From positions 62,001 to 126,000 of the forward strand of contig SBGP01000103.1 in the NCBI GenBank assembly GCA_006226595.1: a stretch of 64,000 nucleotides of DNA, in the 5' to 3' direction. Origin of the DNA: Deltaproteobacteria bacterium. GTDB lineage: Bacteria; Myxococcota_A; UBA796; GCA-2862545. Below are positions 1 to 64,000 of the stretch, one piece after another. Numbering within the stretch: the stretch's first letter is position 1; every line of letters starts with the position of its first letter. The notes under the pieces were generated by a model. That model was given only the letters and a program-made list of their open reading frames with translations. It made no database searches and was not told the origin of the DNA. A program made the translations under genes and the position numbers.

Positions 1-269
1 ATGCCGACGAAGTTCACGCGCGGGTTCAGGTCGAAGTAGCTGGTGTCGCCAAACTGAGTGCTGCCCGCGTGCACCGCGAGCTCGCCCTCGATGACGGCGC
101 CAGGCTTCACCATGTAGCCAAAGCGGGGCACGACGGCGATGCCGTGACCCACCACGTCGAGCTGGTCCGCGAAGAACGCACCGGCGCCGAGGCTGAAGCT
201 CATATCCCCACGATCCGCGGCAGAAGCGGTGAGGGGGCTGATGAGGAGCAGAGCCAGGACGGTCCGCAT
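1..269 (-). CDS. Exported, probably outer-membrane beta-barrel protein (3' end outside window)
   Basis: Only the first 89 codons are present. They begin with a Sec signal peptide (MRTVLALLLISPLTASA, cleavage near residue 17-18). A glycine-rich stretch follows with alternating hydrophobic and polar residues (GAGAFFADQ, VVPRFGYMV, EGELAVHAG), which is typical of the first strands of a small OmpA- or OmpW-like barrel. GGAGG sits six bases before the ATG, and a promoter lies about 100 bases upstream. The exported nature is clear. The barrel assignment is inference from a fragment, and no function can be given. Confidence 0.6.
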   Translation of the reverse strand, partial: MRTVLALLLISPLTASAADRGDMSFSLGAGAFFADQLDVVGHGIAVVPRFGYMVKPGAVIEGELAVHAGSTQFGDTSYFDLNPRVNFVG

Positions 270-370
270 GAATGACCTCCAAAGGTGACGGTCGGGGCAG
301 CTAACCGGTTTCGTGCGCGCGAGGGAGAGAAGTCCCTCTTCCGCCGAATTCCCCGCCGAAAGAAGGCCCT

Positions 371-398
371 ATTGTGCGGCTGCGACGCGTCTTGTCAA
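371..398 (-). promoter_or_regulatory. Putative sigma-70-type promoter for the outer-membrane protein gene
   Basis: Read on the minus strand, a perfect -35 TTGACA (398-393) is followed by a 16-base spacer and a -10 CACAAT (376-371, four of six consensus positions). It would start a transcript near position 364, with a leader of about 95 bases before the ATG at 269. The call rests on motif and position only. Confidence 0.45.
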
Positions 399-424
399 CG
401 GGTCGCGGGAATGTGCGGTTTAAG

Positions 425-1213
425 TCAGGGCATGCGATCGGCTTCCGAACCGCCCGGGAGCGCGTCCAGGACGGCACCTGGGCTCGATGCGAGCATGCTG
501 CGACAGGTGGCGACGCGGTCCGCGGGAGCGCGCGCGCTCCACTCGCTGAGCACACGGACCAGGCCCGCCTCGTTTCCGCCAGCCCAGGCGCGGAGCAGTC
601 CAGCGTGCAGGCCGACCGTCGCGTCGAGCAGCCGCGTCAGCCGCGCCTCGTCCCACGGCAGGGCATGGCGCCAGCGGTACCAGAAGGCCCATGTCGCCTC
701 GGGGTGGGCGATCAGGACCTCATCGAGTGCGGCAGGGAGATCCGCGGGCGCCTCGGTCCCGAAAGCGGTGCGCAGGCGACCCAGCGAGCTGGCGGCGGCG
801 AGCCCTGGACCCTGTGGGTTCGAGAGGTAGGGCCGACCAAGGGCCCAGGCGTGCTCCGGAGTGAGCATGCCGCGGCGGGTGACGTGATGCAGGGCGGCGA
901 GGGCCGTGCGCAGGTCCCGCGGGTGAGGGGAGTCGGCGCGCAGCACCCGCTCGAGGATCTCCGAAGCGGCCGGGAACAGTGCCTCGTCCCCGAGGTCGGC
1001 GATGAGGTGGTGCGTCGCGACCCGGACCCGGATGTCCTCGTCCTCGGCCCAGGCGCGGAGCCGCGCCTCGGTGACGCCGTGCGCAAGGCCCTCGTTCCAC
1101 GAGGCCGCGCTCACGACCCGGGCGCACGCCTCGACCTGATCCCGGCGAACCAGCGGATCTTCGGAGGTGGCGCTCGGGTCGCACGCGAGGGCGAGAGACA
1201 GGAGGAGGAACAT
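425..1213 (-). CDS. Lipoprotein with HEAT-like helical repeats, function unknown
   Basis: This 262-residue protein starts with a short lipoprotein signal (MFLLLSLALAC). The lipobox cysteine is near residue 11 and is followed by an Asp, the residue that in enterobacteria favours inner-membrane retention. The mature part is helical, rich in Ala, Leu and Arg, with HEAT-like segments (for example EARLRAWAEDEDIRVRVATH). I chose the ATG at 1213 because GAGG lies eight bases upstream; a GTG two codons earlier is possible. The gene diverges from the type II secretion operon and shares its intergenic region. No enzymatic motif is visible. Confidence 0.6.
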   Translation of the reverse strand: MFLLLSLALACDPSATSEDPLVRRDQVEACARVVSAASWNEGLAHGVTEARLRAWAEDEDIRVRVATHHLIADLGDEALFPAASEILERVLRADSPHPRDLRTALAALHHVTRRGMLTPEHAWALGRPYLSNPQGPGLAAASSLGRLRTAFGTEAPADLPAALDEVLIAHPEATWAFWYRWRHALPWDEARLTRLLDATVGLHAGLLRAWAGGNEAGLVRVLSEWSARAPADRVATCRSMLASSPGAVLDALPGGSEADRMP

Positions 1214-1242
1214 GCACACAGCCTCGCACGTGCGGTGCCGAC

Positions 1243-1295
1243 TGACATCCTGTCACGACCTCGCCGGCCCCGGTTCCGGAGATGACAACCTGTCG
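1243..1295. promoter_or_regulatory. Two dyads resembling enhancer-binding-protein sites upstream of gspC
   Basis: Two near-identical inverted repeats lie here: TGACA-TCC-TGTCA at 1243-1255 and TGACA-ACC-TGTCG at 1283-1295. Their centres are 40 bases apart, close to four helical turns. They lie about 75 and 115 bases upstream of the start predicted from the sigma-54 promoter at 1337-1352. That placement is where NtrC-type activators usually bind. The repeats are seen directly; the activator role is inference. Confidence 0.5.
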
Positions 1296-1336
1296 GAGTT
1301 TTGGCGCGGACGTGGCCATTTTGGGGGCTCCAGCGC

Positions 1337-1352
1337 TGGCATGATCCTTGCT
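1337..1352 (+). promoter_or_regulatory. Sigma-54 (-24/-12) promoter of the type II secretion operon
   Basis: TGGCATGATCCTTGCT matches the sigma-54 consensus TGGCACGNNNNTTGCW except for T in place of C at the sixth base. The invariant GG and GC are present with correct spacing. The predicted start lies near 1362, just before the GAGGAGG of gspC. This implies that the operon needs RpoN and an ATP-dependent activator, consistent with the paired dyads upstream. Confidence 0.75.
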
Positions 1353-1377
1353 TGCATGCGGGCGAGGAGGTCCACTC

Positions 1378-2271
1378 GTGAAGCGGACAGTGCCAATGCT
1401 CTTCGGAGGACTCGGGCTCCTGGCGGCCGTGTGTGCTGGCGGATTGAACGCCGGCATCGCGATCTTCGCCGCGCTGCCCGACGGTGCCGAGGTGAGCGAG
1501 GCGGGGCCCTCGACCGTGGCGTCTGCGGACACGCCGCGGCCGACACCGGCGCCTCGTGCCCTCACCAAGCGCCAGTACATCGAGGGCATCCTCGACCGGA
1601 ACATCTTCGACCACGAAGCCATCGGCAAGACGGGATCCGGCGGTGGCGCGGACGCCATCACCGACCTCGCCGTGACCCTGCTCGGAACGCTGGTGTCGAG
1701 CAACGTGGACTTCTCGGTGGCGACCATCGTCGGCTCGGACAAGGACGCGTTCCCTGGCACCTTCGGGATCGGTGACAAGCTCCAGGACGCGACGATCATC
1801 GCCATCGAGCAGGGCAAGGTGAAGATTCGTCGCGGGACCGGCGCCGAGGAGTACCTGGTGGTGTCCGACGAGGGGCCCAAGCCGACGCGGACCAGCGGTG
1901 GCGGCGGTGAAGCCGGCAACGAAGACGACCAGATCTCGAAGGACGGCGAGAACCAGTTCACCGTCGACAAGGACCTGGTCGACCGGTACCTCTCCGACCT
2001 CGATGCCCTCGGTCGCATGGGCCGCGCGATTCCGCATCGTGGGCCCGACGGCCAGATCGACGGCTACCGCCTGTCTGGCATCCGGAGGAACTCGCTCGGC
2101 GAGAAGCTCGGCATTCGCAACGGCGACATCGTGCACGCCGTGAACGGCCAGGGGCTGACCTCCATGCAGGGCGCGATGAGCGCCTACTCCTCCCTTCAGA
2201 GCGAGTCGAACTTCAGCTTCGAAGTCACTCGTCGGGGTCAGAAGATGACCCTGCAGTACGAAGTCCGATGA
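1378..2271 (+). CDS. gspC: Type II secretion protein GspC (inner-membrane clamp with PDZ-like domain)
   Basis: GspC links the inner-membrane platform to the secretin. The 297-residue product has an N-terminal transmembrane helix (about 5-32), a Pro/Ala linker, a homology-region domain (about 66-165, beginning KRQYIEGILDRNIFD) and a Gly/acidic linker. A C-terminal PDZ-like domain (about 197-296) contains the loop LGIRNGDIVHAVNG. The GTG start is set by GAGGAGG seven bases upstream; an in-frame ATG at 1348 would overlap the promoter. It is first in a twelve-gene operon and its stop overlaps the gspD start (ATGA). Confidence 0.9.
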   Translation: MKRTVPMLFGGLGLLAAVCAGGLNAGIAIFAALPDGAEVSEAGPSTVASADTPRPTPAPRALTKRQYIEGILDRNIFDHEAIGKTGSGGGADAITDLAVTLLGTLVSSNVDFSVATIVGSDKDAFPGTFGIGDKLQDATIIAIEQGKVKIRRGTGAEEYLVVSDEGPKPTRTSGGGGEAGNEDDQISKDGENQFTVDKDLVDRYLSDLDALGRMGRAIPHRGPDGQIDGYRLSGIRRNSLGEKLGIRNGDIVHAVNGQGLTSMQGAMSAYSSLQSESNFSFEVTRRGQKMTLQYEVR

Positions 2272-4685
2272 CCCTTTCCACGGATACCCTCCTCATGACG
2301 CTCCCCACCGGCCTCCGGCGCTCGGCGCTCCTCCTCGGGCTCGCACTCGCCACCCCGGCGATGGCCCAGGACCCGCGTACCCCCGAGGGGACCTCTGCTC
2401 CCGAGCAGCGCGGCCCTGACGTGCGTACGGCAGATACCGCCGCCAGCTTCAAGCTCGACGGCGAGTTCACCATCGAGGCGCTCATCAAGCTGATGGCCGA
2501 CTCGTACCGCATGAACTTCATCCTCGAGGACCCCAAGCTCCTCCAGGAGAAGGTCCGCATCATCTCGCACGAGTCCGTGGGCCGTGACGAGGCCTACCAG
2601 GCCATCGTCGCCGCGCTCGAGGCCAAGGGCTTCACGGTGGTCAAGACCGGCAGCACGAACCGGATCATCAAGACCTCCGAGGCGTCGCAGAACCCGATTC
2701 GCACCGGCAACGGCGACCGGGTGGCCTACACCGCCGCCTACGTGACCCAGATCATGGCGCTCAAGAACGTGAGCGTGTCGGACGTGAACTCGGTCGTGTC
2801 CAGCCTCGCGTCGGGCGACGCCAAGGTCATCGCGTACGCTCCGTCGAACACGCTGATCATCACGGACAGCGCGCACAACATCCGCCGGATCAAGTCGATC
2901 CTCGACGAGCTCGACGTCGCCGCGCCGAAGTCCGAGATGCAGATCATCGCGATCAAGCACGCGGACGCCGACGAGGTGAAGGGCATCATCGAGCAGCTGT
3001 ACAGCGTCGGCGAGGCCCCGGCGGCGAACAACAACAACCAGCCGCAGCAGACGGCCGCCCAGCGCCGTCGTGCCGCGCGTCGCCGCCGGAACAACCCGCA
3101 GCCCGAGGCGCAGACCACGACCTCGGTCACCGCTGGCAAGGAGAGCAACTACATCTCCAAAATCCTCTCGGATACGCGGACGAACAGCCTGATCGTCCTC
3201 GCCAACGAAGAGGGTATGGCCGCGGTCATCGACGTGGTCGCGAAGCTCGACGTCGACGTCGAGGGCCGCCAGCAGATCCACGTCGTGTACCTGCAGCACG
3301 CCAAGGCCGAGGACGTGGCCCAGGTGCTGTCCAACCTGTCGGAGAGCGGTAGCGGCCAGCAGCGCAACACCCGCGCCCAGACGCCGGCTCAGCGCGCGGC
3401 CGCTCAGCGTGCCGGCAACGCTCAGCCCGCCGAGGACGCGGGCTCGACCTCGGTCACGGCTGCCTTCGACTCCGGCATGCGCATCACCCACGACGAGAAC
3501 ACCAACTCGCTCGTGATCATCGCCGGCGAAGAAGAGTTCCGCATCGTCCGTCGAGTCATCGACCAGCTCGACGTGCGCCGTCGCCAGGTGTTCGTCGACG
3601 CCGTCATCCTCGAGATCGCGAGCAACGACGAGCTCGAGGTCGGTCTCGGCGTGCACGCGCCCGTTCAGGCCGGCCCGGACGCGGTGGGCATCGTCGCCTC
3701 GCAGACCCCGCTCCAGTCCGTGTTCGGTCTCTCCCAGGACCTGCTCTCGGGTCTCGCCCTCGGCGTGTTCGGCGAGGGCATCGAGGTCCCCGTGCCCGCG
3801 GGCCTGTCGCCCGACGGCAGCGGTACCCTCGAGATTCCCGCCTTCGGCATCGTGCTCAACGCGCTCAAGTCGAACTCGGCGATCAACATCGTCTCGAACC
3901 CGACGCTGGTCACCCTCGACAACGAGGAGGCTCGTATCGAGGTCGGTCGCAAGATTCCGTTCCCGACCACCTCCGGCCTCAACAACCTCGGCCAGCCCGT
4001 CGTGAGCTACCAGCGCGAGGACGTGGCCCTGAAGCTCGAAGTGCTGCCGCGCATCAACTCCGCGGACGAAGTGACCCTTGAAATCACCGTCGAGGTCAGC
4101 GAGATCGAGGAAGACAACCGCGGTCTGGACATCAACACCGCGGGCTTCATCACCTCGAAGCGCGAGGTCGAGACGGTCACGCTCGTCGGCGACAACGAGA
4201 CGGTCGTGCTTGGCGGTCTCGTCGGCCTCACCGACACCACGGTCGAGACCAAGGTGCCGGTGCTCGGCGACCTGCCGCTCATCGGCGCGCTGTTCCGCGG
4301 TTCCCGCAACGAGAGCCGCAAGTCCGACCTGATGATCTTCCTCACCCCGCACATCATCGACGGTCCCGAGGACATGCTCCGCGTGCGCGAGGTCAAGGAA
4401 GCCCAGCGTCAGGAGTTCATCCGCCGGTTCTACGGCAAGTCGCGTGAGCAGCAGATGGACGCCCTGCGCGACTTGCTCGGCTACTCGATGAACTACCTCG
4501 ACGAGCCCAGCATGTACCCGCCCAAGCCGCCGCGGGAGAAGGTGACGACCATCGGCGGTGACGAGGACGGTCCGGTGGACGAGACGCTCGAGGCGCCGGT
4601 CGAGGACGGCCCGGTCGACGAGACCGAGCTTCCCGCCGACGACGAGCTGCTGCCCGAGGACGACGGCCTCGAAGGGGGCGAGTGA
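2268..4685 (+). CDS. gspD: Type II secretion secretin GspD
   Basis: This forms the outer-membrane channel. The 805-residue product has a Sec signal peptide (about 1-33, ending ATPAMA), an N0 domain (about 50-125), three N domains (about 145-455) and the secretin core (about 475-705, including the VPVLGDLPLIGALFR segment). N2 carries an Asn/Gln run followed by a very basic stretch (RRRAARRRR). After the core there is an acidic tail of about 55 residues in which EDGPVDET occurs twice. No pilotin gene is visible nearby. ATG overlaps the gspC stop; a second in-frame ATG at 2295 is possible. Confidence 0.93.
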   Translation: MTLSTDTLLMTLPTGLRRSALLLGLALATPAMAQDPRTPEGTSAPEQRGPDVRTADTAASFKLDGEFTIEALIKLMADSYRMNFILEDPKLLQEKVRIISHESVGRDEAYQAIVAALEAKGFTVVKTGSTNRIIKTSEASQNPIRTGNGDRVAYTAAYVTQIMALKNVSVSDVNSVVSSLASGDAKVIAYAPSNTLIITDSAHNIRRIKSILDELDVAAPKSEMQIIAIKHADADEVKGIIEQLYSVGEAPAANNNNQPQQTAAQRRRAARRRRNNPQPEAQTTTSVTAGKESNYISKILSDTRTNSLIVLANEEGMAAVIDVVAKLDVDVEGRQQIHVVYLQHAKAEDVAQVLSNLSESGSGQQRNTRAQTPAQRAAAQRAGNAQPAEDAGSTSVTAAFDSGMRITHDENTNSLVIIAGEEEFRIVRRVIDQLDVRRRQVFVDAVILEIASNDELEVGLGVHAPVQAGPDAVGIVASQTPLQSVFGLSQDLLSGLALGVFGEGIEVPVPAGLSPDGSGTLEIPAFGIVLNALKSNSAINIVSNPTLVTLDNEEARIEVGRKIPFPTTSGLNNLGQPVVSYQREDVALKLEVLPRINSADEVTLEITVEVSEIEEDNRGLDINTAGFITSKREVETVTLVGDNETVVLGGLVGLTDTTVETKVPVLGDLPLIGALFRGSRNESRKSDLMIFLTPHIIDGPEDMLRVREVKEAQRQEFIRRFYGKSREQQMDALRDLLGYSMNYLDEPSMYPPKPPREKVTTIGGDEDGPVDETLEAPVEDGPVDETELPADDELLPEDDGLEGGE

Positions 4686-6394
4686 TGGGCGTTCGTCGCG
4701 TACCGATCGAAGAGACCCTCTCCGAGCTCGGGGTTCAGCCCGAGGCGCTGGAGTCCGCGCGCACCCTCGCCAAGCGACAGGGCATCCCTGTGCGCGACGC
4801 GGCGGTGCGGGTCGAGGGCGTCGATCACGCGGCGGTCGCCAAGGCCCTGTCCAACCTCTCGGGGCTGCCCGTGCTCGAGAGCATCGACGACAAGGCCATT
4901 CCCGACGCGTACATCCTCGCGATGCCCGTGGGCGTCGCCCGGGCGCATGGCCTGCTTCCGCTCTACGAGACGCGGGGCCAGGTCGTGGTCGGTGTGTCGA
5001 ACCTCGGTGCGCTCGACCGCCTCGCGGACTTGCGTATCCTCTACGGCAAGCCGCTCCGGCCGGTCATCGTCCGCGGTGATCACCTCGATGCCGCGATGCA
5101 GAAGGCCTACGAGCGCGTCAGTCGCGATGCCACCAGCGTGCTCGGCGACGTGGACGACGAGCTCGACGAGTACGAGGCCGACCTCAACCTCGACGATGCG
5201 GACATCGCCGACGACCCGACCCAGGCGCCCATCATCCGCTTCGTGAACGCGGTGCTCATGCAGGCGGTCAAGGATGGCGCGTCCGACATCCACATCGAGC
5301 CCTTCGAGAAGGACCTCATCGTGCGCTTCCGCGTCGATGGCGTGCTCTCCGCCGCGGTTCGGCCGCCGCCGGGGCTCAAGAACAGCATCGTCGCCCGCAT
5401 CAAGATCATGGCGGGCCTGAACATCGCCGAGAAGCGCCTTCCCCAGGACGGTCGCATCCGTCGTCGCATGGGCGGCCGCGAGATCGACCTTCGCGTGTCC
5501 ACGCTGCCCGTCCGTCACGGCGAGCGCGTCGTCATGCGTATCCTCGAGAAGGGCGAGGTCTTCTCGCTCGACTCCGCGGGCATGGAGCCGGGCGTGCTGC
5601 ACACCTGGCGCAAGCTCATCCGCCGCCCGCACGGCATCCTCCTCGTCTCGGGTCCGACCGGTTCCGGTAAGACGACCACGCTGTACTCGGCCCTCGCCGA
5701 GATCAACAGCCCGGACCTGAACATCCTCACGATCGAGGACCCGATCGAGTACGAGCTCAAGGGCATCGGGCAGACGCAGGTCCACGAGAAGATCAACCTG
5801 ACCTTCGCTTCGGCCCTGCGCGCGCACCTTCGCCAGGACCCCGACGTGATCATGGTCGGTGAGATCCGTGACCGCGAGACCGCCGAGAACGCGGTCCGCG
5901 CCTCGCTCACCGGTCACCTCGTGTTCTCGACCATCCACACCAACGACGCCGCGGGTGCCTTCGGCCGCCTCATCGACATGGGTGTCGAGCCGTACCTCGT
6001 CGCTGGCTCGCTGCTCGGGGTGCTCGCCCAGCGCCTGGTCCGTCGCCTGTGCTCCGAGTGCAAGGAGCCCTACGTGCCGACCGACGTCGAGCTCGAGGAC
6101 CTGGGGCTGACCCGCCGCGAGCTCACCGGGCCCGTGCATCGCGCCGTCGGCTGCGAGGTGTGCAACCAGGTCGGCTACAAGGGGCGTGCGGGCATCTACG
6201 AGTTCCTGCGCGCGTCCGAGGACATCAAGACCCTCGTCCAGGGCCACGCCGACGCCGGCAAGATCAAGCGCGCCGCCGTCGCCGAGGGTATGGCCACGCT
6301 TCGCGACGACGGCGTCCGCAAGGTGCTCGAAGGCATCACGACCTTCGAAGAGGTCCTTCGCGTCACCTCCATCGAACAGGTGGACGACGAGTAA
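4685..6394 (+). CDS. gspE: Type II secretion ATPase GspE
   Basis: This is the cytoplasmic hexameric ATPase that drives pseudopilus assembly. The 569-residue product has an N1E domain (about 1-150), Walker A GPTGSGKTT (about 323-331) and an Asp-box/Walker B region (VIMVGEIRDRET, about 385). A tetracysteine zinc-binding module (CSEC then CEVC, about 455-495) is typical of GspE and PilB. I use the ATG that overlaps the last base of the gspD stop, preceded by AAGGGGGCG; a GTG one codon earlier is possible. The stop overlaps gspF (TAATG). Confidence 0.95.
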   Translation: MGVRRVPIEETLSELGVQPEALESARTLAKRQGIPVRDAAVRVEGVDHAAVAKALSNLSGLPVLESIDDKAIPDAYILAMPVGVARAHGLLPLYETRGQVVVGVSNLGALDRLADLRILYGKPLRPVIVRGDHLDAAMQKAYERVSRDATSVLGDVDDELDEYEADLNLDDADIADDPTQAPIIRFVNAVLMQAVKDGASDIHIEPFEKDLIVRFRVDGVLSAAVRPPPGLKNSIVARIKIMAGLNIAEKRLPQDGRIRRRMGGREIDLRVSTLPVRHGERVVMRILEKGEVFSLDSAGMEPGVLHTWRKLIRRPHGILLVSGPTGSGKTTTLYSALAEINSPDLNILTIEDPIEYELKGIGQTQVHEKINLTFASALRAHLRQDPDVIMVGEIRDRETAENAVRASLTGHLVFSTIHTNDAAGAFGRLIDMGVEPYLVAGSLLGVLAQRLVRRLCSECKEPYVPTDVELEDLGLTRRELTGPVHRAVGCEVCNQVGYKGRAGIYEFLRASEDIKTLVQGHADAGKIKRAAVAEGMATLRDDGVRKVLEGITTFEEVLRVTSIEQVDDE

Positions 6395-7641
6395 TGCCTG
6401 TCTTCGAGTACAAGGGGCTGGATGCGGCCGGAAAGGCCGTCGCGGGCATCGTCGACGCCGACAATGCCAAGGGCGCTCGCGGCCGCCTGCGCAAGCAGGG
6501 CGTGTTCCCGACCGAGGTGCACCTCCAGCAGGAGGGTGCGACTCGCGGCACCGGCCTCAACCGCGAGATCGACTTCTCCAAGTACCTCGAGCGCGTGTCC
6601 ACCCGGGACGTCGCCATCGCCACGCGCCAGATGGCCGTGCTCGTCGGCGCTTCCGTGCCGATGGCCGAGGCGCTGTCCGCCCTCATCGAGCAGGCCGAGA
6701 AGAACAAGCTCAAGGTCGCCCTCAGCGAGATCAAGGAGAAGGTGAGCGAGGGCTCGACCCTCGCCGACGCGATGAAGGACCACCCCGGCATCTTCGACGA
6801 CCTCTACGTCCAGATGATCCGGGCTGGCGAGAAGGCCGGTGCGCTCGACAAGGTGCTTCAGCGCCTGTCCGTGTTCGCGGAAGGCAGCGTCGAGCTCCAG
6901 GGAAAGGTGTTCTCGGCCATGGCCTACCCGGTGCTGATGATCTTCGTCGGCCTCGGCATGCTCTTCGGCATCTTCTGGTCCGTCGTGCCGCAGATGCGCG
7001 CCGTGTTCGAGTCCTTCGGCGGCGAAGACCAGCTGCCGTTCATCACCAAGGCCGTGTTCTTCTTCGGCGACGTGCTCACGAGCTGGTGGGCGGTGGTGCC
7101 GCTCGTGCTCGGCGTCGGTCTGGTGGTCGGCTTCTTCGCCTGGAAGCGCGGTGAGAAGGGCGCGATGCAGTGGGACCTGATCAAGCTCAAGGCCCCCATC
7201 TTCGGCGCGCTCAACCGCCGCATCGCGGTGAGCCGGTTCTGCCGCACCCTGTCGACCCTGCTCGTCTCCGGCGTGCCGATCGTCTCGGCCCTGCAGATCA
7301 CCAAGGACGTCGTCGGCAACCTCGTGCTCGCCGATGCCATCGACCAGGCCGCCGTCAACATCCAGAAGGGCCAGTCCATCGCGGGCCCGCTCAAGGCGTC
7401 GGGCCACTTCCCGCCGCTGGTCACCCACATGATTGCCATCGGCGAACGCACCAACGAGATGGAGGCCATGTTGACGAATGTCGCAGATGCCTACGATTCC
7501 GAGGTCGAAGCGGCCATTTCGGCTATGACCGCCATGTTGGGTCCCGCGATGATCATGTTCCTCGGCGCCATCATCGGCACCGTCGCCATCGGCCTGCTGC
7601 TGCCCATGGCCAACATCTCTTCGATGATGAGCAACTTCTGA
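6394..7641 (+). CDS. gspF: Type II secretion inner-membrane platform protein GspF
   Basis: GspF is the polytopic core of the assembly platform. The 415-residue product contains two repeated GspF domains (about 75-195 and 275-400) and three membrane segments: about 177-200, 225-250 and the C-terminal 380-405. The N-terminal MPVFEYKGLDAAGK is the usual family opening. Its ATG overlaps the gspE stop, indicating translational coupling. A 37-base gap with GGAGG separates it from gspG. Confidence 0.93.
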   Translation: MPVFEYKGLDAAGKAVAGIVDADNAKGARGRLRKQGVFPTEVHLQQEGATRGTGLNREIDFSKYLERVSTRDVAIATRQMAVLVGASVPMAEALSALIEQAEKNKLKVALSEIKEKVSEGSTLADAMKDHPGIFDDLYVQMIRAGEKAGALDKVLQRLSVFAEGSVELQGKVFSAMAYPVLMIFVGLGMLFGIFWSVVPQMRAVFESFGGEDQLPFITKAVFFFGDVLTSWWAVVPLVLGVGLVVGFFAWKRGEKGAMQWDLIKLKAPIFGALNRRIAVSRFCRTLSTLLVSGVPIVSALQITKDVVGNLVLADAIDQAAVNIQKGQSIAGPLKASGHFPPLVTHMIAIGERTNEMEAMLTNVADAYDSEVEAAISAMTAMLGPAMIMFLGAIIGTVAIGLLLPMANISSMMSNF

Positions 7642-7678
7642 TTCGTCTCACACCCGTCTTCTTGCCACGGAGGTCCTC

Positions 7679-8119
7679 ATGACCCGCGAAAACCCCACCA
7701 TCCAGCGTGACGCCCGCATCCGCGCGATGCGTCGTCTCGTCTCCTCCCGCCGCGGCGTGACCCTCATCGAGGTCATGATCGTCATTGCCATCCTCGTCAC
7801 CCTGATGGGTGCCCTCGGCTTCGCGCTGTCCCGCGCGGCCGCCGGCGCCAAGGTGTCGCAGACCGAGCTGACCCTGCGCCAGATCGAGTCCGAGGTCATG
7901 CTGTACAGCGTGCGCAAGAAGGGCGTGCCCGAGGGCAGCGACGGCCTCGCGTCGATCTACGGCAAGGACGAGGTCCCGAAGGACGGCTGGGGCAACGACT
8001 TCATCTACGTGACCCCCGGTCCGGACGGCAAGGACTACGACGTCATCTCCTACGGTGCGGACGGCACCGAGGGTGGCGCGGGCAACGACGCCGACCTCAA
8101 GCTCTCCGAGCTGAACTGA
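7679..8119 (+). CDS. gspG: Major pseudopilin GspG
   Basis: This is the main subunit of the type II pseudopilus. The 146-residue product has a prepilin leader cut after Gly26 (SSRRG then VTLIEVMIVIAIL), with the required Glu at mature position 5 (Glu31). A C-terminal globular domain contains the WGNDFIYVTPGPDG and DVISYGADG segments that form the calcium-binding region in this family. The leader is longer (26 residues) than the usual 5-10. GGAGG precedes the ATG by five bases. The prepilin peptidase gene (gspO/pilD) is not in this window. Confidence 0.95.
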   Translation: MTRENPTIQRDARIRAMRRLVSSRRGVTLIEVMIVIAILVTLMGALGFALSRAAAGAKVSQTELTLRQIESEVMLYSVRKKGVPEGSDGLASIYGKDEVPKDGWGNDFIYVTPGPDGKDYDVISYGADGTEGGAGNDADLKLSELN

Positions 8120-8129
8120 GGCTGACGAC

Positions 8130-8840
8130 GTGACCTCGCTCCGCCACCCACGCCAGCATCGACGCGGCATCACCCTCATCGAGGTGATGGTGACCGTGGC
8201 GCTGCTCGTGGTCGTGGCGGGCATCCTCCTGTTCTCGATGGACCGCCTGTTCGGGCTCCAGCAGTCGCGAGCCGCGCGCCAGATCGGCGTGACCTACGAG
8301 CTGCTGCACGACCAGGCCATCCTCCACAACGCCACCTTCCGCATCGCGTTCCACCTCGACGAGTCCCGGTACTCGATCGAAGTGGGCGAGGGGAAGACGC
8401 TGATCTTCAGCGATCCCGAGGCGCGGGAGCGGTACGAGGACGAGCTCGACGCCAAGCTCCGCATGTTCACCGACGAGGAGAAGGAAGAGCACGAGGCGGG
8501 ACAGGGCAAGTTCGCCAAGCTCTCGTCGGTGTTCGACTCCGAGGTGAAGCTGCCCGGCGACACCGTCATCGCGCGGGTCTACACCCCGCAGTACGGCGAG
8601 TGGATCGAGCCCGAGGAGGACGAGGACGAGCCTACGGTCGCGTACTCCTACATCTTCCCGAACGGCTTCGCGGAGCCGGTGGTCATCCACCTCGCGCGGG
8701 CCGGCCAGGAAGACGACGAGGAGGAGGGCTACACCATCTGGGTCGAGAGTCTCTCGGGCCGCGTGCACACCGAGCCCGGGCTGCGCCACTGGCGTGAACT
8801 CCAGGCCGATGTGCCCGATGACGGACCGGAGCTGCCATGA
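8130..8840 (+). CDS. gspH: Minor pseudopilin GspH
   Basis: A GTG-started 236-residue minor pseudopilin with leader cleavage after Gly13 (HRRG then ITLIEVMVTVALL) and Glu at mature position 5. It is longer than most GspH proteins (about 150-190 residues). The extra length is largely charged sequence (EEKEEHEAGQ, EPEEDEDE, EDDEEE). It lies ten bases after gspG, and its stop overlaps the start of gspI (ATGA). Assignment as GspH rests on gene order and the N-terminal motif. Confidence 0.85.
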   Translation: MTSLRHPRQHRRGITLIEVMVTVALLVVVAGILLFSMDRLFGLQQSRAARQIGVTYELLHDQAILHNATFRIAFHLDESRYSIEVGEGKTLIFSDPEARERYEDELDAKLRMFTDEEKEEHEAGQGKFAKLSSVFDSEVKLPGDTVIARVYTPQYGEWIEPEEDEDEPTVAYSYIFPNGFAEPVVIHLARAGQEDDEEEGYTIWVESLSGRVHTEPGLRHWRELQADVPDDGPELP

Positions 8841-9481
8841 GTCGCTTCTTCCGGACGCGTCGCGGCGAGGGCGGCTTCACGCTGCTCGAGGTGATGATCG
8901 CGCTGTCGATCATGGTGGCGTGCTTCGCCATCCTCCTCAAGAGCCAGGGCAACGCGGTCGTGATGACCCGCGAGTCCCGCTACATCATCACCGCGACCCA
9001 GCTCGCGCAGGAGAAGATGGCCGAGGTCCGCTTCCAGGTCGAGAAGACGGGTGTCTACGACCGGTTGATGACCGAGAACGGCGACTTCGACGACTTCGGC
9101 GACGAGGCGTTCAACCTCGAGTTCGGCGACGAGTTCGAGGACTTCCACTACGAGTGGTGGGTGAGCGAGATGGACCTGGCCATCGCCGGGGACATCTTGT
9201 CGATGGCCGGAGAAGCGGCGGGGGACGAGAGCCAGGACGGCGCCGGTGTGGGCGCGGCGGGAGCGGGCACCGACGCCGTGATGGGAATGCTCTCCGGCGA
9301 CCTGCTCACCCAGCAGATCGGTCGCTACTTCCGCGAGGTCCGCGTCCGCGTGTGGTGGGGCGACAGCAGCAAGGAAGCCGAAGAGCTCGGCAACGAGGTC
9401 GTGCTCATCGGGCACATCTCGGATCCGCGCGGTGGCTTCTCGAACATCAACCCCAACCTCGACGCGTCGGAGGCGAACTGA
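8837..9481 (+). CDS. gspI: Minor pseudopilin GspI
   Basis: A 214-residue minor pseudopilin that with GspJ and GspK forms the tip of the pseudopilus. Cleavage is predicted after Gly13 (GEGG then FTLLEVMIALSIM), with Glu at +5. GspI usually has 120-140 residues; here acidic and Gly/Ala-rich insertions fill the middle (about 75-150). ATGA overlap with gspH and TGATG overlap with gspJ indicate coupled translation. Identity is inferred from order and the FTLLEVMIA signature. Confidence 0.85.
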   Translation: MSRFFRTRRGEGGFTLLEVMIALSIMVACFAILLKSQGNAVVMTRESRYIITATQLAQEKMAEVRFQVEKTGVYDRLMTENGDFDDFGDEAFNLEFGDEFEDFHYEWWVSEMDLAIAGDILSMAGEAAGDESQDGAGVGAAGAGTDAVMGMLSGDLLTQQIGRYFREVRVRVWWGDSSKEAEELGNEVVLIGHISDPRGGFSNINPNLDASEAN

Positions 9482-10164
9482 TGCTCGCCCGCCGCCACCG
9501 CCGAGGCGTGACGATGATCGAGGCCCTCGTGGCCATCAGCATCATCGTGATCATGAGCGGCATCGCCGTGTCGCTGATGGCGAATGCCGTCGAGACGCGA
9601 AAGGTGCTTGCCGAGCGCGACGAGACGACCCGCGCTGCCCGCGTGGTGATGACCACGCTGCGTCGTCAGCTGCAGCTCGCGTACCTGCGCGAGGACACCG
9701 CGGCCGCGGCGACGTTCCAGACCGTGTTCGTCGGCGCGGACGACTCGCCAGACCAGCTGTGGTTCACGAGCCTGTCGCACCAGCGGCTGTACCGGAACAG
9801 CCGTGAGTGTGACCAGACCGAGCTCACCATCTGGGCCGAGCGGGACCCGGACGGCCCCGGCTACATCCTGTACCAGCGCGAGGCGCCGCGGATCGACCAC
9901 GAGCCCGACGAGGACGGACGCGTCCTGCCGCTCGCCTACAACGTGCGCACCTTCGAGCTCCGCTACCTCGACCCGACCACGAACGAGTGGCGGGACGAGT
10001 GGGACACCCGGGGCACGGACACACCGAATCGCCTGCCGCGCGCCGTCCAGATCGGCCTGACCCTGCTCGGTCGCGACGTCGAGGACCCGGACCGTACCGT
10101 GGAGATGCCGTTCTTCACGACCGTCCGCCTCGAGTACGCCGACCCGCTGAAGCAGGAGATCTGA
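9481..10164 (+). CDS. gspJ: Minor pseudopilin GspJ
   Basis: A 227-residue minor pseudopilin with leader cleavage after Gly9 (RRHRRG then VTMIEALVAISII) and Glu at mature position 5. The C-terminal part has the GspJ pattern of beta strands (ELTIWAERD, FELRYLD). Its ATG overlaps the final base of the gspI stop and its stop overlaps the gspK start. The length is normal for the family. Confidence 0.88.
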   Translation: MLARRHRRGVTMIEALVAISIIVIMSGIAVSLMANAVETRKVLAERDETTRAARVVMTTLRRQLQLAYLREDTAAAATFQTVFVGADDSPDQLWFTSLSHQRLYRNSRECDQTELTIWAERDPDGPGYILYQREAPRIDHEPDEDGRVLPLAYNVRTFELRYLDPTTNEWRDEWDTRGTDTPNRLPRAVQIGLTLLGRDVEDPDRTVEMPFFTTVRLEYADPLKQEI

Positions 10165-11465
10165 TGGGCCTGCTTCGCCGGATCTGGCACGAGCTCACCC
10201 GTCCGCGGGGTGTCAGCGCGCATCGCTTCCATCGTGGTGGGCGCGGTTCCCGCTCGGGCGTGGCCCTGCTCCTCGTGCTCACCAACCTGCTGCTGATGAG
10301 CGTGCTCGTCTCCGAGATGACGTACACGGCGAGCGTGCGGGTGAAGCTCGCCGTCCACGAGCGCGACGAGGCCAAGGCCGAGCAGCTCGCGTACACCGGC
10401 GCGCAGCTGTACGAGATCCTGCTCGCGTTCATGGACCAGGCCGGTCGCGCGCTCGGTCAGTACGCCGACATGCTCGGTGTCGACCCGAACAACCTGTGGC
10501 AGGCGCTGCCCTCGGTGAACACGGGGCTCATGCGCATGGTGTTCGTCAGCGGCGGCTCCGTGGACGACGAGGACATGGCTCGCGTCGCGACCGAGGGCCT
10601 CTCCGACGAGGAGGTCGCCGAGAGCCGCGAGGGCGGAAGCGAGCGCGAGCGCAACTTCCTCGACTTCGAGGGCGACTTCCTCGCCGAGCTGATCGACGAA
10701 GACAGCAAGGTCGACGTGTCCGCGATGGCCGCGAGCAATCCTCAGAATCTTTCTGAGCTCATGGCAAATCCCCAGGCGCAGCAGCTCTTTGGGCTGATGG
10801 CTGGCGAGGAGAACGACCGCTTCTTCATCGACAAGGGCATCGAGCGCTGGGAGCTCATCGGCAATCTCGTCGACTGGGTCGACGCCGACGACAACCGCGT
10901 GTGGCAGGGCGGCTCCGAGCAGAACGTGTACGCCAACCTCGCGTCGCCCTACCGTCCGAAGAACGCGACCTTCGACTCGTTCGAGGAAATCCGCCTCGTC
11001 GACGGCTGGCACGACGACGACGTGTGGGAACGCTTCGGGCAGCACCTCACCATCTACGGTGGTGGGCGCATCAACGTGAACTCGGCCCAGCCCGAGGTCA
11101 TCCGCGGCCTGCTCACCGCGTACTGCATGCCCAATGGCATCGCGAACCAGGGGCTGCTCGACCAGGTCATGACCGGGCTCGAGGAGTACCGGCTGCTCAT
11201 CGGGCCGTTCCGGTCGCCGGCGGACTTCATCTCCGCCGCCGAGCAGTACGGCGCCACGTGCAGCAACCCGGGGCAGAGCCAGCAGTCCACCGGACACATC
11301 CGGCAGGCGATCAAGGTCAAGTCCTCCACCTTCCGCGTCACCTCCACCGGCATCGTCGGCGATGCCAAGGTGACCATCACCACGATCATCGACACCGGGC
11401 GCCGCGGGCGCGCGAACAACGGCACCAATCGCCAGTCGAACATCGTCCACTTCAAGATCGAGTAG
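10164..11465 (+). CDS. gspK: Minor pseudopilin GspK (pseudopilus tip)
   Basis: A 433-residue protein with predicted cleavage after Gly32 (GSRSG then VALLLVLTNLLLM). As is usual for GspK, mature position 5 is hydrophobic (Leu) rather than Glu, which fits its position at the tip. The large insertion domain after the first helix is present. It includes the NVNSAQPEVI segment, the helix-hairpin-helix-like motif found in GspK. The leader is unusually long. It is followed after six bases by gspL. Confidence 0.9.
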   Translation: MGLLRRIWHELTRPRGVSAHRFHRGGRGSRSGVALLLVLTNLLLMSVLVSEMTYTASVRVKLAVHERDEAKAEQLAYTGAQLYEILLAFMDQAGRALGQYADMLGVDPNNLWQALPSVNTGLMRMVFVSGGSVDDEDMARVATEGLSDEEVAESREGGSERERNFLDFEGDFLAELIDEDSKVDVSAMAASNPQNLSELMANPQAQQLFGLMAGEENDRFFIDKGIERWELIGNLVDWVDADDNRVWQGGSEQNVYANLASPYRPKNATFDSFEEIRLVDGWHDDDVWERFGQHLTIYGGGRINVNSAQPEVIRGLLTAYCMPNGIANQGLLDQVMTGLEEYRLLIGPFRSPADFISAAEQYGATCSNPGQSQQSTGHIRQAIKVKSSTFRVTSTGIVGDAKVTITTIIDTGRRGRANNGTNRQSNIVHFKIE

Positions 11466-11471
11466 TCCCCC

Positions 11472-13037
11472 ATGGCACGCATCATCGCGCTCGACCTCGG
11501 CGCGCACAGCATCAAGGCCACGGTCTTCGAGCTCTCCGGAAGGCGACTCGAGCTCCAGGACCGGGTGAGTGCGCCGGTGCCCCAGGATGGCAGTGAGATC
11601 CCCGGGCGCGAGGCCCGACTCGCCGCTCTCGACGCACTGCTCGAGGAGAACGCCCGCTGGAAGGCGCCTGGCAACGACATCGGCGTCGTCTTCCCCAGCG
11701 AGGACGCGGTCCTGCACCGCATGACCGTGCCGTTCACCGACCAGGCCCAGATCGAGCAGACCCTGCCGTTCGCGGTCGAGGAAGAGGTGCCGTTCGACGT
11801 CGACGACATGGTCCTCGGCTGGCGTGCCATCAGCAAGGACTCGGGCACGACGTGCCTCGTGGCTCTCGCGCGCGAAGACCGCGTTGCCGGCCTGCTCGCC
11901 GACATGGCGGCCCGCCAGGTGGATCCGCGACTGCTGCAGGTCGATGGCGATCTGCTCGGCTACTTCGGCGGCGAGGCGCCCATCGCCATCGTCGATGTCG
12001 GCCACGCTCGCACGCTGATCACGGTGGCTCGCGGAGGCCAGACGCTCGCCGCGCGCAGCGTGGACGTCGGTGGCTGGCACTTCACCCAGGCCATCGCCGA
12101 GGCGCTGGAGTGTTCGTGGGCGGAGGCCGAGCGGCTCAAGCACGACGCGGCGACGGACGGCGCCAGTGGCTCGCACCTGCCGCCCGAGGCGGCCCGCGCG
12201 GTCGATGCCCAGATGGGCCTGCTGCTGGCCGGTATCCGCTCCGCGCTGATCACCGTCGAGGATGCCCTCGGCGTCGAGCTCTCCGCGGTCCAGGTCGCGG
12301 GAGGCGGCGCACGCCTCGCGCCCTTCACCGACTACCTTCGCCAGGACCTCGGCCTCGAGGTCGTGCCCCTGCACGAGCCCTCTGGAGAGCCCGTTCCCGG
12401 CCCGTACGCGGCGACGCATGCCCTCGGGATGCAGCTCGGCGGCCGTGGCAAGGGTGCCATCGACCTCCGCGTCGAGAGCTTCGCGTACCGCGGCGGCACT
12501 GACATCCTGAAGACCGTGGGCCTCGGTTCCGGCGTGGTGACTGCGGTGTTCATGCTCGCGGCCGCAGCGGTGTTCGTGCTGCAGTACTCGCAGATCTACA
12601 GCGAGCAGAGCGAGATGGACGCGCTCATCCGCGACTACACCGTGCGCACCTTCGACGGGGTCACGGCCTCGCAGATCACCGACTCGACCCGCGCGGTGGC
12701 GCTAGCGGCGGCGGTCACCGAGGATGCGGCGCAGCGCGCCCGCGTGCTCGGCAGCGTGGACGGCAAGCCGCCGACCATCGATCTGCTTCACGGCATCACC
12801 AACGCGTTCCCGAAGCCCGACGAGGTGACCGTGGACGTGTCCGAGCTGTACATCACGCCGTCGACGGTGACGCTCGACGCCGAGGTCGACGGCTACACCG
12901 AGGCCGCGGCGGTCGAGGCGGCGCTCAAGTCGGACAAGCGCTTCGCCGAGGCGAGCAAGGGCGAAGACAAGCGAAAGCGGGAGAAGGTGCTGTTCACCAT
13001 CACCATCCCGCTCTCCGACGACGGCGAGGAGGGCTGA
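11472..13037 (+). CDS. gspL: Type II secretion protein GspL
   Basis: GspL recruits the GspE ATPase to the membrane. The 521-residue product has an actin-like cytoplasmic region (about 1-335, opening IIALDLGAHSIKATVF, with VAIVDVGH-type and VAGGGARLAPF-type nucleotide-fold motifs). A single transmembrane helix (about 350-370) and a periplasmic domain of about 150 residues follow. The cytoplasmic part resembles PilM. It is one base from gspM. Confidence 0.88.
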   Translation: MARIIALDLGAHSIKATVFELSGRRLELQDRVSAPVPQDGSEIPGREARLAALDALLEENARWKAPGNDIGVVFPSEDAVLHRMTVPFTDQAQIEQTLPFAVEEEVPFDVDDMVLGWRAISKDSGTTCLVALAREDRVAGLLADMAARQVDPRLLQVDGDLLGYFGGEAPIAIVDVGHARTLITVARGGQTLAARSVDVGGWHFTQAIAEALECSWAEAERLKHDAATDGASGSHLPPEAARAVDAQMGLLLAGIRSALITVEDALGVELSAVQVAGGGARLAPFTDYLRQDLGLEVVPLHEPSGEPVPGPYAATHALGMQLGGRGKGAIDLRVESFAYRGGTDILKTVGLGSGVVTAVFMLAAAAVFVLQYSQIYSEQSEMDALIRDYTVRTFDGVTASQITDSTRAVALAAAVTEDAAQRARVLGSVDGKPPTIDLLHGITNAFPKPDEVTVDVSELYITPSTVTLDAEVDGYTEAAAVEAALKSDKRFAEASKGEDKRKREKVLFTITIPLSDDGEEG

Positions 13038-13038
13038 C

Positions 13039-13593
13039 ATGGCCGAGAACACGGGAATCCTGGCTTCGCTCGAGACGCTCGATCGGCGTCAGCGCATGCT
13101 GCTCTCCGGGCTCATCGTCTTCGTCGCCCTCGTGGTGAACGGCGGCGTCGCGCTCGTGGTCAAAGGCGTGCTCGACGATGCGGCCAGCCGGGTGACCCTG
13201 CAGAAGGAGAAGTTCGACACCCTTCAGGATCTCGGGCAGGAGTACGCCACGGCGATGGCACAGATCGAGGCCGCCGAGAAGCGGGGCTCGCAGTTCGCCG
13301 GACAGGCGCTGCCCGCCTACCTCGAGCGCGTTGCGAAGAAGATCGGCGTCGACGAGCAGCTCTCCGTCACCCGCACGGGCTCCGAGGAGAGTGGGGGCGT
13401 CACCCAGACCCGGTACAAGGTCGAGCTCAAGCAGATCGCCCTCGATCTCGGGCTGAACCTCATCCACGAGATGGAGACTAGCGGTTACCCGCTGGACATC
13501 GAGACGTCGCGCATCCGCACCAACAAGCGCCGCGACGAGACCTGGTACACCTTCACGTTCGAGGTCGTCACCTTCACCCTGGAGGGCGCGTGA
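13039..13593 (+). CDS. gspM: Type II secretion protein GspM
   Basis: A 184-residue bitopic inner-membrane protein with a short cytoplasmic N-terminus, one transmembrane helix (about 20-42), a coiled-coil segment and a small ferredoxin-like periplasmic domain. GspM pairs with GspL in the platform. Identification relies on the position between gspL and gspN and on topology, because GspM sequences are poorly conserved. Its stop overlaps the GTG start of gspN. Confidence 0.8.
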   Translation: MAENTGILASLETLDRRQRMLLSGLIVFVALVVNGGVALVVKGVLDDAASRVTLQKEKFDTLQDLGQEYATAMAQIEAAEKRGSQFAGQALPAYLERVAKKIGVDEQLSVTRTGSEESGGVTQTRYKVELKQIALDLGLNLIHEMETSGYPLDIETSRIRTNKRRDETWYTFTFEVVTFTLEGA

Positions 13594-14768
13594 TCAAGCG
13601 CGTCGGTATCGGCTTCGCGGCCGCCCTGTGGTTCGTCTTCGCCTTCTGGGCGGTGTACCGCCTCACGTTCCCGAGCGCGGCGGTGGCCGAGCGGCTCGCG
13701 TGGGAGGCCCAGGAGCGAGGTGGGGTGTCGCTGACCATGGCGAGCTCGCACCCCTGGTGGGCGGGACTCGGCGGCACCGAGGTCAAGCTCGGCAGCATCG
13801 ACCGCCGGACCAAGGCCGTGACCCCGATGCTCGAGGCCGATGGTGTGCGCGCTCGCATCGGTCTGTTCGGCCTGCTCACCGGCAGCGCCCGCATCACGGG
13901 TGACCTGACCATGGGTGACGGTGGCATCGACTTCTACGTGGATGCCGCGCAGGGCGACAAGGACGTCGAGATCCGCAGCGCCGAGATCGAGGCTATCGGC
14001 TTCCCGATCAGCGCGTTCCCTCCAGTCCAGGGCATGTCGCTCGTCGGGAAAGGCGGCTTCGACCTCTCGGTCGAGCTCGAGGCGCCCGAGGGCATGAACA
14101 AGGCCGACGGCCACGTGAAGCTCGGTGGCCAGAACGTGATCATCGAGGACGTGGCAGGAACGGGCGGCATGCTCGCGACCTTCGGCGTGATGCCCATGGT
14201 CCTCGACGAGGTCGACATCGACCTGCAGTTCGTCTCGGGCAAGGGGCGCATGGAGGCGGGCCGCATCGCGTCGACCCTCGCGGATGTGGACATCGCCGGC
14301 ACCGTGACCCTCGCCAAGCGGCTCGACCGCGCGAAGTGCGACCTCACCGTCGAGATCCGTCCGAAGGAGGACATGCCCGCCCAGGTCCTGTCGCTGATGA
14401 AGGCCGCCAAGCAGCCCGGCGAGTCCTACAAGTACAAGATGAGCGGCGTGTGCTCGCGCGCCTCGTTCACGCCCGTGCGTGTGGGTGGTGGCGCTGCAGC
14501 GGCGCGTGCCCGTCCGACGCGCCGTCGTCCCAACAACAACGGCGCTGCGAACAACCCGGTGGCGGGTGGCAAGCCCACGCGTCCGACCGCGGACCTCGGC
14601 GAGCCCGTGCGTGCCTCGCGTCCGCCGGCGATTGCCGGCGGTGTGGCCGTCCCGCCGCCCTCCGACGCGGAGCCCGAGGAAATCGAGGACGAAGAGATCC
14701 TCGAGGACGAGGAGCTTCTCGAGGAAGAGCTCGAGGTCGGCGACGACGAGGCCCCTGCGGACTACTGA
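13590..14768 (+). CDS. gspN: Type II secretion protein GspN
   Basis: A 392-residue protein with an N-terminal membrane anchor (about 5-27) and a beta-rich periplasmic domain to about residue 295. That domain has the AsmA-like repeats usual for GspN (GKGGFDLSVELEAPEG, LADVDIAGTVTLA). The remaining 100 residues look disordered: an Arg/Asn/Pro-rich stretch, then a strongly acidic tail (EEIEDEEILEDEELLEEE). It is the last gene of the operon. The acidic tail parallels the one on GspD. Confidence 0.8.
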   Translation: MIKRVGIGFAAALWFVFAFWAVYRLTFPSAAVAERLAWEAQERGGVSLTMASSHPWWAGLGGTEVKLGSIDRRTKAVTPMLEADGVRARIGLFGLLTGSARITGDLTMGDGGIDFYVDAAQGDKDVEIRSAEIEAIGFPISAFPPVQGMSLVGKGGFDLSVELEAPEGMNKADGHVKLGGQNVIIEDVAGTGGMLATFGVMPMVLDEVDIDLQFVSGKGRMEAGRIASTLADVDIAGTVTLAKRLDRAKCDLTVEIRPKEDMPAQVLSLMKAAKQPGESYKYKMSGVCSRASFTPVRVGGGAAAARARPTRRRPNNNGAANNPVAGGKPTRPTADLGEPVRASRPPAIAGGVAVPPPSDAEPEEIEDEEILEDEELLEEELEVGDDEAPADY

Positions 14769-14839
14769 TTCGCGTGTCGTGCGGCTTCGCCCCGAGACGG
14801 TAGTCGACGGGCGAGTGCCGCGGCAGTAGGCTGGGCGCG

Positions 14840-17173
14840 ATGAACCAGAGCCTGGAATCGCTGCTCGACGAAGCGCTCGGCGGTCGCACGACCCAGCTGT
14901 GGGAGGCGTTCGTCGCCGAGCGAAAGCTCACCGACGTCGATGCCTTCGTCGTGTGGCTCCGCGATCAGCGGCAGGTCGATGCGGACACGGCGCGCAAGCT
15001 GCTGCTGGTCACCCGGCTCGAGGTGTTCAGCGACTCCCAGACGGAGGCCACGTTCAGTGACGCGGGGCCGTTCGACAGTGGCTTCGCGATCACCAATCCC
15101 ATCCTCGCACCCGAGGGCAGCGGTCACACCCGGCTCGCCAACCTCGGGTCCGGCGCCATGGGTGAGGTGTACCTGGTTCGCGACGAGAGCCTGCGACGCA
15201 AGGTGGCCCTCAAGCGCATCACCCGGCGGGCGGCGGGCAACCGAATCCTCGCGTCGCGCTTCCTCACCGAAGCCCAGATCACGGCTCAGCTCGAGCACCC
15301 GAACATCATTCCGGTGCATGCGTTCGAGCGCGATGAACAGGGGCATCCCGCGTATACGATGAAGCTGATCCAGGGCCAGACCCTGAAGCAGTTTCTGAGG
15401 GTCTGTCGCGAGTACTACGAGCGCGGCGAAGAGCCCGAAGAAGACTACGCGTTGCCCGCGCGGCTAGAGGCCTTCCTCAAGGTCTGCGATGCCATGGCCT
15501 ATGCCCACGACCGCGGCGTGCTCCATCGCGACCTCAAGCCCGACAACATCATGCTCGGTCCCTTCGGCGAGGTCGTCGTCATGGACTGGGGCATCGCGCG
15601 CATCATGGGCTCGCCGGAGCAGAAGATCGAGACGCTGACCGGTCTCGAGACGCTGTCGGACAAGACCCACCTCACGCGGCTTGGTCAGGCGCTCGGCACG
15701 CCGGCGTACATGTCGCCGGAGCAGGCGCTCGGCGAGAACAACCGCCTCGACGGACGCAGCGATCTCGTGGCCCTGGGCCTCATCCTCTACGAGCTGCTCA
15801 CGCTCGAGCGCGCGTACCAGGCGCAGACGCCGGTGACGCTGCTCACGCAGGCTCAGGAAGCGGACGTGCCGCCGGTCCACGCGAAACTCGCGGGTCTGCG
15901 GGTGCCTCGCGAGCTCGCGGCCATCGTGCGCAAGGCGACCGCCCGTCGTCCGAACGATCGCTACGAGTCGGTGGACGCGTTCGCCGACGACATCCGCCGT
16001 TACCTGCGCGGTGACGAGGTGATCGCGTCGCCGGACTCCGGGATTCAGAAGTTCGCGCGCTTCGTGGGGCGTCACCGCCAGCTCACCTTGTTCGCCCTGG
16101 TCGGCATGGCTCTGTTCTCGGGCCTCGTGGCCCTGGGAGGTGCGGTGCGGGTACAGGCGGAGCAGGCGGCCGCGCAGCGGCGCGAGGCCCAGCTTCTCGA
16201 CCTGCTCGGCACCGTCGGGGGCCACGCCCACCGGGTCGACGCACAGCTCACGCGCTACACGGCGCTGCTCGAGGGGCTCGGCGCCTCGGCGCGGGCATCC
16301 CTGACCATGCCGGTGAGCGAGCCGGTGCCGGTGTTTCGAAATGCGGACTTCGCGGTCGCGGAGACGGCGCCGGCCGACGCCTTCGAGTCGGACCGATACT
16401 GGCAGCGGGTCAGCTTCGGCCATCCCGTGCTCAAGCTCGCGCCCGAGGTCGACGCCGAGGGCGTCCAGACCCGGATGCAGCAGCTCGCGAGGGTCCAGCC
16501 GGCGTTTCGCGAGCTGTTCCTCCGTTCCCACGACGAGGCCTCCGCGCGGCAGAGCCCGACCGAGAGCGAGGCACTGCTCCGGTCGCAGCGGGTGCCGGTC
16601 GTGTGGTCCTACGTGGCAGTCGAGGACGGCATCCACACGTCCTACCCCGGCCACGGCGGCTACCCTGAGGCCTACGACCCGCGCGCGCGCCCCTGGTATC
16701 GCGCAGCGGTCGAGCTCGACGGACCCCACTGGGGGGCCCCCTACGTGGATATCAACGGTCTGGGGCTCATCCTGCCGTGCAACCTCGCGCTACGCGACCA
16801 CGATGGCAAGCTTCTCGGCGTCGCTGGACTCGAGCTCACGTTCGGACGGGTGATCCGCGACCTCGTGCGCCCTGACGAGGTGGTCGGCGCGGTCGAGGCG
16901 TACCTCGTCGATCGGGAGGGCAAGATCATCGTCTCGTCCGAAGACGAGGGCGATGACGCCGAGCGGGGCACCGACCTGAGTGAAGCGGCCGAGCTCACGC
17001 CGTTCCCCGTGGCCAACGTCGTCGCGCTCTCGGCGGAACAGTCGTCGGGCACGTGGGTCGAGGGCGACGAGCTGTACGCGTGGACCCGGCTGGTCACGAT
17101 CGACTGGACCTATGTCGTCCGCGGCCCGGCCCAGCCGATGATCGAGGGCCGGCGCGGCGCTCAAGGGGAGTAG
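14840..17173 (+). CDS. Membrane Ser/Thr protein kinase with C-terminal dCache sensor
   Basis: A 777-residue PknB-type kinase. After about 95 leading residues comes the kinase domain: glycine loop LGSGAMGEVYLV (about 101), catalytic VALKR, HRDLKPDN (about 227), DWG in place of DFG (about 247), and GTPAYMSPEQA. A single transmembrane helix (about 413-435) follows. The outside portion (about 440-770) is a double Cache domain, recognised by the YDPRARPWYRAA motif (about 611) and the downstream WGAPYVDINGLG segment. It probably phosphorylates cytoplasmic targets in response to a small periplasmic ligand. The last 13 bases overlap the convergent lipoprotein gene. Confidence 0.88.
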   Translation: MNQSLESLLDEALGGRTTQLWEAFVAERKLTDVDAFVVWLRDQRQVDADTARKLLLVTRLEVFSDSQTEATFSDAGPFDSGFAITNPILAPEGSGHTRLANLGSGAMGEVYLVRDESLRRKVALKRITRRAAGNRILASRFLTEAQITAQLEHPNIIPVHAFERDEQGHPAYTMKLIQGQTLKQFLRVCREYYERGEEPEEDYALPARLEAFLKVCDAMAYAHDRGVLHRDLKPDNIMLGPFGEVVVMDWGIARIMGSPEQKIETLTGLETLSDKTHLTRLGQALGTPAYMSPEQALGENNRLDGRSDLVALGLILYELLTLERAYQAQTPVTLLTQAQEADVPPVHAKLAGLRVPRELAAIVRKATARRPNDRYESVDAFADDIRRYLRGDEVIASPDSGIQKFARFVGRHRQLTLFALVGMALFSGLVALGGAVRVQAEQAAAQRREAQLLDLLGTVGGHAHRVDAQLTRYTALLEGLGASARASLTMPVSEPVPVFRNADFAVAETAPADAFESDRYWQRVSFGHPVLKLAPEVDAEGVQTRMQQLARVQPAFRELFLRSHDEASARQSPTESEALLRSQRVPVVWSYVAVEDGIHTSYPGHGGYPEAYDPRARPWYRAAVELDGPHWGAPYVDINGLGLILPCNLALRDHDGKLLGVAGLELTFGRVIRDLVRPDEVVGAVEAYLVDREGKIIVSSEDEGDDAERGTDLSEAAELTPFPVANVVALSAEQSSGTWVEGDELYAWTRLVTIDWTYVVRGPAQPMIEGRRGAQGE

Positions 17174-17877
17174 AGCGTGTCCGCGGTGCGCTGCTGCTGC
17201 CCGCTGATGAAGGCCTCGTCCCACGCGGTGTCGGCGGTGCCGACCCGCACCCGCGACAGCTGGAACTCGAGGGTGCACGACTCGGGCGACTCGGTGTTGT
17301 TCGGCTCGAGCACCGAGGTGTCGAAGGTCACGCTGCCGCTGTCGGCGTCGAGCTCCTCGCGGTAGGTCGCGATGCACGGACCCTCGACGCGCAGCGCCAT
17401 CTCATCGCTGGTGCCCGACGGCGACCACGTGATCGTCACGGTCTCGGCGGCACCGACCGTCTCGGGGAGGGCGTCGAGATCGAAGGCCTCGGGGAGCGAA
17501 GCCGTGGAGGAGGGGGCGCCGGCATCGACCTCCCGGTCGAGGTCGAAGGTGTACTCCTGGTTCGGCTCGTCGCCGTCGAAGACCGTGCGGTAGCGGTGCA
17601 GAGCGACGAGGTCCTCGGCGTTGAGCTCGACCTCCTCGGGGCCATCCGCTCCCTCGCGGCTCACGGTGAATCGGTCGGCTCCCGTGAGCTCGACGAAGGT
17701 CGTGCCGTTGAGGCCACCGGTCCTGAGGATGGACTCGGCGGTGGTCTGGCCGTCGCCCGTCGCGAACACGAGCATCTCGGCGCTGATCTCGTCGGTCTGG
17801 AGGTCCTGGCTGGCGATCTCCTCGCAGCCGGTCAGGGCAGCGATGGCGAGAGCGGCGAGGAAGAGGGGGCGGTGCAT
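17161..17877 (-). CDS. Lipoprotein of unknown function
   Basis: A 238-residue protein with a classical lipoprotein signal (lipobox ALTGC, Cys18). The mature part is acidic and beta-rich with two conserved-looking cysteines (EGPCIATY and PESCTLEF) that could form a disulphide. No family is recognised. The 3' end overlaps the kinase gene tail to tail by 13 bases, so no terminator fits between them. It is separated from pabB by about 105 bases, which hold no motif I can name. Confidence 0.6.
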   Translation of the reverse strand: MHRPLFLAALAIAALTGCEEIASQDLQTDEISAEMLVFATGDGQTTAESILRTGGLNGTTFVELTGADRFTVSREGADGPEEVELNAEDLVALHRYRTVFDGDEPNQEYTFDLDREVDAGAPSSTASLPEAFDLDALPETVGAAETVTITWSPSGTSDEMALRVEGPCIATYREELDADSGSVTFDTSVLEPNNTESPESCTLEFQLSRVRVGTADTAWDEAFISGQQQRTADTLYSP

Positions 17878-17982
17878 GAGGACTCCAGGGAGGCGGTCGG
17901 AACTTCGGGCCGCGGGTGCGCGGTGTAGCCGTTAAACGATGGGCCGCGCGAGGGCATTCACTCCCTCTGACACCGAGGACGC

Positions 17983-19272
17983 GTGAAACCGACACCCGAG
18001 GCCGTGTTCGCACGGTTGCAGCACGAACCGGGAGCCGTGTGGCTCGACGGGCCGGATGGCTGGTCGATCCTCGCGTGGGCGCCCGCGGAGGTGGTGCAGG
18101 CGCCGAGCGCTGCGGGCTGGGTCGCGAGCGGCCGCGGGTTGCTCCGCCAGGGAGCGCGCGATGGGGACGCGCCGTTCGCGGGCGGGATCATCGGCTTCGT
18201 CGGCTACGGGGCCGGGGCCGAGGTCGAGGCGGTACCCGCGGGAGGCGAGACCGCGGAGCCTCGTTGGTACTGGGCCCGCTACGAAGGCGCGCTGTGCCAC
18301 CACGCACCCACCGATACGTGGCGGGTGACCGGGCGTCCGGACCAGCGCAACCGAGGTCTGCAGGCGCTCGACAAGGCCGTCGCGCTCCCGCCCCCGCCGC
18401 CACCGCCCGTTCCCGAGGCCGTGCGCACGGTGGACCAGGCGACCTACGAGGCGGCCATTCGCCGGATCCAGGCCTACATCGCCGAGGGTGACTGCTACCA
18501 GGTCAACCTGTCCCGGCCCGTGCACGTGGATACCCGGCAGGACGCGTTCGAGGCGTATCGGCGCCTGCGGGCGGTGTCGCCGGCGGGGCAGGGGGCCTTT
18601 CTCCGGCTTCGCGAGGACCTCGCCATTCTCTCGAACAGTCCCGAGCTGCTGCTCGCTGCCGATGGTCGGGCATTGCTGTCGCGGCCGATCAAGGGCACCC
18701 GACCGCGGAGCGTCGATCCGGACGAGGACGCACGGCTCGCCGAGGAGCTGCGCGCGTCGGAGAAGGAGCGTGCCGAGCTCGCGATGATCGTCGATCTCGT
18801 GCGCAACGACCTCGGGCGCGTCGCCGAGCCGGGCACGGTACGGACTGCCGGCCGGCAGCTGACGGCCCACGCCAACGTGCACCACGCGAGCTGGGACGTG
18901 AGCGCTCGCCTCGCCGAGGGACGCGATGCCCTCGACGCGCTCGCCGCCGTGTTCCCGCCAGGCTCGGTGATCGGAGCCCCCAAGGTGCGCGCGGCCCAGC
19001 GCATCGCCGAGCTCGAGGGCGAGCCACGTGGGGTGTACTGCGGCGCGGTGACCATGGTGAGTGACGCTGGCACGCTCCGGGCCTCGGTGGCGATCCGTAC
19101 GGCCGTGTGGACCCCGACCTCGGTGCGCTACCACGTGGGAGGCGGCATCGTGGCGGACTCCGATCCGCGCGCCGAGTGGGAGGAAACCCTGCACAAGGGC
19201 ACCGCCCTCGGCCAGGCGCTGGCTGGGCACGTCACGCCCGAACTCAGGCCAGCAGCGCCCGCGTCGCGCTGA
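17983..19272 (+). CDS. pabB: Aminodeoxychorismate synthase component I (PabB)
   Basis: PabB converts chorismate plus ammonia to 4-amino-4-deoxychorismate for folate synthesis. The 429-residue product has the chorismate-binding core (about 145-410). The PIKGTRPR motif carries the Lys that distinguishes PabB from TrpE (PIAGT), and the end includes VGGGIVADSDPRAEWEET. A polyproline linker (PPPPPPP) separates it from a shortened N-terminal half. No glutaminase subunit (pabA) or lyase (pabC) is nearby. The 3' end overlaps thiE by 29 bases tail to tail. Confidence 0.88.
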   Translation: MKPTPEAVFARLQHEPGAVWLDGPDGWSILAWAPAEVVQAPSAAGWVASGRGLLRQGARDGDAPFAGGIIGFVGYGAGAEVEAVPAGGETAEPRWYWARYEGALCHHAPTDTWRVTGRPDQRNRGLQALDKAVALPPPPPPPVPEAVRTVDQATYEAAIRRIQAYIAEGDCYQVNLSRPVHVDTRQDAFEAYRRLRAVSPAGQGAFLRLREDLAILSNSPELLLAADGRALLSRPIKGTRPRSVDPDEDARLAEELRASEKERAELAMIVDLVRNDLGRVAEPGTVRTAGRQLTAHANVHHASWDVSARLAEGRDALDALAAVFPPGSVIGAPKVRAAQRIAELEGEPRGVYCGAVTMVSDAGTLRASVAIRTAVWTPTSVRYHVGGGIVADSDPRAEWEETLHKGTALGQALAGHVTPELRPAAPASR

Positions 19273-19879
19273 TCGGGTCTTCGGCCTTCGCGATCGCGCC
19301 AATCACGGCCCAAGCGTGCGCACCTGCGGCGCGGACTGCAGGCAGCCGGGGCGCGGTGATGCCGCCGATCGCGACGAGGGGCATCGCGCCGTCGACCTGA
19401 GCAGCGGCCTGCGCGAGCAGCGCGATGCCGCGGACCTGCTTGGGGCGCGACAGGTGCGGCGTGTCGAACACCGGCCCGAACGCGAGGTAGTCCGCGTGGG
19501 CCAGCGCTTCGCGGACATGGGCCGGGTCGTGGGTCGAGCGACCGAGGATGCGGTCGGGGCCGAGCAGTCGGCGCGCCTCGTCGAGGTCGCCGTCGGTCTG
19601 TCCGATGTGCACGCCGTCCGCGTCGACGTCGGCGGCGAGGCCAGGGGAGTCGTTGAGGATGAACGTCGCGCCCACGCTGCGGCAGAGCGGCAGCAGCTCA
19701 CGGGCTGCGCGGGCTATCTCTTGGTCGCCCCAGCCCTTGGCGCGGAGCTGGATCAGGCGACAGCCACCATCGAGGAGCTGACGGCCCAGGCGCACCGGGT
19801 CCCCGTCGACTGCGGCCTCGGCATCGGCCAGACCGTACAGGCCGTGGATGCGCGACCAGATCTCGGTGCGGGCACTCAT
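19244..19879 (-). CDS. thiE: Thiamine-phosphate synthase (ThiE)
   Basis: ThiE joins HMP pyrophosphate and the thiazole phosphate to make thiamine phosphate. The 211-residue TIM barrel has the family signatures LIQLRAKG, FILNDSPGLA, DGVHIGQTD and YLAFGPVFDT, plus the VAIGGIT phosphate loop. Its ATG overlaps the stop of the upstream regulator gene (ATGA), so it is translated from that gene's transcript and has no room for its own TPP riboswitch. Other thi genes are absent here. Confidence 0.88.
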   Translation of the reverse strand: MSARTEIWSRIHGLYGLADAEAAVDGDPVRLGRQLLDGGCRLIQLRAKGWGDQEIARAARELLPLCRSVGATFILNDSPGLAADVDADGVHIGQTDGDLDEARRLLGPDRILGRSTHDPAHVREALAHADYLAFGPVFDTPHLSRPKQVRGIALLAQAAAQVDGAMPLVAIGGITAPRLPAVRAAGAHAWAVIGAIAKAEDPISATRALLA

Positions 19880-21078
19880 CCGGCATCCTCGAAGGGATCG
19901 AGCCGCTCGAGCTTGGCACGGAGCGTGTTCCGCGCCAGGCCCAGGAGCTCGGCGGCCGCCTTCTGGTTGCCGCCGGTCCGCGACAGCGCGAGCCGGAACA
20001 GCGCGCGCTCGGTGGCATCGATCACCATGCGGTGCAGCGTCGAGCCATCGCCGGACTCGAACTGCAGCACGACCGGGCGGAGTCGGTCTTCGACCACGCG
20101 CTCGAACGCGCGCTGATCCTCGGACTGCCGACCCTCCGGCGTCAGCCGCTCCAGCACCTTGCGGGGCAGCGACGGCGGGGAGAGCGAGGTGCCGCGCGCC
20201 GAGGTGGCGGCCTGGACGACGAAGCTCTCGAGCTCGCGCAGGTTTCCGGGCCAGGAGTGGGCCTCGAGCAGCTCCCACAGCGCGTTGCTCACGCGACGGG
20301 AGGGCAAGCCGAGCCGCTTTCGATAGCGCCGCAGGTACAGGCGGGTGAGCGGGCGGATGTCCTTCGGGCGCTCGCGCAGGGGGCGCAGCTGCATGTGGGT
20401 CCACGCCATGCCCTCGCGATCGGGCTCGTGACCGCGGCGACTCGAGCCGATCACGCGCCAGCCCCGCGCCAACGCAAGCTGCAGGATGGCGATGATGTCG
20501 GTGTGGCGGTGCAGGGACTCGAGGTAGAGCGTGCCGGGCTCGCCATCCGAGAACTCGAGCCGCTCGCCGGGCCGGACCACGAGAAACGGCCGCTCCGGCG
20601 TGGACAGGCGGTGCACCAGGCGCGCGACCTGCTCCTTGCCCGTGCCCGCGTCGCCTTGGATACGCAGCGGGAGCGGCGTCTGACCGAGCTGCCGGAGGAG
20701 GGTGAGCGCGTCCTCGCCGAGGCCCATGAGGGTCGCGAACTCGCGATCCTCCGCGGAGAGCGCGGGGCTCGCGTGACGGCGAGCCAGGCGGGTGAGAGCA
20801 TCCCCGAGCTCGGCCATGCGCAGCGGGCGGCACTTGCGCCCGAGGGCGCGCACCGCGGGTTCGTGGGGCAGCGCCTTGGCGACGTCGGCGAACAGGGCGC
20901 CGTTGACCTCGGGCAGGCTGCCGTCGACGAGGAGCAGGCGAGTGTCGCGCATCGCGAGCAGGGCGAGCGCGTCCGCAGCCGTCACGCAGGTTCGCACGGA
21001 GAAACCTGCAGCGGTCAGCTGGTCGGCGGCGGCCCGGTAGAGCCGCTCGTCTTCGGTAGCGAGCACGATGTTGGACAC
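19876..21078 (-). CDS. Degenerate NtrC-like regulator lacking the GAFTGA sigma-54 loop
   Basis: A 400-residue three-domain regulator. The N-terminal receiver (about 1-110) keeps an Asp at the usual phosphorylation strand (LLLVDGSLPEVNG), but the conserved Lys before Pro is Arg. The AAA+ domain has Walker A GDAGTGKEQ. The sequence then runs to a Walker B-like GTLYLES about 25 residues too early: the GAFTGA loop that contacts sigma-54 is missing, and the usual DE is changed to ES. The C-terminus has a Fis-type helix-turn-helix (GGNQKAAAELLGLARNTLRAKLER). It is probably a DNA-binding regulator that no longer activates sigma-54, and it is coupled to thiE. Confidence 0.8.
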   Translation of the reverse strand: MSNIVLATEDERLYRAAADQLTAAGFSVRTCVTAADALALLAMRDTRLLLVDGSLPEVNGALFADVAKALPHEPAVRALGRKCRPLRMAELGDALTRLARRHASPALSAEDREFATLMGLGEDALTLLRQLGQTPLPLRIQGDAGTGKEQVARLVHRLSTPERPFLVVRPGERLEFSDGEPGTLYLESLHRHTDIIAILQLALARGWRVIGSSRRGHEPDREGMAWTHMQLRPLRERPKDIRPLTRLYLRRYRKRLGLPSRRVSNALWELLEAHSWPGNLRELESFVVQAATSARGTSLSPPSLPRKVLERLTPEGRQSEDQRAFERVVEDRLRPVVLQFESGDGSTLHRMVIDATERALFRLALSRTGGNQKAAAELLGLARNTLRAKLERLDPFEDAG

Positions 21079-21152
21079 CTGCGTCGACTATCGCGAGCTT
21101 GCGCCGTCGGCGATTCGCAGTACAATCGGCGCGGGGGGAGTGGAGACCCAAG

Positions 21153-22991
21153 ATGCTTTCGCACTGGGGCCTCGCACTCGCGTGGCTCATCGCCATTCCG
21201 GCCTACGCGGCCGAAGACAACCTGACGAACCCAGTCGCTGAGGCGGCCGCTGCAGGTCTGCCTGCAGATGCTGACGAGGGGCCCGCTCCCGACGAGGAGG
21301 CGGTCGAAGCCCCCGAGGACGACGGCGTCTGGCAGTGGATCGACCGCATGGGCGGTGAGGTCCCATCCTCCGAGGATCTCGACGCCATCCGCGAGCTCGC
21401 GGCCGAGATCGCGGCAGAGGACAAGTTCGAGGAGGGCACGACCGCGAGCGCGGTGCCGTCCGCCCTCTACAAGAACCCGAAGCAGGCTGCGTCCACGGAC
21501 CCGCTGAAGCTCGATCTCGTCGATCCGAACGACTTCGACATTCCGATCGAGACCAACGCCGCCGTGCAGAAGTGGATTCGCTACTTCACGGGCTCCGGCC
21601 GCAAGCACTTCGAGCGGTACCTGGGGCGCGCGCAGATCTACGAGCCGATGATCGTCGCCGAGCTCGAGGCCCACGGCCTGCCCAAGGATCTGCGCTACGT
21701 CGCCATGATCGAGAGCGGCTACAACGCGCACGCCTACAGCCATGCCGGCGCGGCGGGCCTGTGGCAGTTCATCCCGTCGACCGGGCGCCTGTACGACCTT
21801 CGCGTCGACTGGTGGGTCGATGACCGCCGCGATCCCGCCAAGGCGACCGACGCGGCCGTCGAGTACCTCACCGACCTCCACAAGATGTTCGGGGGCAACT
21901 GGGAACTCGCCTGGGCCGCGTACAACGGCGGACCGGGACGCGTGCGCAGCGCGATGAAGAAGAGCGGCGCCAAGGACTTCTGGGGCCTGGTCAAGGCGGA
22001 CGTGCTCCACTCCGAGACCGAGAACTACGTGCCGAAGATCATGGCGGCGGCCATCATCTCCAAGCACCCCGAGCGCTACGGCTTCGAGCCGGCCAGCGGC
22101 ACGCGCCTCGCGTACCAGGTCGCTCAGGTCGACGGCTCGGTGTCGCTCGCGGCACTCGCCGGCGCGGCCGAGACCGACGAGGAGACCCTGCGTCGCCTCA
22201 ACCCGGGTCTGCGTCGGTTCGCCACGCCGCCCGAGGGCTACGGCCTGCGGGTGCCGGTCGGCAAGAAGGACGCGTTCCTCGCCAAGCTTTCCGAGATCCC
22301 GCGCGACGAGCGCGTCGAGGTCGTGCGTCACACCGTGGTCCGCGGGGAGACCCTCTCGAAGATCGCCGCACGCTACGAGGTGCCGGTCGACGTGATCTCC
22401 AAGGCCAACCGCCTGAAGAACGTCGACCACATCTACGTTGGCCTGAGCCTGGTCATTCCCGTGAGCGGCGGCAGCGCCGGTGCGGCGGTGGCCCAGGCCG
22501 CGGCGAGCGAGAGCGCTGAGGAGGCCGAGCGGCCGGTGGCGACCTACACCGTGAAGTCGGGCGACACGCTGTCCGGCGTGGCGGCGCGCTACGGCGTCAA
22601 GGTCGCGGATGTGCAGCGCTGGAACGAGATGACGAACACCACGATCTTCGTCGGCCAGAAGCTCACCCTCCGCCCGAAGGAGACGCCGCGCACCGAGGTC
22701 GTGCACACCGTCGCGTCTGGCGAGAACCTGTCGCGCATCGCCGAGAAGTACGGCGTGAGCGTGCGGGAGCTCCAGGAGCTCAACGGCATCGACAACCCGA
22801 GTCACATCCGGGTCGGTCAGAAGCTCAAGGTGCAGGCTGCCGAGAACGCGTGGTCGACCTACACCGTGAAGGCGGGCGACAGCCTCGGCGCGATTGCCGG
22901 GCGCTACTCCTGCTCGGTGTCGGATCTCGTGGCGTGGAACACGCTGAGCTCCACGGTCATCCACCCCGGCCAGGTGCTGAAGGTTCGCTGA
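21153..22991 (+). CDS. mltD: MltD-like membrane-bound lytic transglycosylase with LysM repeats
   Basis: A 612-residue exported murein-cleaving enzyme. A signal peptide (about 1-21) and an acidic linker precede the SLT domain (about 145-300) with its catalytic Glu in IESGYNAHAYSHAGAAGLWQF and the AAYNGGPGR motif. The C-terminal part carries LysM peptidoglycan-binding modules. Three are clear (openings YTVKSGDTLSGVAARYG, HTVASGENLSRIAEKYG, YTVKAGDSLGAIAGRYS), one more opens HTVVRGETLSKIAARYE, and a diverged copy may lie before it. I chose the ATG at 21153 because it opens directly into the signal peptide. Confidence 0.88.
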   Translation: MLSHWGLALAWLIAIPAYAAEDNLTNPVAEAAAAGLPADADEGPAPDEEAVEAPEDDGVWQWIDRMGGEVPSSEDLDAIRELAAEIAAEDKFEEGTTASAVPSALYKNPKQAASTDPLKLDLVDPNDFDIPIETNAAVQKWIRYFTGSGRKHFERYLGRAQIYEPMIVAELEAHGLPKDLRYVAMIESGYNAHAYSHAGAAGLWQFIPSTGRLYDLRVDWWVDDRRDPAKATDAAVEYLTDLHKMFGGNWELAWAAYNGGPGRVRSAMKKSGAKDFWGLVKADVLHSETENYVPKIMAAAIISKHPERYGFEPASGTRLAYQVAQVDGSVSLAALAGAAETDEETLRRLNPGLRRFATPPEGYGLRVPVGKKDAFLAKLSEIPRDERVEVVRHTVVRGETLSKIAARYEVPVDVISKANRLKNVDHIYVGLSLVIPVSGGSAGAAVAQAAASESAEEAERPVATYTVKSGDTLSGVAARYGVKVADVQRWNEMTNTTIFVGQKLTLRPKETPRTEVVHTVASGENLSRIAEKYGVSVRELQELNGIDNPSHIRVGQKLKVQAAENAWSTYTVKAGDSLGAIAGRYSCSVSDLVAWNTLSSTVIHPGQVLKVR

Positions 22992-23048
22992 CGAACGCGG
23001 GACGCGGACGGTGGTACAACGGTCGCCTGTCTAGCCAAGGAAGCGAAC

Positions 23049-24308
23049 GTGCTGTCCATCGAACAGGCCCAGGCCCACATCCTCTCCGACGTCCCGCGCA
23101 CCGGCGCCGAGCAGGTGCCGCTCGCCAGCGCGTACGGGAGGGTGCTCGCCGAGACCATCCGCTCCCCGCGTCACGTGCCGCCCTGGGACAACAGCGCGAT
23201 GGACGGCTACGCCGTCCGGGCAGCCGACATCCCGAGTGACGGCAGCGACGTGCGCCTCGAGCTGCTCGAGATCGTCGGCGCCGGGCGCATGCCGGAGCAC
23301 GTCGTGCGCAGCGGGACCGCCTCTGCGGTGATGACGGGGGCACCGATTCCCGAGGGTGCCGATGCCATCGTGATGGTCGAGCACTCCGACGGCGCGCGCG
23401 AGGGGCACGTCACCCTGCGCGGTCCAGTGCGCGAGGGTCAGCACATTCGCCGTGCGGGCGAGGACATTGCCGAGGGCTCGGTGGTCCTCGGGCCCGGCGC
23501 TCGCCTGACCCCGGGGCGGGTCGGACTCGTGGCCTCGCTGGGCGTACCGAGCCTGCTCGTGTCTCGCCGACCGGTGGTCGCCATCCTCTCGACCGGCGAC
23601 GAGGTGGTGCCTCCAGGGCGGCCGCTCAAGCCCGGTCAGATCTACTCGTCGAACAACGCGACGCTCGCCGGCCTGGTCCACGAGGCAGGCGGTGTGCCCC
23701 TCGATCTCGGGAACGCCGTCGACGACCTCGACGCGCTGCGCACTCGTCTCGGGTACGCGGTGCACGAGGGGCACCTCGTGGTCACCACTGGCGGCGTGTC
23801 CGTCGGCACCTACGACCTCGTGAAGCAGGTGTTCGAGGAGCTAGCTGGTGACTCGCTGGACTTCTGGAAGGTCCGCATGAAGCCGGGCAAGCCCCTGGCG
23901 TTCGGCCGGGTCGCGCGCGGCGGACGCACGATTCCACTGTTCGGGCTGCCCGGAAACCCGGTGTCGTGCATGGTCAACTTCCTCCAGTTCGTTCGGCCGT
24001 GGATCCGCACGTCGATGGGTGATCCGCGCCCGTTCCTGCCGGTGATCGACGCGGTGGCGGGCGAGGACATCCCCGAGAAGCCAGGTCGTGCCAAGCTGCT
24101 TCGGGTCGTGCTCGACTCGGCCGATGGCCAGGTAGTGGCGCGGCTGACCGGCACCCAGTCGAGCGGCGCGCTGTCGTCGATGGCGGCCGCGCAGGGCTTG
24201 CTGCTGCTCGCACCCGAGGCCGGCGGCGTGAAGGCCGGTGAGGCGGTGCGCGTGCAGGTCGTGGATGCCCAGTTCCTGGCCGGCGACACACCGAGCTACG
24301 GGTGGTAA
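23049..24308 (+). CDS. moeA: Molybdopterin molybdenumtransferase (MoeA)
   Basis: MoeA inserts molybdate into adenylylated molybdopterin. The 419-residue product has the family signatures PPWDNSAMDGYAVRAAD, GTASAVMTGAPIPEGAD, VAILSTGDEVVPPG, TTGGVSVGTYD and FGLPGNPVSCMVNF, in the right order. It starts at a GTG with an AAGGAA-type ribosome site. Its end overlaps the mobA start by seven bases. The intergenic space before it (57 bases) is too short for a moco riboswitch. Confidence 0.93.
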   Translation: MLSIEQAQAHILSDVPRTGAEQVPLASAYGRVLAETIRSPRHVPPWDNSAMDGYAVRAADIPSDGSDVRLELLEIVGAGRMPEHVVRSGTASAVMTGAPIPEGADAIVMVEHSDGAREGHVTLRGPVREGQHIRRAGEDIAEGSVVLGPGARLTPGRVGLVASLGVPSLLVSRRPVVAILSTGDEVVPPGRPLKPGQIYSSNNATLAGLVHEAGGVPLDLGNAVDDLDALRTRLGYAVHEGHLVVTTGGVSVGTYDLVKQVFEELAGDSLDFWKVRMKPGKPLAFGRVARGGRTIPLFGLPGNPVSCMVNFLQFVRPWIRTSMGDPRPFLPVIDAVAGEDIPEKPGRAKLLRVVLDSADGQVVARLTGTQSSGALSSMAAAQGLLLLAPEAGGVKAGEAVRVQVVDAQFLAGDTPSYGW

Positions 24309-24925
24309 CGGGCGCGGTGCTCGCGGGCGGACGCTCGCAGCGCATGGGTGTGGACAAGGCGCGCCTTCCGCTCGGCGCGCGACCGATGGCGGAGGCGGTG
24401 GCCGCGGTGCTCGCCGCGGGCGGCTGCGGTTCGGTGTTCCTGGTGCGTCGCGGGCCTCCCGATGGTCTGCCGTGGTCCGCCGAGGTCGTCCGCGAGGACG
24501 AGGCCTTGCCCCGGCACGTGCTCTCGGGCTTCGTCACCGCCCTGGACCACGTGCAGGGGCCCGTGCTCGTCGCGGCGTGCGACCTGTTCGAGCTGGACCC
24601 TGTACAGGTCGAGCGTGTGCTTGCCCGTCCGGGTGCGGTGGCCCTCGCCGAAGGGGCGCCGGGCATCCTCGCCCACCTCGTCCCTTCGGACCGGGCGGGG
24701 CTGCTCGCCGCCGTGCGGGCCGGTGGCTCGTTTCGACGGTGGGTGGAAGGGCGGCCGACCGTCGAGGTCGGCATGCTGCGCAACGCGAATCGATGGGAGG
24801 ACCTCGGTCGACAGCATCCTGTCGAGGCCCTGGTCACGCGTTTCGGGCTTCGGGGATCCGCCGCGGAGCGGGTCGAGCGAGGTGAGCGGGCGCGACTTGC
24901 CGCAACGGGCTGCCTGCTCCCGTGA
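24302..24925 (+). CDS. mobA: Molybdenum cofactor guanylyltransferase (MobA)
   Basis: A 207-residue nucleotidyltransferase that attaches GMP to Mo-molybdopterin to make the bis-MGD precursor. The N-terminal signature LAGGRSQRMGVDKARLPLG binds the nucleotide. The metal site lies in VLVAACDLFEL, where the usual second Asp of the CDMP-type motif is Leu. It starts at a GTG inside the end of moeA, implying coupled expression. Family membership is clear; whether GTP or CTP is used cannot be told from sequence. Confidence 0.82.
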   Translation: MVTGAVLAGGRSQRMGVDKARLPLGARPMAEAVAAVLAAGGCGSVFLVRRGPPDGLPWSAEVVREDEALPRHVLSGFVTALDHVQGPVLVAACDLFELDPVQVERVLARPGAVALAEGAPGILAHLVPSDRAGLLAAVRAGGSFRRWVEGRPTVEVGMLRNANRWEDLGRQHPVEALVTRFGLRGSAAERVERGERARLAATGCLLP

Positions 24926-24980
24926 GCGCACCTTGCCTTTGTGGCCAGCGTTGGGGATCCTACGCGGCCTGGAGGGCAGG

Positions 24981-26249
24981 ATGGGCGTGGCAGATCACCG
25001 CGAAGCGGCCAAGGCACCCGTGGCCGTGCGGGTACTCGTCGTCAGCAGCACCCGCACCGAGAAGACCGACGCCAGCGGTGCGTGGATCGCGAACGCGCTC
25101 GCCGAGCACGGGCACGAGGTGCTCTCTGTCGAGATTGTCGACGACGACGTCGAGCGGATCGAAGCCGAGGTTCGCGGCTACGCCACCGATGGCCGCACCC
25201 GCGCCGCCATCGTCACCGGCGGCACGGGCATGTCCCTGCGCGACGTGACCCCCGAGGCGCTCTACCCGCTGTTCAACCGCGACATCCCGGGCTTCGGCGA
25301 GCTGTTCCGCATGCTGTCGTTCCAGGAGATCGGCGCGGCCTCGATGCTCTCCCGGGCGTTCGCCGGCGTCAGTGGCGGGCTGGTGGTCTTCGCGCTGCCA
25401 GGCAGCCTCAATGCCTGCAAGCTGGCGATCGACAAGCTCATCCTCCCGGAGCTCTCGCACCTCTGCCACCAGGTGGTGAAGGAGGGGACCGAGCCGGTGC
25501 CGCCGCCGCTCGACGAGGGCTTCGACGACCTCGGTGCGGTGGGCATGGACAACCTGGACCCCGATCTGGGGGACGACTTCGACGACAACTACCCCATCCA
25601 CGACGAGGACACCTTCGAGGGCACCGCCGACGAGGACGACCGCGAGGACTTCGTCGTCGACGAGGGAGCGGTCCGCGGCATCGGTCTCGAGGCCTCCCAG
25701 CCGAACCAGTCCGTGCGCCCGGCGTCGGAGCAGGGGCCCTGGCAGCGCTGGATTGCCAACCAGGGCGGTCTCGTCACTCGGCACAAGCGCTACGAGCTTC
25801 CCGAGGTGCTGGACAACATCCCGCCGTTCGTCCAGGTCCTGCACACCGCCGGCCAGCAGGCCGTGCTCCAGTTGCCCAATGGTCGCAAGTACTCGCTGTG
25901 GGGCTTCCCGGACCTCGACCGCCCGAGCTCCAAGGTGCTCGCGGTGGGCTGGGGCGCGCCATACGGTGAGGTCGTCGCGCTGCACCGCTACCCGACGATG
26001 ACCGCGACCTCGATGGAGGGCTCCACGGGCCAGGCGCCGTCGCGTTCGTCCGACGTCGGCTCGATCTGCGAGGCCGTCACCGGAAGCAAGCCCCGCGACT
26101 GTGATGGCACCCTGTTCGCGGTCGCCGGCGACGCCGTGTGGTTCGAGCAGGGCGGCTCGGTCAAGCGCTGGGATGGCCGAAAGTTGTCCGATGAGGGGTT
26201 CCCCAAGCAGGTGCTGGCTCGTCTGGCCCTGAACTGGTCGAACCGGTAG
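24981..26249 (+). CDS. moaB: MoaB/Mog-type molybdopterin adenylyltransferase with a long C-terminal extension
   Basis: The first 165 of 422 residues are a MoaB domain (RVLVVSSTRTEKTDASG, VTGGTGMSLRDVTPEAL, FALPGSLNACKLAIDKL), which activates or adenylylates molybdopterin. A very acidic linker (about 168-245) joins it to a globular C-terminal domain of about 170 residues that I do not recognise (GPWQRWIANQGGLVTRHKRY at its start, KRWDGRKLSDEGFP near the end). Ordinary MoaB proteins have about 170 residues. GGAGGG lies five bases before the ATG. It follows moeA and mobA. Confidence 0.8.
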   Translation: MGVADHREAAKAPVAVRVLVVSSTRTEKTDASGAWIANALAEHGHEVLSVEIVDDDVERIEAEVRGYATDGRTRAAIVTGGTGMSLRDVTPEALYPLFNRDIPGFGELFRMLSFQEIGAASMLSRAFAGVSGGLVVFALPGSLNACKLAIDKLILPELSHLCHQVVKEGTEPVPPPLDEGFDDLGAVGMDNLDPDLGDDFDDNYPIHDEDTFEGTADEDDREDFVVDEGAVRGIGLEASQPNQSVRPASEQGPWQRWIANQGGLVTRHKRYELPEVLDNIPPFVQVLHTAGQQAVLQLPNGRKYSLWGFPDLDRPSSKVLAVGWGAPYGEVVALHRYPTMTATSMEGSTGQAPSRSSDVGSICEAVTGSKPRDCDGTLFAVAGDAVWFEQGGSVKRWDGRKLSDEGFPKQVLARLALNWSNR

Positions 26250-26262
26250 ACCTGGAGTCTTC

Positions 26263-26748
26263 GTGAGCAAGCGCGTCCCCGTCCGCATCCTCGCTGCTGG
26301 TGCAGCCCTGTCCGTCAGCCTCACCGCGTGTGGGCCGAAGAATGGCGGCATGACCGAGAACCCGCCCCCGCCCGAGCCGGAGGTCGAGGCACAGCCCGAG
26401 GAAGTCGAGCCCGTGACCTCCAACCCGCCCCCGGTGGAGGTCGAGGCCGGCGCCCTGCCCACGTGGGACGAGGTCGCTTCCGGCCATCCCGAGGGCGCGA
26501 CCAACCCGCCGTCTCCGTTCCTGCGCGTGACCCCCGAGGGGGAGTGCTACAAGTTCTGGCGCGGCATGATGGCCCCCCCGCGTCCTGGCGAGATCATTGG
26601 CGACCGCGTCCAGGCCTGCGAAGAGGGCGCGGACTGTGGCACGCAGATCCAGTGCCCGGAGCCGCGGGCGAGTGAGCTGCTCGAGGCGTTCAACAGCGGG
26701 GAACAGCCCGCCGGCAAGCCGATTCCCGCGAAGCCCGAAGGCTTGTGA
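26263..26748 (+). CDS. Small Pro/Glu-rich lipoprotein
   Basis: A GTG-started 161-residue protein with lipobox SLTAC (Cys24) followed by GPKNGG. A Pro/Glu-rich spacer (about 33-70) comes next, and then a small C-terminal part with four cysteines (GECYKF, VQACEEGADCG, IQCPEP). These probably make disulphides outside the cytoplasm. No function is recognised. The stop overlaps the following gene's GTG, and it may share the transcript of the molybdenum-cofactor genes. Confidence 0.6.
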   Translation: MSKRVPVRILAAGAALSVSLTACGPKNGGMTENPPPPEPEVEAQPEEVEPVTSNPPPVEVEAGALPTWDEVASGHPEGATNPPSPFLRVTPEGECYKFWRGMMAPPRPGEIIGDRVQACEEGADCGTQIQCPEPRASELLEAFNSGEQPAGKPIPAKPEGL

Positions 26749-27419
26749 GCCTGCTTCGCGTCCATCGCGAGTGGGGCAACCGCGTGGCGGCGGAGTACCG
26801 CTCGGCCGCGATCACGGCGCGGGTGCTGCACGGCTGCATCGCCGTCGGCATGGCCCGAGAGCTGGTCGAGGTCGCCAGGCGCATCGTCGGTGACGAGCTC
26901 GACCACGCCGAGCTGTGCGCCCAATGCCTCGCCGATCTCGGCGGGGGCGACGCGCCGCCTCCGCTGGAGTTCGCGCAGCTCGCAGGCACCCGCTCCGAGG
27001 ACGGCTTCGTCGCCGATCTCGTCGACGAGGTGCTCCGCAGCTTCTGTCTCGGCGAGACCTTCGCCGTGCCGCTGTTCGCCGAGATGCGCAAGGGCACCAC
27101 CCATCCGGCGGCCGAGCCCGTGCTCACCCGGGTGCTGCGCGACGAGGCGATTCACCGTCAGTTCGGCTGGGACGCGCTCGATGCGCTGCTCGAGCTCGAT
27201 GACGAGGGCGTTCGTTCGCGAGCCGCCCGAGGGCTGCCGGCGATGATCGAGGGCTACTACCGGGCCTACGGCGCACACGCGGACGGCCCGTCGATTTCCG
27301 CGGAAGAGCGGAGCATGGGGCTCATGGACGGCGCGACCTACGCCGCGGTGTACGAGGAGACGCTCACCAGGACGATTCGACCGTGGTTTGCGCGCCGCGG
27401 CATCGAGGTGCCCGCATGA
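26745..27419 (+). CDS. Ferritin-like (di-iron carboxylate fold) protein
   Basis: A 224-residue all-helical protein with two E-x-x-H pairs, GDELDHAELC (about 47) and RDEAIHRQFGW (about 134). It also has isolated glutamates in the intervening helices (AAEYRSAA, LGETFAVPLFAEM), the pattern of a ferritin-like di-iron four-helix bundle. Such proteins include oxygenases, rubrerythrin-like proteins and docking factors; the substrate is unknown. It starts with a GTG overlapping the lipoprotein stop and ends in an ATGA overlap with tyrA. Confidence 0.65.
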   Translation: MSLLRVHREWGNRVAAEYRSAAITARVLHGCIAVGMARELVEVARRIVGDELDHAELCAQCLADLGGGDAPPPLEFAQLAGTRSEDGFVADLVDEVLRSFCLGETFAVPLFAEMRKGTTHPAAEPVLTRVLRDEAIHRQFGWDALDALLELDDEGVRSRAARGLPAMIEGYYRAYGAHADGPSISAEERSMGLMDGATYAAVYEETLTRTIRPWFARRGIEVPA

Positions 27420-28537
27420 GCGAGCTCGAGCGGCTGCGCGGTGAGCTCGATCAGCTCGATCGGGAGCTGATTGCGCTCGCGAAGCGCCGCATGGACACTG
27501 TCCGCGCCATCGGCGAGCACAAGAAGGGCACCGACGCACCGCTGTTCCACCGGGACCGGGAGCGCGCGGTCTTCGAGCGCGCCCGCCGCAACGCCCGCGA
27601 GGCCGGCCTGCCCGAGGAACTCGGCGAGAAGCTGCTGCACGCCCTGGTCGAGGCCTCGCACGACGCCCAGGAAGGCATTGCGGGGGATCTGGCTCCCGAG
27701 GGCGAGCGACGGCGCTTCCTGCTGGTCGGCGGCGGCGGCGAGATGGGGCGCCTGCTCGGCCGGCTCCTCGGCGCACGCGGGCACGCCGTGGACACCTACG
27801 AGCTCGGGGATTCGCGCACGCCGGCCGAGGCCATGGCCCCCGCCGAGGTCGTGGTCCTCGCGGTGAGCATGCACGCGGCGGTCGCCGTGGCGCGCGAGTG
27901 GGCCGAAGCCGCGCCGGAGCACGTCCTGCTCTGCGACATCAACTCGCTCAAGCAGCAGATCTGCGAGGTCCTCGCCGCCCATGCTCGCTGCGAGGTCGTC
28001 GGGCTGCACCCGATGTTCGGCCCGACGGTGGGAAGCCTGCGGCGGCAGAAGGTGGTGGTGTGCCCGGTTCGTCCGGGACCACGGGTCGACGGCCTGCTCA
28101 CCGAGCTCGGTCGCATGGGAGCGGAGCTCGTGCACGCGAGCCCCGAGGAGCACGACCGCATGATGGCCATCGTGCAGGTGCTCGTGCACTACCGGACCCT
28201 CGCGATGGGCGAGGCGCTGCGCCTTGCCGGTGTGCCCATCGCGGACACCCTGGCGTTTACCTCGCCGATCTACCGGCTCGAGCTCGCGGTGGTCGGGCGC
28301 CTGTTCGCACAGGATGCGGACCTGTACGCGACCATCGAGATGAGCAATCCCCAGGGCGACACCGTGCGTCGCCTGTTCCGCGATGCCGCCGCCTCGGTCG
28401 AGGCCGCCGTCGCGAGCGGGGACCGGGACGCCTTCCGCGCGCTGTTCACCCGCGTGTCCGAGTACATGGGCGACTTCGGCGACGAGGCGCTGCGCCTCTC
28501 CGACCACCTCATCGACACGCTCGTCGCTCGGCCCTAG
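27416..28537 (+). CDS. tyrA: Bifunctional chorismate mutase/prephenate dehydrogenase (T-protein)
   Basis: This 373-residue enzyme makes 4-hydroxyphenylpyruvate for tyrosine synthesis. Residues 1-85 are an AroQ-class chorismate mutase (ELDQLDRELIALAKRRM, VRAIGEHKK). Residues about 98-373 are a prephenate dehydrogenase with Rossmann loop VGGGGEMGRLLGRLL, the GLHPMFGPT substrate loop and SPEEHDRMMAIVQ, in which the His corresponds to the catalytic region. The domain order matches the enterobacterial TyrA. It is coupled to the ferritin-like gene by ATGA. Confidence 0.92.
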   Translation: MSELERLRGELDQLDRELIALAKRRMDTVRAIGEHKKGTDAPLFHRDRERAVFERARRNAREAGLPEELGEKLLHALVEASHDAQEGIAGDLAPEGERRRFLLVGGGGEMGRLLGRLLGARGHAVDTYELGDSRTPAEAMAPAEVVVLAVSMHAAVAVAREWAEAAPEHVLLCDINSLKQQICEVLAAHARCEVVGLHPMFGPTVGSLRRQKVVVCPVRPGPRVDGLLTELGRMGAELVHASPEEHDRMMAIVQVLVHYRTLAMGEALRLAGVPIADTLAFTSPIYRLELAVVGRLFAQDADLYATIEMSNPQGDTVRRLFRDAAASVEAAVASGDRDAFRALFTRVSEYMGDFGDEALRLSDHLIDTLVARP

Positions 28538-28594
28538 GCCGCGTCGGACAGGGCGCCGCAAAGCGGTTATCCCGCCGGGTCCGCTGGAGTCTCG

Positions 28595-29935
28595 ATGCCC
28601 TGGATCCTACTTCTCCTCTCCGCTGGTGCCTTCGGCGTGCTCGGCTGGCGCGCCTGGGACGGACACCTCGGCCTGGCCGCACTCGGCGCGCTGCTCGTGT
28701 CCGGCGGGCTGTACTTCGCGGGTCGCCGTGGCATCGAGCCGCAGGTGCGCAAGCGCATCGACATGCTCGCGAAGGTCCTATTCACCGTGGTCGGCATGAT
28801 GGCGTTGCTGCGGCATCCCATCGCCATCGAGGCCGCCGACGGTACGAAGACGGATCTGCCGCTGTACGAGGCCATCAGCGCCTACATCACCGAGGTCGAT
28901 CCGCGGACCTTCGTGATGTTCGCCCTCGTGGCGATGGCCGTGAAGTTCATCGGCGTGATCAGCTCGGCCTACGCCTGGCACCTGCTGCTGGTCGGACAGG
29001 GCATCCGCTATCCGTTCTGGTCCAAGATCTTCACCGCGTTCCTCATCGGTCGGTTCATCGGCACGTTCATGCCGTCGACCATCGGCCTCGACGGCTACAC
29101 GCTGTACGAGGCGGGCCGGTACTCGAATGAGTGGACGCGCGCGATCACCGCGAAGACACTCGAGAAGTTCATCGGCATCACCGGTCTGTTCCTGGGCATG
29201 GTGCTCACGATGCCGTTTGGCTACAGCGTCATCGTCGAGGTGACCACCAAGCTCGAGGTGCCGGATGCGGCGCCCATGCTGGCTGGCGCCATCCTCGCGG
29301 TGGCGGGCGGCGTGAGTGCGGTCGTCGTCGTCGGTCTGGTGTGGCCCGTAGTCATCCAGAGCCTGATGGGCGTTGCCAAGCGCATCCTCGGCGTGCTCAT
29401 GGTGGGGCCGCTAGCGAAGATCAGCGACAAGGTGCTCGGCCTCGCCGACAACTTCACGAACGCCGTCGGCGCCTACCACGGCAAGGTCGGCCTGCTCATG
29501 GCCGCGCTGCTCTCGAAGTTCGTGACCCACTTCACGACCTTCGTCGTCTACTACTTCACGGGGCTCGCCATCGGTGTGGTGGGCATGCACTTCTGGCCAG
29601 TCGTGTTCGGCAGCAGCATCCAGGTGCTCGCCACGCTGCTCTCGCCCACCATCGCGGGAGAGGGCGCGCGCGAGGCCTTCCAGGCGCTGCTGCTCTCGAA
29701 CCAGTACGGCGGCGTGGCCCAGGCCGTGCTCGCGGGCGCGCTCGGCTTCATCGCCGCTGAGGCCGCGACCCTGTGGGGCGGCGTGTTCCTGTGGACGCGG
29801 ACGCCCGGCTGGCGACCTGCCTTCGCGACCGTCGACGACGTCCAGGTCGACTACAGCTGGATCGGAGAGGACGACGCGGGCTTCGATGCCGAGGCCATCC
29901 AGCAGCGCACCCGTGAGGCGCGCCAGTCCTCCTAG
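28595..29935 (+). CDS. Polytopic membrane protein of the LPG-synthase/AglD flippase-like family
   Basis: A 446-residue integral membrane protein with about nine hydrophobic segments. The region from about 105 to 390 resembles the lysylphosphatidylglycerol synthase transmembrane (UPF0104) family: FLIGRFIGTFMPSTIGLDGY, the EKFIGITGLFLG segment and SPTIAGEGAREAFQ. Members act as lipid or glycolipid flippases or as membrane parts of synthases. No fused aminoacyl-transferase domain is present, so the substrate is unknown. The hydrophilic C-terminus is acidic. Confidence 0.7.
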   Translation: MPWILLLLSAGAFGVLGWRAWDGHLGLAALGALLVSGGLYFAGRRGIEPQVRKRIDMLAKVLFTVVGMMALLRHPIAIEAADGTKTDLPLYEAISAYITEVDPRTFVMFALVAMAVKFIGVISSAYAWHLLLVGQGIRYPFWSKIFTAFLIGRFIGTFMPSTIGLDGYTLYEAGRYSNEWTRAITAKTLEKFIGITGLFLGMVLTMPFGYSVIVEVTTKLEVPDAAPMLAGAILAVAGGVSAVVVVGLVWPVVIQSLMGVAKRILGVLMVGPLAKISDKVLGLADNFTNAVGAYHGKVGLLMAALLSKFVTHFTTFVVYYFTGLAIGVVGMHFWPVVFGSSIQVLATLLSPTIAGEGAREAFQALLLSNQYGGVAQAVLAGALGFIAAEAATLWGGVFLWTRTPGWRPAFATVDDVQVDYSWIGEDDAGFDAEAIQQRTREARQSS

Positions 29936-29983
29936 GCCGCTCCGCGCTCCGTCGCGTCGCTCGCGACCCGCCCTCCGCGCGTT

Positions 29984-30003
29984 CGCATACGAATTCGTAT
30001 GCG
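29984..30003. promoter_or_regulatory. Perfect 20-base palindrome, operator-like, upstream of alkB
   Basis: CGCATACGAA followed directly by its reverse complement. The centre lies 44 bases upstream of the centre of a second related palindrome at 30028-30047, about four helical turns. The length and symmetry suit a TetR-type dimer site. Confidence 0.6.
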
Positions 30004-30027
30004 TTCTCGGGAGTGGGCGCTATGATT

Positions 30028-30047
30028 CACATACCGATTCGTATGTG
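30028..30047. promoter_or_regulatory. Second, imperfect operator-like palindrome upstream of alkB
   Basis: CACATACCGA followed by TTCGTATGTG: eight of ten base pairs are symmetric, and the core ATAC-N4-GTAT is shared with the upstream palindrome. It lies seven bases before the alkB start codon, so a bound repressor would also block translation initiation. A TATGAT that could serve as a -10 box (30021-30026) lies just upstream. Confidence 0.55.
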
Positions 30048-30054
30048 AGGCCTC

Positions 30055-31119
30055 ATGACCCCCCGCGCGCTGCTTCATGGACTGTCTCTGGCTCTGCCGC
30101 TGTTCACGCTGCTCTACGTGGGCACGGGGCCGCACCGCGGTCCGGCGATTCCGCTGCTCGCGAGCGGGGTGATCCTGCTCTCGGTCGCCTTGGACCGGGT
30201 GGCGTCCCCCGAGCGGCGCCCACCGCACAGCGACGCGCCGACCTGGGTGTTCGACGGCGCCCTGTACGTGCACGTCGTGGTGCAGCTGTGCAATGTGATC
30301 ACCCTCGCGCGCTTCGCGGCCGCGGGGCCCTCGGCGGGCGATCTCGTCGTCGGCATCGTGCTCGTCGGCGCCTCGTCCGGCTACTCGGCGATCGTGGTCG
30401 CGCACGAGCTCATCCATCGACGCAGCAAGCGCATGCAGCTGCTGGGGCGGCTGCTGCTCACCACCGTGCTCTACGAGCATTTCTACACGGAGCACATCCG
30501 CGGACACCACGTGCGCATCGGGACCGACGAGGACCCGGCGACCGCGCGCTACGGCGAGCGGCTGTGGCCGTTCGTGCTCCGCACCGTCCCCGCCCAGTTC
30601 CGCAGCGCATGGCGCCTCGAGGCGAAGCGAGTGGGGGACGCGGAGATGGGGCTGTTCGACCGTCGCATCCTCCGCTCGCGCGTGCTTCGCGGCTTCGTGA
30701 CGCAGTGGACGGTGGTGGGGCTGCTCGCCGCGGGACTCGGGCTCGTGCCGGCGCTCGCGTACGTTCTGCAGGCGGCCATCGCTGTGCTCCTGCTCGAGGC
30801 CGTGAACTACGTGGAGCACTGGGGCCTGCGGCGACAGGCCAAGCGCGTAAGCACGGTGGATTCCTGGGACTCGGAGAGCTGGTTCACGTACTACACGCTG
30901 GTTGGCCTCTCGCGGCACGCGGATCACCACGCGAATGCTTCGCGCCCGTACCAGCTGCTGCGCCACTTCGAGGAGAGTCCGAAGATGCCCTACGGCTACT
31001 GGGGCATGGTGGTGCAGGCGCTCGTCTGGGACCGGCCGCTCATCGCGCGACTCGACGCCGAGCTTCGCGCGCGTGGTCTCGGCCCCTACCAGGGCGACCC
31101 CGGGCCCGCCGGGGTGTAG
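30055..31119 (+). CDS. alkB: AlkB-family membrane di-iron alkane/fatty-acid hydroxylase
   Basis: A 354-residue integral membrane monooxygenase with the histidine boxes that bind the di-iron centre: HELIHRRSK (about 117), EHIRGHHVRIGTDEDP (about 145), NYVEHWGL (about 250) and SRHADHHA (about 287). Six or so transmembrane segments surround them. AlkB enzymes oxidise the terminal methyl of alkanes or lipids and need a rubredoxin, which is not encoded nearby. The two palindromes upstream suggest repression by a TetR-type protein. Substrate range cannot be read from the sequence. Confidence 0.85.
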   Translation: MTPRALLHGLSLALPLFTLLYVGTGPHRGPAIPLLASGVILLSVALDRVASPERRPPHSDAPTWVFDGALYVHVVVQLCNVITLARFAAAGPSAGDLVVGIVLVGASSGYSAIVVAHELIHRRSKRMQLLGRLLLTTVLYEHFYTEHIRGHHVRIGTDEDPATARYGERLWPFVLRTVPAQFRSAWRLEAKRVGDAEMGLFDRRILRSRVLRGFVTQWTVVGLLAAGLGLVPALAYVLQAAIAVLLLEAVNYVEHWGLRRQAKRVSTVDSWDSESWFTYYTLVGLSRHADHHANASRPYQLLRHFEESPKMPYGYWGMVVQALVWDRPLIARLDAELRARGLGPYQGDPGPAGV

Positions 31120-31139
31120 GCTGCGCGCGGAGGTTCTCG

Positions 31140-31736
31140 ATGCGCGCTGTCCTGCTCACTCTGTTGCTCGTTGCCTGTGGCCCGAAGGCGCCGGCTCCCG
31201 TGGCCGCGGCCGAAGAGGTTGCACCGGTGGAGGCCGCCGGAGAGTCCGAGAAGGTCGAGCCTGCCGCGATGGCCGAGACGGCGCCCACCCCGTTCACCGC
31301 CGACCAGATCCGGGAAGGTTGCCCGCCGGGGCGTCGCATCCTCATGCGCCTGTCCAAGGAAGGCTCCGTGATGTGGCAGGAGACGCTGTTCGTGGGCGGT
31401 GACGAGATCACGGCCGAGATGCGGGGGCACCTGTGGCCCGAGGGCACCGAGCCCAGCGAGACCATCGCGTCCACCGAGAGCTGGGAGGTGCTTCGCGATC
31501 ACGCCGCGTTCCCAAAGGACCGCACGACCATCACCGCGGACGTGGCGGTGCGCGTGCCCGCCGGAGACTTCACGACCACTCGCTACGACGTCGTCGACGA
31601 CGAGGGGCTGATCCAGCACTTCTTCTTCGCGACCGAGCTGCCGGGGCCGCCGGTGAAGGCGGTGTTCAACGATGCGGCGGGCGAGACGGTGATGGAGATG
31701 GTCGAGAACGGCATCGTCGAACTTTCCGAGGAATAG
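31140..31736 (+). CDS. Lipoprotein of unknown function downstream of alkB
   Basis: A 198-residue protein with a short lipoprotein signal (MRAVLLTLLLVAC, lipobox Cys13) and an Ala/Glu/Pro-rich spacer. A beta-rich C-terminal domain of about 150 residues follows (VAVRVPAGDFTTTRYDVVDDEG, FFFATELPGPPVK). It lies 20 bases after alkB with GGAGG seven bases before the ATG, so it is probably co-transcribed. No family is recognised. Confidence 0.6.
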   Translation: MRAVLLTLLLVACGPKAPAPVAAAEEVAPVEAAGESEKVEPAAMAETAPTPFTADQIREGCPPGRRILMRLSKEGSVMWQETLFVGGDEITAEMRGHLWPEGTEPSETIASTESWEVLRDHAAFPKDRTTITADVAVRVPAGDFTTTRYDVVDDEGLIQHFFFATELPGPPVKAVFNDAAGETVMEMVENGIVELSEE

Positions 31737-31815
31737 GGGAACCTCGTCGCGGCTGGTGCGTGTAGGAGGGCATGAACGTCTCTCACCACGCGCCGCGCAC
31801 ATGAGGAGCAAGCCC

Positions 31816-32343
31816 GTGAGTCGCGGCAATCCGCGCATCGACGCTGCCTTGCTCGCCGATCCCGCGGAGCGGCGTGCGCTCGTGCTGCGTGAGGGGCCTC
31901 GGGTCCTCGCGCTGTGCCAGCGGCTCGCGGCGGACCCCGAGGATGCGTTCCAGGAGGTCTGGGCACGGGTGTTTGCCCACATCGACCGCTTCGACCCGGA
32001 CGGACCGGCGAGCATCGGGACCTGGATCCGCACCATCGCACACCGCATGCTGGTCGACCGGCATCGGCGCGGCGCGGTTCGCGGCGCGGTCCTGCCGTTC
32101 ACCGAGCAGCCCGGTGATCTCGCGCCGGTCGACGAGGTGCTCGCCCGTCGTCAGCGCAAGCAGGCGCTCGATCGCGCACTCGCCCAGCTTCCCGAGGACC
32201 AGCGCCGGGTGGTGGTCTCGCATCATCTCGGCGGCCTGTCGCTGCAGGACATCGCCGAGGCCGAGGCGGTGCCGCTGGGAACCGTGAAGTCGCGACTGCA
32301 CCGCGGTCGTGCGCGGCTCGCCGAGCTGCTGGAGGACACATGA
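31816..32343 (+). CDS. ECF-type RNA polymerase sigma factor
   Basis: A 175-residue sigma-70-family protein. Region 2 is visible in EDAFQEVWARVFAHIDRFD and WIRTIAHRMLVDRHRRG, and region 4 in LPEDQRRVVVSHHLGGLSLQDIA followed by VPLGTVKSRLHRGRARL, the helix-turn-helix that reads the -35 element. I selected the GTG at 31816 because GAGGAG lies seven bases upstream; an ATG five codons earlier is possible. Its stop overlaps the start of the next gene, which fits an anti-sigma factor. Confidence 0.85.
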   Translation: MSRGNPRIDAALLADPAERRALVLREGPRVLALCQRLAADPEDAFQEVWARVFAHIDRFDPDGPASIGTWIRTIAHRMLVDRHRRGAVRGAVLPFTEQPGDLAPVDEVLARRQRKQALDRALAQLPEDQRRVVVSHHLGGLSLQDIAEAEAVPLGTVKSRLHRGRARLAELLEDT

Positions 32344-33410
32344 ACATCGAGGAGCAGCTCTCGCGCCTGCTCTCTGGTGACCTCGACGAGGCCGAGGCCA
32401 CCGCGCTTCGCGCCCGCATCGCCACCGAGCCCCAGGTCGCCGAGGCGTGGCGACGCATGCGCGATCTGGGCGCGGAGCTCGACGCCCTGCCGCTGCCTCG
32501 GCTTCCCGCTGCGCTGGTCGACACGGTCGTGGCCAGTCCAGGACGCCGGCGGTCTCCGATGTGGGGGGCGGTCGCCATCGCGGCCGCCGCGCTCCTCGTC
32601 CTGCCGTGGCTGCGCACGCCCACCCCGACGCGCATCACCCTGTCGCCCGGATCGCACCTGATCGACGGCAACGCGCTCGTCAGCGTGGGCGACGACACCG
32701 TGACCATCGATGGGCGCGCTCGACTCGAGCTCGCCGAGGAGGAACCCATGAAGTTGGCCGTTGCCGGCGCTGCTGCCGGCGCGCTGCTCACCGTGGCCGT
32801 GTACGAGGGTAGTGCGCGCATCGCCGGGCCTTCCGGCGAGGTCCAGCTCGCGGCTGGCGAGGACTGGCAGGCGCCGCCACCCACCGCGGTGAAGCGCGTC
32901 GTGCACGGGGGAGCGCCCTCGGGACCCGTCGTCTCCGTGGCCACGCTGGACGAGTGCAAGCAGTCGGTGGACGAGCTCTCGGCGGGCCTCGAGCAGGCGC
33001 AGATGGAGGCGGCCTTCCTTCGCGGACAGCTCGCCACCCACGAAGGAGACCCGGTACCGTGGCCCGCCGACGTGCCCGAGGCCTTGCTCCCCGACAACCT
33101 CGAGGCCGCGTTCGTCGATGCCTTCGAGGGAATCGGCGCCATCGTGTCCATGGACTGCGAGGAGTACCCGTGCATCGTCGTCGTCGACGAGGGTGCCGAG
33201 CCGGTGCCGGATGCCTGGAAGCAGGCTCTCGAGAAGATCGAGGGCCAGGTCGGCGACGTGAACGCGATGGTCGGGCGCGCCGAGACCGACGGCGACGACG
33301 GCGCACACACCCTCGGCGCCTATGCGATCTCCGCCGCCACGGGAGAGCCGCCGGGGCCGCGCACGCGCTTCCGCCTGGATCAGGCGATGCAGGACTTCGG
33401 GCACGAATAG
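32340..33410 (+). CDS. Transmembrane anti-sigma factor
   Basis: A 356-residue protein coupled to the ECF sigma gene (ATGA). The N-terminal 60 residues are helical and sigma-binding in appearance, without a zinc HxxxCxxC motif. One transmembrane helix follows (about 75-92). The outside part begins with a FecR-like beta region (about 98-175) and continues into a coiled segment and a C-terminal domain with a Cys pair (MDCEEYPCIVVV). The role is inferred from position and topology; the signal is unknown. Confidence 0.7.
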   Translation: MNIEEQLSRLLSGDLDEAEATALRARIATEPQVAEAWRRMRDLGAELDALPLPRLPAALVDTVVASPGRRRSPMWGAVAIAAAALLVLPWLRTPTPTRITLSPGSHLIDGNALVSVGDDTVTIDGRARLELAEEEPMKLAVAGAAAGALLTVAVYEGSARIAGPSGEVQLAAGEDWQAPPPTAVKRVVHGGAPSGPVVSVATLDECKQSVDELSAGLEQAQMEAAFLRGQLATHEGDPVPWPADVPEALLPDNLEAAFVDAFEGIGAIVSMDCEEYPCIVVVDEGAEPVPDAWKQALEKIEGQVGDVNAMVGRAETDGDDGAHTLGAYAISAATGEPPGPRTRFRLDQAMQDFGHE

Positions 33411-33462
33411 CGGATCTGTGCCGCCGGATGCGGTATGACACGCGTCCGCACAGGAGCGAACC

Positions 33463-33981
33463 ATGGCAAACCCCATCGCCGTCTTCGACACCAGCAAGGG
33501 CACCTTCAAGGCCGAGATCTTCCTCGCCGAGATGCCCATCACCGCCCAGAACTTCATCGATCTGGTCAACGACGGCTTCTACAACGGCATCCACTTCCAC
33601 CGCGTGATTCCGGGCTTCATGTGCCAGTTCGGCTGTGACTACGCCCGTCAGTACGGTCATCCGCGGAGCGGTACCGGCTCCAGCCCGCGCGGCAACGTGC
33701 AGGACGAGCACCTCGAGAACGCCAAGTTCAGCAACGAGCCGGGCACGCTGTCGATGGCGAACACCGGTCGCCCGAACTCCGGCGGCGCGCAGTTCTTCAT
33801 CAACACCGCGCACAACTCCTTCCTCGACTGGTGGGACCGCTCCACGCCGTCCAAGCACCCGGTCTTCGGACGCGTCACCGAGGGCATGGACGTGATCAAG
33901 GCGATCGAGGGCGTCGGCTCCCGTGGTGGTCAGACCAGCGAAGCCGTGAAGATGAACTCGGTCACCATCGTTCAGGGCTGA
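33463..33981 (+). CDS. Cyclophilin-type peptidyl-prolyl isomerase
   Basis: A 172-residue single-domain cyclophilin without a signal peptide, hence cytoplasmic. The active-site segments are present: FHRVIPGFMCQFGC, GTLSMANTGRPNSGGAQFFI and the HPVFGRVTEGMDVI end. Bacterial PpiB proteins of this length catalyse cis-trans isomerisation of Xaa-Pro bonds. The gene stands alone with an ordinary ribosome site. Confidence 0.92.
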   Translation: MANPIAVFDTSKGTFKAEIFLAEMPITAQNFIDLVNDGFYNGIHFHRVIPGFMCQFGCDYARQYGHPRSGTGSSPRGNVQDEHLENAKFSNEPGTLSMANTGRPNSGGAQFFINTAHNSFLDWWDRSTPSKHPVFGRVTEGMDVIKAIEGVGSRGGQTSEAVKMNSVTIVQG

Positions 33982-33994
33982 TCGACGTTCGCCG

Positions 33995-34025
33995 AGGCCC
34001 TGGGGACCGCGCGTCTCCGGGGCCT
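33995..34025. terminator. Hairpin between convergent cyclophilin and hotdog genes
   Basis: AGGCCC (33995-34000) pairs with GGGCCT (34020-34025), and a nearly complete inner stem GGGGA/TCTCC extends it. There is no T run on either strand, so this is a GC-rich stem rather than a classic intrinsic terminator. Its position between two converging 3' ends supports a terminating role for both. Confidence 0.4.
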
Positions 34026-34032
34026 TCGTGCG

Positions 34033-34419
34033 TCAGCCGTCGAGGACGTGCCGGTCGAGGACGAAGGTGGTCAGCGTCCCCGTGAGCACGAGGCGGTCGC
34101 CGACCCGGGCCTCGACCTCGACCACGCGCTTTTTTCCCTTCGTCTCGCGCACGCTTGCCGTGGCGAGGACGACCTCGCCGACCCGGACCGGCGCGACGAA
34201 GCGCGTCTCCGCGCTGCCGAGCACCACGTGGGGGTCGTTCACGGCGAGCATCGCCGCGTAGTCCGCGAGTCCGAAGACGAAGCCACCGTGCACGAGTCCG
34301 CGGGAGTCGGCGGCCATCTCGGGGAGGGTGGTGAAGCGGGCGCTCGCGAATCCGGGGCGGAGCTCGACGGGCTCGCCGCAGAGGCGCGGGTCGATGCCAA
34401 GGTGCGTGTTCGGCGTCAC
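34033..34419 (-). CDS. Hotdog-fold (PaaI-like) thioesterase
   Basis: A 128-residue protein with the hotdog pattern SRGLVHGGFVFGLADYAAMLA followed by beta strands (ETRFVAPVRVGEVVLATASV, KRVVEVEARVGDRLVLTG). The HGGFVFGLAD helix corresponds to the acyl-thioester binding region. It probably hydrolyses an acyl- or aryl-CoA; the substrate is unknown. The GTG start overlaps the stop of the sulfatase-like gene. Confidence 0.75.
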   Translation of the reverse strand: MTPNTHLGIDPRLCGEPVELRPGFASARFTTLPEMAADSRGLVHGGFVFGLADYAAMLAVNDPHVVLGSAETRFVAPVRVGEVVLATASVRETKGKKRVVEVEARVGDRLVLTGTLTTFVLDRHVLDG

Positions 34420-35843
34420 TTCGGCGCCTCCTTCTTCTTCGGGCTCAGGTAGCCCATGGCTTCGAGCAGCTCGGCGGCTTCGGCGTCGCGGTCGGTGCCT
34501 GCACGCTGGCCGAGGGCAGCGTTGGCCTCCACGGCTTCGGCCAGGAGCTCACTGGGTTCGATGGCGGTGCCGTGCAGCTCCTCCGGATCGGCCACCACAT
34601 CGAAGCCGAGGGTGTCGCCGTCCCGCCAGTGCTCCTTCTCCGTGTCGTGCCACACCGCCGCGGAGGTCGTGTCGTACAGACCCTGGTAGCGAGCGGCCCG
34701 GGTGAGGTTCGGCTGGCCGGTGGCACGGATCGGCCGAGGGTGCCGCTTGCCGTCGAGCACGAGGTCGTAGGCCTCGAGTGCGGACATCGGCTCGTCCAGC
34801 GTGAGGTCGGGTCGCTCGGTGTCGAGCACGAGCAGCGGAACGCGCGCCGTCTGTTCCCACAGGTACACGCTGTGATCGATCAGGTCGTGCTCTCCGAGCA
34901 TCTCGCCGTGGTCCGAGGTCACCACCAGCCGGTAGCCCGCGGCGAGCCAGCCGCGCGCCTCGAGCTCGGCGAGGATGCGGGCGAGGCTCTGGTCGGCCTG
35001 CCACACGCCGTGGTCGTACACGTCGACCAGGTGCGCGAGGAACGCGCGTTTCTCGGCTTCGTCCATCTTTCCGAGCTGAAAGCGCGCCCACTGTCCATCG
35101 GGCTCGTCCTCGAAGCCGAGGCTGGGGCGTGCCGGCACCCACTCCGGTGCTCCGAGACCGACGGCGTCGAAGGGCTCGTGCGCGTCGGCCAGATTGACGA
35201 ACAGGAACAGCGGCGTGCCGTCCGTGGGTGCGGCATCGAGGCTGTCGCGGAGCGCGGGCATCACGGCGCGCCCGTGCCAGTCGCCGAACTGCGGCGCGAA
35301 GCGCGCGTCGTCGAAGCCGCGATCGAGGCCCGTGTACCGAGAGACCACCGGGTTCGCCGAGACGGCATGGGTGCTGTAGCCACGGGCGGCGAGCTGTTCG
35401 GACAGGGTGGGGGGCTCTTCGGAGAGGCCGCGCACGGTGAGGTTGCCCTTGGAGATCTCCACCCCTCCGGGAGAGAACTCTGCGCCGTGCTCGGTGACTT
35501 CGAGGCCCGTGAAGTAGCTGGCATGGCTCGGCAGGGTCCAGCTTCCGGGCGCGTAGGCGCGGCAGGACAGGGCGGCGCCAGATGCGGCGAGCGAGGTCAG
35601 GTAGGGGCTCGTGTCGCGCTCGTAGCCGCACGCCGAGAGATGGTCGGCGCGCACCGTGTCGAGGACCACGAAGAGGATGGTGGGTGCGCTCGGCGTCGCG
35701 GTGGTGTGCCAGCTCGCGCGTACCGGTGCCGTGGCCTCGCGCCAGGCGAAGCGCAGCTTGCTGTTCGGAAACGAGGCCTCGATGGCTCCCACGAGCAGGA
35801 GCAGGGCGCTGAGTCCGGCGATGCGCAGGCGGGACGAGGACAT
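34416..35843 (-). CDS. Sulfatase-like (alkaline phosphatase superfamily) hydrolase without the formylglycine motif
   Basis: A 475-residue membrane-anchored enzyme: an N-terminal hydrophobic helix (about 5-22), then the metal-binding start PTILFVVLDTVRADHLSACGY. Where sulfatases have C/S-x-P-x-R, this protein has TLPSH within GSWTLPSHASYFTG. The nucleophile would therefore be Thr and no formylglycine can form. The second metal site VVTSDHGEMLGEHDLIDH is intact. It may be a phosphodiesterase, phosphatase or phosphoethanolamine-type transferase. The ATG at 35843 opens directly into the signal anchor. It is coupled to the hotdog gene. Confidence 0.75.
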   Translation of the reverse strand: MSSSRLRIAGLSALLLLVGAIEASFPNSKLRFAWREATAPVRASWHTTATPSAPTILFVVLDTVRADHLSACGYERDTSPYLTSLAASGAALSCRAYAPGSWTLPSHASYFTGLEVTEHGAEFSPGGVEISKGNLTVRGLSEEPPTLSEQLAARGYSTHAVSANPVVSRYTGLDRGFDDARFAPQFGDWHGRAVMPALRDSLDAAPTDGTPLFLFVNLADAHEPFDAVGLGAPEWVPARPSLGFEDEPDGQWARFQLGKMDEAEKRAFLAHLVDVYDHGVWQADQSLARILAELEARGWLAAGYRLVVTSDHGEMLGEHDLIDHSVYLWEQTARVPLLVLDTERPDLTLDEPMSALEAYDLVLDGKRHPRPIRATGQPNLTRAARYQGLYDTTSAAVWHDTEKEHWRDGDTLGFDVVADPEELHGTAIEPSELLAEAVEANAALGQRAGTDRDAEAAELLEAMGYLSPKKKEAPK

Positions 35844-35887
35844 GTGGGCTCGTACCCGGTGCGTGGGCCCCGGGCCATCCGTCGGGC

Positions 35888-37300
35888 TCACGAGGTGGCC
35901 TCCGCCGACGCCCAGTACTCGATGTACCCGAGGCGCTCGGGGAGCCTGAGCACGCGCGTGGTCCAGAACCGCTCGAGAGCGCCGCGGGGCGCGAGGTCCA
36001 TCACGCCGAGCACGTGCAGGCGGCCGTCGGGGAGGGGTCGCGTGGTGAAGCGCACGCGAAACGGCCCGGGGCTGCGAGCGAATCCGCGGATCCACAGGCC
36101 GACCACCGTCATCGACAGGCCGCCATCGTCGAGGATCTCGGTGCACATGCGGGCCCCGACGCCGAGCTCTTGAAACACTTCGACGAGGGTCGCTTCGCCA
36201 TCGGCCTGGCGAACGACGAAGTCGCTGTCGAACACGCGGATCTCGTCCGCACACCAGAACTCGCGCACGAAGTGCAGCGAGCCATCGTCCCGGCGGAAGA
36301 GGCGAAAGCGTGCGTCGACGTCCTCGAGGTGGCTCTCGTACATGCCCTGCCCGAGCAGGATGGTGGCGACGCGGGCCACCGCGGGAAAGCCCAGGTAGGG
36401 CTCGAGGTGGACGCGCGCAGTCATGCGAAAGTCGCTCATCCGGTCGAACAGCCGGTACACCTGCGGGTGCAGCTGATCGACCTCGTCTCCGAGCACCGCG
36501 CGCAGGTTGGGAACCAGGGACCACGCCTCCCCGATGCGCTCAGCGCCGCGCGCCCTCCGGCGCACGCCGATACGCCACGTGCGGCCCAGGACACCGAGCC
36601 GGGCGGTGTTGTGGACCAGCTGTGCGACCAGGGCTCGGTCGCTCGGCAGCCCATCCGGGGCGCGCGGGCCGCCGAACAGCGTGGCGGCCGCGGCTCGTCC
36701 CACGTAGGTGCGCACGATCATCATGCCCGTGCGGATCTGTCGGCGAAGGACCTCCCACAGCGTGCTCGCGAGAGCGGTCTCGAGGGCGAGCTCGCCAGAG
36801 AGGGCCTGCCGGTCGGCGACACGCGTGCCGAGGGTGACGGCCATGTGCTCTTCGAGCAGTGCCCAGCCGGGGTCGTCGGCGTGTGCGGCCCGCTCTTCGG
36901 CGAACAGGGCGAGCAGGCCCTGGGCACGGACCTTCTCCATGTCTTCGAGGTGGGCCTGGAGCCAGCACTCTTCGCGATAGTCCTGAGGTCGTGCCTCGTC
37001 GTGACTGCGGACGTAGCGCTCCCAAGCCTCGGAGCGCGGCACCTGTTGGCTGCTCACCGGCATCAGCGTGTCCCCGATGCGGTGGTAGGCCTCGGACATG
37101 GCCGCCGAGCGGGTGAGCGCGATGCTCGCCGCGGCGAGCTGGTGCAAGGTGCCGAGGCGTGCGGGATACCGCGCGTAGAACCGGGACAGGCGTCGTGCCC
37201 GCTCACGGGCGTGACGCGAGCGCTCGACGAACGCCGCGACGTCGCGGGCGCCATAGCGCTCGGCCTCGCGCAGCTCGCTCGGGTGGGGAGGGGTGTTCAC
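35888..37300 (-). CDS. Protein of unknown function
   Basis: I do not recognise this 470-residue protein. The first 250 residues are helical and rich in Ala/Arg. The C-terminal 190 residues are beta-rich (LHFVREFWCADEIRVFDSDFVV, FRVRFTTRPLPDGRLHVLGVMD). It has no clear signal peptide or transmembrane helix. It starts with a GTG and ends 44 bases before the sulfatase-like gene on the same strand, so co-transcription is likely. Confidence 0.55.
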   Translation of the reverse strand: MNTPPHPSELREAERYGARDVAAFVERSRHARERARRLSRFYARYPARLGTLHQLAAASIALTRSAAMSEAYHRIGDTLMPVSSQQVPRSEAWERYVRSHDEARPQDYREECWLQAHLEDMEKVRAQGLLALFAEERAAHADDPGWALLEEHMAVTLGTRVADRQALSGELALETALASTLWEVLRRQIRTGMMIVRTYVGRAAAATLFGGPRAPDGLPSDRALVAQLVHNTARLGVLGRTWRIGVRRRARGAERIGEAWSLVPNLRAVLGDEVDQLHPQVYRLFDRMSDFRMTARVHLEPYLGFPAVARVATILLGQGMYESHLEDVDARFRLFRRDDGSLHFVREFWCADEIRVFDSDFVVRQADGEATLVEVFQELGVGARMCTEILDDGGLSMTVVGLWIRGFARSPGPFRVRFTTRPLPDGRLHVLGVMDLAPRGALERFWTTRVLRLPERLGYIEYWASAEATS

Positions 37301-37331
37301 GTCCCGAGCCTACCTGGGAGCCCGAAACGAC

Positions 37332-37359
37332 AAAACCCCTCCGAGCAAGCTCGGAGGGG
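37332..37359 (-). terminator. Intrinsic terminator of the tRNA-Val gene
   Basis: A perfect ten-base-pair GC-rich stem (37336-37345 with 37350-37359, loop CAAG) is followed on the minus strand by TTTT (37335-37332). It begins eight bases after the encoded CCA end of the tRNA. Confidence 0.8.
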
Positions 37360-37366
37360 CTGTCGA

Positions 37367-37441
37367 TGGTGGGCGATACTGGACTTGAACCAGTGACTTC
37401 CACCGTGTGAAGGTGGCACTCTCCCACTGAGTTAATCGCCC
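37367..37441 (-). tRNA. tRNA-Val (anticodon CAC)
   Basis: A full cloverleaf can be drawn. The acceptor stem is GGGCGAT/ATCGCCC, the D arm ACTC/GAGT, the anticodon stem CCACC/GGTGG with loop TTCACAC (anticodon CAC, reading GTG codons), and the T arm ACTGG-TTCAAGT-CCAGT. The discriminator base is A and the CCA end is encoded (37369-37367). The variable loop is five bases. GTG is expected to be a heavily used valine codon in this GC-rich genome. Confidence 0.96.
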
Positions 37442-37462
37442 GGAGAGGTTTGAACGCCCCGC

Positions 37463-37491
37463 GTCTTATGCGGGCCTGTGAGAAGCGTCAA
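37463..37491 (-). promoter_or_regulatory. Putative promoter of the tRNA-Val gene
   Basis: On the minus strand TTGACG (37491-37486) is separated by 17 bases from TAAGAC (37468-37463). Transcription would start near 37456, about 15 bases before the mature tRNA 5' end. The -35 box matches five of six positions and the -10 box three of six. Confidence 0.45.
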
Positions 37492-37557
37492 GGCGAGTTG
37501 TGGTGATTGCCGATCCGCACCTTGGCGGCGCTCGCTGCGTGCTAACGTTCTCGACTC

Positions 37558-38139
37558 ATGGTTCCGAGCGACTTTCGGCTTCCCAACGTGGCCAACGGCC
37601 TGATCACCCGCCTCGAGGGCACACGGCGGAGCTATGCCGACGATCCGGAGTCCGCGAAGGCGGAGTTCCAGCGGATCTCTGAGGAGCACGTCGCTGCCGC
37701 CGCCGACGAACTCGCATCGCTCGACCTCGACGAGCACGACGGGCACCGGCGCTTCCTCGAGCAGGAGATCCGCCAGACCTTCCTGCCGCGCTACACGCGC
37801 CTGGCCGAGCGCATGAACGCACTCGAGTCGACCAACTTCGGCCTCGGCGCCCTCGGAGAGCCGGCTGGCCGGGTCGCGCTCGTCGCCGTCGCCCTCGTCG
37901 GTCTGATGTTCTTCCTCCGCCTGATCTACCTTCCGTGGGCCTGGCCCATGTTCCTCGTCGATGTGTCGGTGCCGTTCTGGCCCGACATCCTTCGCGTGCT
38001 CTATCGGCGCCGCTATGCGGCCCAGCTGCAGGAGCTGCTCGACGACCTCGGCGCGATTCAGGAACAGGCCACTACGTACGCACCGAGCTCGGTCGAGACC
38101 GAGCCCCCCAGACCTCGACCCCAGCGGGAGGCCCAGTGA
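37558..38139 (+). CDS. Membrane protein of unknown function preceding two SPFH genes
   Basis: A 193-residue protein with a helical, acidic N-terminal half (about 1-95) and one long or two short membrane segments (about 103-140, VALVAVALVGLMFFLRLIYLPWAWPMF split by a Pro). A second helical region and a Pro/Arg-rich tail follow. Its stop overlaps the GTG of the first SPFH gene, so it is probably a partner of those proteins. No family is recognised. Confidence 0.6.
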   Translation: MVPSDFRLPNVANGLITRLEGTRRSYADDPESAKAEFQRISEEHVAAAADELASLDLDEHDGHRRFLEQEIRQTFLPRYTRLAERMNALESTNFGLGALGEPAGRVALVAVALVGLMFFLRLIYLPWAWPMFLVDVSVPFWPDILRVLYRRRYAAQLQELLDDLGAIQEQATTYAPSSVETEPPRPRPQREAQ

Positions 38140-39182
38140 CCACCGTCAAGCTCGCTCCACCCCTCAAGCGAGGCCCGCTCCGTGGGCCGGTGGCGGGGGC
38201 CGTCGCAGGCGCCGTGCTCATCGGTGCCGCGGCCCTGTGGTTCTCGTTCACGCAGTACGTCGAGCCCGATCAGTTCGCGGTGAAGCAGGTGTACTTCGGC
38301 CCCCAACAGGGTGTCGGAGAGAGCGTGTACGGACCCGGCCTGCACTTCGTGCTCCCCGGCTACGAGCGCCTGCACGTGTTCCCGCGGGACATGCAGATCC
38401 TCGATCTGAACGACGGCCACGGCAGTAGCGTGATCCCCGATGGGGACGGCCTGACCGCCGCGCCCATCCGCATCCAGACCTCCGAGGGCTACCAGGTCAC
38501 CGTGGACATCACCATGCTCTACCGCGTGGTCGACCCGTACACGGTGCTCACCAAGGTCGGCACCGGGCGGCTGTACGAGTCCAAGGTCGTGCTGCGGCGC
38601 TCGGACAAGATCCTGCGCCAGACCCTCGGTCAGCTCAACGCCGAGGACTTCTACAGCGACACCGTGCGCATGCAAGCGGCCGAAGAGGCGCGCAAGCTGC
38701 TGCAGGAAGACCTCGACGACTGGGGCATCCAGGTCTGGGCCGTGCTCGTGCGCGACTACACCTACGACGATCGCTACCAGGAAGCGATCGAGCAGCGGAA
38801 GATCCAGGACCAGACGGTCTTCAAGAACCAGGCCGAGGCCGTCGCCGCAGAACGGGAGGCCGAGCGACAGCGCGTGCTTGCCGAGGGCAAGGCCACCGTC
38901 GACGTCGAGGGGGAGCGCGGACGCGCCGAGGTCCGCAAGATCGCGGCAGATGCCGACCTGTACTACCGCCAGCGCATCGCCGAGGGGGACCTCCTCGTCG
39001 CGCTCGCCGAGGCCGAGGGCACCAAGCTCGAGAACGCTGCACTGCGGGTTCCGGGCGCCACCAACATCGTCGGCATCGAGATGGCCAAGGCCCTCGATGG
39101 CACCGAGGTGATCATCGTGTCGACCACCGGACAGGGCGCGATGAATCCGCTCGACCTCGATGCGCTGCTGGAGGGCTGGTAA
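38136..39182 (+). CDS. SPFH/band 7 membrane protein (HflK/prohibitin-like)
   Basis: A 348-residue protein with a signal anchor (about 18-40), a band 7 domain (about 40-225, opening VEPDQFAVKQVYFGPQQGVGE) and a coiled coil rich in Ala/Glu/Arg (about 225-300). A C-terminal part follows (ALDGTEVIIVSTTG). SPFH proteins oligomerise into rings or cages that organise membranes or control proteases such as FtsH. It is translationally coupled on both sides (GTGA upstream, TAATG downstream). Confidence 0.82.
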   Translation: MTTVKLAPPLKRGPLRGPVAGAVAGAVLIGAAALWFSFTQYVEPDQFAVKQVYFGPQQGVGESVYGPGLHFVLPGYERLHVFPRDMQILDLNDGHGSSVIPDGDGLTAAPIRIQTSEGYQVTVDITMLYRVVDPYTVLTKVGTGRLYESKVVLRRSDKILRQTLGQLNAEDFYSDTVRMQAAEEARKLLQEDLDDWGIQVWAVLVRDYTYDDRYQEAIEQRKIQDQTVFKNQAEAVAAEREAERQRVLAEGKATVDVEGERGRAEVRKIAADADLYYRQRIAEGDLLVALAEAEGTKLENAALRVPGATNIVGIEMAKALDGTEVIIVSTTGQGAMNPLDLDALLEGW

Positions 39183-40195
39183 TGCGTCACCTCAAGCCCT
39201 TGTTTGTCGCCGCACTCGCGGTCGCCCTCACCGGATGCACCGCGTCCACGGAGTCGACCGAGGTCGGCGTGCTCACCGCCAAGGCCCACCCGCTCTACGG
39301 GCGCGGTGTTCAGGATCAGGTGCAGCCACAGGGCGGTACCTACTTCATGATCCGCCCGCTGTGGGACTGGCACGTCTACGACATCGGCCTGCAGAACCTC
39401 GAGATGCTCCGCGAGACCGGCGAAGGAAGCCGCTCTGGAGATGACTCGCTGCGGTTCAAGACCATCGATGGCAACGACATCTCCGTCAACGTGACCATCG
39501 CGTGGACCATCGCTTCCGATGAGGCGCCGTACCAGCTGCGCTTCGTCGGCAGCAGCACCAACGAGGTCGAGGAGAAGCTCGTCCGGCCAGTGTCCCGCAC
39601 GCTGGTCCGCGATGTGCTCAACCAGCTCACCTCGGAGGAGTACTACCAGGCGGATCGCCGCTTCGAGATGGCCGAAGAGGCAAAGCGACGGCTGAACGCC
39701 GTGCTCAACCCCGAAGGCGTCCTCATCGAGAACGTCCTCCTCGGCGAGCACAAGTTCAACGCCACCTACGAACAGACCATCCGCGACAAGAAGGTCGCCG
39801 AGCAGGAGGCGGCCCGGCTGACCTCCGAGACTCGCGCGGCCAAGGAAGAGATGACCCGCGACCTCGAGCGCGCCAAGGGCACCGTCGGCCAGCAGATCGA
39901 GCAGGCTCGCGGCGAGTCCGAGAAGCGACGTCTCGAGGCGGACGCGCTGTACTTCGAGCGCCAGCGTCAGGCCGAGGCCATCCTCGCAGAGAAGCGAGCG
40001 CTCGCCGAGGGCCTCACCGAGCGCGCGCGGGCGATGAGCGGTGCCGGCGGTGAGGCGATGGTCAAGCTCAAGGTCGCGGAAGCGCTCAAGGGCAAGAAGA
40101 TCATCTTCATTCCCGCGGGCTCGGGCATGGATCTGCGCAACACCGACGTGAACGAGCTCCTCGAGGTCTACGGGGCGAAGAGCCTCTCGAAGTGA
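39182..40195 (+). CDS. SPFH/band 7 protein carrying a lipoprotein signal
   Basis: A 337-residue band 7 protein, partner of the preceding SPFH protein. Instead of a simple transmembrane anchor it has a lipoprotein signal with lipobox ALTGC (Cys20). The band 7 domain covers about 25-195 and is followed by a long coiled coil (about 195-285). The end (KGKKIIFIPAGSGMDLRNTDVNELL) resembles the C-terminal segment of HflC-like proteins. Lipidation is predicted from the sequence, and the arrangement as a lipidated/anchored pair is unusual. Confidence 0.8.
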   Translation: MRHLKPLFVAALAVALTGCTASTESTEVGVLTAKAHPLYGRGVQDQVQPQGGTYFMIRPLWDWHVYDIGLQNLEMLRETGEGSRSGDDSLRFKTIDGNDISVNVTIAWTIASDEAPYQLRFVGSSTNEVEEKLVRPVSRTLVRDVLNQLTSEEYYQADRRFEMAEEAKRRLNAVLNPEGVLIENVLLGEHKFNATYEQTIRDKKVAEQEAARLTSETRAAKEEMTRDLERAKGTVGQQIEQARGESEKRRLEADALYFERQRQAEAILAEKRALAEGLTERARAMSGAGGEAMVKLKVAEALKGKKIIFIPAGSGMDLRNTDVNELLEVYGAKSLSK

Positions 40196-40605
40196 GTCGG
40201 GGGCCGGCCTCGGTCGGCTTCGCCGCCGCCATTCTCGGGCTCGGGCTTGTGTGGTGGGCGGTGGAGGATCGGGTGTCGGCGCCGGAGCTCGGCTCGCCGA
40301 ACCTCGCGGCAGGGGCTGAGGTCATCCTGCCGATCGGCCGGGTCGTGGCCGTGGACGGTGAGCTCGCACAGCTTCGCAAGGAACCCGAGGTCTACACGGT
40401 TCGCGGGGAGGCGGCCTTCGCGGTCGGCGAGGAGTGGACGGTGGGTGGCACGTGGACCGGCGACTCGGTGGAGCTCGCGTGGGCGGTGCCACATCCGGAT
40501 CGAGGCGGGAAGAAGTGGCTCGGTGGCCTCGGGCTCGTGCTGGTGCTTGGCGCGCTCGCCCGGGGGGTTCGCGGTCGCCCCGGACGGATGACGCTGCGTG
40601 GCTGA
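40192..40605 (+). CDS. Small membrane protein of unknown function
   Basis: A GTG-started 137-residue protein with an N-terminal hydrophobic segment (about 7-25) and a C-terminal one (about 108-124). A beta-rich stretch lies between them (VILPIGRVVAVDGELAQLRK, EEWTVGGTWTGDSVELAW). Both ends are probably in the membrane with the middle outside, as in NfeD-like or OB-fold partners of SPFH proteins, although I cannot confirm that family. It overlaps its neighbours on both sides. Confidence 0.55.
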   Translation: MSRGPASVGFAAAILGLGLVWWAVEDRVSAPELGSPNLAAGAEVILPIGRVVAVDGELAQLRKEPEVYTVRGEAAFAVGEEWTVGGTWTGDSVELAWAVPHPDRGGKKWLGGLGLVLVLGALARGVRGRPGRMTLRG

Positions 40606-41110
40606 TCTCGTCACCCATGCGTGTGTGGGCGCGCTGCTCGGTCTGCGCTGGGGCAGGGGGGCGCTCGCGCTCTCAGTGGCTGGGAGCGCGCTTCCAGACG
40701 TGGTGTCCCGTGTGCCGGGTCTCGCGCTCGAGGCGCTGGGCGTCACGCTCGAGCCGGTGCACGCGGTGCTCGTCATCGGACACGCGCCGCTCGGTAGCGC
40801 CCTGTGGGTGGGGCTGCTCGCCCAGCTGTTCGCGGACCGGCGCACGGCTGCGGGCTGGCTTGGTCTCGGAGTGCTCTCGCACTACGTCCTCGACCTTCTC
40901 CAGGACCACCATGGCGTGGGCTACCGCCTGCTCGTGCCGCTCAGCGGCGCGCGGTGGGAGCTCGGATGGATCGGCTCCGAGGCCACGGTCGACTGGGCCG
41001 TCCCGCTGCTGGTGTTCACCGCACTGGCGGTCGCGTGGTTCGGGGAGCGAAGCGACGAAGATCGTCGAAGAACGACTGACGAAGGCTCCGTCGATCTTCG
41101 ACGCCGCTAG
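40598..41110 (+). CDS. YdjM-like (DUF457) membrane-bound hydrolase
   Basis: A 170-residue polytopic protein that opens MADLVTHACVGALLG and continues with GSALPDVVSRVPG and LSHYVLDLLQDHHG. These His/Asp positions match the putative metal-binding pattern of the YdjM/DUF457 family of membrane hydrolases. The biochemical role of the family is not settled. It begins with a GTG within the previous gene and is the last gene of the SPFH operon. Confidence 0.65.
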   Translation: MADLVTHACVGALLGLRWGRGALALSVAGSALPDVVSRVPGLALEALGVTLEPVHAVLVIGHAPLGSALWVGLLAQLFADRRTAAGWLGLGVLSHYVLDLLQDHHGVGYRLLVPLSGARWELGWIGSEATVDWAVPLLVFTALAVAWFGERSDEDRRRTTDEGSVDLRRR

Positions 41111-41163
41111 GCCGCCGCAGCCGTCGATCCGCTGAACATGAGGGTGGGCGTGCGTGCCGCTGC

Positions 41164-41179
41164 TGGCACGGTCCTCGCT
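41164..41179 (+). promoter_or_regulatory. Possible sigma-54-type promoter upstream of ssb
   Basis: TGGCACGGTCCTCGCT matches the -24 element exactly and the -12 element except for C in place of the second T of TTGCW. The GG and GC spacing is correct. It lies 34 bases before the ssb start codon. A chance match is possible in GC-rich DNA. Confidence 0.35.
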
Positions 41180-41213
41180 TTGAGGGGAGGCGAACCCCAA
41201 CAAGGAGGACCTC

Positions 41214-41612
41214 ATGCGAGGCATCAACCAGATCACCCTCATTGGCCGTCTCGGCCGCGACCCCGAGCTCCGTGTGGGCGCCGCTTCCGGCCGGAAGGTG
41301 GCGACCCTCTCGATTGCGACCAACCGAAGCTACAAGCGCGACGACCAGTGGGTCGAGAACACCGACTGGCACAAGGTGAAGTGCTTCGACCGTCTCGCCG
41401 AGCAGGTGCTGTCCCTGCACAAGGGCGATGCGGTCGGCGTGCAGGGCACGCTCGTGTACGACAAGTGGACCGACGCCAGCGGGAACAGCCGGATGCACGC
41501 GGTGATTCGCGCCAACCAGGTCGAGTTCATCCGCGCGCCCCAGGCTCAGTCGCAGGGTCGGCTGCCCGTGTCGCCCGCGGGGTCGAACCCCGAGGCCATC
41601 GAACACGTGTGA
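41214..41612 (+). CDS. ssb: Single-stranded DNA-binding protein
   Basis: A 132-residue SSB with a complete OB fold (INQITLIGRLGRDPELR, VATLSIATNRSYKRD, NTDWHKVKCFDRLAEQV, and a VQGTLVYDKWTD strand). The C-terminal tail is very short and lacks the acidic DDDIPF-like tip that other repair proteins bind; the protein ends EAIEHV. Typical SSBs have 150-180 residues with that tip. AAGGAGG precedes the ATG. It could be a secondary SSB in this genome. Confidence 0.88.
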   Translation: MRGINQITLIGRLGRDPELRVGAASGRKVATLSIATNRSYKRDDQWVENTDWHKVKCFDRLAEQVLSLHKGDAVGVQGTLVYDKWTDASGNSRMHAVIRANQVEFIRAPQAQSQGRLPVSPAGSNPEAIEHV

Positions 41613-41667
41613 GTCGGCGTGCGGCGGGCGAGCGGCGGGATAGGCCTCCTTCGTTGGAGGTTCGTTC

Positions 41668-42483
41668 ATGCGCACTCGTTCGCTCGCCGCTCTCGCGGTC
41701 GGGGCCGTGCTCGCCACGGCCTGCGCCAAGGTCCCGTACACCGGCCGTCGGCAGTTCAACCTGGTGCCCGACGCGATCATGAACGGGCTCGGCAAGCAGT
41801 CGTACGCGAGCATGCTCGGCGGCGCCCAGGTGAAGAAGAGCGGGCGCGAGTCCGAGGTGCTCACCCAGGTGGGGCGCCGGATCTCCCGGGTTGCGAACAA
41901 GCCTGACTACGACTGGCAGTTCTCGATGATCGACGACGCGACGATCAACGCGTGGTGCCTGCCGGGTGGCTACATCGGCTTCTACACGGGCATCCTCCCG
42001 GTGCTTCAGAACGAGGCCGGCATGGCCTTCGTCATGGGACACGAAGTGGGCCACGCCACCGCGCGCCACGGCGCAGAGCGCCTGTCCCAGAACCTCGCGC
42101 TGATGGGCGGACTCGCCGGGCTCGAGCTCTACCTCGCCGGCAAGGAGAAGATGACCCCCGAGCAGCGCGGCATCGTGCTCGGCGCCCTCGGCATCGGTGC
42201 GCAGGTCGGCGTGATGCTCCCGTTCTCGCGAGCGCACGAGAGCGAGGCCGACGTCATCGGGGTGATGTACATGGCGAATGCGGGCTATCCGCCCGCCGAG
42301 TCCCTCGACGTCTGGGACCGCATGGCGGCGCAGACCGGTGGCCAGCCACCGGCGTTCCTGTCGACGCACCCGTCCCACGAGAAGCGCAAGCAGGTCATCC
42401 GCGAGTGGCTGCCCCAGGCCCGCAAGCGCTACGAGCGCAACAAGCTGCCGGGGGACACGCGCGCCACTCTGTGGGGTCGCTGA
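41668..42483 (+). CDS. M48-family zinc metallopeptidase, lipoprotein
   Basis: A 271-residue periplasmic lipoprotein (lipobox ATAC, Cys19) with the M48 zinc motif HEVGHATARHG (about 126) and the third ligand in AHESEADVIGVMYMANAGY (about 190). Its opening YTGRRQFNLVPD is characteristic of the LoiP/BepA-like group, which degrades or assists outer-membrane proteins. GGAGG lies eight bases before the ATG. Confidence 0.88.
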   Translation: MRTRSLAALAVGAVLATACAKVPYTGRRQFNLVPDAIMNGLGKQSYASMLGGAQVKKSGRESEVLTQVGRRISRVANKPDYDWQFSMIDDATINAWCLPGGYIGFYTGILPVLQNEAGMAFVMGHEVGHATARHGAERLSQNLALMGGLAGLELYLAGKEKMTPEQRGIVLGALGIGAQVGVMLPFSRAHESEADVIGVMYMANAGYPPAESLDVWDRMAAQTGGQPPAFLSTHPSHEKRKQVIREWLPQARKRYERNKLPGDTRATLWGR

Positions 42484-42581
42484 GCCCGGTCTCGGTCGAC
42501 GACGCCGAAATCTCGGGTCGACCACCGTCCCGGGGACGGCTCGCGATCGGCTCGCCCGGGTCTCCGTCACGCGGCCTTGGC

Positions 42582-42610
42582 TTGACACGCCCGTGCGGGA
42601 CAGCGATCTT
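42582..42610 (+). promoter_or_regulatory. Putative promoter of the deoxynucleoside kinase-panBC operon
   Basis: TTGACA (42582-42587) is followed after 17 bases by GATCTT (42605-42610, three of six). It lies in the 172-base gap between the peptidase and kinase genes. A short perfect stem CCGTCC-CGG-GGACGG (42525-42539) upstream may mark the end of the peptidase transcript. Confidence 0.4.
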
Positions 42611-42655
42611 CGGCGACCGGCTCGTGCCTCGGGCCACCGTCACCAGGGGAGCGTT

Positions 42656-43327
42656 TTGCGGCGCTACATCGCAGTCGAAGGCCTGATCGGAGCCGGCAAG
42701 ACCACGCTGTGCCGCCTGCTCCAAGAGCACCTCGGTGCGCGGCTGATTCTCGAGCCGGCCGACCACAATCCGTTCCTGGAGCCGTACTACGCCGATCCGG
42801 AGCGGTACGCGTTCCCGGTGCAGATGTTCTACCTGGTGACCCGTTGGCACCAGCAGGACTCGATTCGCCAGGAAGAGCTGTTCAGCGACGTGGTGGTCGC
42901 CGACTACATCTTCCAGAAGGACCGGATGTTTGCCGAGAAGACCCTCGACGACCGCGAGCTCGAGCTCTACGACCGCTTCGCGGGCGTACTCGGCACGCTC
43001 GCGCCCAAGCCGGACCTGCTCATCTACCTGGAGGCTCCCACCGAGGTGCTGATGAAGCGCATCGCGCGTCGCGGCATGCCGGGAGAGCACCAGATCACAC
43101 CTGAGTACCTTGACGACCTCCGGGCGCGTTACGAGGTTCTCCTCGCAGAGTGGAGCGATTGCCCGCTACTGCGCATCAACAACCAGGATCTGGACTACGC
43201 AGACGATCCCGCTGGCAAGCGAGCGATTCTCGAAAGGGTCGAGCGCGCACTTGCCGGTGACATGCCCCCGGGACCCACTGGATCCGATTCGGACCGACAG
43301 GGTCAGCTGTTCGGCGCCGGAGGCTGA
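42656..43327 (+). CDS. Deoxynucleoside kinase (dNK family)
   Basis: A 223-residue kinase that phosphorylates deoxynucleosides in nucleotide salvage. The P-loop VEGLIGAGKTTL, the substrate segment LEPADHNPFLEPYYADPERYAFPVQ (recognised in parts) and the LID-type IARRGMPGEH are present. The order resembles deoxyguanosine/deoxyadenosine kinases. The start appears to be TTG, preceded by AGGGGAG four bases upstream; no ATG or GTG lies close in frame. It is followed after 12 bases by panB. Confidence 0.82.
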   Translation: MRRYIAVEGLIGAGKTTLCRLLQEHLGARLILEPADHNPFLEPYYADPERYAFPVQMFYLVTRWHQQDSIRQEELFSDVVVADYIFQKDRMFAEKTLDDRELELYDRFAGVLGTLAPKPDLLIYLEAPTEVLMKRIARRGMPGEHQITPEYLDDLRARYEVLLAEWSDCPLLRINNQDLDYADDPAGKRAILERVERALAGDMPPGPTGSDSDRQGQLFGAGG

Positions 43328-43339
43328 GAGGACAATCAC

Positions 43340-44173
43340 ATGGCCAACAAGAGCGTGCTGGACCTTCGCAAGCTGAAGGCTGGCAACGACAAGATCGTGA
43401 TGGTCACCGCGTACGACTACACCATGGCCCGGCTCGTCGACATGGCCGGCGTGGACATGGTGCTGGTCGGCGACAGCCTCGGAATGGTGGTGCAGGGGCG
43501 GCAGGACACGCTGCCGGTCACCCTCGACGAGGTCATCTACCACACGAAGTGCGTGGCTCGCGGTCTCGAGCAGGCGCACCTCGTGTTCGACATGCCGTTC
43601 GGCACCTACCAGGTCTCCGCCGAGCAGGCGCTCGAGAATGCGATCCGCGCGATCAAGGAGTCCGGGGCCCAGTCGGTCAAGCTCGAGGGCGGTGAGCGCG
43701 TTGCCGACGCCATCCGCCTCATGGTCGCCGCCGGCATCCCCGTGGTCGGGCACGTGGGGCTGACCCCGCAGTCCGTGCACGCGATGGGCGGGTTCAAGGT
43801 CCAGGGCCGCACCGATGAAGCTGCTGAGCGCGTGATCCGCGATGCGCTCGCCGTCCAGGACGCCGGTGCCTTCTGCCTCGTGCTCGAAGGACTGCCGACC
43901 GACGTCGCCGCGGAGATCACCGCACGGCTCGAGATCCCGACGATCGGCATTGGCGCGGGCCCGCACTGCGACGGCCAGGTGCTCGTGTGCACCGACTTGC
44001 TCGGCATGAACCTCGGCTTCAAGCCCAAGTTCGTGAAGCACTACGCGCGGCTGCAGGAGACCATCCTCGACGCGGTCGGCACGTATGCCTCCGAGGTCCG
44101 CACCGGTGCCTTCCCGGACGGCGACCACTCGTTCACGCGCAAGTCGCCCCGCAAGCTGGCGAAGCTCTACTGA
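43340..44173 (+). CDS. panB: 3-methyl-2-oxobutanoate hydroxymethyltransferase (PanB)
   Basis: PanB makes ketopantoate for coenzyme A synthesis. The 277-residue TIM barrel has MVTAYDYTMARLVDMAGVDMVLVGDSLGMV in its usual place (key pieces VTAYDY and VGDSLGM), FDMPFGTYQ, VKLEGG, VGHVGLTPQS and GIGAGPHCDGQVLV with its DGQV end. The length is normal. It overlaps panC by one base (TGATG), so the two enzymes are made together. Confidence 0.95.
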   Translation: MANKSVLDLRKLKAGNDKIVMVTAYDYTMARLVDMAGVDMVLVGDSLGMVVQGRQDTLPVTLDEVIYHTKCVARGLEQAHLVFDMPFGTYQVSAEQALENAIRAIKESGAQSVKLEGGERVADAIRLMVAAGIPVVGHVGLTPQSVHAMGGFKVQGRTDEAAERVIRDALAVQDAGAFCLVLEGLPTDVAAEITARLEIPTIGIGAGPHCDGQVLVCTDLLGMNLGFKPKFVKHYARLQETILDAVGTYASEVRTGAFPDGDHSFTRKSPRKLAKLY

Positions 44174-45000
44174 TGCAGACGCTGACCAGCTTCGAGTCCA
44201 TGCAGGCGTGGGCCAACGCGACCCATCGCGAGGGCCTTCGCATCGGCTTCGTGCCGACCATGGGCTTCCTGCACGCCGGGCACGTCTCGCTCATGGAGCG
44301 GCTGCGGCCCGAGGTCGACCGGCTGGTGGTCTCCATCTACGTGAATCCGCTGCAGTTCGGGCCCGACGAGGATCTCGAACGTTACCCGCGCGACCCTGAG
44401 GGAGACGCGGCGAAGTGCGACGGGGCCGGTGTGGACGTCCTGTTCATGCCGCCCGATCTGTACCCGGATGGCTTCGTCACCAGCGTGGCGGTCGATCGGC
44501 TCACCGACGGCATGTGCGGGGCGACGCGCCCTGGGCACTTCGACGGGGTGACCACCGTGGTCGCGCGCCTGTTCAACCTGGTGAGGGCCGATGTCGCGTG
44601 CTTCGGCGAGAAGGACTTCCAGCAGCTCGCGGTGATCCGCCGCATGGTCCGCGATCTGGCGATGCCGGTCGAGATCGTGGGCGGTCCGCTCGTCCGCGAC
44701 CCGGACGGCCTGGCGATGTCGAGCCGCAACAAGTACCTCACCGAGACCGACCGTGAGCGCGGCCTCAGCTTGCATCGGGCGCTGTTCGCCATGCGGGATG
44801 CCGCCACAGCGGGTGAGAAGCGCGCTGAGGCCCTGCTCGCCATCGGGCGCGACACGCTCACCGTGGACAAGCTCCACTACCTCGAGCTCGTCGACGCCGA
44901 GAGCCTGCAGCGCATCGAGCGGGTCGAGCGTCCCGCACGTGCTCTGGTAGCGGCCTTCCTCGGCAAGACTCGGCTCATCGACAACGTGGGGATTGTGTGA
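44173..45000 (+). CDS. panC: Pantoate-beta-alanine ligase (PanC)
   Basis: PanC condenses pantoate and beta-alanine using ATP. The 275-residue product has the nucleotidyltransferase motif FVPTMGFLHAGHVSLM, the pantoate loop VSIYVNPLQFGP, the FGEKDFQQLAVIRRMV segment and DGLAMSSRNKYL (KMSKS-like). It completes the pantothenate pair with panB. Its last bases overlap the GTG of the next small gene. Confidence 0.95.
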   Translation: MQTLTSFESMQAWANATHREGLRIGFVPTMGFLHAGHVSLMERLRPEVDRLVVSIYVNPLQFGPDEDLERYPRDPEGDAAKCDGAGVDVLFMPPDLYPDGFVTSVAVDRLTDGMCGATRPGHFDGVTTVVARLFNLVRADVACFGEKDFQQLAVIRRMVRDLAMPVEIVGGPLVRDPDGLAMSSRNKYLTETDRERGLSLHRALFAMRDAATAGEKRAEALLAIGRDTLTVDKLHYLELVDAESLQRIERVERPARALVAAFLGKTRLIDNVGIV

Positions 45001-45353
45001 CCTTCGACGAGATCGCGCTGCCCCTCGTTGTGGGCGCGATGGCGGCCAACCAGCTCGTCATGCGCATCCACGGGCTCCGCGGTGCGCCGTGGGCCTTCTG
45101 GCCGATGCAGCTGTTGAACCTCGGGGTCGGCAGTGCGCTGATGCTGCTCGGCCTGCCGGGCTTCGAGAAGTGGCCGGTGATCCCGTGGATCCTGGCGCTG
45201 TTCTTCTTCTTTCGCGTGGTGCTCAACAACAACGAGCGCCAGGCCTGGCTGCTCGAGCAGCAGGAAGCGTCGAACTCGAAGGAGCGCGACGCCGTGAAGG
45301 AAGCCTTCCTCGATGCCCTGCGCAAGGGTGAAGAGAAGGCCGACGAGTCCTAG
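44997..45353 (+). CDS. Small two-helix membrane protein
   Basis: A 118-residue protein starting with GTG inside the panC stop. It has two or three hydrophobic segments (about 5-20, 30-52 and 60-78) and a charged C-terminal helix (NSKERDAVKEAFLDALRKGEEK). No family is recognised. Coupling to panC suggests co-expression but not necessarily a shared role. Confidence 0.55.
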   Translation: MTFDEIALPLVVGAMAANQLVMRIHGLRGAPWAFWPMQLLNLGVGSALMLLGLPGFEKWPVIPWILALFFFFRVVLNNNERQAWLLEQQEASNSKERDAVKEAFLDALRKGEEKADES

Positions 45354-45358
45354 ACGCA

Positions 45359-45388
45359 AACGGCCCGGAGCGCGTGCCCCGAGCCGTT
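45359..45388. terminator. Bidirectional hairpin between convergent operons
   Basis: ACGGC-C-CGG pairs with CCG-A-GCCGT around a ten-base loop, with one mismatch. On the minus strand it is followed by TTTG, on the plus strand by TTCG. It lies between the stops of the pantothenate operon and the LeuA-like gene. Confidence 0.45.
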
Positions 45389-45407
45389 CGTCGCCATCTC
45401 GTCGGGA

Positions 45408-46649
45408 TCAGCTGGCCTGGGCCTGCTCGATCACCCCGAGGATCTCGGCATCCGAGAGCAGCTCGCTCTTGGTCTTCGCGTAGTCGAAGATCGCGTGGGC
45501 GATTGCGTCGTCCTCGTCGGCGATCTTGCGCTTGCGCAGCCAGTACTTGATGTTCGACAGGCCCGACTGATGGCCGATCTCGATCTCCTGGTACTTGCCG
45601 ACCCACGAGGCCGGCACGCCGGAGTACACGGCGTCCGCGAGCCAGGCGTCGCCGTTGTTCTCGGCCTTGATCACCGCCGCTGCGTGCACGCCGGTGCCGG
45701 TGCGGAACGCGTCGCGCCCGAACACGGGGTAGTTCACCGGGATGTCCCAGTGGCAGGCCTCGGCGACGGCCTCGACCAGCTTGGTCAGGTCGACGAGCTC
45801 GCGCTCCTCGGCGCCGAGGAGCTTCAGGTTGACGAGCAGCAGGTCGAGCGGCGTGTTGCCGACGCGCTCGCCGATGCCGAGCACGCAGCCGTGCACCCGA
45901 TCGACGCCCGCCTCGATGGCGTACAGCGCGTTGGTCAGGCCGTGGCCGCGGTCGTTGTGGCCGTGCCAGTCGAGCTTCACCTTGTCACGCACGCCCATGC
46001 CGATCAGCAGGTCGTGGGTCCAGTGGACGAGGTTGAACACGCCGTTGGTGGTGCTGTGGCCCACGGTGTCGCAGAGCACCAGGCGGCTCGCGCCCTCCTC
46101 GATGGCGGCCTCGAACACGCGCTTGAGCGTCTGCGGACGGCTGCGAACGGTGTCCTCGGTGACGAAGGACACGGGCAGGCCGGCTTCGACGCCCATCTTC
46201 ACCGCGGTGCGGGTGAGCTTCTCGAGCCGGTCCTCATCCCACTTCTCTGCGTACATGCGGATCGGCGAGCTTCCGAGGAAGGTCATGATCTCGATCGGCA
46301 CGCCGGTCTTCTCGGAGATGCCGATGATCGGGGCGATGTCGTTGGGATGCGTGCGGGCGGCGCAGCCGGGGCGGATGCTCAGGCCCTCGTCGCGAATCAC
46401 CTCGACCAGGCGCGTAGAGTCCTCGACGGCGCGGGGGCCGGCACCGGGAAGGCCGACGTTCGTGGTGTCGACGCCGACCTTGTCGAGCAGGCGCAGGATC
46501 TCGACCTTCTTGTCGATGTCGGGATCGTAGGCGGAGGGGCACTGGATGCCGTCGCGCAGGGTCTCGTCGTGGACCTCGGCGCGCCGCATCGGCGGAGAGA
46601 TGGCGTGACCGCGGGTGTTCCAGTCGTAGATCACGTCATTCGGCTGCAT
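45408..46649 (-). CDS. LeuA-like acyl-CoA/2-oxoacid synthase (HMGL-like family) without regulatory domain
   Basis: A 413-residue HMGL-like TIM-barrel enzyme. The active-site opening VHDETLRDGIQCPSAY, the metal ligands in LDWHGHNDRGHGLTNALYAIEAG and the GIGERVGNTPLDLLL segment place it with isopropylmalate, citramalate and homocitrate synthases. LeuA usually has about 510 residues with a C-terminal leucine-binding domain; this protein ends about 100 residues earlier, so feedback control by that domain is absent. No other leu genes are nearby. A TGGAG supports the ATG at 46649. The exact substrate is not decidable. Confidence 0.75.
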   Translation of the reverse strand: MQPNDVIYDWNTRGHAISPPMRRAEVHDETLRDGIQCPSAYDPDIDKKVEILRLLDKVGVDTTNVGLPGAGPRAVEDSTRLVEVIRDEGLSIRPGCAARTHPNDIAPIIGISEKTGVPIEIMTFLGSSPIRMYAEKWDEDRLEKLTRTAVKMGVEAGLPVSFVTEDTVRSRPQTLKRVFEAAIEEGASRLVLCDTVGHSTTNGVFNLVHWTHDLLIGMGVRDKVKLDWHGHNDRGHGLTNALYAIEAGVDRVHGCVLGIGERVGNTPLDLLLVNLKLLGAEERELVDLTKLVEAVAEACHWDIPVNYPVFGRDAFRTGTGVHAAAVIKAENNGDAWLADAVYSGVPASWVGKYQEIEIGHQSGLSNIKYWLRKRKIADEDDAIAHAIFDYAKTKSELLSDAEILGVIEQAQAS

Positions 46650-46743
46650 CGCGACTCCAGGCGGCGCACTCGGGCGCATGGCGCCAGAGCGGGAAGCTGA
46701 GAAAAGGATGCTGACGTAACCCGCGCTGGCGGGGATCGCCGTG

Positions 46744-47316
46744 TCAGTCCGCGGGCACCAGGGTGTGCACGAGGTGCTCGATGTACGAGCGCCGCTCGGC
46801 GCCGTCGGGAATCGCGCCCTGGGCCGAGGCGTGCACGGTGAATGTTCCCACGTACAGGGAGTAGCAGAGCAGCGCCCGCTGGTGCGCCGCTTCCTCGGGC
46901 AGTCCGAGCTCGCGGAACTGCGCGGCGATGAACGCGATGCGTCGCTGGGTCACGCGCTCGAGCGCTGGCTTGACCAGCGGGTGCTCGGCATCGGCGGCGA
47001 GGTGCACGAGGAGCGCGCCGGCGCCACGAACCGAGAAGGCCGTCTCGAACAGCGACTGCACGCGGGCGAGGGGGTCGTCGATCGCCGAGGCCTGCTCGAG
47101 CACCAGCGCCGTACCGCGCTCCTCCCAGAGCTCCAGGGCGGCCTGGACCAGGTCCTCGCGGGCCTCGAAGTGCCAGTAGAAGCTGCCCTTGGTCACACCG
47201 AGCTGACGCGCGATGGGCTCGACGCGCACCGCCTCCACGCCGCCCTCGGTCAGGGCACGCAGAGCGGCACCGGCCCACTTCTCTTTGCTCGCCTTTGGGG
47301 TTCGTCCTCGGGGCAC
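46744..47316 (-). CDS. TetR-family transcriptional regulator
   Basis: A 190-residue TetR protein. The N-terminal helix-turn-helix is visible in VRVEPIARQLGVTKGSFYWHF; the rest is a helical ligand-binding domain. The GTG start is supported by GGAGGA five bases upstream, and the reading frame further 5' lacks coding character. It is the last gene of the acyl-lipid operon, 50 bases after another TetR gene. Either TetR protein could be the repressor that binds the repeated palindrome at 52552 and 60743. Confidence 0.82.
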   Translation of the reverse strand: MPRGRTPKASKEKWAGAALRALTEGGVEAVRVEPIARQLGVTKGSFYWHFEAREDLVQAALELWEERGTALVLEQASAIDDPLARVQSLFETAFSVRGAGALLVHLAADAEHPLVKPALERVTQRRIAFIAAQFRELGLPEEAAHQRALLCYSLYVGTFTVHASAQGAIPDGAERRSYIEHLVHTLVPAD

Positions 47317-47366
47317 GCTTCCTCCGCGCCGACCAATAACATGCGGTGGCGTATGGAGTCGCCAGT

Positions 47367-47981
47367 TCAGGCGAGAAGGCCCTTGAGCGAGAACTCGAGG
47401 ATACCGAGGGCGAGGCGGTGCGTGTCGACCTTGTCGTCGCCGCCGAGGTACTCCTCGACGACGGCACGAAACGCGCCGAGCACGCATACCGCCGCGAGCT
47501 GCGGGTCGCACTCGCGGATCAGGCCGAGCATCTGGCCTCGCCGCAGGCTCATTGCGATGAACGCGCGAAGGTTGCCGTAGAACTCGGACAGCTTGGCATC
47601 GACTTCCTCGTCGAGGCCCACCGCCACGCGGAGCACGATGCGCACGAACTGTCGCTGCTGGTCCACCGCGTCGAGGATACCGGTCACGGTGGTCACCAGC
47701 TGCTGGCGTACCGGCGCGGCGCCCTCGGACACGTCCACGCCGACGATGCTGTCGCGGAGGTTCTCGATCAGCTGGTCGAGCAGCTCGTGGAAGATGGCCT
47801 GCTTGCTGTCGAAGTACTGGTAGAAGGTGCCGCGGGCGACGCCAGCCGCTTTGACCACGTCGGTGATCGACGCGTCGTGGAAGCCCTTCTCGCTGAACAC
47901 GTCGAGGGCGACGTCGAGGATCTGTTGGCGGCGGGCTTCCCGTGCTTCGCGGGCGCGTTCCGCGCGTGCGGACTCAGGCAC
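47367..47981 (-). CDS. TetR-family transcriptional regulator, coupled to plsC
   Basis: A 204-residue TetR protein with helix-turn-helix ITDVVKAAGVARGTFYQYF and a helical effector domain (about 70-200). It starts with a GTG preceded by AAGGAGG and overlaps the plsC stop by eight bases, so it is translated with the lipid genes. This makes it the best candidate for an autoregulated repressor of the two operons with the shared palindrome. The effector may be an acyl-CoA or acyl-ACP, as for many TetR regulators of lipid genes; this is inference. Confidence 0.85.
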   Translation of the reverse strand: MPESARAERAREAREARRQQILDVALDVFSEKGFHDASITDVVKAAGVARGTFYQYFDSKQAIFHELLDQLIENLRDSIVGVDVSEGAAPVRQQLVTTVTGILDAVDQQRQFVRIVLRVAVGLDEEVDAKLSEFYGNLRAFIAMSLRRGQMLGLIRECDPQLAAVCVLGAFRAVVEEYLGGDDKVDTHRLALGILEFSLKGLLA

Positions 47982-48756
47982 GTCGACCTCCTTCGATGCC
48001 TTGCCAGTAGGCGTCCACCTTGTCGGCCACGACCCGCTGGACCTGCTCGGTGAGCGCAGGAACGTCCTCGGGCGTCAGGTCGGCGGTCTCGATGGGCTTC
48101 TCGCAGTTCACGGTCACCACACCGCCGGGGAGGAGCAGCTTGCTGCCCTTGCGCTGCTTCTCGTACATGCCGGTCACCGCCACCGGAATGATCGGGAGCT
48201 GAAGGGCTTGAGCGATGTAGAAGATGCCCTTGCGGAAGGTGCCGACCCGGCCGGTCGTCGTGCGCGTCCCCTCGGGGAACGCGAGGATGCTGTGGCCCTT
48301 GTCGAGCTCGGCACGAAAGCCGTCGAGGATCTCCTCGGTCTGCCCCTGGGAGCCCTTGCGTACGGGAATCGTGCCGCGGGACTTCATGAACCAGCCGTAG
48401 ACCGGGATCTTGAAGTGGTCCTCGAGCTCCACGCCCTGCTTGAAGTGCGGGGTCGCCGCGTACAGCACGACATGGTCGAACACGTTCACGTGGTTCTGGG
48501 CGAACAGATACGGGCGGTTCGGGTCGATGTCCGGGTGAACCACCGTCTCGTAGCGCGCGCCGGTGAGCGCGATCTGACCGCGGGTGTACAGCCGCGAGAA
48601 GCGGTCGATGCGGTCGGGCCCCAACACCGCGTGTCCGAGCATCATCGTGCTCATCATCGGTGTCATCCACGCCAGGCCGACGCCCCACATGCCGACGGAC
48701 ACGGCCTTGTCGACGAGGGTGGGCTCGGGCAGCTCGACGGACTCGCGCTCGTTCAT
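47974..48756 (-). CDS. plsC: 1-acyl-sn-glycerol-3-phosphate acyltransferase (PlsC-like)
   Basis: A 260-residue membrane-associated acyltransferase with a hydrophobic segment near the N-terminus, the catalytic NHVNVFDH (H-x4-D) motif (about 89), the FPEGTRTTTG motif that binds the phosphate (about 161) and IPVAVTGMYE. It would acylate lysophosphatidate or a related ether/alcohol-derived lipid. Its ATG overlaps the stop of the lipid-kinase gene. Confidence 0.85.
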   Translation of the reverse strand: MNERESVELPEPTLVDKAVSVGMWGVGLAWMTPMMSTMMLGHAVLGPDRIDRFSRLYTRGQIALTGARYETVVHPDIDPNRPYLFAQNHVNVFDHVVLYAATPHFKQGVELEDHFKIPVYGWFMKSRGTIPVRKGSQGQTEEILDGFRAELDKGHSILAFPEGTRTTTGRVGTFRKGIFYIAQALQLPIIPVAVTGMYEKQRKGSKLLLPGGVVTVNCEKPIETADLTPEDVPALTEQVQRVVADKVDAYWQGIEGGRRA

Positions 48757-49628
48757 GCCAACAGCTCCAGTGCGCCGGGCTCCACGACCAGGCGCTCGAG
48801 CGCCAGGGTCAGCACCTCGCCGTCGATCATGCACGCGGCCGGCTCGGCGAGGTCGAAGCGGACCTCGCGGGCGCGGTGGTGCTCGATCTCGGGCATGTGC
48901 ACGTGGGTGCCCTGGAAGATCTTTGGGAAGGCGGCGAGGAATCGACGTCGACCCAGCGGGCCGATGTGAATCACGTCGAGCTCGCCGTCGGTCGGGTCGG
49001 CGCCGGGCGCCATCTGCATCGTGCCGCCGGTGTACTGCGAGTTCGAGAACGACAGCAGTGTGCAGTCACGCTCGTCGAGCTCTCCGTCGTCGAGGCGGTA
49101 CGGGAAGCGGGGCCACTGCAGGCGCACCAGGCATTGCAGCGTCGCGAGCACGTAGCCGAGCGCGCCGAAGGCCTTGTAGCGCTCGTTGGTCACGTGGCCG
49201 GCGTCGGCGGTGAATCCGAGCGAGAGCAGGTTCACGTAGTGCAGCGCGCCCTCGGCATGCTCGATGCGCACGAGATCGATGCTGCGGGTCTTGCCGCGCG
49301 CCAGGGCGGCGTAGGCATCGTCGGTACACGTGATCGCGAAGTCGCGGAGGAAGGAGTTGCCGGTGCCGAGCGGCAGGATGCCGAGCTTGGGCCGGTCCTC
49401 GCGGGTAGCGAGCCCGTTGATGACCTCGAAGGTGGTGCCATCCCCGCCGGCGGCGATGACGAGCTCCGTCGTCGCCTCTCGTGCGAGTCGGGTCGCATCG
49501 CCGGGGCCGGCGGTCTGGACCAGGGTCACGTCGAAGCCGAGGGCCTGCAGCCGAGCGACGGCGCTCTTGGCCTGCTTTCCGGCACGCCCGCCGCCGGCAG
49601 CGGGATTGAGCACGAGAGTCGCGTTCAT
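48753..49628 (-). CDS. Diacylglycerol kinase-like lipid kinase (YegS/LCB5 family)
   Basis: A 291-residue kinase with the nucleotide-binding motifs LNPAAGGGRAGKQ (about 7), VIAAGGDGTTFEVINGL (about 57) and LGILPLGTGNSFLRD (about 82). These define the DAGKc fold found in diacylglycerol, sphingosine and undecaprenol-type lipid kinases. Next to plsC it suggests phosphorylation of a glycerolipid intermediate. ATGA overlaps on both sides. Confidence 0.85.
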   Translation of the reverse strand: MNATLVLNPAAGGGRAGKQAKSAVARLQALGFDVTLVQTAGPGDATRLAREATTELVIAAGGDGTTFEVINGLATREDRPKLGILPLGTGNSFLRDFAITCTDDAYAALARGKTRSIDLVRIEHAEGALHYVNLLSLGFTADAGHVTNERYKAFGALGYVLATLQCLVRLQWPRFPYRLDDGELDERDCTLLSFSNSQYTGGTMQMAPGADPTDGELDVIHIGPLGRRRFLAAFPKIFQGTHVHMPEIEHHRAREVRFDLAEPAACMIDGEVLTLALERLVVEPGALELLA

Positions 49629-51367
49629 GAGGCACTCCCGAGGAGCGTGCGCAGGTCCTCGCGCGCCGCGCCGTCCCGGATCGCGTCGGCGAGCTTGGGC
49701 CGCTTGACCTTCATCGAGGCGGTGCGCGGAAACTCCGCCTCCCACACGAGGACCGCGTCGATGCGCTTGTGCTCGGGCAGCTTGTGGTTCGCGCGGGCCA
49801 GGGGCGCGTGGAAGTCGTCCTCGCCGGGGCGGACGACCGCGACGAGCTGCTCGCCGACCATCGTGCGTGCCGGCCACAGGTAGTTCGCGGCGAACACGAC
49901 CAGCTCTTCGCAGGGCACATCCACAAACGCGCTCTCGATGTCCTCGGGGTACACGTTCTTGCCGCCCGCGGTGACGATCATGTTCTTGCGCCGGCCGACC
50001 AGGTGCAGGTGCCCGCTTGCGTCGAGGCGGCCGAGGTCTCCGGTACGAAGCCACTCGCCGTCGAACGCGGCCTCGGTCTGCTCGGGGTCGTCGAGGTAGC
50101 CGTTCATCACGGTGGGACCAGAGACGTACACCTCACCGATGCCGTCCGGTCCGGGCTCGTGGATGCGCACCTCCGTGCACGCGACGACCTTGCCCACGCT
50201 GTCGGCGCGGAACGGCGCGAGGTCATGGACGGCGACGACGGTGCACGCCTCGGTGAGGCCGTAGCCGATGACCACGGGGATGCCGTGGCGGTAGAAGAAC
50301 TCGGCGCGCTCCCGCTCGACGAAGGCACCGCCGCAGAACAGGAACTTCAGGCGTCCGCCGAAGCCGTCGTGGATGGGGGCGAGCAGGCGTCGCGACAGCT
50401 CGGTGCGGGGGCGGACCTCGGTGAGTGCGGCGTTCACGCTTGCGAGGCCGTCGACGGCGCGGCGCTTCCACGTGGGCAGCTCGTCGAGCTTCTCGCGAAG
50501 GCGTCGCTCGAAGGCCTCGAGGATCATCGGCACGATGGCCATGTGGGTGACCCGCTCGCGCTTCATGCTCCACACGAGGAACTCGGGACGCAGCGCGCGC
50601 TGATGCACGACGCGGGCGCCGCACACCCAGGGACCGAGGAAGCCGCAGGTGAAGTCGATGGCGTGGTTCGTCGGCAGGATCGAGAAGTACGCGTCGTCGG
50701 GGGCCATCGGGTACAGGTCGAGGAGCACGCCGAGCTGCGCGAGGTACGCACCGTGCGAGAGCATGCATCCCTTCGGATCGCCCCCCGTGCCGCTCGAGTA
50801 CACGATGGTCGCGACGTCTTCGGCGGTGCGTGGGTGCGGAGCGTCGGTGTTCGGCGCGTGCTCGAGGGCCTCGACGAAGCGCGCGTGTCCCTCGGGAAGC
50901 GCCGTGCGCTTCGGGGCCTCCGAGACCAGGGCGGCCGGTGGAGCCGTGAGGTGCCGATAGAAGGCGTACTCGGCGATGACCAGCTTGGCGCCGCTGTGGG
51001 CGAGCAGGGCATCGTGCTCGGGGCCGGTGAGCTTGTAGTCCAGAGGAACGAGCACCGCGCCGCGCGCGAACACGGCGGTCGCCGCGAGCAGCCACCGCGG
51101 CTGGTTGCTCATCACGATGGCGACGCGGTCGTCGGGGCCGATGCCCTGGGCCTCGAGCCAGCCGGTGAGGTGCTGCACCGCGCGGCGAACCTCGAGGAAG
51201 CTCCAGCGCGACGCCTCGCGTTTGCGTGACAGCTCGACCAGCGCGGTCCGCGACTTGTGCATCACCAGGGCGTCGTGGAGCATCTCGCCGAGGCAGGCAT
51301 AGGTGCGCGGATCCAGCGGCGCGAAGCCGCGGGGCCGGGGAACGCTCGCGCGGACCTGCTGGTTCAC
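49625..51367 (-). CDS. AMP-forming acyl-CoA/acyl-ACP ligase
   Basis: A 580-residue adenylate-forming enzyme. The ATP loop is VYSSGTGGDPKGCMLSH (T of the usual SSGTTG changed to G), with core motifs VVIGYGLTEA and WLRTGDLGRLD. A hinge and catalytic C-terminal lobe follow (GRRKNMIVTAGGKNVYPEDIE), with the catalytic Lys expected in RTASMKVKRP. It activates a fatty acid and loads it on CoA or on the adjacent acyl carrier protein, with which it overlaps (GTGA). Confidence 0.88.
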   Translation of the reverse strand: MNQQVRASVPRPRGFAPLDPRTYACLGEMLHDALVMHKSRTALVELSRKREASRWSFLEVRRAVQHLTGWLEAQGIGPDDRVAIVMSNQPRWLLAATAVFARGAVLVPLDYKLTGPEHDALLAHSGAKLVIAEYAFYRHLTAPPAALVSEAPKRTALPEGHARFVEALEHAPNTDAPHPRTAEDVATIVYSSGTGGDPKGCMLSHGAYLAQLGVLLDLYPMAPDDAYFSILPTNHAIDFTCGFLGPWVCGARVVHQRALRPEFLVWSMKRERVTHMAIVPMILEAFERRLREKLDELPTWKRRAVDGLASVNAALTEVRPRTELSRRLLAPIHDGFGGRLKFLFCGGAFVERERAEFFYRHGIPVVIGYGLTEACTVVAVHDLAPFRADSVGKVVACTEVRIHEPGPDGIGEVYVSGPTVMNGYLDDPEQTEAAFDGEWLRTGDLGRLDASGHLHLVGRRKNMIVTAGGKNVYPEDIESAFVDVPCEELVVFAANYLWPARTMVGEQLVAVVRPGEDDFHAPLARANHKLPEHKRIDAVLVWEAEFPRTASMKVKRPKLADAIRDGAAREDLRTLLGSAS

Positions 51368-51606
51368 AGGCGGTCCTCGAGCACGGCGGCGAGCCCGGCG
51401 AAGGTCGTCACGTCGGCGAGCTCGTAGTCCGGCACCTCGACGTCGAAGGCCTCCTCGAGATCGGTGAGCAGATCGAGTGCCTGCAGGCTGTCGATGCCGA
51501 GCGCTTCGAAGAAGTCGACGTCCGCGTCGAGGTCGGCGGCCTTGTCACCGAAGCGCTTGCTGGCGAGCTCGCGCAGGCGGGCCAGGATGTCGGAGGTCGT
51601 GGTCAT
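51364..51606 (-). CDS. Acyl carrier protein
   Basis: An 80-residue ACP with the phosphopantetheine attachment site at Ser40 in the EALGIDSLQAL motif and an acidic recognition helix (LTDLEEAFDVEVPD). It is a specialised ACP encoded with an acyl ligase, not part of a fab cluster. It would carry the acyl chain between the ligase and the reductase or acyltransferase. It starts 25 bases after the crotonase gene. Confidence 0.9.
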   Translation of the reverse strand: MTTTSDILARLRELASKRFGDKAADLDADVDFFEALGIDSLQALDLLTDLEEAFDVEVPDYELADVTTFAGLAAVLEDRL

Positions 51607-51631
51607 GCAGGGGCTCCGCGGGGTGCGGGAT

Positions 51632-52522
51632 TCACGGCAGGTAGGGACGCACGTCGGTGCGGGCGACGAAATCGGTGAGGGCCGCTTCGACGCGGTCCTC
51701 GGTCACCATGCGCAGGAACTGACGCTTCTCGGCATCGAGGCGCTGGCGCGGCACGTGCTTGAGGAAGGCCTTTGCCTGGGCGACGACCTCGGCATCGAAG
51801 CGGGCGGCCTGGGCGGCGACGCGACGCGCGCTGTCGAGGCCCTTGTCCCGCGACACGACCTGGGCGACGAGGCCGAGCTCGGCGGCGCGACGCGCACCGA
51901 GCGAGCGCCCGGTGAGCAACAGGTCGCGCGTCATCGCGTTCCCGAGCTCGCGCTCGAGCCGGGGGATGCCACCAAAGCCGGGAATGATGCCCAGCCGCAG
52001 CTCGGGGAAGCAGAAGCGCGCGCTCTTCTCGGCGACGATGAGGTCCGCGGTCAGCGCGAGCTCGAAGCCCCCTCCGAACACCGGGCCGTGGACGACGGCG
52101 ATGGTGAGCAGGGGTGCGCGGTCCAGGGCGTCGAACACCGCGTGGATGCGGTCGATGAACTGGCTGATCTCGCGACGCACGAGGTGCTTGCCCACGCGGC
52201 GGGCGGCGCGGGTCGCGAGTCCGCGAACCGGGGAGGGGAGTCGCTCGGCGACCGCGGAGACTTGGGCCTTGCGACGGTCGGTGCGCTCGGTGATGCCGGC
52301 CTGCAGCTCGCGGAGGTCCGCGCCGGCGCAGAAGCCGCTCGCCAGGGTCGAGTGGAGGATGAGCGCCCGTGCGCCGCCGGCCCCATCTTCGAGGTAGCGG
52401 ACCAGGCCCTCGAGCTCGCGGAGCATGACGGTCCCGATCTCGTTGGTCGGCCCACGGTGCAGGGCGACCTCGAGGGCATCCCCGCGATGGGTCCAGGAAA
52501 GGGCTTCGCCAGCGAGCTCCAA
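51632..52522 (-). CDS. Enoyl-CoA hydratase/isomerase (crotonase) family protein
   Basis: A 296-residue crotonase. The oxyanion-hole motif SGFCAGADLREL, the GGGFELALTADL helix with its Glu and the second glutamate in CFPELRLGIIPGFGG are all present, so hydratase activity is possible. It has a longer helical insertion (about 80-120) than typical. The start is a TTG with GGAGG five bases upstream. It opens the second lipid operon, with the 22-base palindrome 30 bases before the start. Confidence 0.85.
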   Translation of the reverse strand: MELAGEALSWTHRGDALEVALHRGPTNEIGTVMLRELEGLVRYLEDGAGGARALILHSTLASGFCAGADLRELQAGITERTDRRKAQVSAVAERLPSPVRGLATRAARRVGKHLVRREISQFIDRIHAVFDALDRAPLLTIAVVHGPVFGGGFELALTADLIVAEKSARFCFPELRLGIIPGFGGIPRLERELGNAMTRDLLLTGRSLGARRAAELGLVAQVVSRDKGLDSARRVAAQAARFDAEVVAQAKAFLKHVPRQRLDAEKRQFLRMVTEDRVEAALTDFVARTDVRPYLP

Positions 52523-52551
52523 GCTGCCTCCGGTGCCCGTGACTAACGCAG

Positions 52552-52573
52552 CTAGACTGACATGTCAGTCTAG
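52552..52573. promoter_or_regulatory. 22-base perfect palindrome, TetR-type operator of the crotonase-plsC operon
   Basis: Half-site CTAGACTGACA is followed at once by its reverse complement. The inner 20 bases are identical to the palindrome at 60743-60762. On the minus strand CTGACA inside it can act as a -35 box with a TA-containing hexamer 17 bases downstream, so a bound dimer would block RNA polymerase. It ends 30 bases before the crotonase start codon. Confidence 0.8.
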
Positions 52574-52625
52574 TCTTTTCGCCCGCTGGCCTGTGCGCCT
52601 GTGCGCGCCGGCACGCGGCTGCGGT

Positions 52626-53276
52626 TCATCGCTTGCGGATCGAGCGGGTAAGCCGAAACGCGGCGCGCCATCCCGGTTGGTCGACGTAGCTCGCGAGCTG
52701 GCCCGCGCCGAGCTCTGCGCCCACCCACGTGGCGTCGGCGAGCGCGTAGTCGTAGGCGACCTGACCGGCCATCGCGGCGCCGGTGCCCGGCAGGGTGAGC
52801 ACGGCCTGCACGCGGTGATCCGCCATGGCCGTCCCAACTCCGATGTACCCGGCGGCGGGCACGCGGGTGAGCGGCAGGCCTCCGATGCCGACGAGGGCGT
52901 AGACCACGTCGTACTTGCCGACCCAGAGCTGCCCGAGACCGGTCCGATGACTGCCGTCGGTCATCGGATTCAGGCTGGGGCCGCGGGCGTAGCCGAGCAC
53001 GCCGAGTCCGAGGCTCACGCCGACATAGGGCGTGTCGATGCCCACCCGAGCCATGAAGCGCGTGTTGCGCTGGCCCAGCGAACCGAGGTGGTCGACGACC
53101 AGACCCCCGACGACCTGGACCGGACAGCGCTCGCCCAGGCACGGTGCAGCCTGGACTTCCAGGCCCACGGCACCTCCGGGAGCGACCATGGGACCCTCCA
53201 CGCCGGCGACGAGCTTGGCCTCGTGTCCCGCGAGCGGGGTGAGGGCGAGTGCGGATGCGACGAACAGAGCGAGCAT
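52626..53276 (-). CDS. Exported Gly/Ala-rich protein, possibly an outer-membrane protein
   Basis: A 216-residue protein with a signal peptide (about 1-17, MLALFVASALALTPLAG). The mature part has alternating beta-strand patterns (VGVSLGLGVLGYARG, YDVVYALVGIGGLPLTR, WVGAELGAGQLASYVD) and a basic C-terminus (RLTRSIRKR). This may be a small beta barrel, but the C-terminal residue is not aromatic as expected for most. AGGAGG lies six bases before the ATG. It is last in the reductase operon. Confidence 0.6.
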   Translation of the reverse strand: MLALFVASALALTPLAGHEAKLVAGVEGPMVAPGGAVGLEVQAAPCLGERCPVQVVGGLVVDHLGSLGQRNTRFMARVGIDTPYVGVSLGLGVLGYARGPSLNPMTDGSHRTGLGQLWVGKYDVVYALVGIGGLPLTRVPAAGYIGVGTAMADHRVQAVLTLPGTGAAMAGQVAYDYALADATWVGAELGAGQLASYVDQPGWRAAFRLTRSIRKR

Positions 53277-53316
53277 GGAGCCTCCTGCACCGGAGACTCC
53301 AAGTTTCGTGCCAGCG

Positions 53317-54384
53317 TCACCAGCCTCGCACAGGCGCCCACTGGCCGACGACCTCGTCGCCGCGCACGCCGTAGATGACCGGGTGCAGCGCGGCCACCAG
53401 GCAGCTGTGGTTGGGCAGCACGCGCACCTTCTCGAGGCCGGGCACGTAGCCCTTCGCGAGCCCGTGCTCCTGCGACAGGCCGTGCAGCGCGATTGGCAGC
53501 TCCTCGCCGTCGAGATCGAAGACGCGGCCGTAGCCCTCGCCGTGCCCCGGGTCCTTGGACAGGGCCAGCGCGCCGCAGTCGAGCACCATGCGGCCCATGT
53601 GCTGGCCGATGACCGAGGCGACCACGGACAGCGCGATGTCCTCGACCGCACACACGCCCAACCCCAGCTGGTGGAGGTCGAAGAACACGTAGTTGCCAGG
53701 CCGGATCTCGGTGACGCCGGTGAGGTCGTCGATCACGGAGCAGGTCGGCGTGCTCCCGACACTGACGTGGCGGAACCCCAGCCCGGCGTGGTCGGCGCGC
53801 GCCGCGAAGTCGACGACCGCATCGCGCTCCTGGCGTGCGATGGCGAGCAGGCCTTCGGGGTCGTCCTTGCAGCCGTAGCTGTGGCCGGCATGGGTGAGCA
53901 CGCCTCGCACGTCGAGGTGGTCGGCTTCCATCAGGGTCCGCAGCAGGTCCATGGACGCGGGGTCGGTCGGGTCGACGCCGGCGCGGTGATAGCCGCAGTC
54001 GATCTTGAGCCACACCCGCATCGGTCGGCGCGCCTCGACGAGCCGGGCTGCGGTCGCTGGAGTGTCGACGAGCACGCCGAGGTCGATGCGCTCGGCGAGC
54101 TCCGCGGCCTCCGCGAGCCGGGACGGCGGCAGGGGAAGGGCCCAGGTGATGTCGGTGAAGCCGTGCTTCGCGAAGTGGTGGGCCTCGGCGAGCGTGGACA
54201 CCGTGATGCCCTTGAATGGACCTGGGGTCTGCAGTCGGGCGACGTGGGGGATCTTGTGGGTCTTCACGTGCGGGCGGAGCCTGACGCCGAGCGCATCGGC
54301 CTTCGCGGCCATGGCCTCGGCGTTCCGCTCGACCACATCGAGGTCCATGACCGCACAGGGCGTGGGCAGGTCGTGGATGCGCAT
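53317..54384 (-). CDS. D-serine dehydratase/D-threonine aldolase-like PLP enzyme (alanine racemase fold)
   Basis: A 355-residue enzyme of the alanine-racemase-fold group. The PLP lysine lies in LRPHVKTHK (about 41), the phosphate-binding and barrel strands follow (GVLTHAGHSYG, VSVGSTPTCSV), and a His-x-Cys metal site typical of the DSD1/DTA group is seen in VLPNHSCLVA. Members cleave or dehydrate D-hydroxy amino acids using PLP and a divalent metal. The start overlaps the amidohydrolase stop, so the two act together in some way not evident here. Confidence 0.78.
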   Translation of the reverse strand: MRIHDLPTPCAVMDLDVVERNAEAMAAKADALGVRLRPHVKTHKIPHVARLQTPGPFKGITVSTLAEAHHFAKHGFTDITWALPLPPSRLAEAAELAERIDLGVLVDTPATAARLVEARRPMRVWLKIDCGYHRAGVDPTDPASMDLLRTLMEADHLDVRGVLTHAGHSYGCKDDPEGLLAIARQERDAVVDFAARADHAGLGFRHVSVGSTPTCSVIDDLTGVTEIRPGNYVFFDLHQLGLGVCAVEDIALSVVASVIGQHMGRMVLDCGALALSKDPGHGEGYGRVFDLDGEELPIALHGLSQEHGLAKGYVPGLEKVRVLPNHSCLVAALHPVIYGVRGDEVVGQWAPVRGW

Positions 54385-55793
54385 CAGTCCTCCGTGCCCA
54401 GGCGCTGCATCCAGCCGTCGGGCGTGTCCACGGTACCCGCTCGCACGACCAGGGATGCATCCCAGATCGCGCTGAGGTCCTCGGTGATGTCGGCGGGCAG
54501 CACGACCAGATCGGCGCGCATGCCGGGCGCGATGCGCCCGACCTCCGCCTCGATGCCGAGCATGCGGGCGGGCGTCCACGTGGCGGCGGTGAGCGCTTCG
54601 GTCGGGCTCATGCCGGCACCGCCGAGCAGCTCGAGCTCGCGCAGCGTCGTCGGGCCGTGGAACTCGGTGAGGAACACGGGCCAGTTGCCCGAGTCGCTGC
54701 CGAGCACGATCGGCACGCCGGCGGCGTGCTGCTTCGCGACGCTGTTCTGCATGCGCCGGACGCGCCCGCGTGTGAGCCCGGGCTTGTCGAGCAGGCCGCG
54801 CACGGTCTTCGCGAAGAAGCCATGGCGGTCGGGCAGCATGCTCGCCACCACGACGTCCTTCGACTCGGCCTGGTACCCGGGGTCGTTGGCAGTGACGAGC
54901 TCCTTGTCGGGGACGGCGCGCTGGAACGCCGCGCGCTGCAGCCGCTCGGGTTCGTGCTCGATGAGCAGCGCGTCGAACACGGACAGGGTGCTCACCACCC
55001 ACACCTGCTGATCCGCGAGTGCTCGGATCAGGCGCCGCTTCGGGTTCTGCGTCGGGTGGACGAAGCCGGTGACCCCGAGGTCGAGGCCACGCCAGTATTC
55101 GTCCGCGCTCATCGCATGCGCGTATACGCCCTGGTCGCGTTTGGCGGCCTCGGCGAACACGGCGTCGGCGACCTCGTCGGTGTACAGCGGCCACACCTTG
55201 ACGAGCATGCCCTCCTCGATGGTCGCCTTCACCCCGAAGGTGTCGAGCCCGTCGAAGGCCGCGAACTGCTCGGCTACGTCCTCGGCGTCGTGCGCGGGGG
55301 GAAAGCGGTCGGGGAGGACCACGCTGACGTAGCCACCCGGCGGCGAGACGAGCGGCCCGAGCAGGTGCACGTCGGGCGCCGGTCCCTCGGCCTCCAGCCG
55401 CCGCAGTCGGTGAGCGTCTTCGACGGGAATGCCTGTGTCGAGCACGGTGGTCACGCCACACGCCACGTAGGCCGCGAGGTGGTGCCGCATCGCCTCGTCC
55501 GGGTCTTCGGAGCGGAAGTACTCGCCCGGCGACAGCCCGAGGTGCACGTGCAGGTCCATGAGCCCGGGGATCACGGTCGCCCCAGCGAGGTTGCGCACCT
55601 TGTGGGGCGGGATGTCCGCGGGCAGCGCGCCCACGTGGGTGATGGTGTCCCCGTCGATGACGAGGGCCTCGACCTCGCGCTTGCCGTCGACGGCGTCCCA
55701 CACGGTCACGTGGGTGAACGCCGTGCGCGAGTCGACCGGAATCGCGAGCGGCGCCTCATCCTGGGCGAAGGCAAGGGACAGGAGCAGCAGCAC
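54384..55793 (-). CDS. Exported amidohydrolase-superfamily enzyme
   Basis: A 469-residue metal-dependent hydrolase with a signal peptide (about 1-10, LLLLSLAFA), so it probably works in the periplasm. The metal motif LMDLHVHLG (His-x-His), further ligands in VYAHAMSADE and TGFVHPTQ, and the Asp in IVLGSDSGNWP are in the order seen in imidazolonepropionase- and prolidase-like members. The substrate is unknown; cyclic amides and dipeptides are common in the group. It starts with GTG. Confidence 0.75.
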   Translation of the reverse strand: MLLLLSLAFAQDEAPLAIPVDSRTAFTHVTVWDAVDGKREVEALVIDGDTITHVGALPADIPPHKVRNLAGATVIPGLMDLHVHLGLSPGEYFRSEDPDEAMRHHLAAYVACGVTTVLDTGIPVEDAHRLRRLEAEGPAPDVHLLGPLVSPPGGYVSVVLPDRFPPAHDAEDVAEQFAAFDGLDTFGVKATIEEGMLVKVWPLYTDEVADAVFAEAAKRDQGVYAHAMSADEYWRGLDLGVTGFVHPTQNPKRRLIRALADQQVWVVSTLSVFDALLIEHEPERLQRAAFQRAVPDKELVTANDPGYQAESKDVVVASMLPDRHGFFAKTVRGLLDKPGLTRGRVRRMQNSVAKQHAAGVPIVLGSDSGNWPVFLTEFHGPTTLRELELLGGAGMSPTEALTAATWTPARMLGIEAEVGRIAPGMRADLVVLPADITEDLSAIWDASLVVRAGTVDTPDGWMQRLGTED

Positions 55794-55864
55794 GAGGCCT
55801 CCAGTCGGGGGCTATACCGCGCTCCCGGCGGCCCGCGGACGGGGTGTCGCCTCGTGTTGCAGCG

Positions 55865-57361
55865 TCAGGCGGCGTGGTCGGCGCGAACCCTCGCGACGCC
55901 GGCGGCCAGCTCGGGATGAAGCGGCGGCAGGTGGTCCCAGGGGTCGCCATCCGAGCCGAGACCTTTTCGGAACGGGAAGGTCGGGTGGTAGGCGCGCACC
56001 TGGTCGACGAGCAGCTGGCCCATCTTGCCCATGCGCTCGAGGTTGCGGACCACGCTGTCGAGGATGCCGTCTCGCACGGCCTCTTCGTGTGCATCCACCC
56101 AGTTCAGCACGTCGTACAGCGCTTGATCGAGGTCCGGGTCGTCCACCCGCAGGGCGAGCTCGGGGTGTCCGCGGTCGGCCATGAGGTTCGGGATGCGCTC
56201 GTCCATGGTGATGCCGATGGACGGGACCAGCGCGGGCATCGAGGTCACCGCGGCGTGGTAGCGGCTGGTGACCACGCGATCGGCGCGGCGGAGGAGGCCG
56301 ACGAGGGTGGTGTGCACGTGCTCGTCGCTGCACCACACCGGCACGCCGCCGAGGATCTCGGACAGCGGCTCGGCGGCGACCCGGTCGAGCGCCTCCATGC
56401 CGACGATGGCGACGAACGCGTCCTGCTCCTGGGCGTAGCGGCGCACCGCGGCGCCGAAGCGCTCGAGGTACGCGGCCTGCTTGGCCTCGACCTCGTCACC
56501 GCCCTTGTGGAAGTACACCGACGCGTAGTGCGTGTCCGCGTGGCTGCCGGTCAGCCAGTGGCTCACGCCCTTGGCCACGTCTGGCTTCACCGGCCACCAG
56601 AAGGCGTGGATCGGGCAGCAGATCACGAGCTTACGACCGTCGTAGCCCGCTTCTTCGAGCAGGCGGTCTGCCTCGGGAGACGGGCCCGGGTCGTAGGTCC
56701 AGGCGGTGTCGGTGCCGATGACGGCGGGCACGCCGAGCTCGCCGAGCACCTTCTTGCTGTTGTCGTTGCGCACGAGCATCAGCGACTCGCGGGCGTAGCG
56801 CCGCACGAGGTCCTGCAGCGCCGGGTCCATCTGACCGGCCTCGCCGCCGTACGCGACCGAGAGCTTGCCCTCGGCGTTCGCGAGCCCGAGCGCGCCGGTC
56901 ATCATCGTCGACAGCGCATTCGCGAACTTCGACTTGAACATCGAGCCTTCGCACGCGAGCACGCCATGGTGCTCGTGCACGGTCTCGACGAGGAACTTCG
57001 GGAAGATCTTCGGGAGCACGAGCTGGCGGACGGTACGGAAGTACCCGCGGGTCCGCTCGGGATCGATGGTGAGGATGGACAGCTCGAGCCAGTCGTCTCC
57101 GAAGAGGAAGCGCAGCTGCTTGATCATCTCCTCGACGCGCACGTCGGCCCCGGTGTTGCGGGTGCCCGAGTAGCCAGCGAGCAGCAGCTTGAGCGGCTCA
57201 CCCTCGCGCCAGACCGCACCTCGATCGAGGGCGGAGCGCGTGGCGGCGAACTCGATGCCTGCGGCCATGGAGCCGATCAGCGCACGGTCGGCATCGACGG
57301 CGGCGCTCAGGCCGTCGCTGACCTTGTCGCGGAGGCGCTCTCCGAGCTCGCGCCAGTTCAC
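55865..57361 (-). CDS. Polysaccharide pyruvyl transferase-family protein
   Basis: A 498-residue protein with the pyruvyl-transferase (CsaB-like) fold: an opening AGYSGTRNTGADVRVEEMI, a central GGEAGQMD segment, VRNDNSKKVLGELGV, and the C-terminal VVTSRYHAAVTSMPALVPSIGI that in CsaB contributes the active-site His and Ser. It would add a pyruvyl ketal to a surface glycan, but divergence leaves the substrate open. The GTG start overlaps the preceding reductase stop (GTGA). Confidence 0.7.
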   Translation of the reverse strand: MNWRELGERLRDKVSDGLSAAVDADRALIGSMAAGIEFAATRSALDRGAVWREGEPLKLLLAGYSGTRNTGADVRVEEMIKQLRFLFGDDWLELSILTIDPERTRGYFRTVRQLVLPKIFPKFLVETVHEHHGVLACEGSMFKSKFANALSTMMTGALGLANAEGKLSVAYGGEAGQMDPALQDLVRRYARESLMLVRNDNSKKVLGELGVPAVIGTDTAWTYDPGPSPEADRLLEEAGYDGRKLVICCPIHAFWWPVKPDVAKGVSHWLTGSHADTHYASVYFHKGGDEVEAKQAAYLERFGAAVRRYAQEQDAFVAIVGMEALDRVAAEPLSEILGGVPVWCSDEHVHTTLVGLLRRADRVVTSRYHAAVTSMPALVPSIGITMDERIPNLMADRGHPELALRVDDPDLDQALYDVLNWVDAHEEAVRDGILDSVVRNLERMGKMGQLLVDQVRAYHPTFPFRKGLGSDGDPWDHLPPLHPELAAGVARVRADHAA

Positions 57362-58491
57362 GCGGCCTCCGAGAAGCCCGCCGGAAGCGGCACGTAGGGG
57401 TACTTGAACCCCCGCTCCTTGACCCAGGCGATGTGCGCGCCGCCGTAGTCGACGAAGTGCGCGGGCTGGGCGGCACTCGCGGCGACGGCGCGCTGGTTGT
57501 CGTGGGTCACGTTGCTCACGATGTACGGCCAGAACACCTTGAGCAGCACACTGGCGCCCTGGAGCGGGTTGCCTCGCGGAAGGCGGCTTCCCGCGCGGGA
57601 GGCGGCGAAGAAGCCCTGCTGCAGGTGGGGGGCGAAGCGCAGCTTGCGGAAGCCGTGCTCCGCGAGGGCCTCGCCGATCTCGCGCGTCGTGGGCGACGCC
57701 TTGCCGGCCGAGAGGAAGTAGATCACGTGCTTCGGGGACGGATCGAGGTGGATGGCGGCCATGGCCTTGCCCACCCAGTCGGCGTTGACGACGTCGAACT
57801 GGATGTCGGGAGACATCGGCACGACCGGCAGGTTCGCCAACCACACGAAGGCCGAGGGCATCTCGAAGCTGGTCGTCCGCGGGTGGCGGGAGTCGCCGAC
57901 GACGGTCGCCGGCCGGAAGATGACGCGCGACACGTCGGCGGGAAGCAGGCGCTGAACCATCTCCTCGCAGACGCGCTTGGTCTCGGAGTAGGGGTCGAGG
58001 GCGTTCACGCCGAAGTCCAGGCTGTCGTCCTCTTGCAGGTGCTCGTCCTTGCGGTCACCGACCACGGCGGCGGTGGACACAAAGGTGTAGCGCCTCAGTC
58101 GGCCGCGCTCGTGCAGGGCCCTGGCGAGCTCGAGGGTCGAGATGGTGCCGCGCACGTTGCTGTTCACGCACACGCGGCTCGACATGCGGTTGAGCGAGGC
58201 GGCCCCGTGAAAGATGCGGGTGCACTCGGACAGCACGCGCTCGCGGTCGGCGGGAGCGAGCCCCAGCTCGGGCGCGTGGAGGTCGCCGCCAACGAGCACC
58301 ACGCGGTCGAGTACCGCGCGGAAGCGCTCGGCATCGATGTGCAGCTGCAGGCAGTTCCACAGCTTCTCGACCCGGTGGGCATGGTCGCGTCCGCGCACGA
58401 GCAGGAACACGGTCTCGTCGGAGCGGTCGAGGTGCTCGAGCAGCGTGTAGCCGCCGAGGTAGCCGGTGCCGCCGGTCATGAACGTCGCCAT
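57358..58491 (-). CDS. Extended SDR, thioester-reductase/male-sterility-like domain protein
   Basis: A 377-residue NAD(P)-dependent enzyme with Rossmann motif TGGTGYLGGYTLL, the FVSTAAVVGD segment and the active-site DPYSETKR (Y-x3-K). The organisation is that of NAD_binding_4 thioester reductases, which reduce acyl thioesters to aldehydes or act on fatty acyl substrates. It follows the alcohol-forming reductase gene with a one-base overlap (TGATG), so the two may be sequential enzymes or a heteromer. Confidence 0.78.
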   Translation of the reverse strand: MATFMTGGTGYLGGYTLLEHLDRSDETVFLLVRGRDHAHRVEKLWNCLQLHIDAERFRAVLDRVVLVGGDLHAPELGLAPADRERVLSECTRIFHGAASLNRMSSRVCVNSNVRGTISTLELARALHERGRLRRYTFVSTAAVVGDRKDEHLQEDDSLDFGVNALDPYSETKRVCEEMVQRLLPADVSRVIFRPATVVGDSRHPRTTSFEMPSAFVWLANLPVVPMSPDIQFDVVNADWVGKAMAAIHLDPSPKHVIYFLSAGKASPTTREIGEALAEHGFRKLRFAPHLQQGFFAASRAGSRLPRGNPLQGASVLLKVFWPYIVSNVTHDNQRAVAASAAQPAHFVDYGGAHIAWVKERGFKYPYVPLPAGFSEAA

Positions 58492-60068
58492 CAGGCCGTC
58501 CTCGACAGGGTGTGGGTAGGCGCGCCGAGGACCACGGCAGGGGTGTGCGGCGGGTCATCGGGCACGGTACCGCCGCTGATCAGCGGGAAGCACCACTTCT
58601 TGAGCCCGGGGTACTCGACGTCGATCCAGTACGCGCGCCAGTCGAGGTCGGCGATGTCGAAGGCGAAGGCTGCGTGCTCCTCTTCGGGCAGCGCCTCGGT
58701 GAGGAGCAGGGCGTGGTCGCTCAAGAACACCCAGTCGTGGTCGTGCGTGAACGGCTGGAACAGCTCGAGCAGCGCGTCGATACGGCGCAGCTGTCGCGAC
58801 GTGTCGGCGAGACGCGTGCTCATGCGCGAACGCAGGTCGTCGAGCAGGGGGCCGAGCATCTCGCGGGCCGGCTCGCTCCACTCGTCCTCGGGACGGGCGC
58901 TCCGGATGCGCTTCTTGAGCCAGTCCGCGGCGTTGCGGGCGCGACCCACCGTGAACAGGGCCTTGTCGTCGACGGGCGCGGGCACGGGGTCGAGGTGGCG
59001 CAGCCACGCGTCCTTGCCGCCCTTGCGGGTGTCCTTGCGCACCGCGAGGCCATTGAGCTCGATGCACCGGCCAAAGCTCATCGGGTTGATGCCGCTCGAT
59101 CCGAGCTGGTACAGCTTCTCGGCTCGGCCCTGAATCAGCGCGGCGCCGACCAGGGACAGGCCCCGTCCGATGAGGTCGACGGGCACGACGTCGAAGTGGT
59201 GGTGCTCGACGGAGGGCAGGCTGCGGAAGGGGCTCGCGATCAGCCAGGACACGGGGCCAGCGGTGTTGATGCCCTCGTTCCAGCCGGGGAAGGGGAAGCG
59301 CCACGCGCACTCGACGACCGAGGGGCGCACGATGGCGAACTCGAGGTCGGCCCGGTGCTGGAGCAGGCGCTCGGCGAGGCTCTTCGTGTAGGTGTAGATG
59401 TTGGGAAAGCCCAGGGCCTCGGCGCGTTCCTTTCCGATGTCGATGCGCGCCCGGGCGCGCTTGGCGGCGTTGCCTTCGCTGCATGCCGCGCGCAGGGCCT
59501 CGACCTCGGCCTTGGGGTCGAGGGGCGAGCCGTTGGGGGCCATCGCGCCGGGCAGGATCTCGGGGATGGTGCCGTCCACGCGACCGGCGACGAAGCAGGT
59601 CGACACGTGCACGAGGCGCGGGCTGTCGAAGCTCGCGACCACGGAGGCGAGCTCGAGCGTGGCGTCCACGTTCGCGCGCAGGGCGGCCATGGGGTCGGGC
59701 ATGAAGTCGGTGAGCCCGGCGCTGTGCACGGTCAGGTCGACGCTGTGCCGCAGGAAGTCGAGCTCCTCGGGATCGATGCCGCACCCGGGCTCGGAGAGCT
59801 CGGCGCGCACGACCGCGATGCGCTCGGCGGCGAACCGACCCCAGTCCTTGCCGTGCCGCTCGCGGAGGGGCCGGAACGCGGGGCTGCTGCCGAGGATGTC
59901 GGCGATGCGCTCCGCGGCGGAGATCTTGCCCTTGTCCCGGACGAGCAGGGTCACGCGACCGATGCGCGGCACGTGCCACAGGACCTGGGCCAGCCAGACC
60001 TTGGCAAGGAAGCCGGTCGCGCCGGTGAGCAGCACGTGCTTGCCAGAGAGGGTGTCGACGACGCTCAT
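58491..60068 (-). CDS. Alcohol-forming fatty acyl-CoA reductase (FAR)
   Basis: A 525-residue reductase of the FAR family. The N-terminal Rossmann motif is LLTGATGFLAKVWLAQVL, a VHVSTCFVAG strand follows, and the catalytic YTYTKSLAE gives Y-x3-K. The C-terminal part (about 370-480) is the sterile-domain region of FARs, which helps pass the aldehyde on to alcohol. It would reduce acyl-CoA or acyl-ACP to a fatty alcohol. ATGA coupling to the HAD-like gene upstream. Confidence 0.82.
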   Translation of the reverse strand: MSVVDTLSGKHVLLTGATGFLAKVWLAQVLWHVPRIGRVTLLVRDKGKISAAERIADILGSSPAFRPLRERHGKDWGRFAAERIAVVRAELSEPGCGIDPEELDFLRHSVDLTVHSAGLTDFMPDPMAALRANVDATLELASVVASFDSPRLVHVSTCFVAGRVDGTIPEILPGAMAPNGSPLDPKAEVEALRAACSEGNAAKRARARIDIGKERAEALGFPNIYTYTKSLAERLLQHRADLEFAIVRPSVVECAWRFPFPGWNEGINTAGPVSWLIASPFRSLPSVEHHHFDVVPVDLIGRGLSLVGAALIQGRAEKLYQLGSSGINPMSFGRCIELNGLAVRKDTRKGGKDAWLRHLDPVPAPVDDKALFTVGRARNAADWLKKRIRSARPEDEWSEPAREMLGPLLDDLRSRMSTRLADTSRQLRRIDALLELFQPFTHDHDWVFLSDHALLLTEALPEEEHAAFAFDIADLDWRAYWIDVEYPGLKKWCFPLISGGTVPDDPPHTPAVVLGAPTHTLSRTA

Positions 60069-60712
60069 CGCGCCTCCACGATGGGCCAGTCGAGCTCGCG
60101 GGCGACGCGGCGCAGGCCCCGGTCAGGGTGCGCGGCGCAAGGAAGTCCGACCTGAGCGAGCAGCAGCTTGTCAGCCTCGGCGGAACCGTAGGCGGCGCTG
60201 GTGTCGAGGTCCACGTCGTGCTCGCGGGCCCACTGCTTGAGCATGCCGCCGACGTTCTCGCCGACCACAGGGTCCAGCAGCCGCCCGGTCGCGCGTCCGT
60301 CGCGGTACTCGAGGCGGTTGCACAGCAGCTCGGCGCCGAGCTGATCGGCGAGGGGCTGCATGACTTCGGCGAGGTTGTCCGAGATGAGCACGACGCGGTC
60401 GTGACGCTTGCGGGCCTGCGCGACGAGCTCGACTCCGGCCTCGCGGAGCTTGCCGTCGAAGTGCGCCTCGAACAGCTCTTCACCGAGCACGGTGATGCGG
60501 TCCTCGGTCTGGCCGCGGAGTGCAGCCCAGCCGAGCTTCATCGCGTCGGTTCGGCCACCCGAGATCGCAAAGGGCAGGGCGAGGGCGGCGGCGCCGAGTC
60601 GCGTGAAGCGCTCGCGCACGAGCTGGGCGTTCGCCGCGAGCCAGGCGGCGGAGGCGAGGGTGGGGCGGCCGGTGAGCACCCCCTCCACGCGCACGAAGGC
60701 TGCAGACTCCAT
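60065..60712 (-). CDS. HAD-IB-like protein lacking the catalytic aspartates
   Basis: A 215-residue protein of SerB/HAD-IB architecture. In motif I, where DxDGT is expected, the residues are R-V-E-G-V (FVRVEGVLTG), so the nucleophile Asp is Arg and the acid/base Asp is Glu. Motif II (VVLISDNLAE) is present. Motif IV reads AYGSAEADKLLL instead of AYGDSxxD, losing a metal ligand. The downstream PCAAHPDRGLRRVA still follows the family. It is likely a binding or structural partner of the reductase rather than a phosphatase. It is first in the reductase operon, 31 bases after the palindrome. Confidence 0.75.
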   Translation of the reverse strand: MESAAFVRVEGVLTGRPTLASAAWLAANAQLVRERFTRLGAAALALPFAISGGRTDAMKLGWAALRGQTEDRITVLGEELFEAHFDGKLREAGVELVAQARKRHDRVVLISDNLAEVMQPLADQLGAELLCNRLEYRDGRATGRLLDPVVGENVGGMLKQWAREHDVDLDTSAAYGSAEADKLLLAQVGLPCAAHPDRGLRRVARELDWPIVEAR

Positions 60713-60742
60713 GAGTCCTCCCGGCCCGTGGTGTATCGCGAC

Positions 60743-60762
60743 TAGACTGACATGTCAGTCTA
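60743..60762. promoter_or_regulatory. 20-base palindrome, TetR-type operator of the HAD-FAR operon
   Basis: Half-site TAGACTGACA followed by its reverse complement, identical to the inner 20 bases of the palindrome at 52552-52573. It lies 31 bases before the start codon of the HAD-like gene, the same spacing as at the other operon. On the minus strand CTGACA is followed 17 bases later by TACACC, a plausible promoter overlapped by the site. Confidence 0.8.
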
Positions 60763-60842
60763 TTTCCATGCGGTTGCGTGGCGCGGCTTTCCGGGCGGGT
60801 TCAGGGCGGTTGCGCGACCCGCGCTCCGGGCGTGAGCGGCGG

Positions 60843-61943
60843 CTAGGCGTCGCGGAAGGCGATGAACTTCGCGCCGGCGAAGTTCACGGCGGTGCCGGCG
60901 ACGATGCCGAGGAAGGTGGCCACGAGGTAGTGCGTCTCGAAGAAGCCCACGTTCTCGTACATCCAGATGGATAGGCCCGCTCGGACTGCGCCGCCGGCGA
61001 CACACGCGGCGAGGAAGGTCGCGTAGCGCGCGCCCATGCCCATCTTGCGAGGAGCGTCGCTCGCGAAGGTCACCGCGTCGTTGAGGAAGAAGTTGAACGT
61101 CGCGGCGGCGAGGAACGCGGGCAGCTGTGCCCAGCCGAAGTACACGCCGCCGAGCTCGACGAGCAGCGTGAGCACGGTGAAGTCGACGAGCATGCCCGCG
61201 CCGCCGACCGCGCAGAACTCGGCGAGCTGCGTGAACAGCGGCCACTTCCAGCGGTAGAGGCGCTCGAGGTGCGTGATGTACCGCAGTTGTTCCTTGAGCG
61301 TCAGCTTCGACTCGCCGTGCAGGCGGTCGGTGAACGTGATCGGGATCTCGCGGGGATCCGTCACACCCATCTTCACGATCACCTCGAGAGCGATCTTGTA
61401 GCCGATGGGGTTGAGCTCCTCGAAGGGCACGTTGGAGCGACGCACGCAGAAGAAGCCGCTCATCGGGTCCGCGACGCGAGTCAGCGGCCGTGCGAGCAGG
61501 GTGGCGCCGACGGAGTTCACCAGGCGGAGGCCGCCCCAGTCCACCATCTCGCCACCGGGCACGTAGCGGGAGCCGAGGGCGAAGGGCGCGCCGTTCTCGA
61601 CGGCATCGACGAGCTCCGGCACCTTCTCGGGCGGGTGGGAGAGGTCGGCGTCGATGCACACGCAGATGTCGTAGCGCGCTTCCTGCATGCCGCGGATCAC
61701 CGCGGTGGACAGGCCGCGCTCCTCGGTGCGGCAGATGCTGCGGATCGGTCGGGAGCCGTCCTCGCCGAGCTCGGCCGCATAGGCGGCGGTGCCGTCCGGG
61801 GAGTTGTCGTCGACGACCAGCATGTCGAGCGGGCGGTTCGCCGACGCGAACGCCTTCTCGAGGCGTTCGAGGAGCACGGGAATGTTGTCGCGCTCGTTGT
61901 AGGTCGGAACGACCACCGTGACGCCCGCGCGCTCCTCCGCCAT
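60843..61943 (-). CDS. DPM1-like glycosyltransferase fused to GtrA membrane domain
   Basis: A 366-residue fusion. Residues 1-235 are a family 2 polyprenyl-phosphate glycosyltransferase: VVPTYNERDNIPVLLERL, VVDDNSPDGTA and the catalytic CIDADLSHPPE. Residues about 240-366 are a GtrA domain of four transmembrane helices (GGAGMLVDF, FFLNDAVTF). Such proteins make and help translocate a polyprenyl-phosphate sugar for surface glycans. The ATG at 61943 begins the conserved domain; an earlier in-frame GTG is possible. Confidence 0.85.
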   Translation of the reverse strand: MAEERAGVTVVVPTYNERDNIPVLLERLEKAFASANRPLDMLVVDDNSPDGTAAYAAELGEDGSRPIRSICRTEERGLSTAVIRGMQEARYDICVCIDADLSHPPEKVPELVDAVENGAPFALGSRYVPGGEMVDWGGLRLVNSVGATLLARPLTRVADPMSGFFCVRRSNVPFEELNPIGYKIALEVIVKMGVTDPREIPITFTDRLHGESKLTLKEQLRYITHLERLYRWKWPLFTQLAEFCAVGGAGMLVDFTVLTLLVELGGVYFGWAQLPAFLAAATFNFFLNDAVTFASDAPRKMGMGARYATFLAACVAGGAVRAGLSIWMYENVGFFETHYLVATFLGIVAGTAVNFAGAKFIAFRDA

Positions 61944-62074
61944 GTCCACTCCCCGGTCCAGCGGGGGCCGATAACCGGTTGTGTGGCAGATGTAAGGAGC
62001 GGACGTCGATTCCCGTTGCCCATCCGGAACCGGGTGGGCCCGAGGGCGTCGCATCGGTCGTCAGGGAGGATTGC

Positions 62075-63154
62075 GTGGAACGTTGGCCGATCACCGCCGT
62101 CGCCGTGAGCTGTGTGCTCTTCGCCTCGGCTCTCGAGATCCACCTGCATCACCCCTCCGGATCCGGAGCGGGCGGGCCGAACCTCGCGGTCGACGTCAGC
62201 CCGGCGGAGCGCGACGCCCTCGATCGCCCCGACGACGCCGACGCGTGGGTGGCGCTGGCCGAGGTGTACGCCGAAGCCGGCCGCATCGAAGATGCGACCC
62301 GCGCGTTCGGGCAGGCTCGCCGGGTCGACCCGGACCACCCGAGTGTGGTCGATGCCCCCGAGTGGTTCGGGGGGGCGGGCATCCTCGAGGTCGAGCGGGA
62401 GGTCCTGCTCGATCCGACGAACGACGAGGCGTGGGGACGTGCCGCGGACGCGATCGCGGCGGCCGGCGACCGCACCCGTGCGGTCAGCTACTACCTTCGC
62501 GCGCTGGAGCTCGACCCCTCGGACGGCGAGTGGCCGGGCAAGTTGATGGCGCAGGGCCCCGACCCGCGAATCGATACCTTCCTCGCGCGCTGGGCGGCCA
62601 CCGCCGGCGACCGGGACGACGAGGCCCTCGGAGACATCGCCGACGGCATGAAGAGCGCGGGACGTTGGCGCGATGCGTGCGCGTTCTACGGCAAGGCGCT
62701 CGCGGCGGACCCCTCGGACAACGAGTGGGTGCAGGCCATCGACGAGTGCGCTCGCCGCTACCCGGCGGACTTCCAGCCCGCGGCCGAGTACGCCCTGAGC
62801 GCACTCCGCGAGCGAGCGGCGACCAGCTCCGACGACGAGCTCGTCGGAGACTACGCGGACGCCCTGCGCGACGCCGGTCGTCGCAGCGAAGCCTGCGCCC
62901 AGTACGCGCGAGCGGCGAGCCTCGATCCAGCGGACAACGAATGGATTCGTGCCTTGCTCGCGTGTCCAGGTCACGCCCTCGATCTCGATGCGATCCGGCG
63001 AGAAGCGGGCGGCGACGACGAGCAGCTCGGTGACCTCGCCGACAGCCTGTGGGCCATGGAGCGGCACGTCGAGGCCTGCGAGATCTACCGGGAGGCGTCG
63101 CGCCTCGACCCGTCCGACGACGAGTGGCGCGAGGCGGTCAGGCGTTGCCCTTGA
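62075..63154 (+). CDS. Membrane-anchored tetratricopeptide-repeat protein
   Basis: A 359-residue protein with an N-terminal anchor (about 6-20, VAVSCVLFASAL) and at least seven TPR-like repeats. The repeat period is marked by similar endings: DPDHPS, DPTNDEAW, DPSDGEW, DPSDNEW, DPADNEW and DPSDDEW. TPRs bind partner proteins; none is indicated here. The GTG start is supported by AGGGAGGA. Its last 17 bases overlap the convergent methyltransferase gene. Confidence 0.75.
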   Translation: MERWPITAVAVSCVLFASALEIHLHHPSGSGAGGPNLAVDVSPAERDALDRPDDADAWVALAEVYAEAGRIEDATRAFGQARRVDPDHPSVVDAPEWFGGAGILEVEREVLLDPTNDEAWGRAADAIAAAGDRTRAVSYYLRALELDPSDGEWPGKLMAQGPDPRIDTFLARWAATAGDRDDEALGDIADGMKSAGRWRDACAFYGKALAADPSDNEWVQAIDECARRYPADFQPAAEYALSALRERAATSSDDELVGDYADALRDAGRRSEACAQYARAASLDPADNEWIRALLACPGHALDLDAIRREAGGDDEQLGDLADSLWAMERHVEACEIYREASRLDPSDDEWREAVRRCP

Positions 63155-63779
63155 CCCGGCACACCATCATGCCGTCGCGCACGGTGAGCAGCACGTGCTC
63201 GACCCGGTCGTCGGCGGTGACGTGGTCGTTGAAGGCCACGATGGCGCGGTCGGACTCGCTCTGTGGCGCGAGGACGCGGCCGCTCCACAGCGTGTTGTCG
63301 GCGACAATCAGGCCGCCGGGGCGCATGCGGGGCACGAGCAGGTCCCAGTACGCGATGTAGCCGCCCTTGTCGGCGTCGATGAACGCAAGGTCCAGGGGTC
63401 CGTCGATGAGCGGGATGCTCTCGGTCGCGGGTCCGATCACGCGACGAATGCGCTGACCCCACGGCACCGCATCGAAGTGTTCCTGGGCGATGCGTCCAGT
63501 CTCCTCGTTCACGTCGAGGGTCCACAGGATGCCGTCCTCCGTCATGCCTTCGGCGATGGACAGCGCGGAGAAGCCGGTGAACGTGCCCACCTCGACGGCC
63601 CGACGCGCACCGGTCAGCTGGGCGAGCATCTTCAGGAAGCGACCCTCGAGCTTGCCCACCTGCATCTGCGGCGACGAGGCCTCGGCGTAGGTCACCGCGC
63701 GGAGCTTGTCGTACACCGGGTGCAGATCGGTGGTGTGCGCGCGGCAGTAGTCCTCGAGGGCGTCGTCGACGATGTCCAT
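63138..63779 (-). CDS. SAM-dependent O-methyltransferase (caffeoyl-CoA OMT-like family)
   Basis: A 213-residue methyltransferase. The SAM-binding glycine motif is VEVGTFTGFSALSIAEGM. The metal and substrate residues lie in DLAFIDADKGGYIAYW and GLIVADNTLWSGRV. This group methylates catechol-type hydroxyls with a divalent metal. The substrate is unknown; no aromatic pathway genes are nearby. Confidence 0.85.
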   Translation of the reverse strand: MDIVDDALEDYCRAHTTDLHPVYDKLRAVTYAEASSPQMQVGKLEGRFLKMLAQLTGARRAVEVGTFTGFSALSIAEGMTEDGILWTLDVNEETGRIAQEHFDAVPWGQRIRRVIGPATESIPLIDGPLDLAFIDADKGGYIAYWDLLVPRMRPGGLIVADNTLWSGRVLAPQSESDRAIVAFNDHVTADDRVEHVLLTVRDGMMVCRVKGNA

Positions 63780-63806
63780 GGCGGCTCCAGCTGGAGCCCC
63801 TGGATA

Positions 63807-64000
63807 TCACCGTGGGGCGCCGTCCGAGCCGGGGCCGTGCACCCGTCGCACGGACGGCACACTCGAGGTCGAGGCGTTGGGCAGGTCGCGGACCAGGCGG
63901 AAGCCGAGGTCCTGCTGACGGCCATGCGGCTCGACACGGGCCCTGGCGGCGCAGCGCGCGAGGTTCGGGCCCTCGAGGTAGGACGAGCCGCGCACGACAT
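63807..64000 (-). CDS. C-terminal end of a formylglycine-generating enzyme-like protein (5' end outside window)
   Basis: The 64 codons present read VRGSSYLEGPNLARCAARARVEPHG then LGFRLVRDLP (given here in parts). This is the closing segment of FGE-sulfatase/SUMF1-fold domains, with the RxAxR and GFR motifs. A 20-residue tail follows. FGE-fold proteins include formylglycine-forming oxidases and many unrelated binding or enzymatic domains, so the function stays open. The nearby sulfatase-like enzyme has no Cys to modify. Confidence 0.7.
   Translation of the reverse strand, partial: VVRGSSYLEGPNLARCAARARVEPHGRQQDLGFRLVRDLPNASTSSVPSVRRVHGPGSDGAPR

Follow-up and report, generated by a model that had tools for sequence, protein, structure and literature searches.

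Introduction

In Myxococcus xanthus, ElbD combines in one protein a FAR1-like domain, an acyl-CoA ligase, an acyl carrier protein (ACP) and an acyltransferase, and a HAD protein and epimerase-type SDRs are encoded beside it (PMC9131029). According to a 2022 review, the regulation of the elb operons, both whether it exists and how it works, still calls for conclusive data (PMC9131029). Two enzymes that turn ester into ether bonds, plasmalogen synthase (PlsA) and glycerol ester reductase (Ger), belong to a family of the 2-hydroxyacyl-CoA dehydratase/activase kind (PMC9702350, PMC12838417, PMC8788747, PMC11868695), and the plasmalogen synthase genes of L. cremoris have been cloned (PMC12838417). 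A published parallel comes from Enterococcus faecalis, in which the TetR gene EF1326 lies directly upstream of the plasmalogen synthase gene pls (EF1327); strict anaerobes are said to lack this TetR, and the passages on EF1326-EF1327 give no operator sequence (PMC9702350).

Here, we analysed a 64,000-nucleotide stretch of DNA, which as a whole is called the window. Like the elb cluster of M. xanthus, the window has HAD, SDR/epimerase, FAR, acyl-CoA ligase, ACP and acyltransferase parts, but as separate genes in two operons, to which enoyl-CoA hydratase/isomerase (ECH), polysaccharide pyruvyl transferase-like (PPT) and lipid kinase genes are added. The window also has no LarA-like gene, in contrast to another genome (G073), in which one stands beside ElbD. 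Compared with EF1326-EF1327, the window system belongs to another phylum and covers an ElbD-like gene set as well.

Results

Gene organisation of the window

The host is a myxobacterium-like organism. The genes considered here all lie on the minus strand. The first string, HAD-FAR-SDR-PPT, opens with an ElbB-like, HAD-IB-like hydrolase (60065..60712), followed by a fatty acyl reductase with NAD_binding_4 and Sterile domains that resembles the N-terminal domain of ElbD (FAR, 58491..60068), an ElbE-like NAD_binding_4/epimerase-type reductase (SDR2, 57358..58491) and PPT (55865..57361), which is conserved in the cluster. Next come an amidohydrolase (54384..55793) and an alanine-racemase-fold/D-serine-dehydratase-like enzyme (53317..54384), both seen at this position in the window's genus alone. 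The second string, ECH-ACP-AMP ligase-lipid kinase-PlsC-TetR1-TetR2, comprises ECH (51632..52522), an 80-aa ACP with a DSL attachment motif (51364..51606), an AMP-forming acyl ligase (49625..51367), a diacylglycerol-kinase-like lipid kinase (48753..49634), a PlsC-type acyltransferase (47974..48756) and two TetR genes: TetR1 (47367..47981), the proposed cognate repressor, with a TetR_N domain and a TetR_C_24-like C-terminal domain, and TetR2 (46744..47316), which is probably not cognate. The starts of PPT, the D-serine-dehydratase-like enzyme, the lipid kinase, PlsC and TetR2 are inferred. Adjacent genes overlap or abut in many cases, and each string is therefore likely to be transcribed as a unit. 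The ACP gene surfaced on inspection of the gap between ECH and the ligase, and it completes the ElbD domain set: FAR, acyl-CoA ligase, ACP and acyltransferase are all present in the window as separate ORFs. A single fused ElbD protein is absent from the window, such fusions occurring in other genomes only.

A repeated palindrome and the predicted promoters that it overlaps

The 20-mer TAGACTGACATGTCAGTCTA, a perfect palindrome, reads identically on the plus strand at 52553..52572 and at 60743..60762 (both unstranded features), 30 bp 5' of the ECH and HAD starts, respectively. The preliminary description had reported a palindrome occurring twice, extendable to 22 bases at the first copy and ending 30-31 bases before the start codon. 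The extension is borne out (52552-52573 with flanks), and at both copies exactly 30 bases separate the 20-mer from the start codon (ECH, TTG at 52522; HAD, ATG at 60712; both genes on the minus strand). That such a repeat would be very unlikely by chance agrees with a shuffle test, in which 0 copies of the 20-mer palindrome were expected (n=100). Across the 7.23 Mb genome, a scan allowing up to 3 mismatches recovered just the window's two copies of TAGACTGACATGTCAGTCTA, and a reversed control pattern gave 0 matches. The scan thus answers the suggestion that the palindrome might be dispersed throughout the genome: the palindrome is a predicted operator, and a dispersed repeat is ruled out.

A genome-wide motif scan had also been proposed as a way to find further regulon members, and it did yield candidates. 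The 16-base core GACTGACATGTCAGTC occurs elsewhere in the genome (up to 1 mismatch) at C18:95412, exactly, and at C65:42075, with 1 mismatch, which raises the number of candidate sites from two to at least four. The C18 core is 21 bp 5' of a gene whose product, of 1,154 aa, carries BcrAD_BadFG and DUF2229 domains and is the single DUF2229 protein of the genome. The C65 core is directly 5' of a 531-aa gene whose product by itself matched nothing in Pfam, NCBIfam or PDB; it is called HgdB-like on the strength of its alignment with the C-terminal, HgdB-like portion of fused DUF2229 proteins from other genomes. The candidate regulon thereby comprises at least four predicted transcription units: the HAD operon, the ECH operon, the DUF2229/BadF gene and the HgdB-like gene.

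The operator sites overlap predicted promoters. Within each palindrome, CTGACA, one base off the -35 consensus, had been read as a -35 box with a 17-base spacer, and this arrangement is present at both sites: the predicted ECH-operon promoter (52540..52568, minus strand) has its -35 inside the operator at 52563-52568, a 17-nt spacer and the -10 TAGTCA at 52540-52545, and the predicted HAD-operon promoter (60730..60758, minus strand) has its -35 at 60753-60758, a 17-nt spacer and the -10 TACACC at 60730-60735. Both -10 hexamers match TATAAT weakly. At 17-base spacing, TA stands as the first two -10 bases at 16 of the 22 operon sites of the family against a background of ~0.011, this being the rate in the following stretch and, the 22 sites being related, no true or independent probability. 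BadF operators of sister families often lie nearer the start codon and lack the conserved TA. A promoter with its -35 inside the operator is thus supported by the conservation of TA at that offset.

Operator conservation across genomes

We next consider how the operator behaves outside this genome. In a class sample of 71 genomes, picked by kinship and not by motif, all 38 sites (20-mer, up to 2 mismatches) were found 4-166 bp upstream of genes of two lipid modules, namely the HAD-FAR-SDR-PPT-ECH-ACP-ligase-PlsC cluster and the DUF2229/BadF genes. The targets were BadF (16), HAD (13), ECH (5), PPT (2), ACP (1) and a fused DUF2229 gene (1), and the reversed control gave 0 sites in the 71 genomes. 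Similarly, exact core sites in a phylum sample of 284 genomes were upstream of such lipid genes in 20/20 cases, with 0 matches for the reversed control. No operator was found within 3 mismatches at the BadF genes in genus g21 and in genome G070, nor at the ElbD-like clusters examined in sister families.

The operator follows the cluster when the cluster is split. Most members of the family have an unbroken cluster, a single long string that carries one operator, 5' of HAD. In the window's genus (g1), it is split by the amidohydrolase and the D-amino-acid-type enzyme, and an operator lies 5' of ECH; in G011 and G012 (genus g5), a split cluster has operators 5' of PPT and ECH, and in G014 one lies 5' of ACP. 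This conservation, together with the operator at cluster splits, is strong evidence for a common regulator and excludes a dispersed repeat. With two copies in 7.23 Mb and a position conserved in dozens of genomes, we give a dispersed repeat or a chance identity a negligible probability. The operator, its conservation and its neighbours are in this respect direct results of computation, as is the TetR1 clade described below.

Beyond the phylum, the same operator is found in Desulfobacterota 5' of genes for 3-hydroxyacyl-CoA dehydrogenase, acyl-CoA dehydrogenase and MaoC hydratase, and in one Bipolaricaulota genome 5' of a TetR gene and then an MMPL transporter; therefore, the TetR clade would serve acyl-lipid genes more widely. 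Over all genomes, the operator also stands directly 5' of DUF2229 proteins of three separate clades. In a 257-Gb collection ~60 exact 16-mer matches are expected by chance, so that not all matches are meaningful, and matches such as those in Paracoccus, Dyella or Streptomyces had no related neighbour genes. In literature text, the 12-base centre of the operator occurred in two papers, the listed one being on melanoma, and other spellings gave no match.

The TetR protein linked to the operator

The cognate repressor had been proposed to be probably one of the two TetR proteins whose genes close the ECH operon. The comparisons support this and specify TetR1 (47367-47981) as the most likely one. 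Operator-adjacent TetRs of many phyla fall with TetR1 and with a TetR paralogue on another contig (C65; L182:4733-5401) in one clade (support 98/96), which leaves TetR2 outside; a few further TetRs of this genome also fall inside the clade in this tree, and some of its branches are long. Across 31 clade members the recognition helix reads ARGTFY with little or no variation, and TetR1 shares it. The site recurs in many distant bacteria, again 5' of related lipid genes, which points to one of the two nearby TetR proteins as the binder; in other genera of the family the cluster retains TetR1. Both a perfect or near-perfect palindrome overlapping promoter elements and a linkage to TetR genes across genomes were thus found, and on this comparative evidence the predicted operator-TetR link is strong.

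Two other proteins of this genome have to be weighed as regulators. TetR2 (46744-47316) closely follows TetR1 in the gene string, but it sits on a long branch outside the operator-linked clade, its recognition helix reads TKGSFY, and its link with the cluster was seen in the same genus only; that TetR2 is the cognate regulator is very improbable. The C65 paralogue belongs to the same clade, lies ~5 kb from the HgdB operator and groups with TetRs adjoining BadF operators in sister families, and therefore it may share some sites. It could even be the main regulator of all four sites, or divide them with TetR1; however, its helix departs from that of TetR1 (GCSRGTFY vs GVARGTFY) and it adjoins no operator, whereas TetR1 is kept with the cluster in other genera, so that we hold such a role to be unlikely. 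TetR1 remains our preferred candidate.

By both profile and fold, the closest solved relatives of TetR1 are the FadR proteins, acyl-CoA-responsive members of the TetR family that regulate fatty acyl genes. The best solved relatives in a profile search include FadR of B. subtilis and of B. halodurans, and the predicted structure (mean pLDDT 93.8) best matched FadR, FasR with C20-CoA and PfmR, FasR ranking only slightly after FadR. The FadR proteins known so far regulate the degradation of fatty acids, and B. subtilis FadR has an operator unlike the palindrome here. TetR1 is nevertheless distant from FadR, with ~26% identity and a score far under the NCBIfam FadR cut-off (61.8 of 200 bits); the curated cut-off for MftR was likewise not reached (67.7 of 224.9 bits). 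By E-value, its best NCBIfam match is this MftR, the mycofactocin regulator, a TetR-family protein with a long-chain acyl-CoA effector, which oleoyl-CoA releases from DNA (PMC8728441). The MftR palindrome, T-N2-GGCA-N5-TGCC-N2-A, differs from the operator here, which rules out an MftR operator as the identity of the site. By analogy with these relatives, we naturally infer an acyl-CoA effector for TetR1. FasR, a TetR-type protein that NCBIfam names an activator, is among the closest folds, and TetR1 might in the same way act mainly as an activator; this is quite improbable in our view, because the -35 hexamer, 17 nt from the conserved -10, is overlapped by the operator, and this is where a repressor usually sits.

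Pathway and product

The two neighbouring operons of the window most likely encode one ether-lipid pathway, in which the ElbD domain types would work as separate proteins, and the putative product would be an unusual ether-linked lipid. Of the FAR matches that the class has beyond the family, most fall within long ElbD-like reading frames that belong to HAD-x-ElbD clusters. G073 has a TetR1-like gene and the operator, and after them HAD, the LarA-like gene and a protein of 1,435 aa that joins FAR, ligase, ACP and acyltransferase; in G072, a TetR1-like gene and the operator are followed directly by a HAD match (30-31%), and the FAR is part of a FAR-ligase-PlsC fusion. DUF2229 genes are absent from both genomes, each of which has a single operator (core, up to 1 mismatch).

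Of the traits of PlsA/Ger, the genome has the activase (BcrAD_BadFG) and DUF2229 domains, and the 531-aa protein, which lacks a Pfam match, is a candidate for the HgdB-like partner. In a tree that holds no characterised PlsA/Ger, the genome's split-type DUF2229 protein, a putative ester-to-ether reductase at most, forms a separate long branch, with only ~23% identity to the candidates of D. alkenivorans. A DUF2229 match was also found in Lactococcus lactis. The DUF2229 genes of D. alkenivorans were not found under the same operator, which lies there 5' of a beta-oxidation gene.

The system could instead be a general fatty-acid-responsive TetR regulon, the window making a fatty alcohol, a wax ester or a modified glycolipid and not ether lipids. 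The operator does precede beta-oxidation-type genes in Desulfobacterota and a TetR-MMPL pair in Bipolaricaulota, and a FAR with an acyl ligase is compatible with fatty alcohol production too. However, the targets found in the class and phylum are confined to the two modules, the ElbD domain set of the window is complete, and the operator precedes an ElbD-type cluster elsewhere. We regard this alternative as somewhat unlikely and retain the ether-lipid pathway as the preferred reading.

Discussion

We propose that TetR1, as a FadR-like dimer, would bind the palindrome over the -35 region of both operons and block RNA polymerase. TetR1 is located within the ECH operon, and therefore it would limit its own expression. 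When long-chain acyl-CoA (or acyl-ACP) builds up, it would be bound by TetR1, which would then release the DNA and let the regulon be switched on, a regulon of at least four units that would include the DUF2229/BadF gene and the HgdB-like gene on other contigs. The binding, the repression, the acyl-CoA ligand and the ether-lipid product are what we infer here, and we consider the model as a whole, with TetR1 as an acyl-CoA-responsive repressor of at least four units of an ether-lipid pathway, to be probable. More broadly, a single TetR repressor clade and a near-invariant operator may unite ElbD-type and PlsA/Ger-type ether-lipid genes across phyla, the pieces of split clusters carrying copies of the operator; this proposal falls, in our judgement, a little short of an even chance.

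The regulator is of a known kind, the operator is unusually well conserved and the target set is new. Altogether, the analysis provides a defined DNA site, a named candidate repressor and a short target list for the regulation of bacterial ether-lipid synthesis. The cluster of the window suggests a dissociated form of ElbD, and the operator motif could flag lipid gene clusters in uncultured bacteria.

Gene content around the second operator

The second operator, the copy of the palindrome before ECH, lies where PPT and ECH are split, and only in the window's genus is the interval between these two genes occupied by an amidohydrolase and alanine-racemase/D-serine-dehydratase-like pair (53317-55793, minus strand). 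Directly ahead of this operator is a gene for a small protein (52626-53279, minus strand) that is predicted to be exported or membrane-bound; no Pfam match was found for it, and in genome G019 the corresponding space is too short to fit it. An acyl carrier protein gene of 80 aa, confirmed by PF00550, was located between ECH and the AMP ligase gene (51364-51606, minus strand), having fallen under the 90 aa cut-off of the first ORF list.

The operator in other genomes

At four operator-carrying loci (L274, L101, L046 and L044), the first codons of the TetR gene itself seem to lie within the operator sequence, which would give the encoded proteins MTDMS or MTD near the N-terminus. At L084 (genome G076), a single fused DUF2229 gene is preceded by two operator copies, 80 bp apart. 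The genes of three loci titled as Klebsiella pneumoniae MAGs (L012, L019 and L062) match Myxococcota-like relatives (G046, G023 and G009), and these labels look wrong.

In Bipolaricaulota (L008, L043), the operator is followed by a TetR gene with a large ORF close behind, which at L008, the one of the two loci scanned, encodes an MMPL-family transporter. In Desulfobacterota (L096, L031, L076), the same operator as in the window precedes beta-oxidation-type genes; these bacteria include Desulfatibacillum alkenivorans, a known ether-lipid producer.

Follow-up and report, generated by a model that had tools for sequence, protein, structure and literature searches.

Organization of the locus

The window, meaning the whole stretch of 64,000 nucleotides that was analyzed, carries an operon on its minus strand (Table 1). 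The first gene, which starts with an ATG codon, encodes a protein with the fold of a HAD phosphatase and without its catalytic residues (the pseudo-HAD). The product of the second gene (P0002) matched the NAD_binding_4 (E = 1.4e-43) and Sterile (E = 3.2e-11) domains of fatty acyl reductases (FAR), in agreement with the name of FAR operon that had been given to this cluster in the original prediction. The fourth gene encodes a pyruvyl transferase (CsaB)-like protein (PSPT) with 46 to 82% identity across the phylum. An amidohydrolase gene (54384-55793) lies between this gene and the enoyl-CoA hydratase-like gene in this genus, at a place occupied in many relatives by a second AMP-ligase. Directly upstream of the operon, and on the same strand, is a gene for a GT2 glycosyltransferase-GtrA fusion (60843-62054), which is kept in a congener (L040).

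Table 1. Features of the pseudo-HAD operon, with positions in the window
Feature	Position	Strand	Description	Basis
Pseudo-HAD	60065..60712	minus	HAD-IB fold without catalytic residues; 215 aa; first gene of operon	ORF, profiles, AlphaFold2, structure match
FAR	58491..60068	minus	Fatty acyl reductase (NAD_binding_4 + Sterile); 4-bp overlap with pseudo-HAD stop (60065-60068)	
Second SDR	57358..58491	minus	NAD_binding_4 protein, thioester-reductase-like	Domain search
PSPT	55865..57361	minus	Polysaccharide pyruvyl transferase-like protein; operon marker; start codon inferred	
Enoyl-CoA hydratase/isomerase-like gene	51632..52522	minus		Domain search
Acyl-CoA ligase	49625..51367	minus	AMP-binding	Domain search
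Diacylglycerol/lipid kinase	48753..49883	minus	DAGK_cat + YegS_C; start not fixed	
Acyltransferase	47974..48834	minus	PlsC type	Domain search
Regulator	47367..47981	minus	TetR family; last in operon; candidate palindrome binder	
Arg8 codon	60689..60691	minus	Place of nucleophile Asp (R 47, K 1 of 48)	Alignment columns
Glu10 codon	60683..60685	minus	Place of acid/base Asp (E 48 of 48)	Alignment columns
Asp112 codon	60377..60379	minus	Acidic residue after motif II Ser (D/E 45/48; active relatives Gly 24/24)	Alignment columns
Val154 codon	60251..60253	minus	Place of motif III Lys of active relatives (24/24)	Alignment columns
Ser177 codon	60182..60184	minus	Place of Mg-binding motif IV Asp of active relatives (24/24)	Alignment columns
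Palindrome	60743..60762	.	Perfect 20-bp palindrome TAGACTGACATGTCAGTCTA, 30 bp upstream of pseudo-HAD start; likely operator	
Palindrome, second copy	52553..52572	.	Exact copy of TAGACTGACATGTCAGTCTA, 30 bp upstream of enoyl-CoA hydratase-like gene	

Predicted fold and active site of the pseudo-HAD

The pseudo-HAD matched PF12710 (Pfam HAD; E = 6.3e-19, 69.6 bits, cut-off of 27) and, with 60.5 bits (E = 2.6e-16), TIGR01490 (HAD-IB), for which the curated cut-off of 98.3 was not reached. Remote sequence similarity to SerB and HAD-IB phosphatases (TIGR01488/TIGR01490) was also detected. An AlphaFold2 model, for which the window protein and seven orthologues were used as input, had a pLDDT of 84.6 and a pTM of 0.83. 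The top match of this model among PDB structures was 3fvv (VIA-align; Z of 22.1, 213 residues aligned, 2.7 Å), followed by phosphoserine phosphatases of the SerB type with Z values of about 16 to 20. The model, the 3fvv match and PF12710 place the protein in the HAD superfamily with a subclass IB fold, in which a cap is located between motifs I and II of a Rossmann-like core; the pLDDT and the 3fvv Z value bear out the earlier statement that the fold is otherwise kept.

In phosphoserine phosphatase, Asp11 is the nucleophile and, together with Asp167 and the Asp13 backbone, binds Mg, and the substrate is positioned with the help of Ser99 and Lys144 (PMC6321591). By equivalence of motifs in an alignment with HAD relatives, Asp11, Asp13, Ser99, Lys144 and Asp167 correspond to R8, E10, S111, V154 and S177 of the pseudo-HAD. 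The earlier reading of the active site, with R-V-E in place of the DxD of motif I, a lost Asp in motif IV and a retained motif II Ser, was reproduced: motif I reads AAFV-R8-V-E10-G, S111 is the motif II Ser, and motif IV reads AYG-S177-A-E-A-D181, with the first Asp gone and the second (D181) present. Two further changes were detected, namely, the absence of the motif III Lys (V154) and the replacement by D112 of the Gly that follows the motif II Ser in active relatives. Catalysis of the HAD type appears to be lost because the nucleophile and a Mg ligand are missing, and the pseudo-HAD would be unable to dephosphorylate a substrate by this mechanism. Glu10 could in principle still function as an acid/base.

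Conservation of the replacement residues

A search of 377 genomes of the phylum, taken to be Myxococcota in view of the elb-like operon, with an alignment of the window's family produced matches in 152 genomes at E ≤ 1e-32. All 47 genomes with a match of at least 198 bits had an R-x-E (n = 46) or K-x-E (n = 1) motif. These 47 and one more contig (L034) made up the set of 48 pseudo-HADs, the window protein included; motif I was inspected for some of the lower-scoring matches, among which there may be further pseudo-HADs. The boundary between pseudo and intact scores was narrow, with a lowest pseudo score of 198.5 bits and a highest intact score of 196.2. Pseudo-HADs were picked by motif alone, and L064 (AYFRLEG) was included. 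One contig with a pseudo-HAD operon (CAMCWU010000052.1, L036) is titled as a Klebsiella pneumoniae MAG and is probably mislabelled. The comparison set consisted of 24 intact HADs of the elb type (see below), picked by a DxD motif and a Lar_N neighbour. L060 and L072 were excluded (HAD cut at the contig end or contig too short to see the next gene), and L080, which has no HAD, is the second half of the G007 locus.

A distinct difference between the two sets was detected at the catalytic positions. Position 8 was R in 47 and K in 1 of the pseudo-HADs versus D in all 24 elb-type HADs, and position 10 was E in 48 versus D in 24. Position 111 was mostly S or T in the pseudo-HADs (S40, T2, A5, C1; S/T in 42 of 48) and was T or S in the elb-type HADs, while the adjoining position 112 was D29, E16, T2 and S1 versus G24. 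The Lys at position 154 and the Asp at position 177 were present in 0 of 48 pseudo-HADs and 24 of 24 elb-type HADs, and D181 was present in every member of both sets. A Lys was located two residues past the motif III column in 8 pseudo-HADs. Of 35 columns that were invariant in the 24 active relatives, columns 8, 10, 17, 57, 112, 154, 177 and 183 were kept in at most 2 of the 48 pseudo-HADs, columns 12, 54 and 178 in 14 to 17 and the remaining 24 in 33 or more.

The retention of E10 and D181 in 48 of 48 sequences, and the shifted Lys in 8, would be compatible with a residual or altered phosphatase in which these residues, with the Lys or another metal ligand, sustain a weak activity; we regard this as very improbable, as none of the 48 sequences has the nucleophile or the first Asp of motif IV. 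The replacements are specific and fixed and not random, as would be expected if R-x-E and D/E112 constituted a new active site for non-HAD chemistry on a lipid intermediate. Such a new enzyme is improbable, if less so than a weak phosphatase: pocket positions 154, 177 and 178 vary freely, and we know of no HAD-fold enzyme with an Arg at the nucleophile place. The mechanism described for phosphoserine phosphatase, with its Asp11 nucleophile and Asp11/Asp167 Mg ligands (PMC6321591), also counts against it.

The 48 pseudo-HADs represent some twelve families of the phylum. Their median pairwise identity was 44%, and the window protein was 34 to 66% identical to the rest of its clade (clade A). For eight pairs, the dN/dS values were 0.06 to 0.32 for the pseudo-HAD and 0.12 to 0.49 for FAR, with the HAD value mostly at or below that of FAR; the second SDR was left out, as two reductases were possibly mixed by the search. 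A pseudo-HAD with FAR adjoining was present in 16 of the 21 genomes of the window's family. Four of the other five lacked both genes at the cut-offs used, and the fifth (G010) had an elb-type HAD/FAR pair only. Conservation of the R/E substitutions in orthologues beside FAR, for which an alignment had been proposed, was found in 48 of 48 sequences (one with K), and none of the 47 fetched loci had an orthologue with an intact DxD motif at this position, which in the original prediction would have been a sign of lineage-specific decay.

One genome with the PSPT marker (G088; L159:15848-16609) has a HAD-like ORF that has diverged strongly, as would be expected of a lineage-specific decay toward a pseudogene. 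Even this ORF, when examined by eye, reads L-R-L-E and overlaps the FAR start. Because all 48 sequences, from many families, share these residues, the reading frames are open and the dN/dS values are low, decay was rejected and is given next to no weight. These results indicated that the pseudo-HAD is a pseudoenzyme under selection, having lost its catalytic residues while fold and gene were kept, a conclusion that is well supported at the level of sequence.

Association with FAR and gene content of the operon

FAR was the next gene after the pseudo-HAD in all 47 fetched loci. In 46 of 47 loci, no more than 60 bp lay between the HAD stop and the earliest possible FAR start, which overlapped the stop in 25, and the FAR motifs look intact (TGxxGF in 45/47 and NxYTxxK in 44/47). 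Among loci that were long enough, the second reductase-like SDR was present downstream of FAR in 42/45 and the pyruvyl-transferase-like protein in 39/43, with the enoyl-CoA hydratase (31/37), the acyl-CoA ligase(s) (31/33), the lipid kinase (12/16) and PlsC (6/7) further downstream. The lipid kinase of these type A loci was present in 0 of 8 elb-type loci of sufficient length.

In the 377 genomes, the PSPT marker was detected in 49, the RxE HAD in 47 and both in 46. The marker was present without an adjoining FAR or HAD in G344 and G375, the contig of the latter beginning inside the marker gene. In G172, the pseudo-HAD was present and the contig stops within FAR. The diverged ORF of G088 has an odd, repetitive C-terminus.

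As adjacency to FAR was constant and the two genes often overlapped, a partner of FAR is our best guess for the pseudo-HAD. The main rival, which we consider unlikely, is that the protein is a ligand sensor or substrate binder not acting via FAR, the Arg8/Glu10/Asp112 pocket of which would bind a phosphorylated lipid, CoA or an acyl carrier on behalf of the lipid kinase, PlsC or the ligases. The continued conservation of R8, E10, S111 and D181 and the presence of a kinase, an acyltransferase and ligases in the operon would suit such a sensor; these other genes, however, are farther off and less constant than FAR, and the two genomes with a marker and no FAR beside it, G344 and G375, also show no HAD.

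Origin of the pseudo-HAD clade

In a tree of 80 rows, the pseudo-HADs formed one side of a branch with a support of 100/97, and the elb-type HADs did likewise (96/83). Support for the pseudo clade dropped to 91/67 when ten active-site columns and four long rows were removed, and in a quick tree of all rows without the active-site columns this clade was not one side of a branch. A single origin of the pseudo-HADs is likely. Since the operon in which the intact relatives lie is of another type, that of elb, the dead copy would represent an ancient clade of its own rather than a gene that decayed recently. One genome of the window's family (G013) had both types of operon, and in each of them the HAD was of the corresponding kind.

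Two weak HAD matches were detected elsewhere in the window's own genome, one with 34% identity and a DLD motif (C107) and one that is SerB-like by its motifs (C69). There was no FAR in the fetched surroundings of C107, and the sole FAR match in this genome is that of the window. A second, active HAD copy was rejected as an explanation.

A palindrome shared with other genes

Two exact copies of TAGACTGACATGTCAGTCTA were found in the window versus 0 expected. The core, ACTGACNNGTCAGT, was present within 250 bp upstream of the pseudo-HAD gene in 34 of 47 loci. In 20 carrier genomes, the core occurred 0 to 5 times per genome; 18 had it, all with one site before the pseudo-HAD.

The window's own genome has four sites only (pattern with at most one mismatch), two of which are in the window. 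The other two precede PlsA/Ger-like genes, one (L170:4450-7914) for a protein of 1154 aa in which two BcrAD_BadFG domains and DUF2229 were detected and one (L171:6470-8065) for a 531-aa protein without a Pfam match. The site also precedes both of these genes in the congener G001 and the 1154-aa gene in G011 and G020; the domains were scanned in the window's own genome. A PDB sequence search with the 1154-aa protein produced activase matches, and one with the 531-aa protein produced none. The location of its gene and its Cys/Gly motifs, as judged by visual inspection, suggest that the 531-aa protein may be PlsR-like. A TetR-family gene (L171:2730-3593) is located near the 531-aa gene. At sites L195 to L198, no convincing operon gene adjoined the palindrome, L195 having a 25% ligase match and the other three nothing.

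The TetR-family regulator at the end of the operon may bind the palindrome. The gene content and the shared palindrome suggested that the operon makes ether-type lipids.

Proposed role of the pseudo-HAD

The original prediction of a selected, non-enzymatic role was strongly supported by the R/E replacement in 48 of 48 sequences (one with K), by the purifying selection and by the constant position beside FAR. The more specific role suggested there, that of a scaffold or substrate binder for the reductase, would be compatible with this linkage. Very probably, this role is a job in making unusual ether-type membrane lipids. On balance, we think it probable that the protein is an old HAD-IB pseudophosphatase and that it partners FAR, without catalysing a reaction itself, in a so far uncharacterised pathway to ether lipids. 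Co-translated with FAR, it could stabilise, place or regulate the reductase on its lipid substrate. Arg8 would put a positive charge at the former Mg/nucleophile centre, balanced by Glu10 and Asp112, and therefore the old pocket may be either locked by a salt bridge or anion binding. R8, E10 and D181 are among the most conserved residues of the protein, as might be expected of a scaffold and equally of a protein that binds a ligand. An active lipid phosphatase would be futile beside the lipid kinase of the operon, and loss of the phosphatase would fit gain of the kinase; this is offered as an idea only. A more specific version is put forward tentatively, in which a stand-alone FAR requires the pseudo-HAD as a non-catalytic subunit, the Arg/Glu/Asp pocket holds a phosphorylated lipid or carrier, and the protein marks an undescribed ether-lipid pathway that is separate from elb and co-regulated with ester reductases of the PlsA/Ger type.

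HAD phosphatases form one of the largest enzyme superfamilies, and pseudoenzymes as such are already known. Neither a bacterial HAD pseudophosphatase nor this family was described in the literature searched (open-access full texts). The pseudo-HAD points to an operon and a regulon of bacterial ether-lipid synthesis, the enzymes of which are still poorly understood.

Comparison with known systems

The pseudo-HAD has a fold in common with SerB and the HAD-IB phosphatases (TIGR01488/TIGR01490, 3fvv) and differs from them in the absence of the catalytic residues. A precedent for a pseudoenzyme in the HAD superfamily is fungal Tim50, a protein resembling HAD-type phosphatases in which the DxDx motif is imperfect; it has no phosphatase activity and functions as a protein-binding subunit (PMC8346121). 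Tim50 belongs, however, to another HAD subclass and acts in mitochondrial protein import.

A second comparison is with PlsA/PlsR and the Ger ester reductases of anaerobic ether-lipid synthesis. PlsA-like ether-lipid enzymes are described as having one or two PF01869 activation domains, with two being linked to Ger (PMC13274423), and a plsA-plsR pair is known in Clostridium (PMC12838417). The genes with two BcrAD_BadFG domains and DUF2229 share the palindrome with the pseudo-HAD operon in the window's own genome and in three relatives; PlsA/PlsR and Ger are not homologous to the pseudo-HAD, and this putative operator is the only link between them.

The closest likeness in gene order is to the elb genes of Myxococcus xanthus, in which ElbB is a HAD-like protein encoded, as is the pseudo-HAD, upstream of a FAR-containing ether-lipid gene set. 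The published order is elbB (HAD), elbC, elbD (FAR-ACS-ACP-acyltransferase) and elbE; there, elbD and possibly elbE are needed for ether lipids, the effect of an elbB insertion is ascribed to polarity and ElbC is of unknown function (PMC9131029). The nearest intact-DxD HADs precede a Lar_N protein, a FAR/AMP-ligase/ACP/acyltransferase fusion and an epimerase (domains scanned in one locus, L057). This operon has the published elb layout, Lar_N and ElbC being matched by place and not by sequence. The Lar_N neighbour in 24 of 24 elb-type loci is due to the selection of this set. The elb-type HADs keep the DxD motif, the Lys and the first motif IV Asp (24/24), none of which is present in the pseudo-HAD clade, and the pseudo-HAD operon differs from the elb order in its stand-alone FAR and in the presence of a Lar_N gene in 0 of 45 loci long enough. 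The job of the dead HAD is directly testable, because active HADs of a known ether-lipid operon form the sister group of its clade, the replacement residues are fixed and one neighbour is constant.
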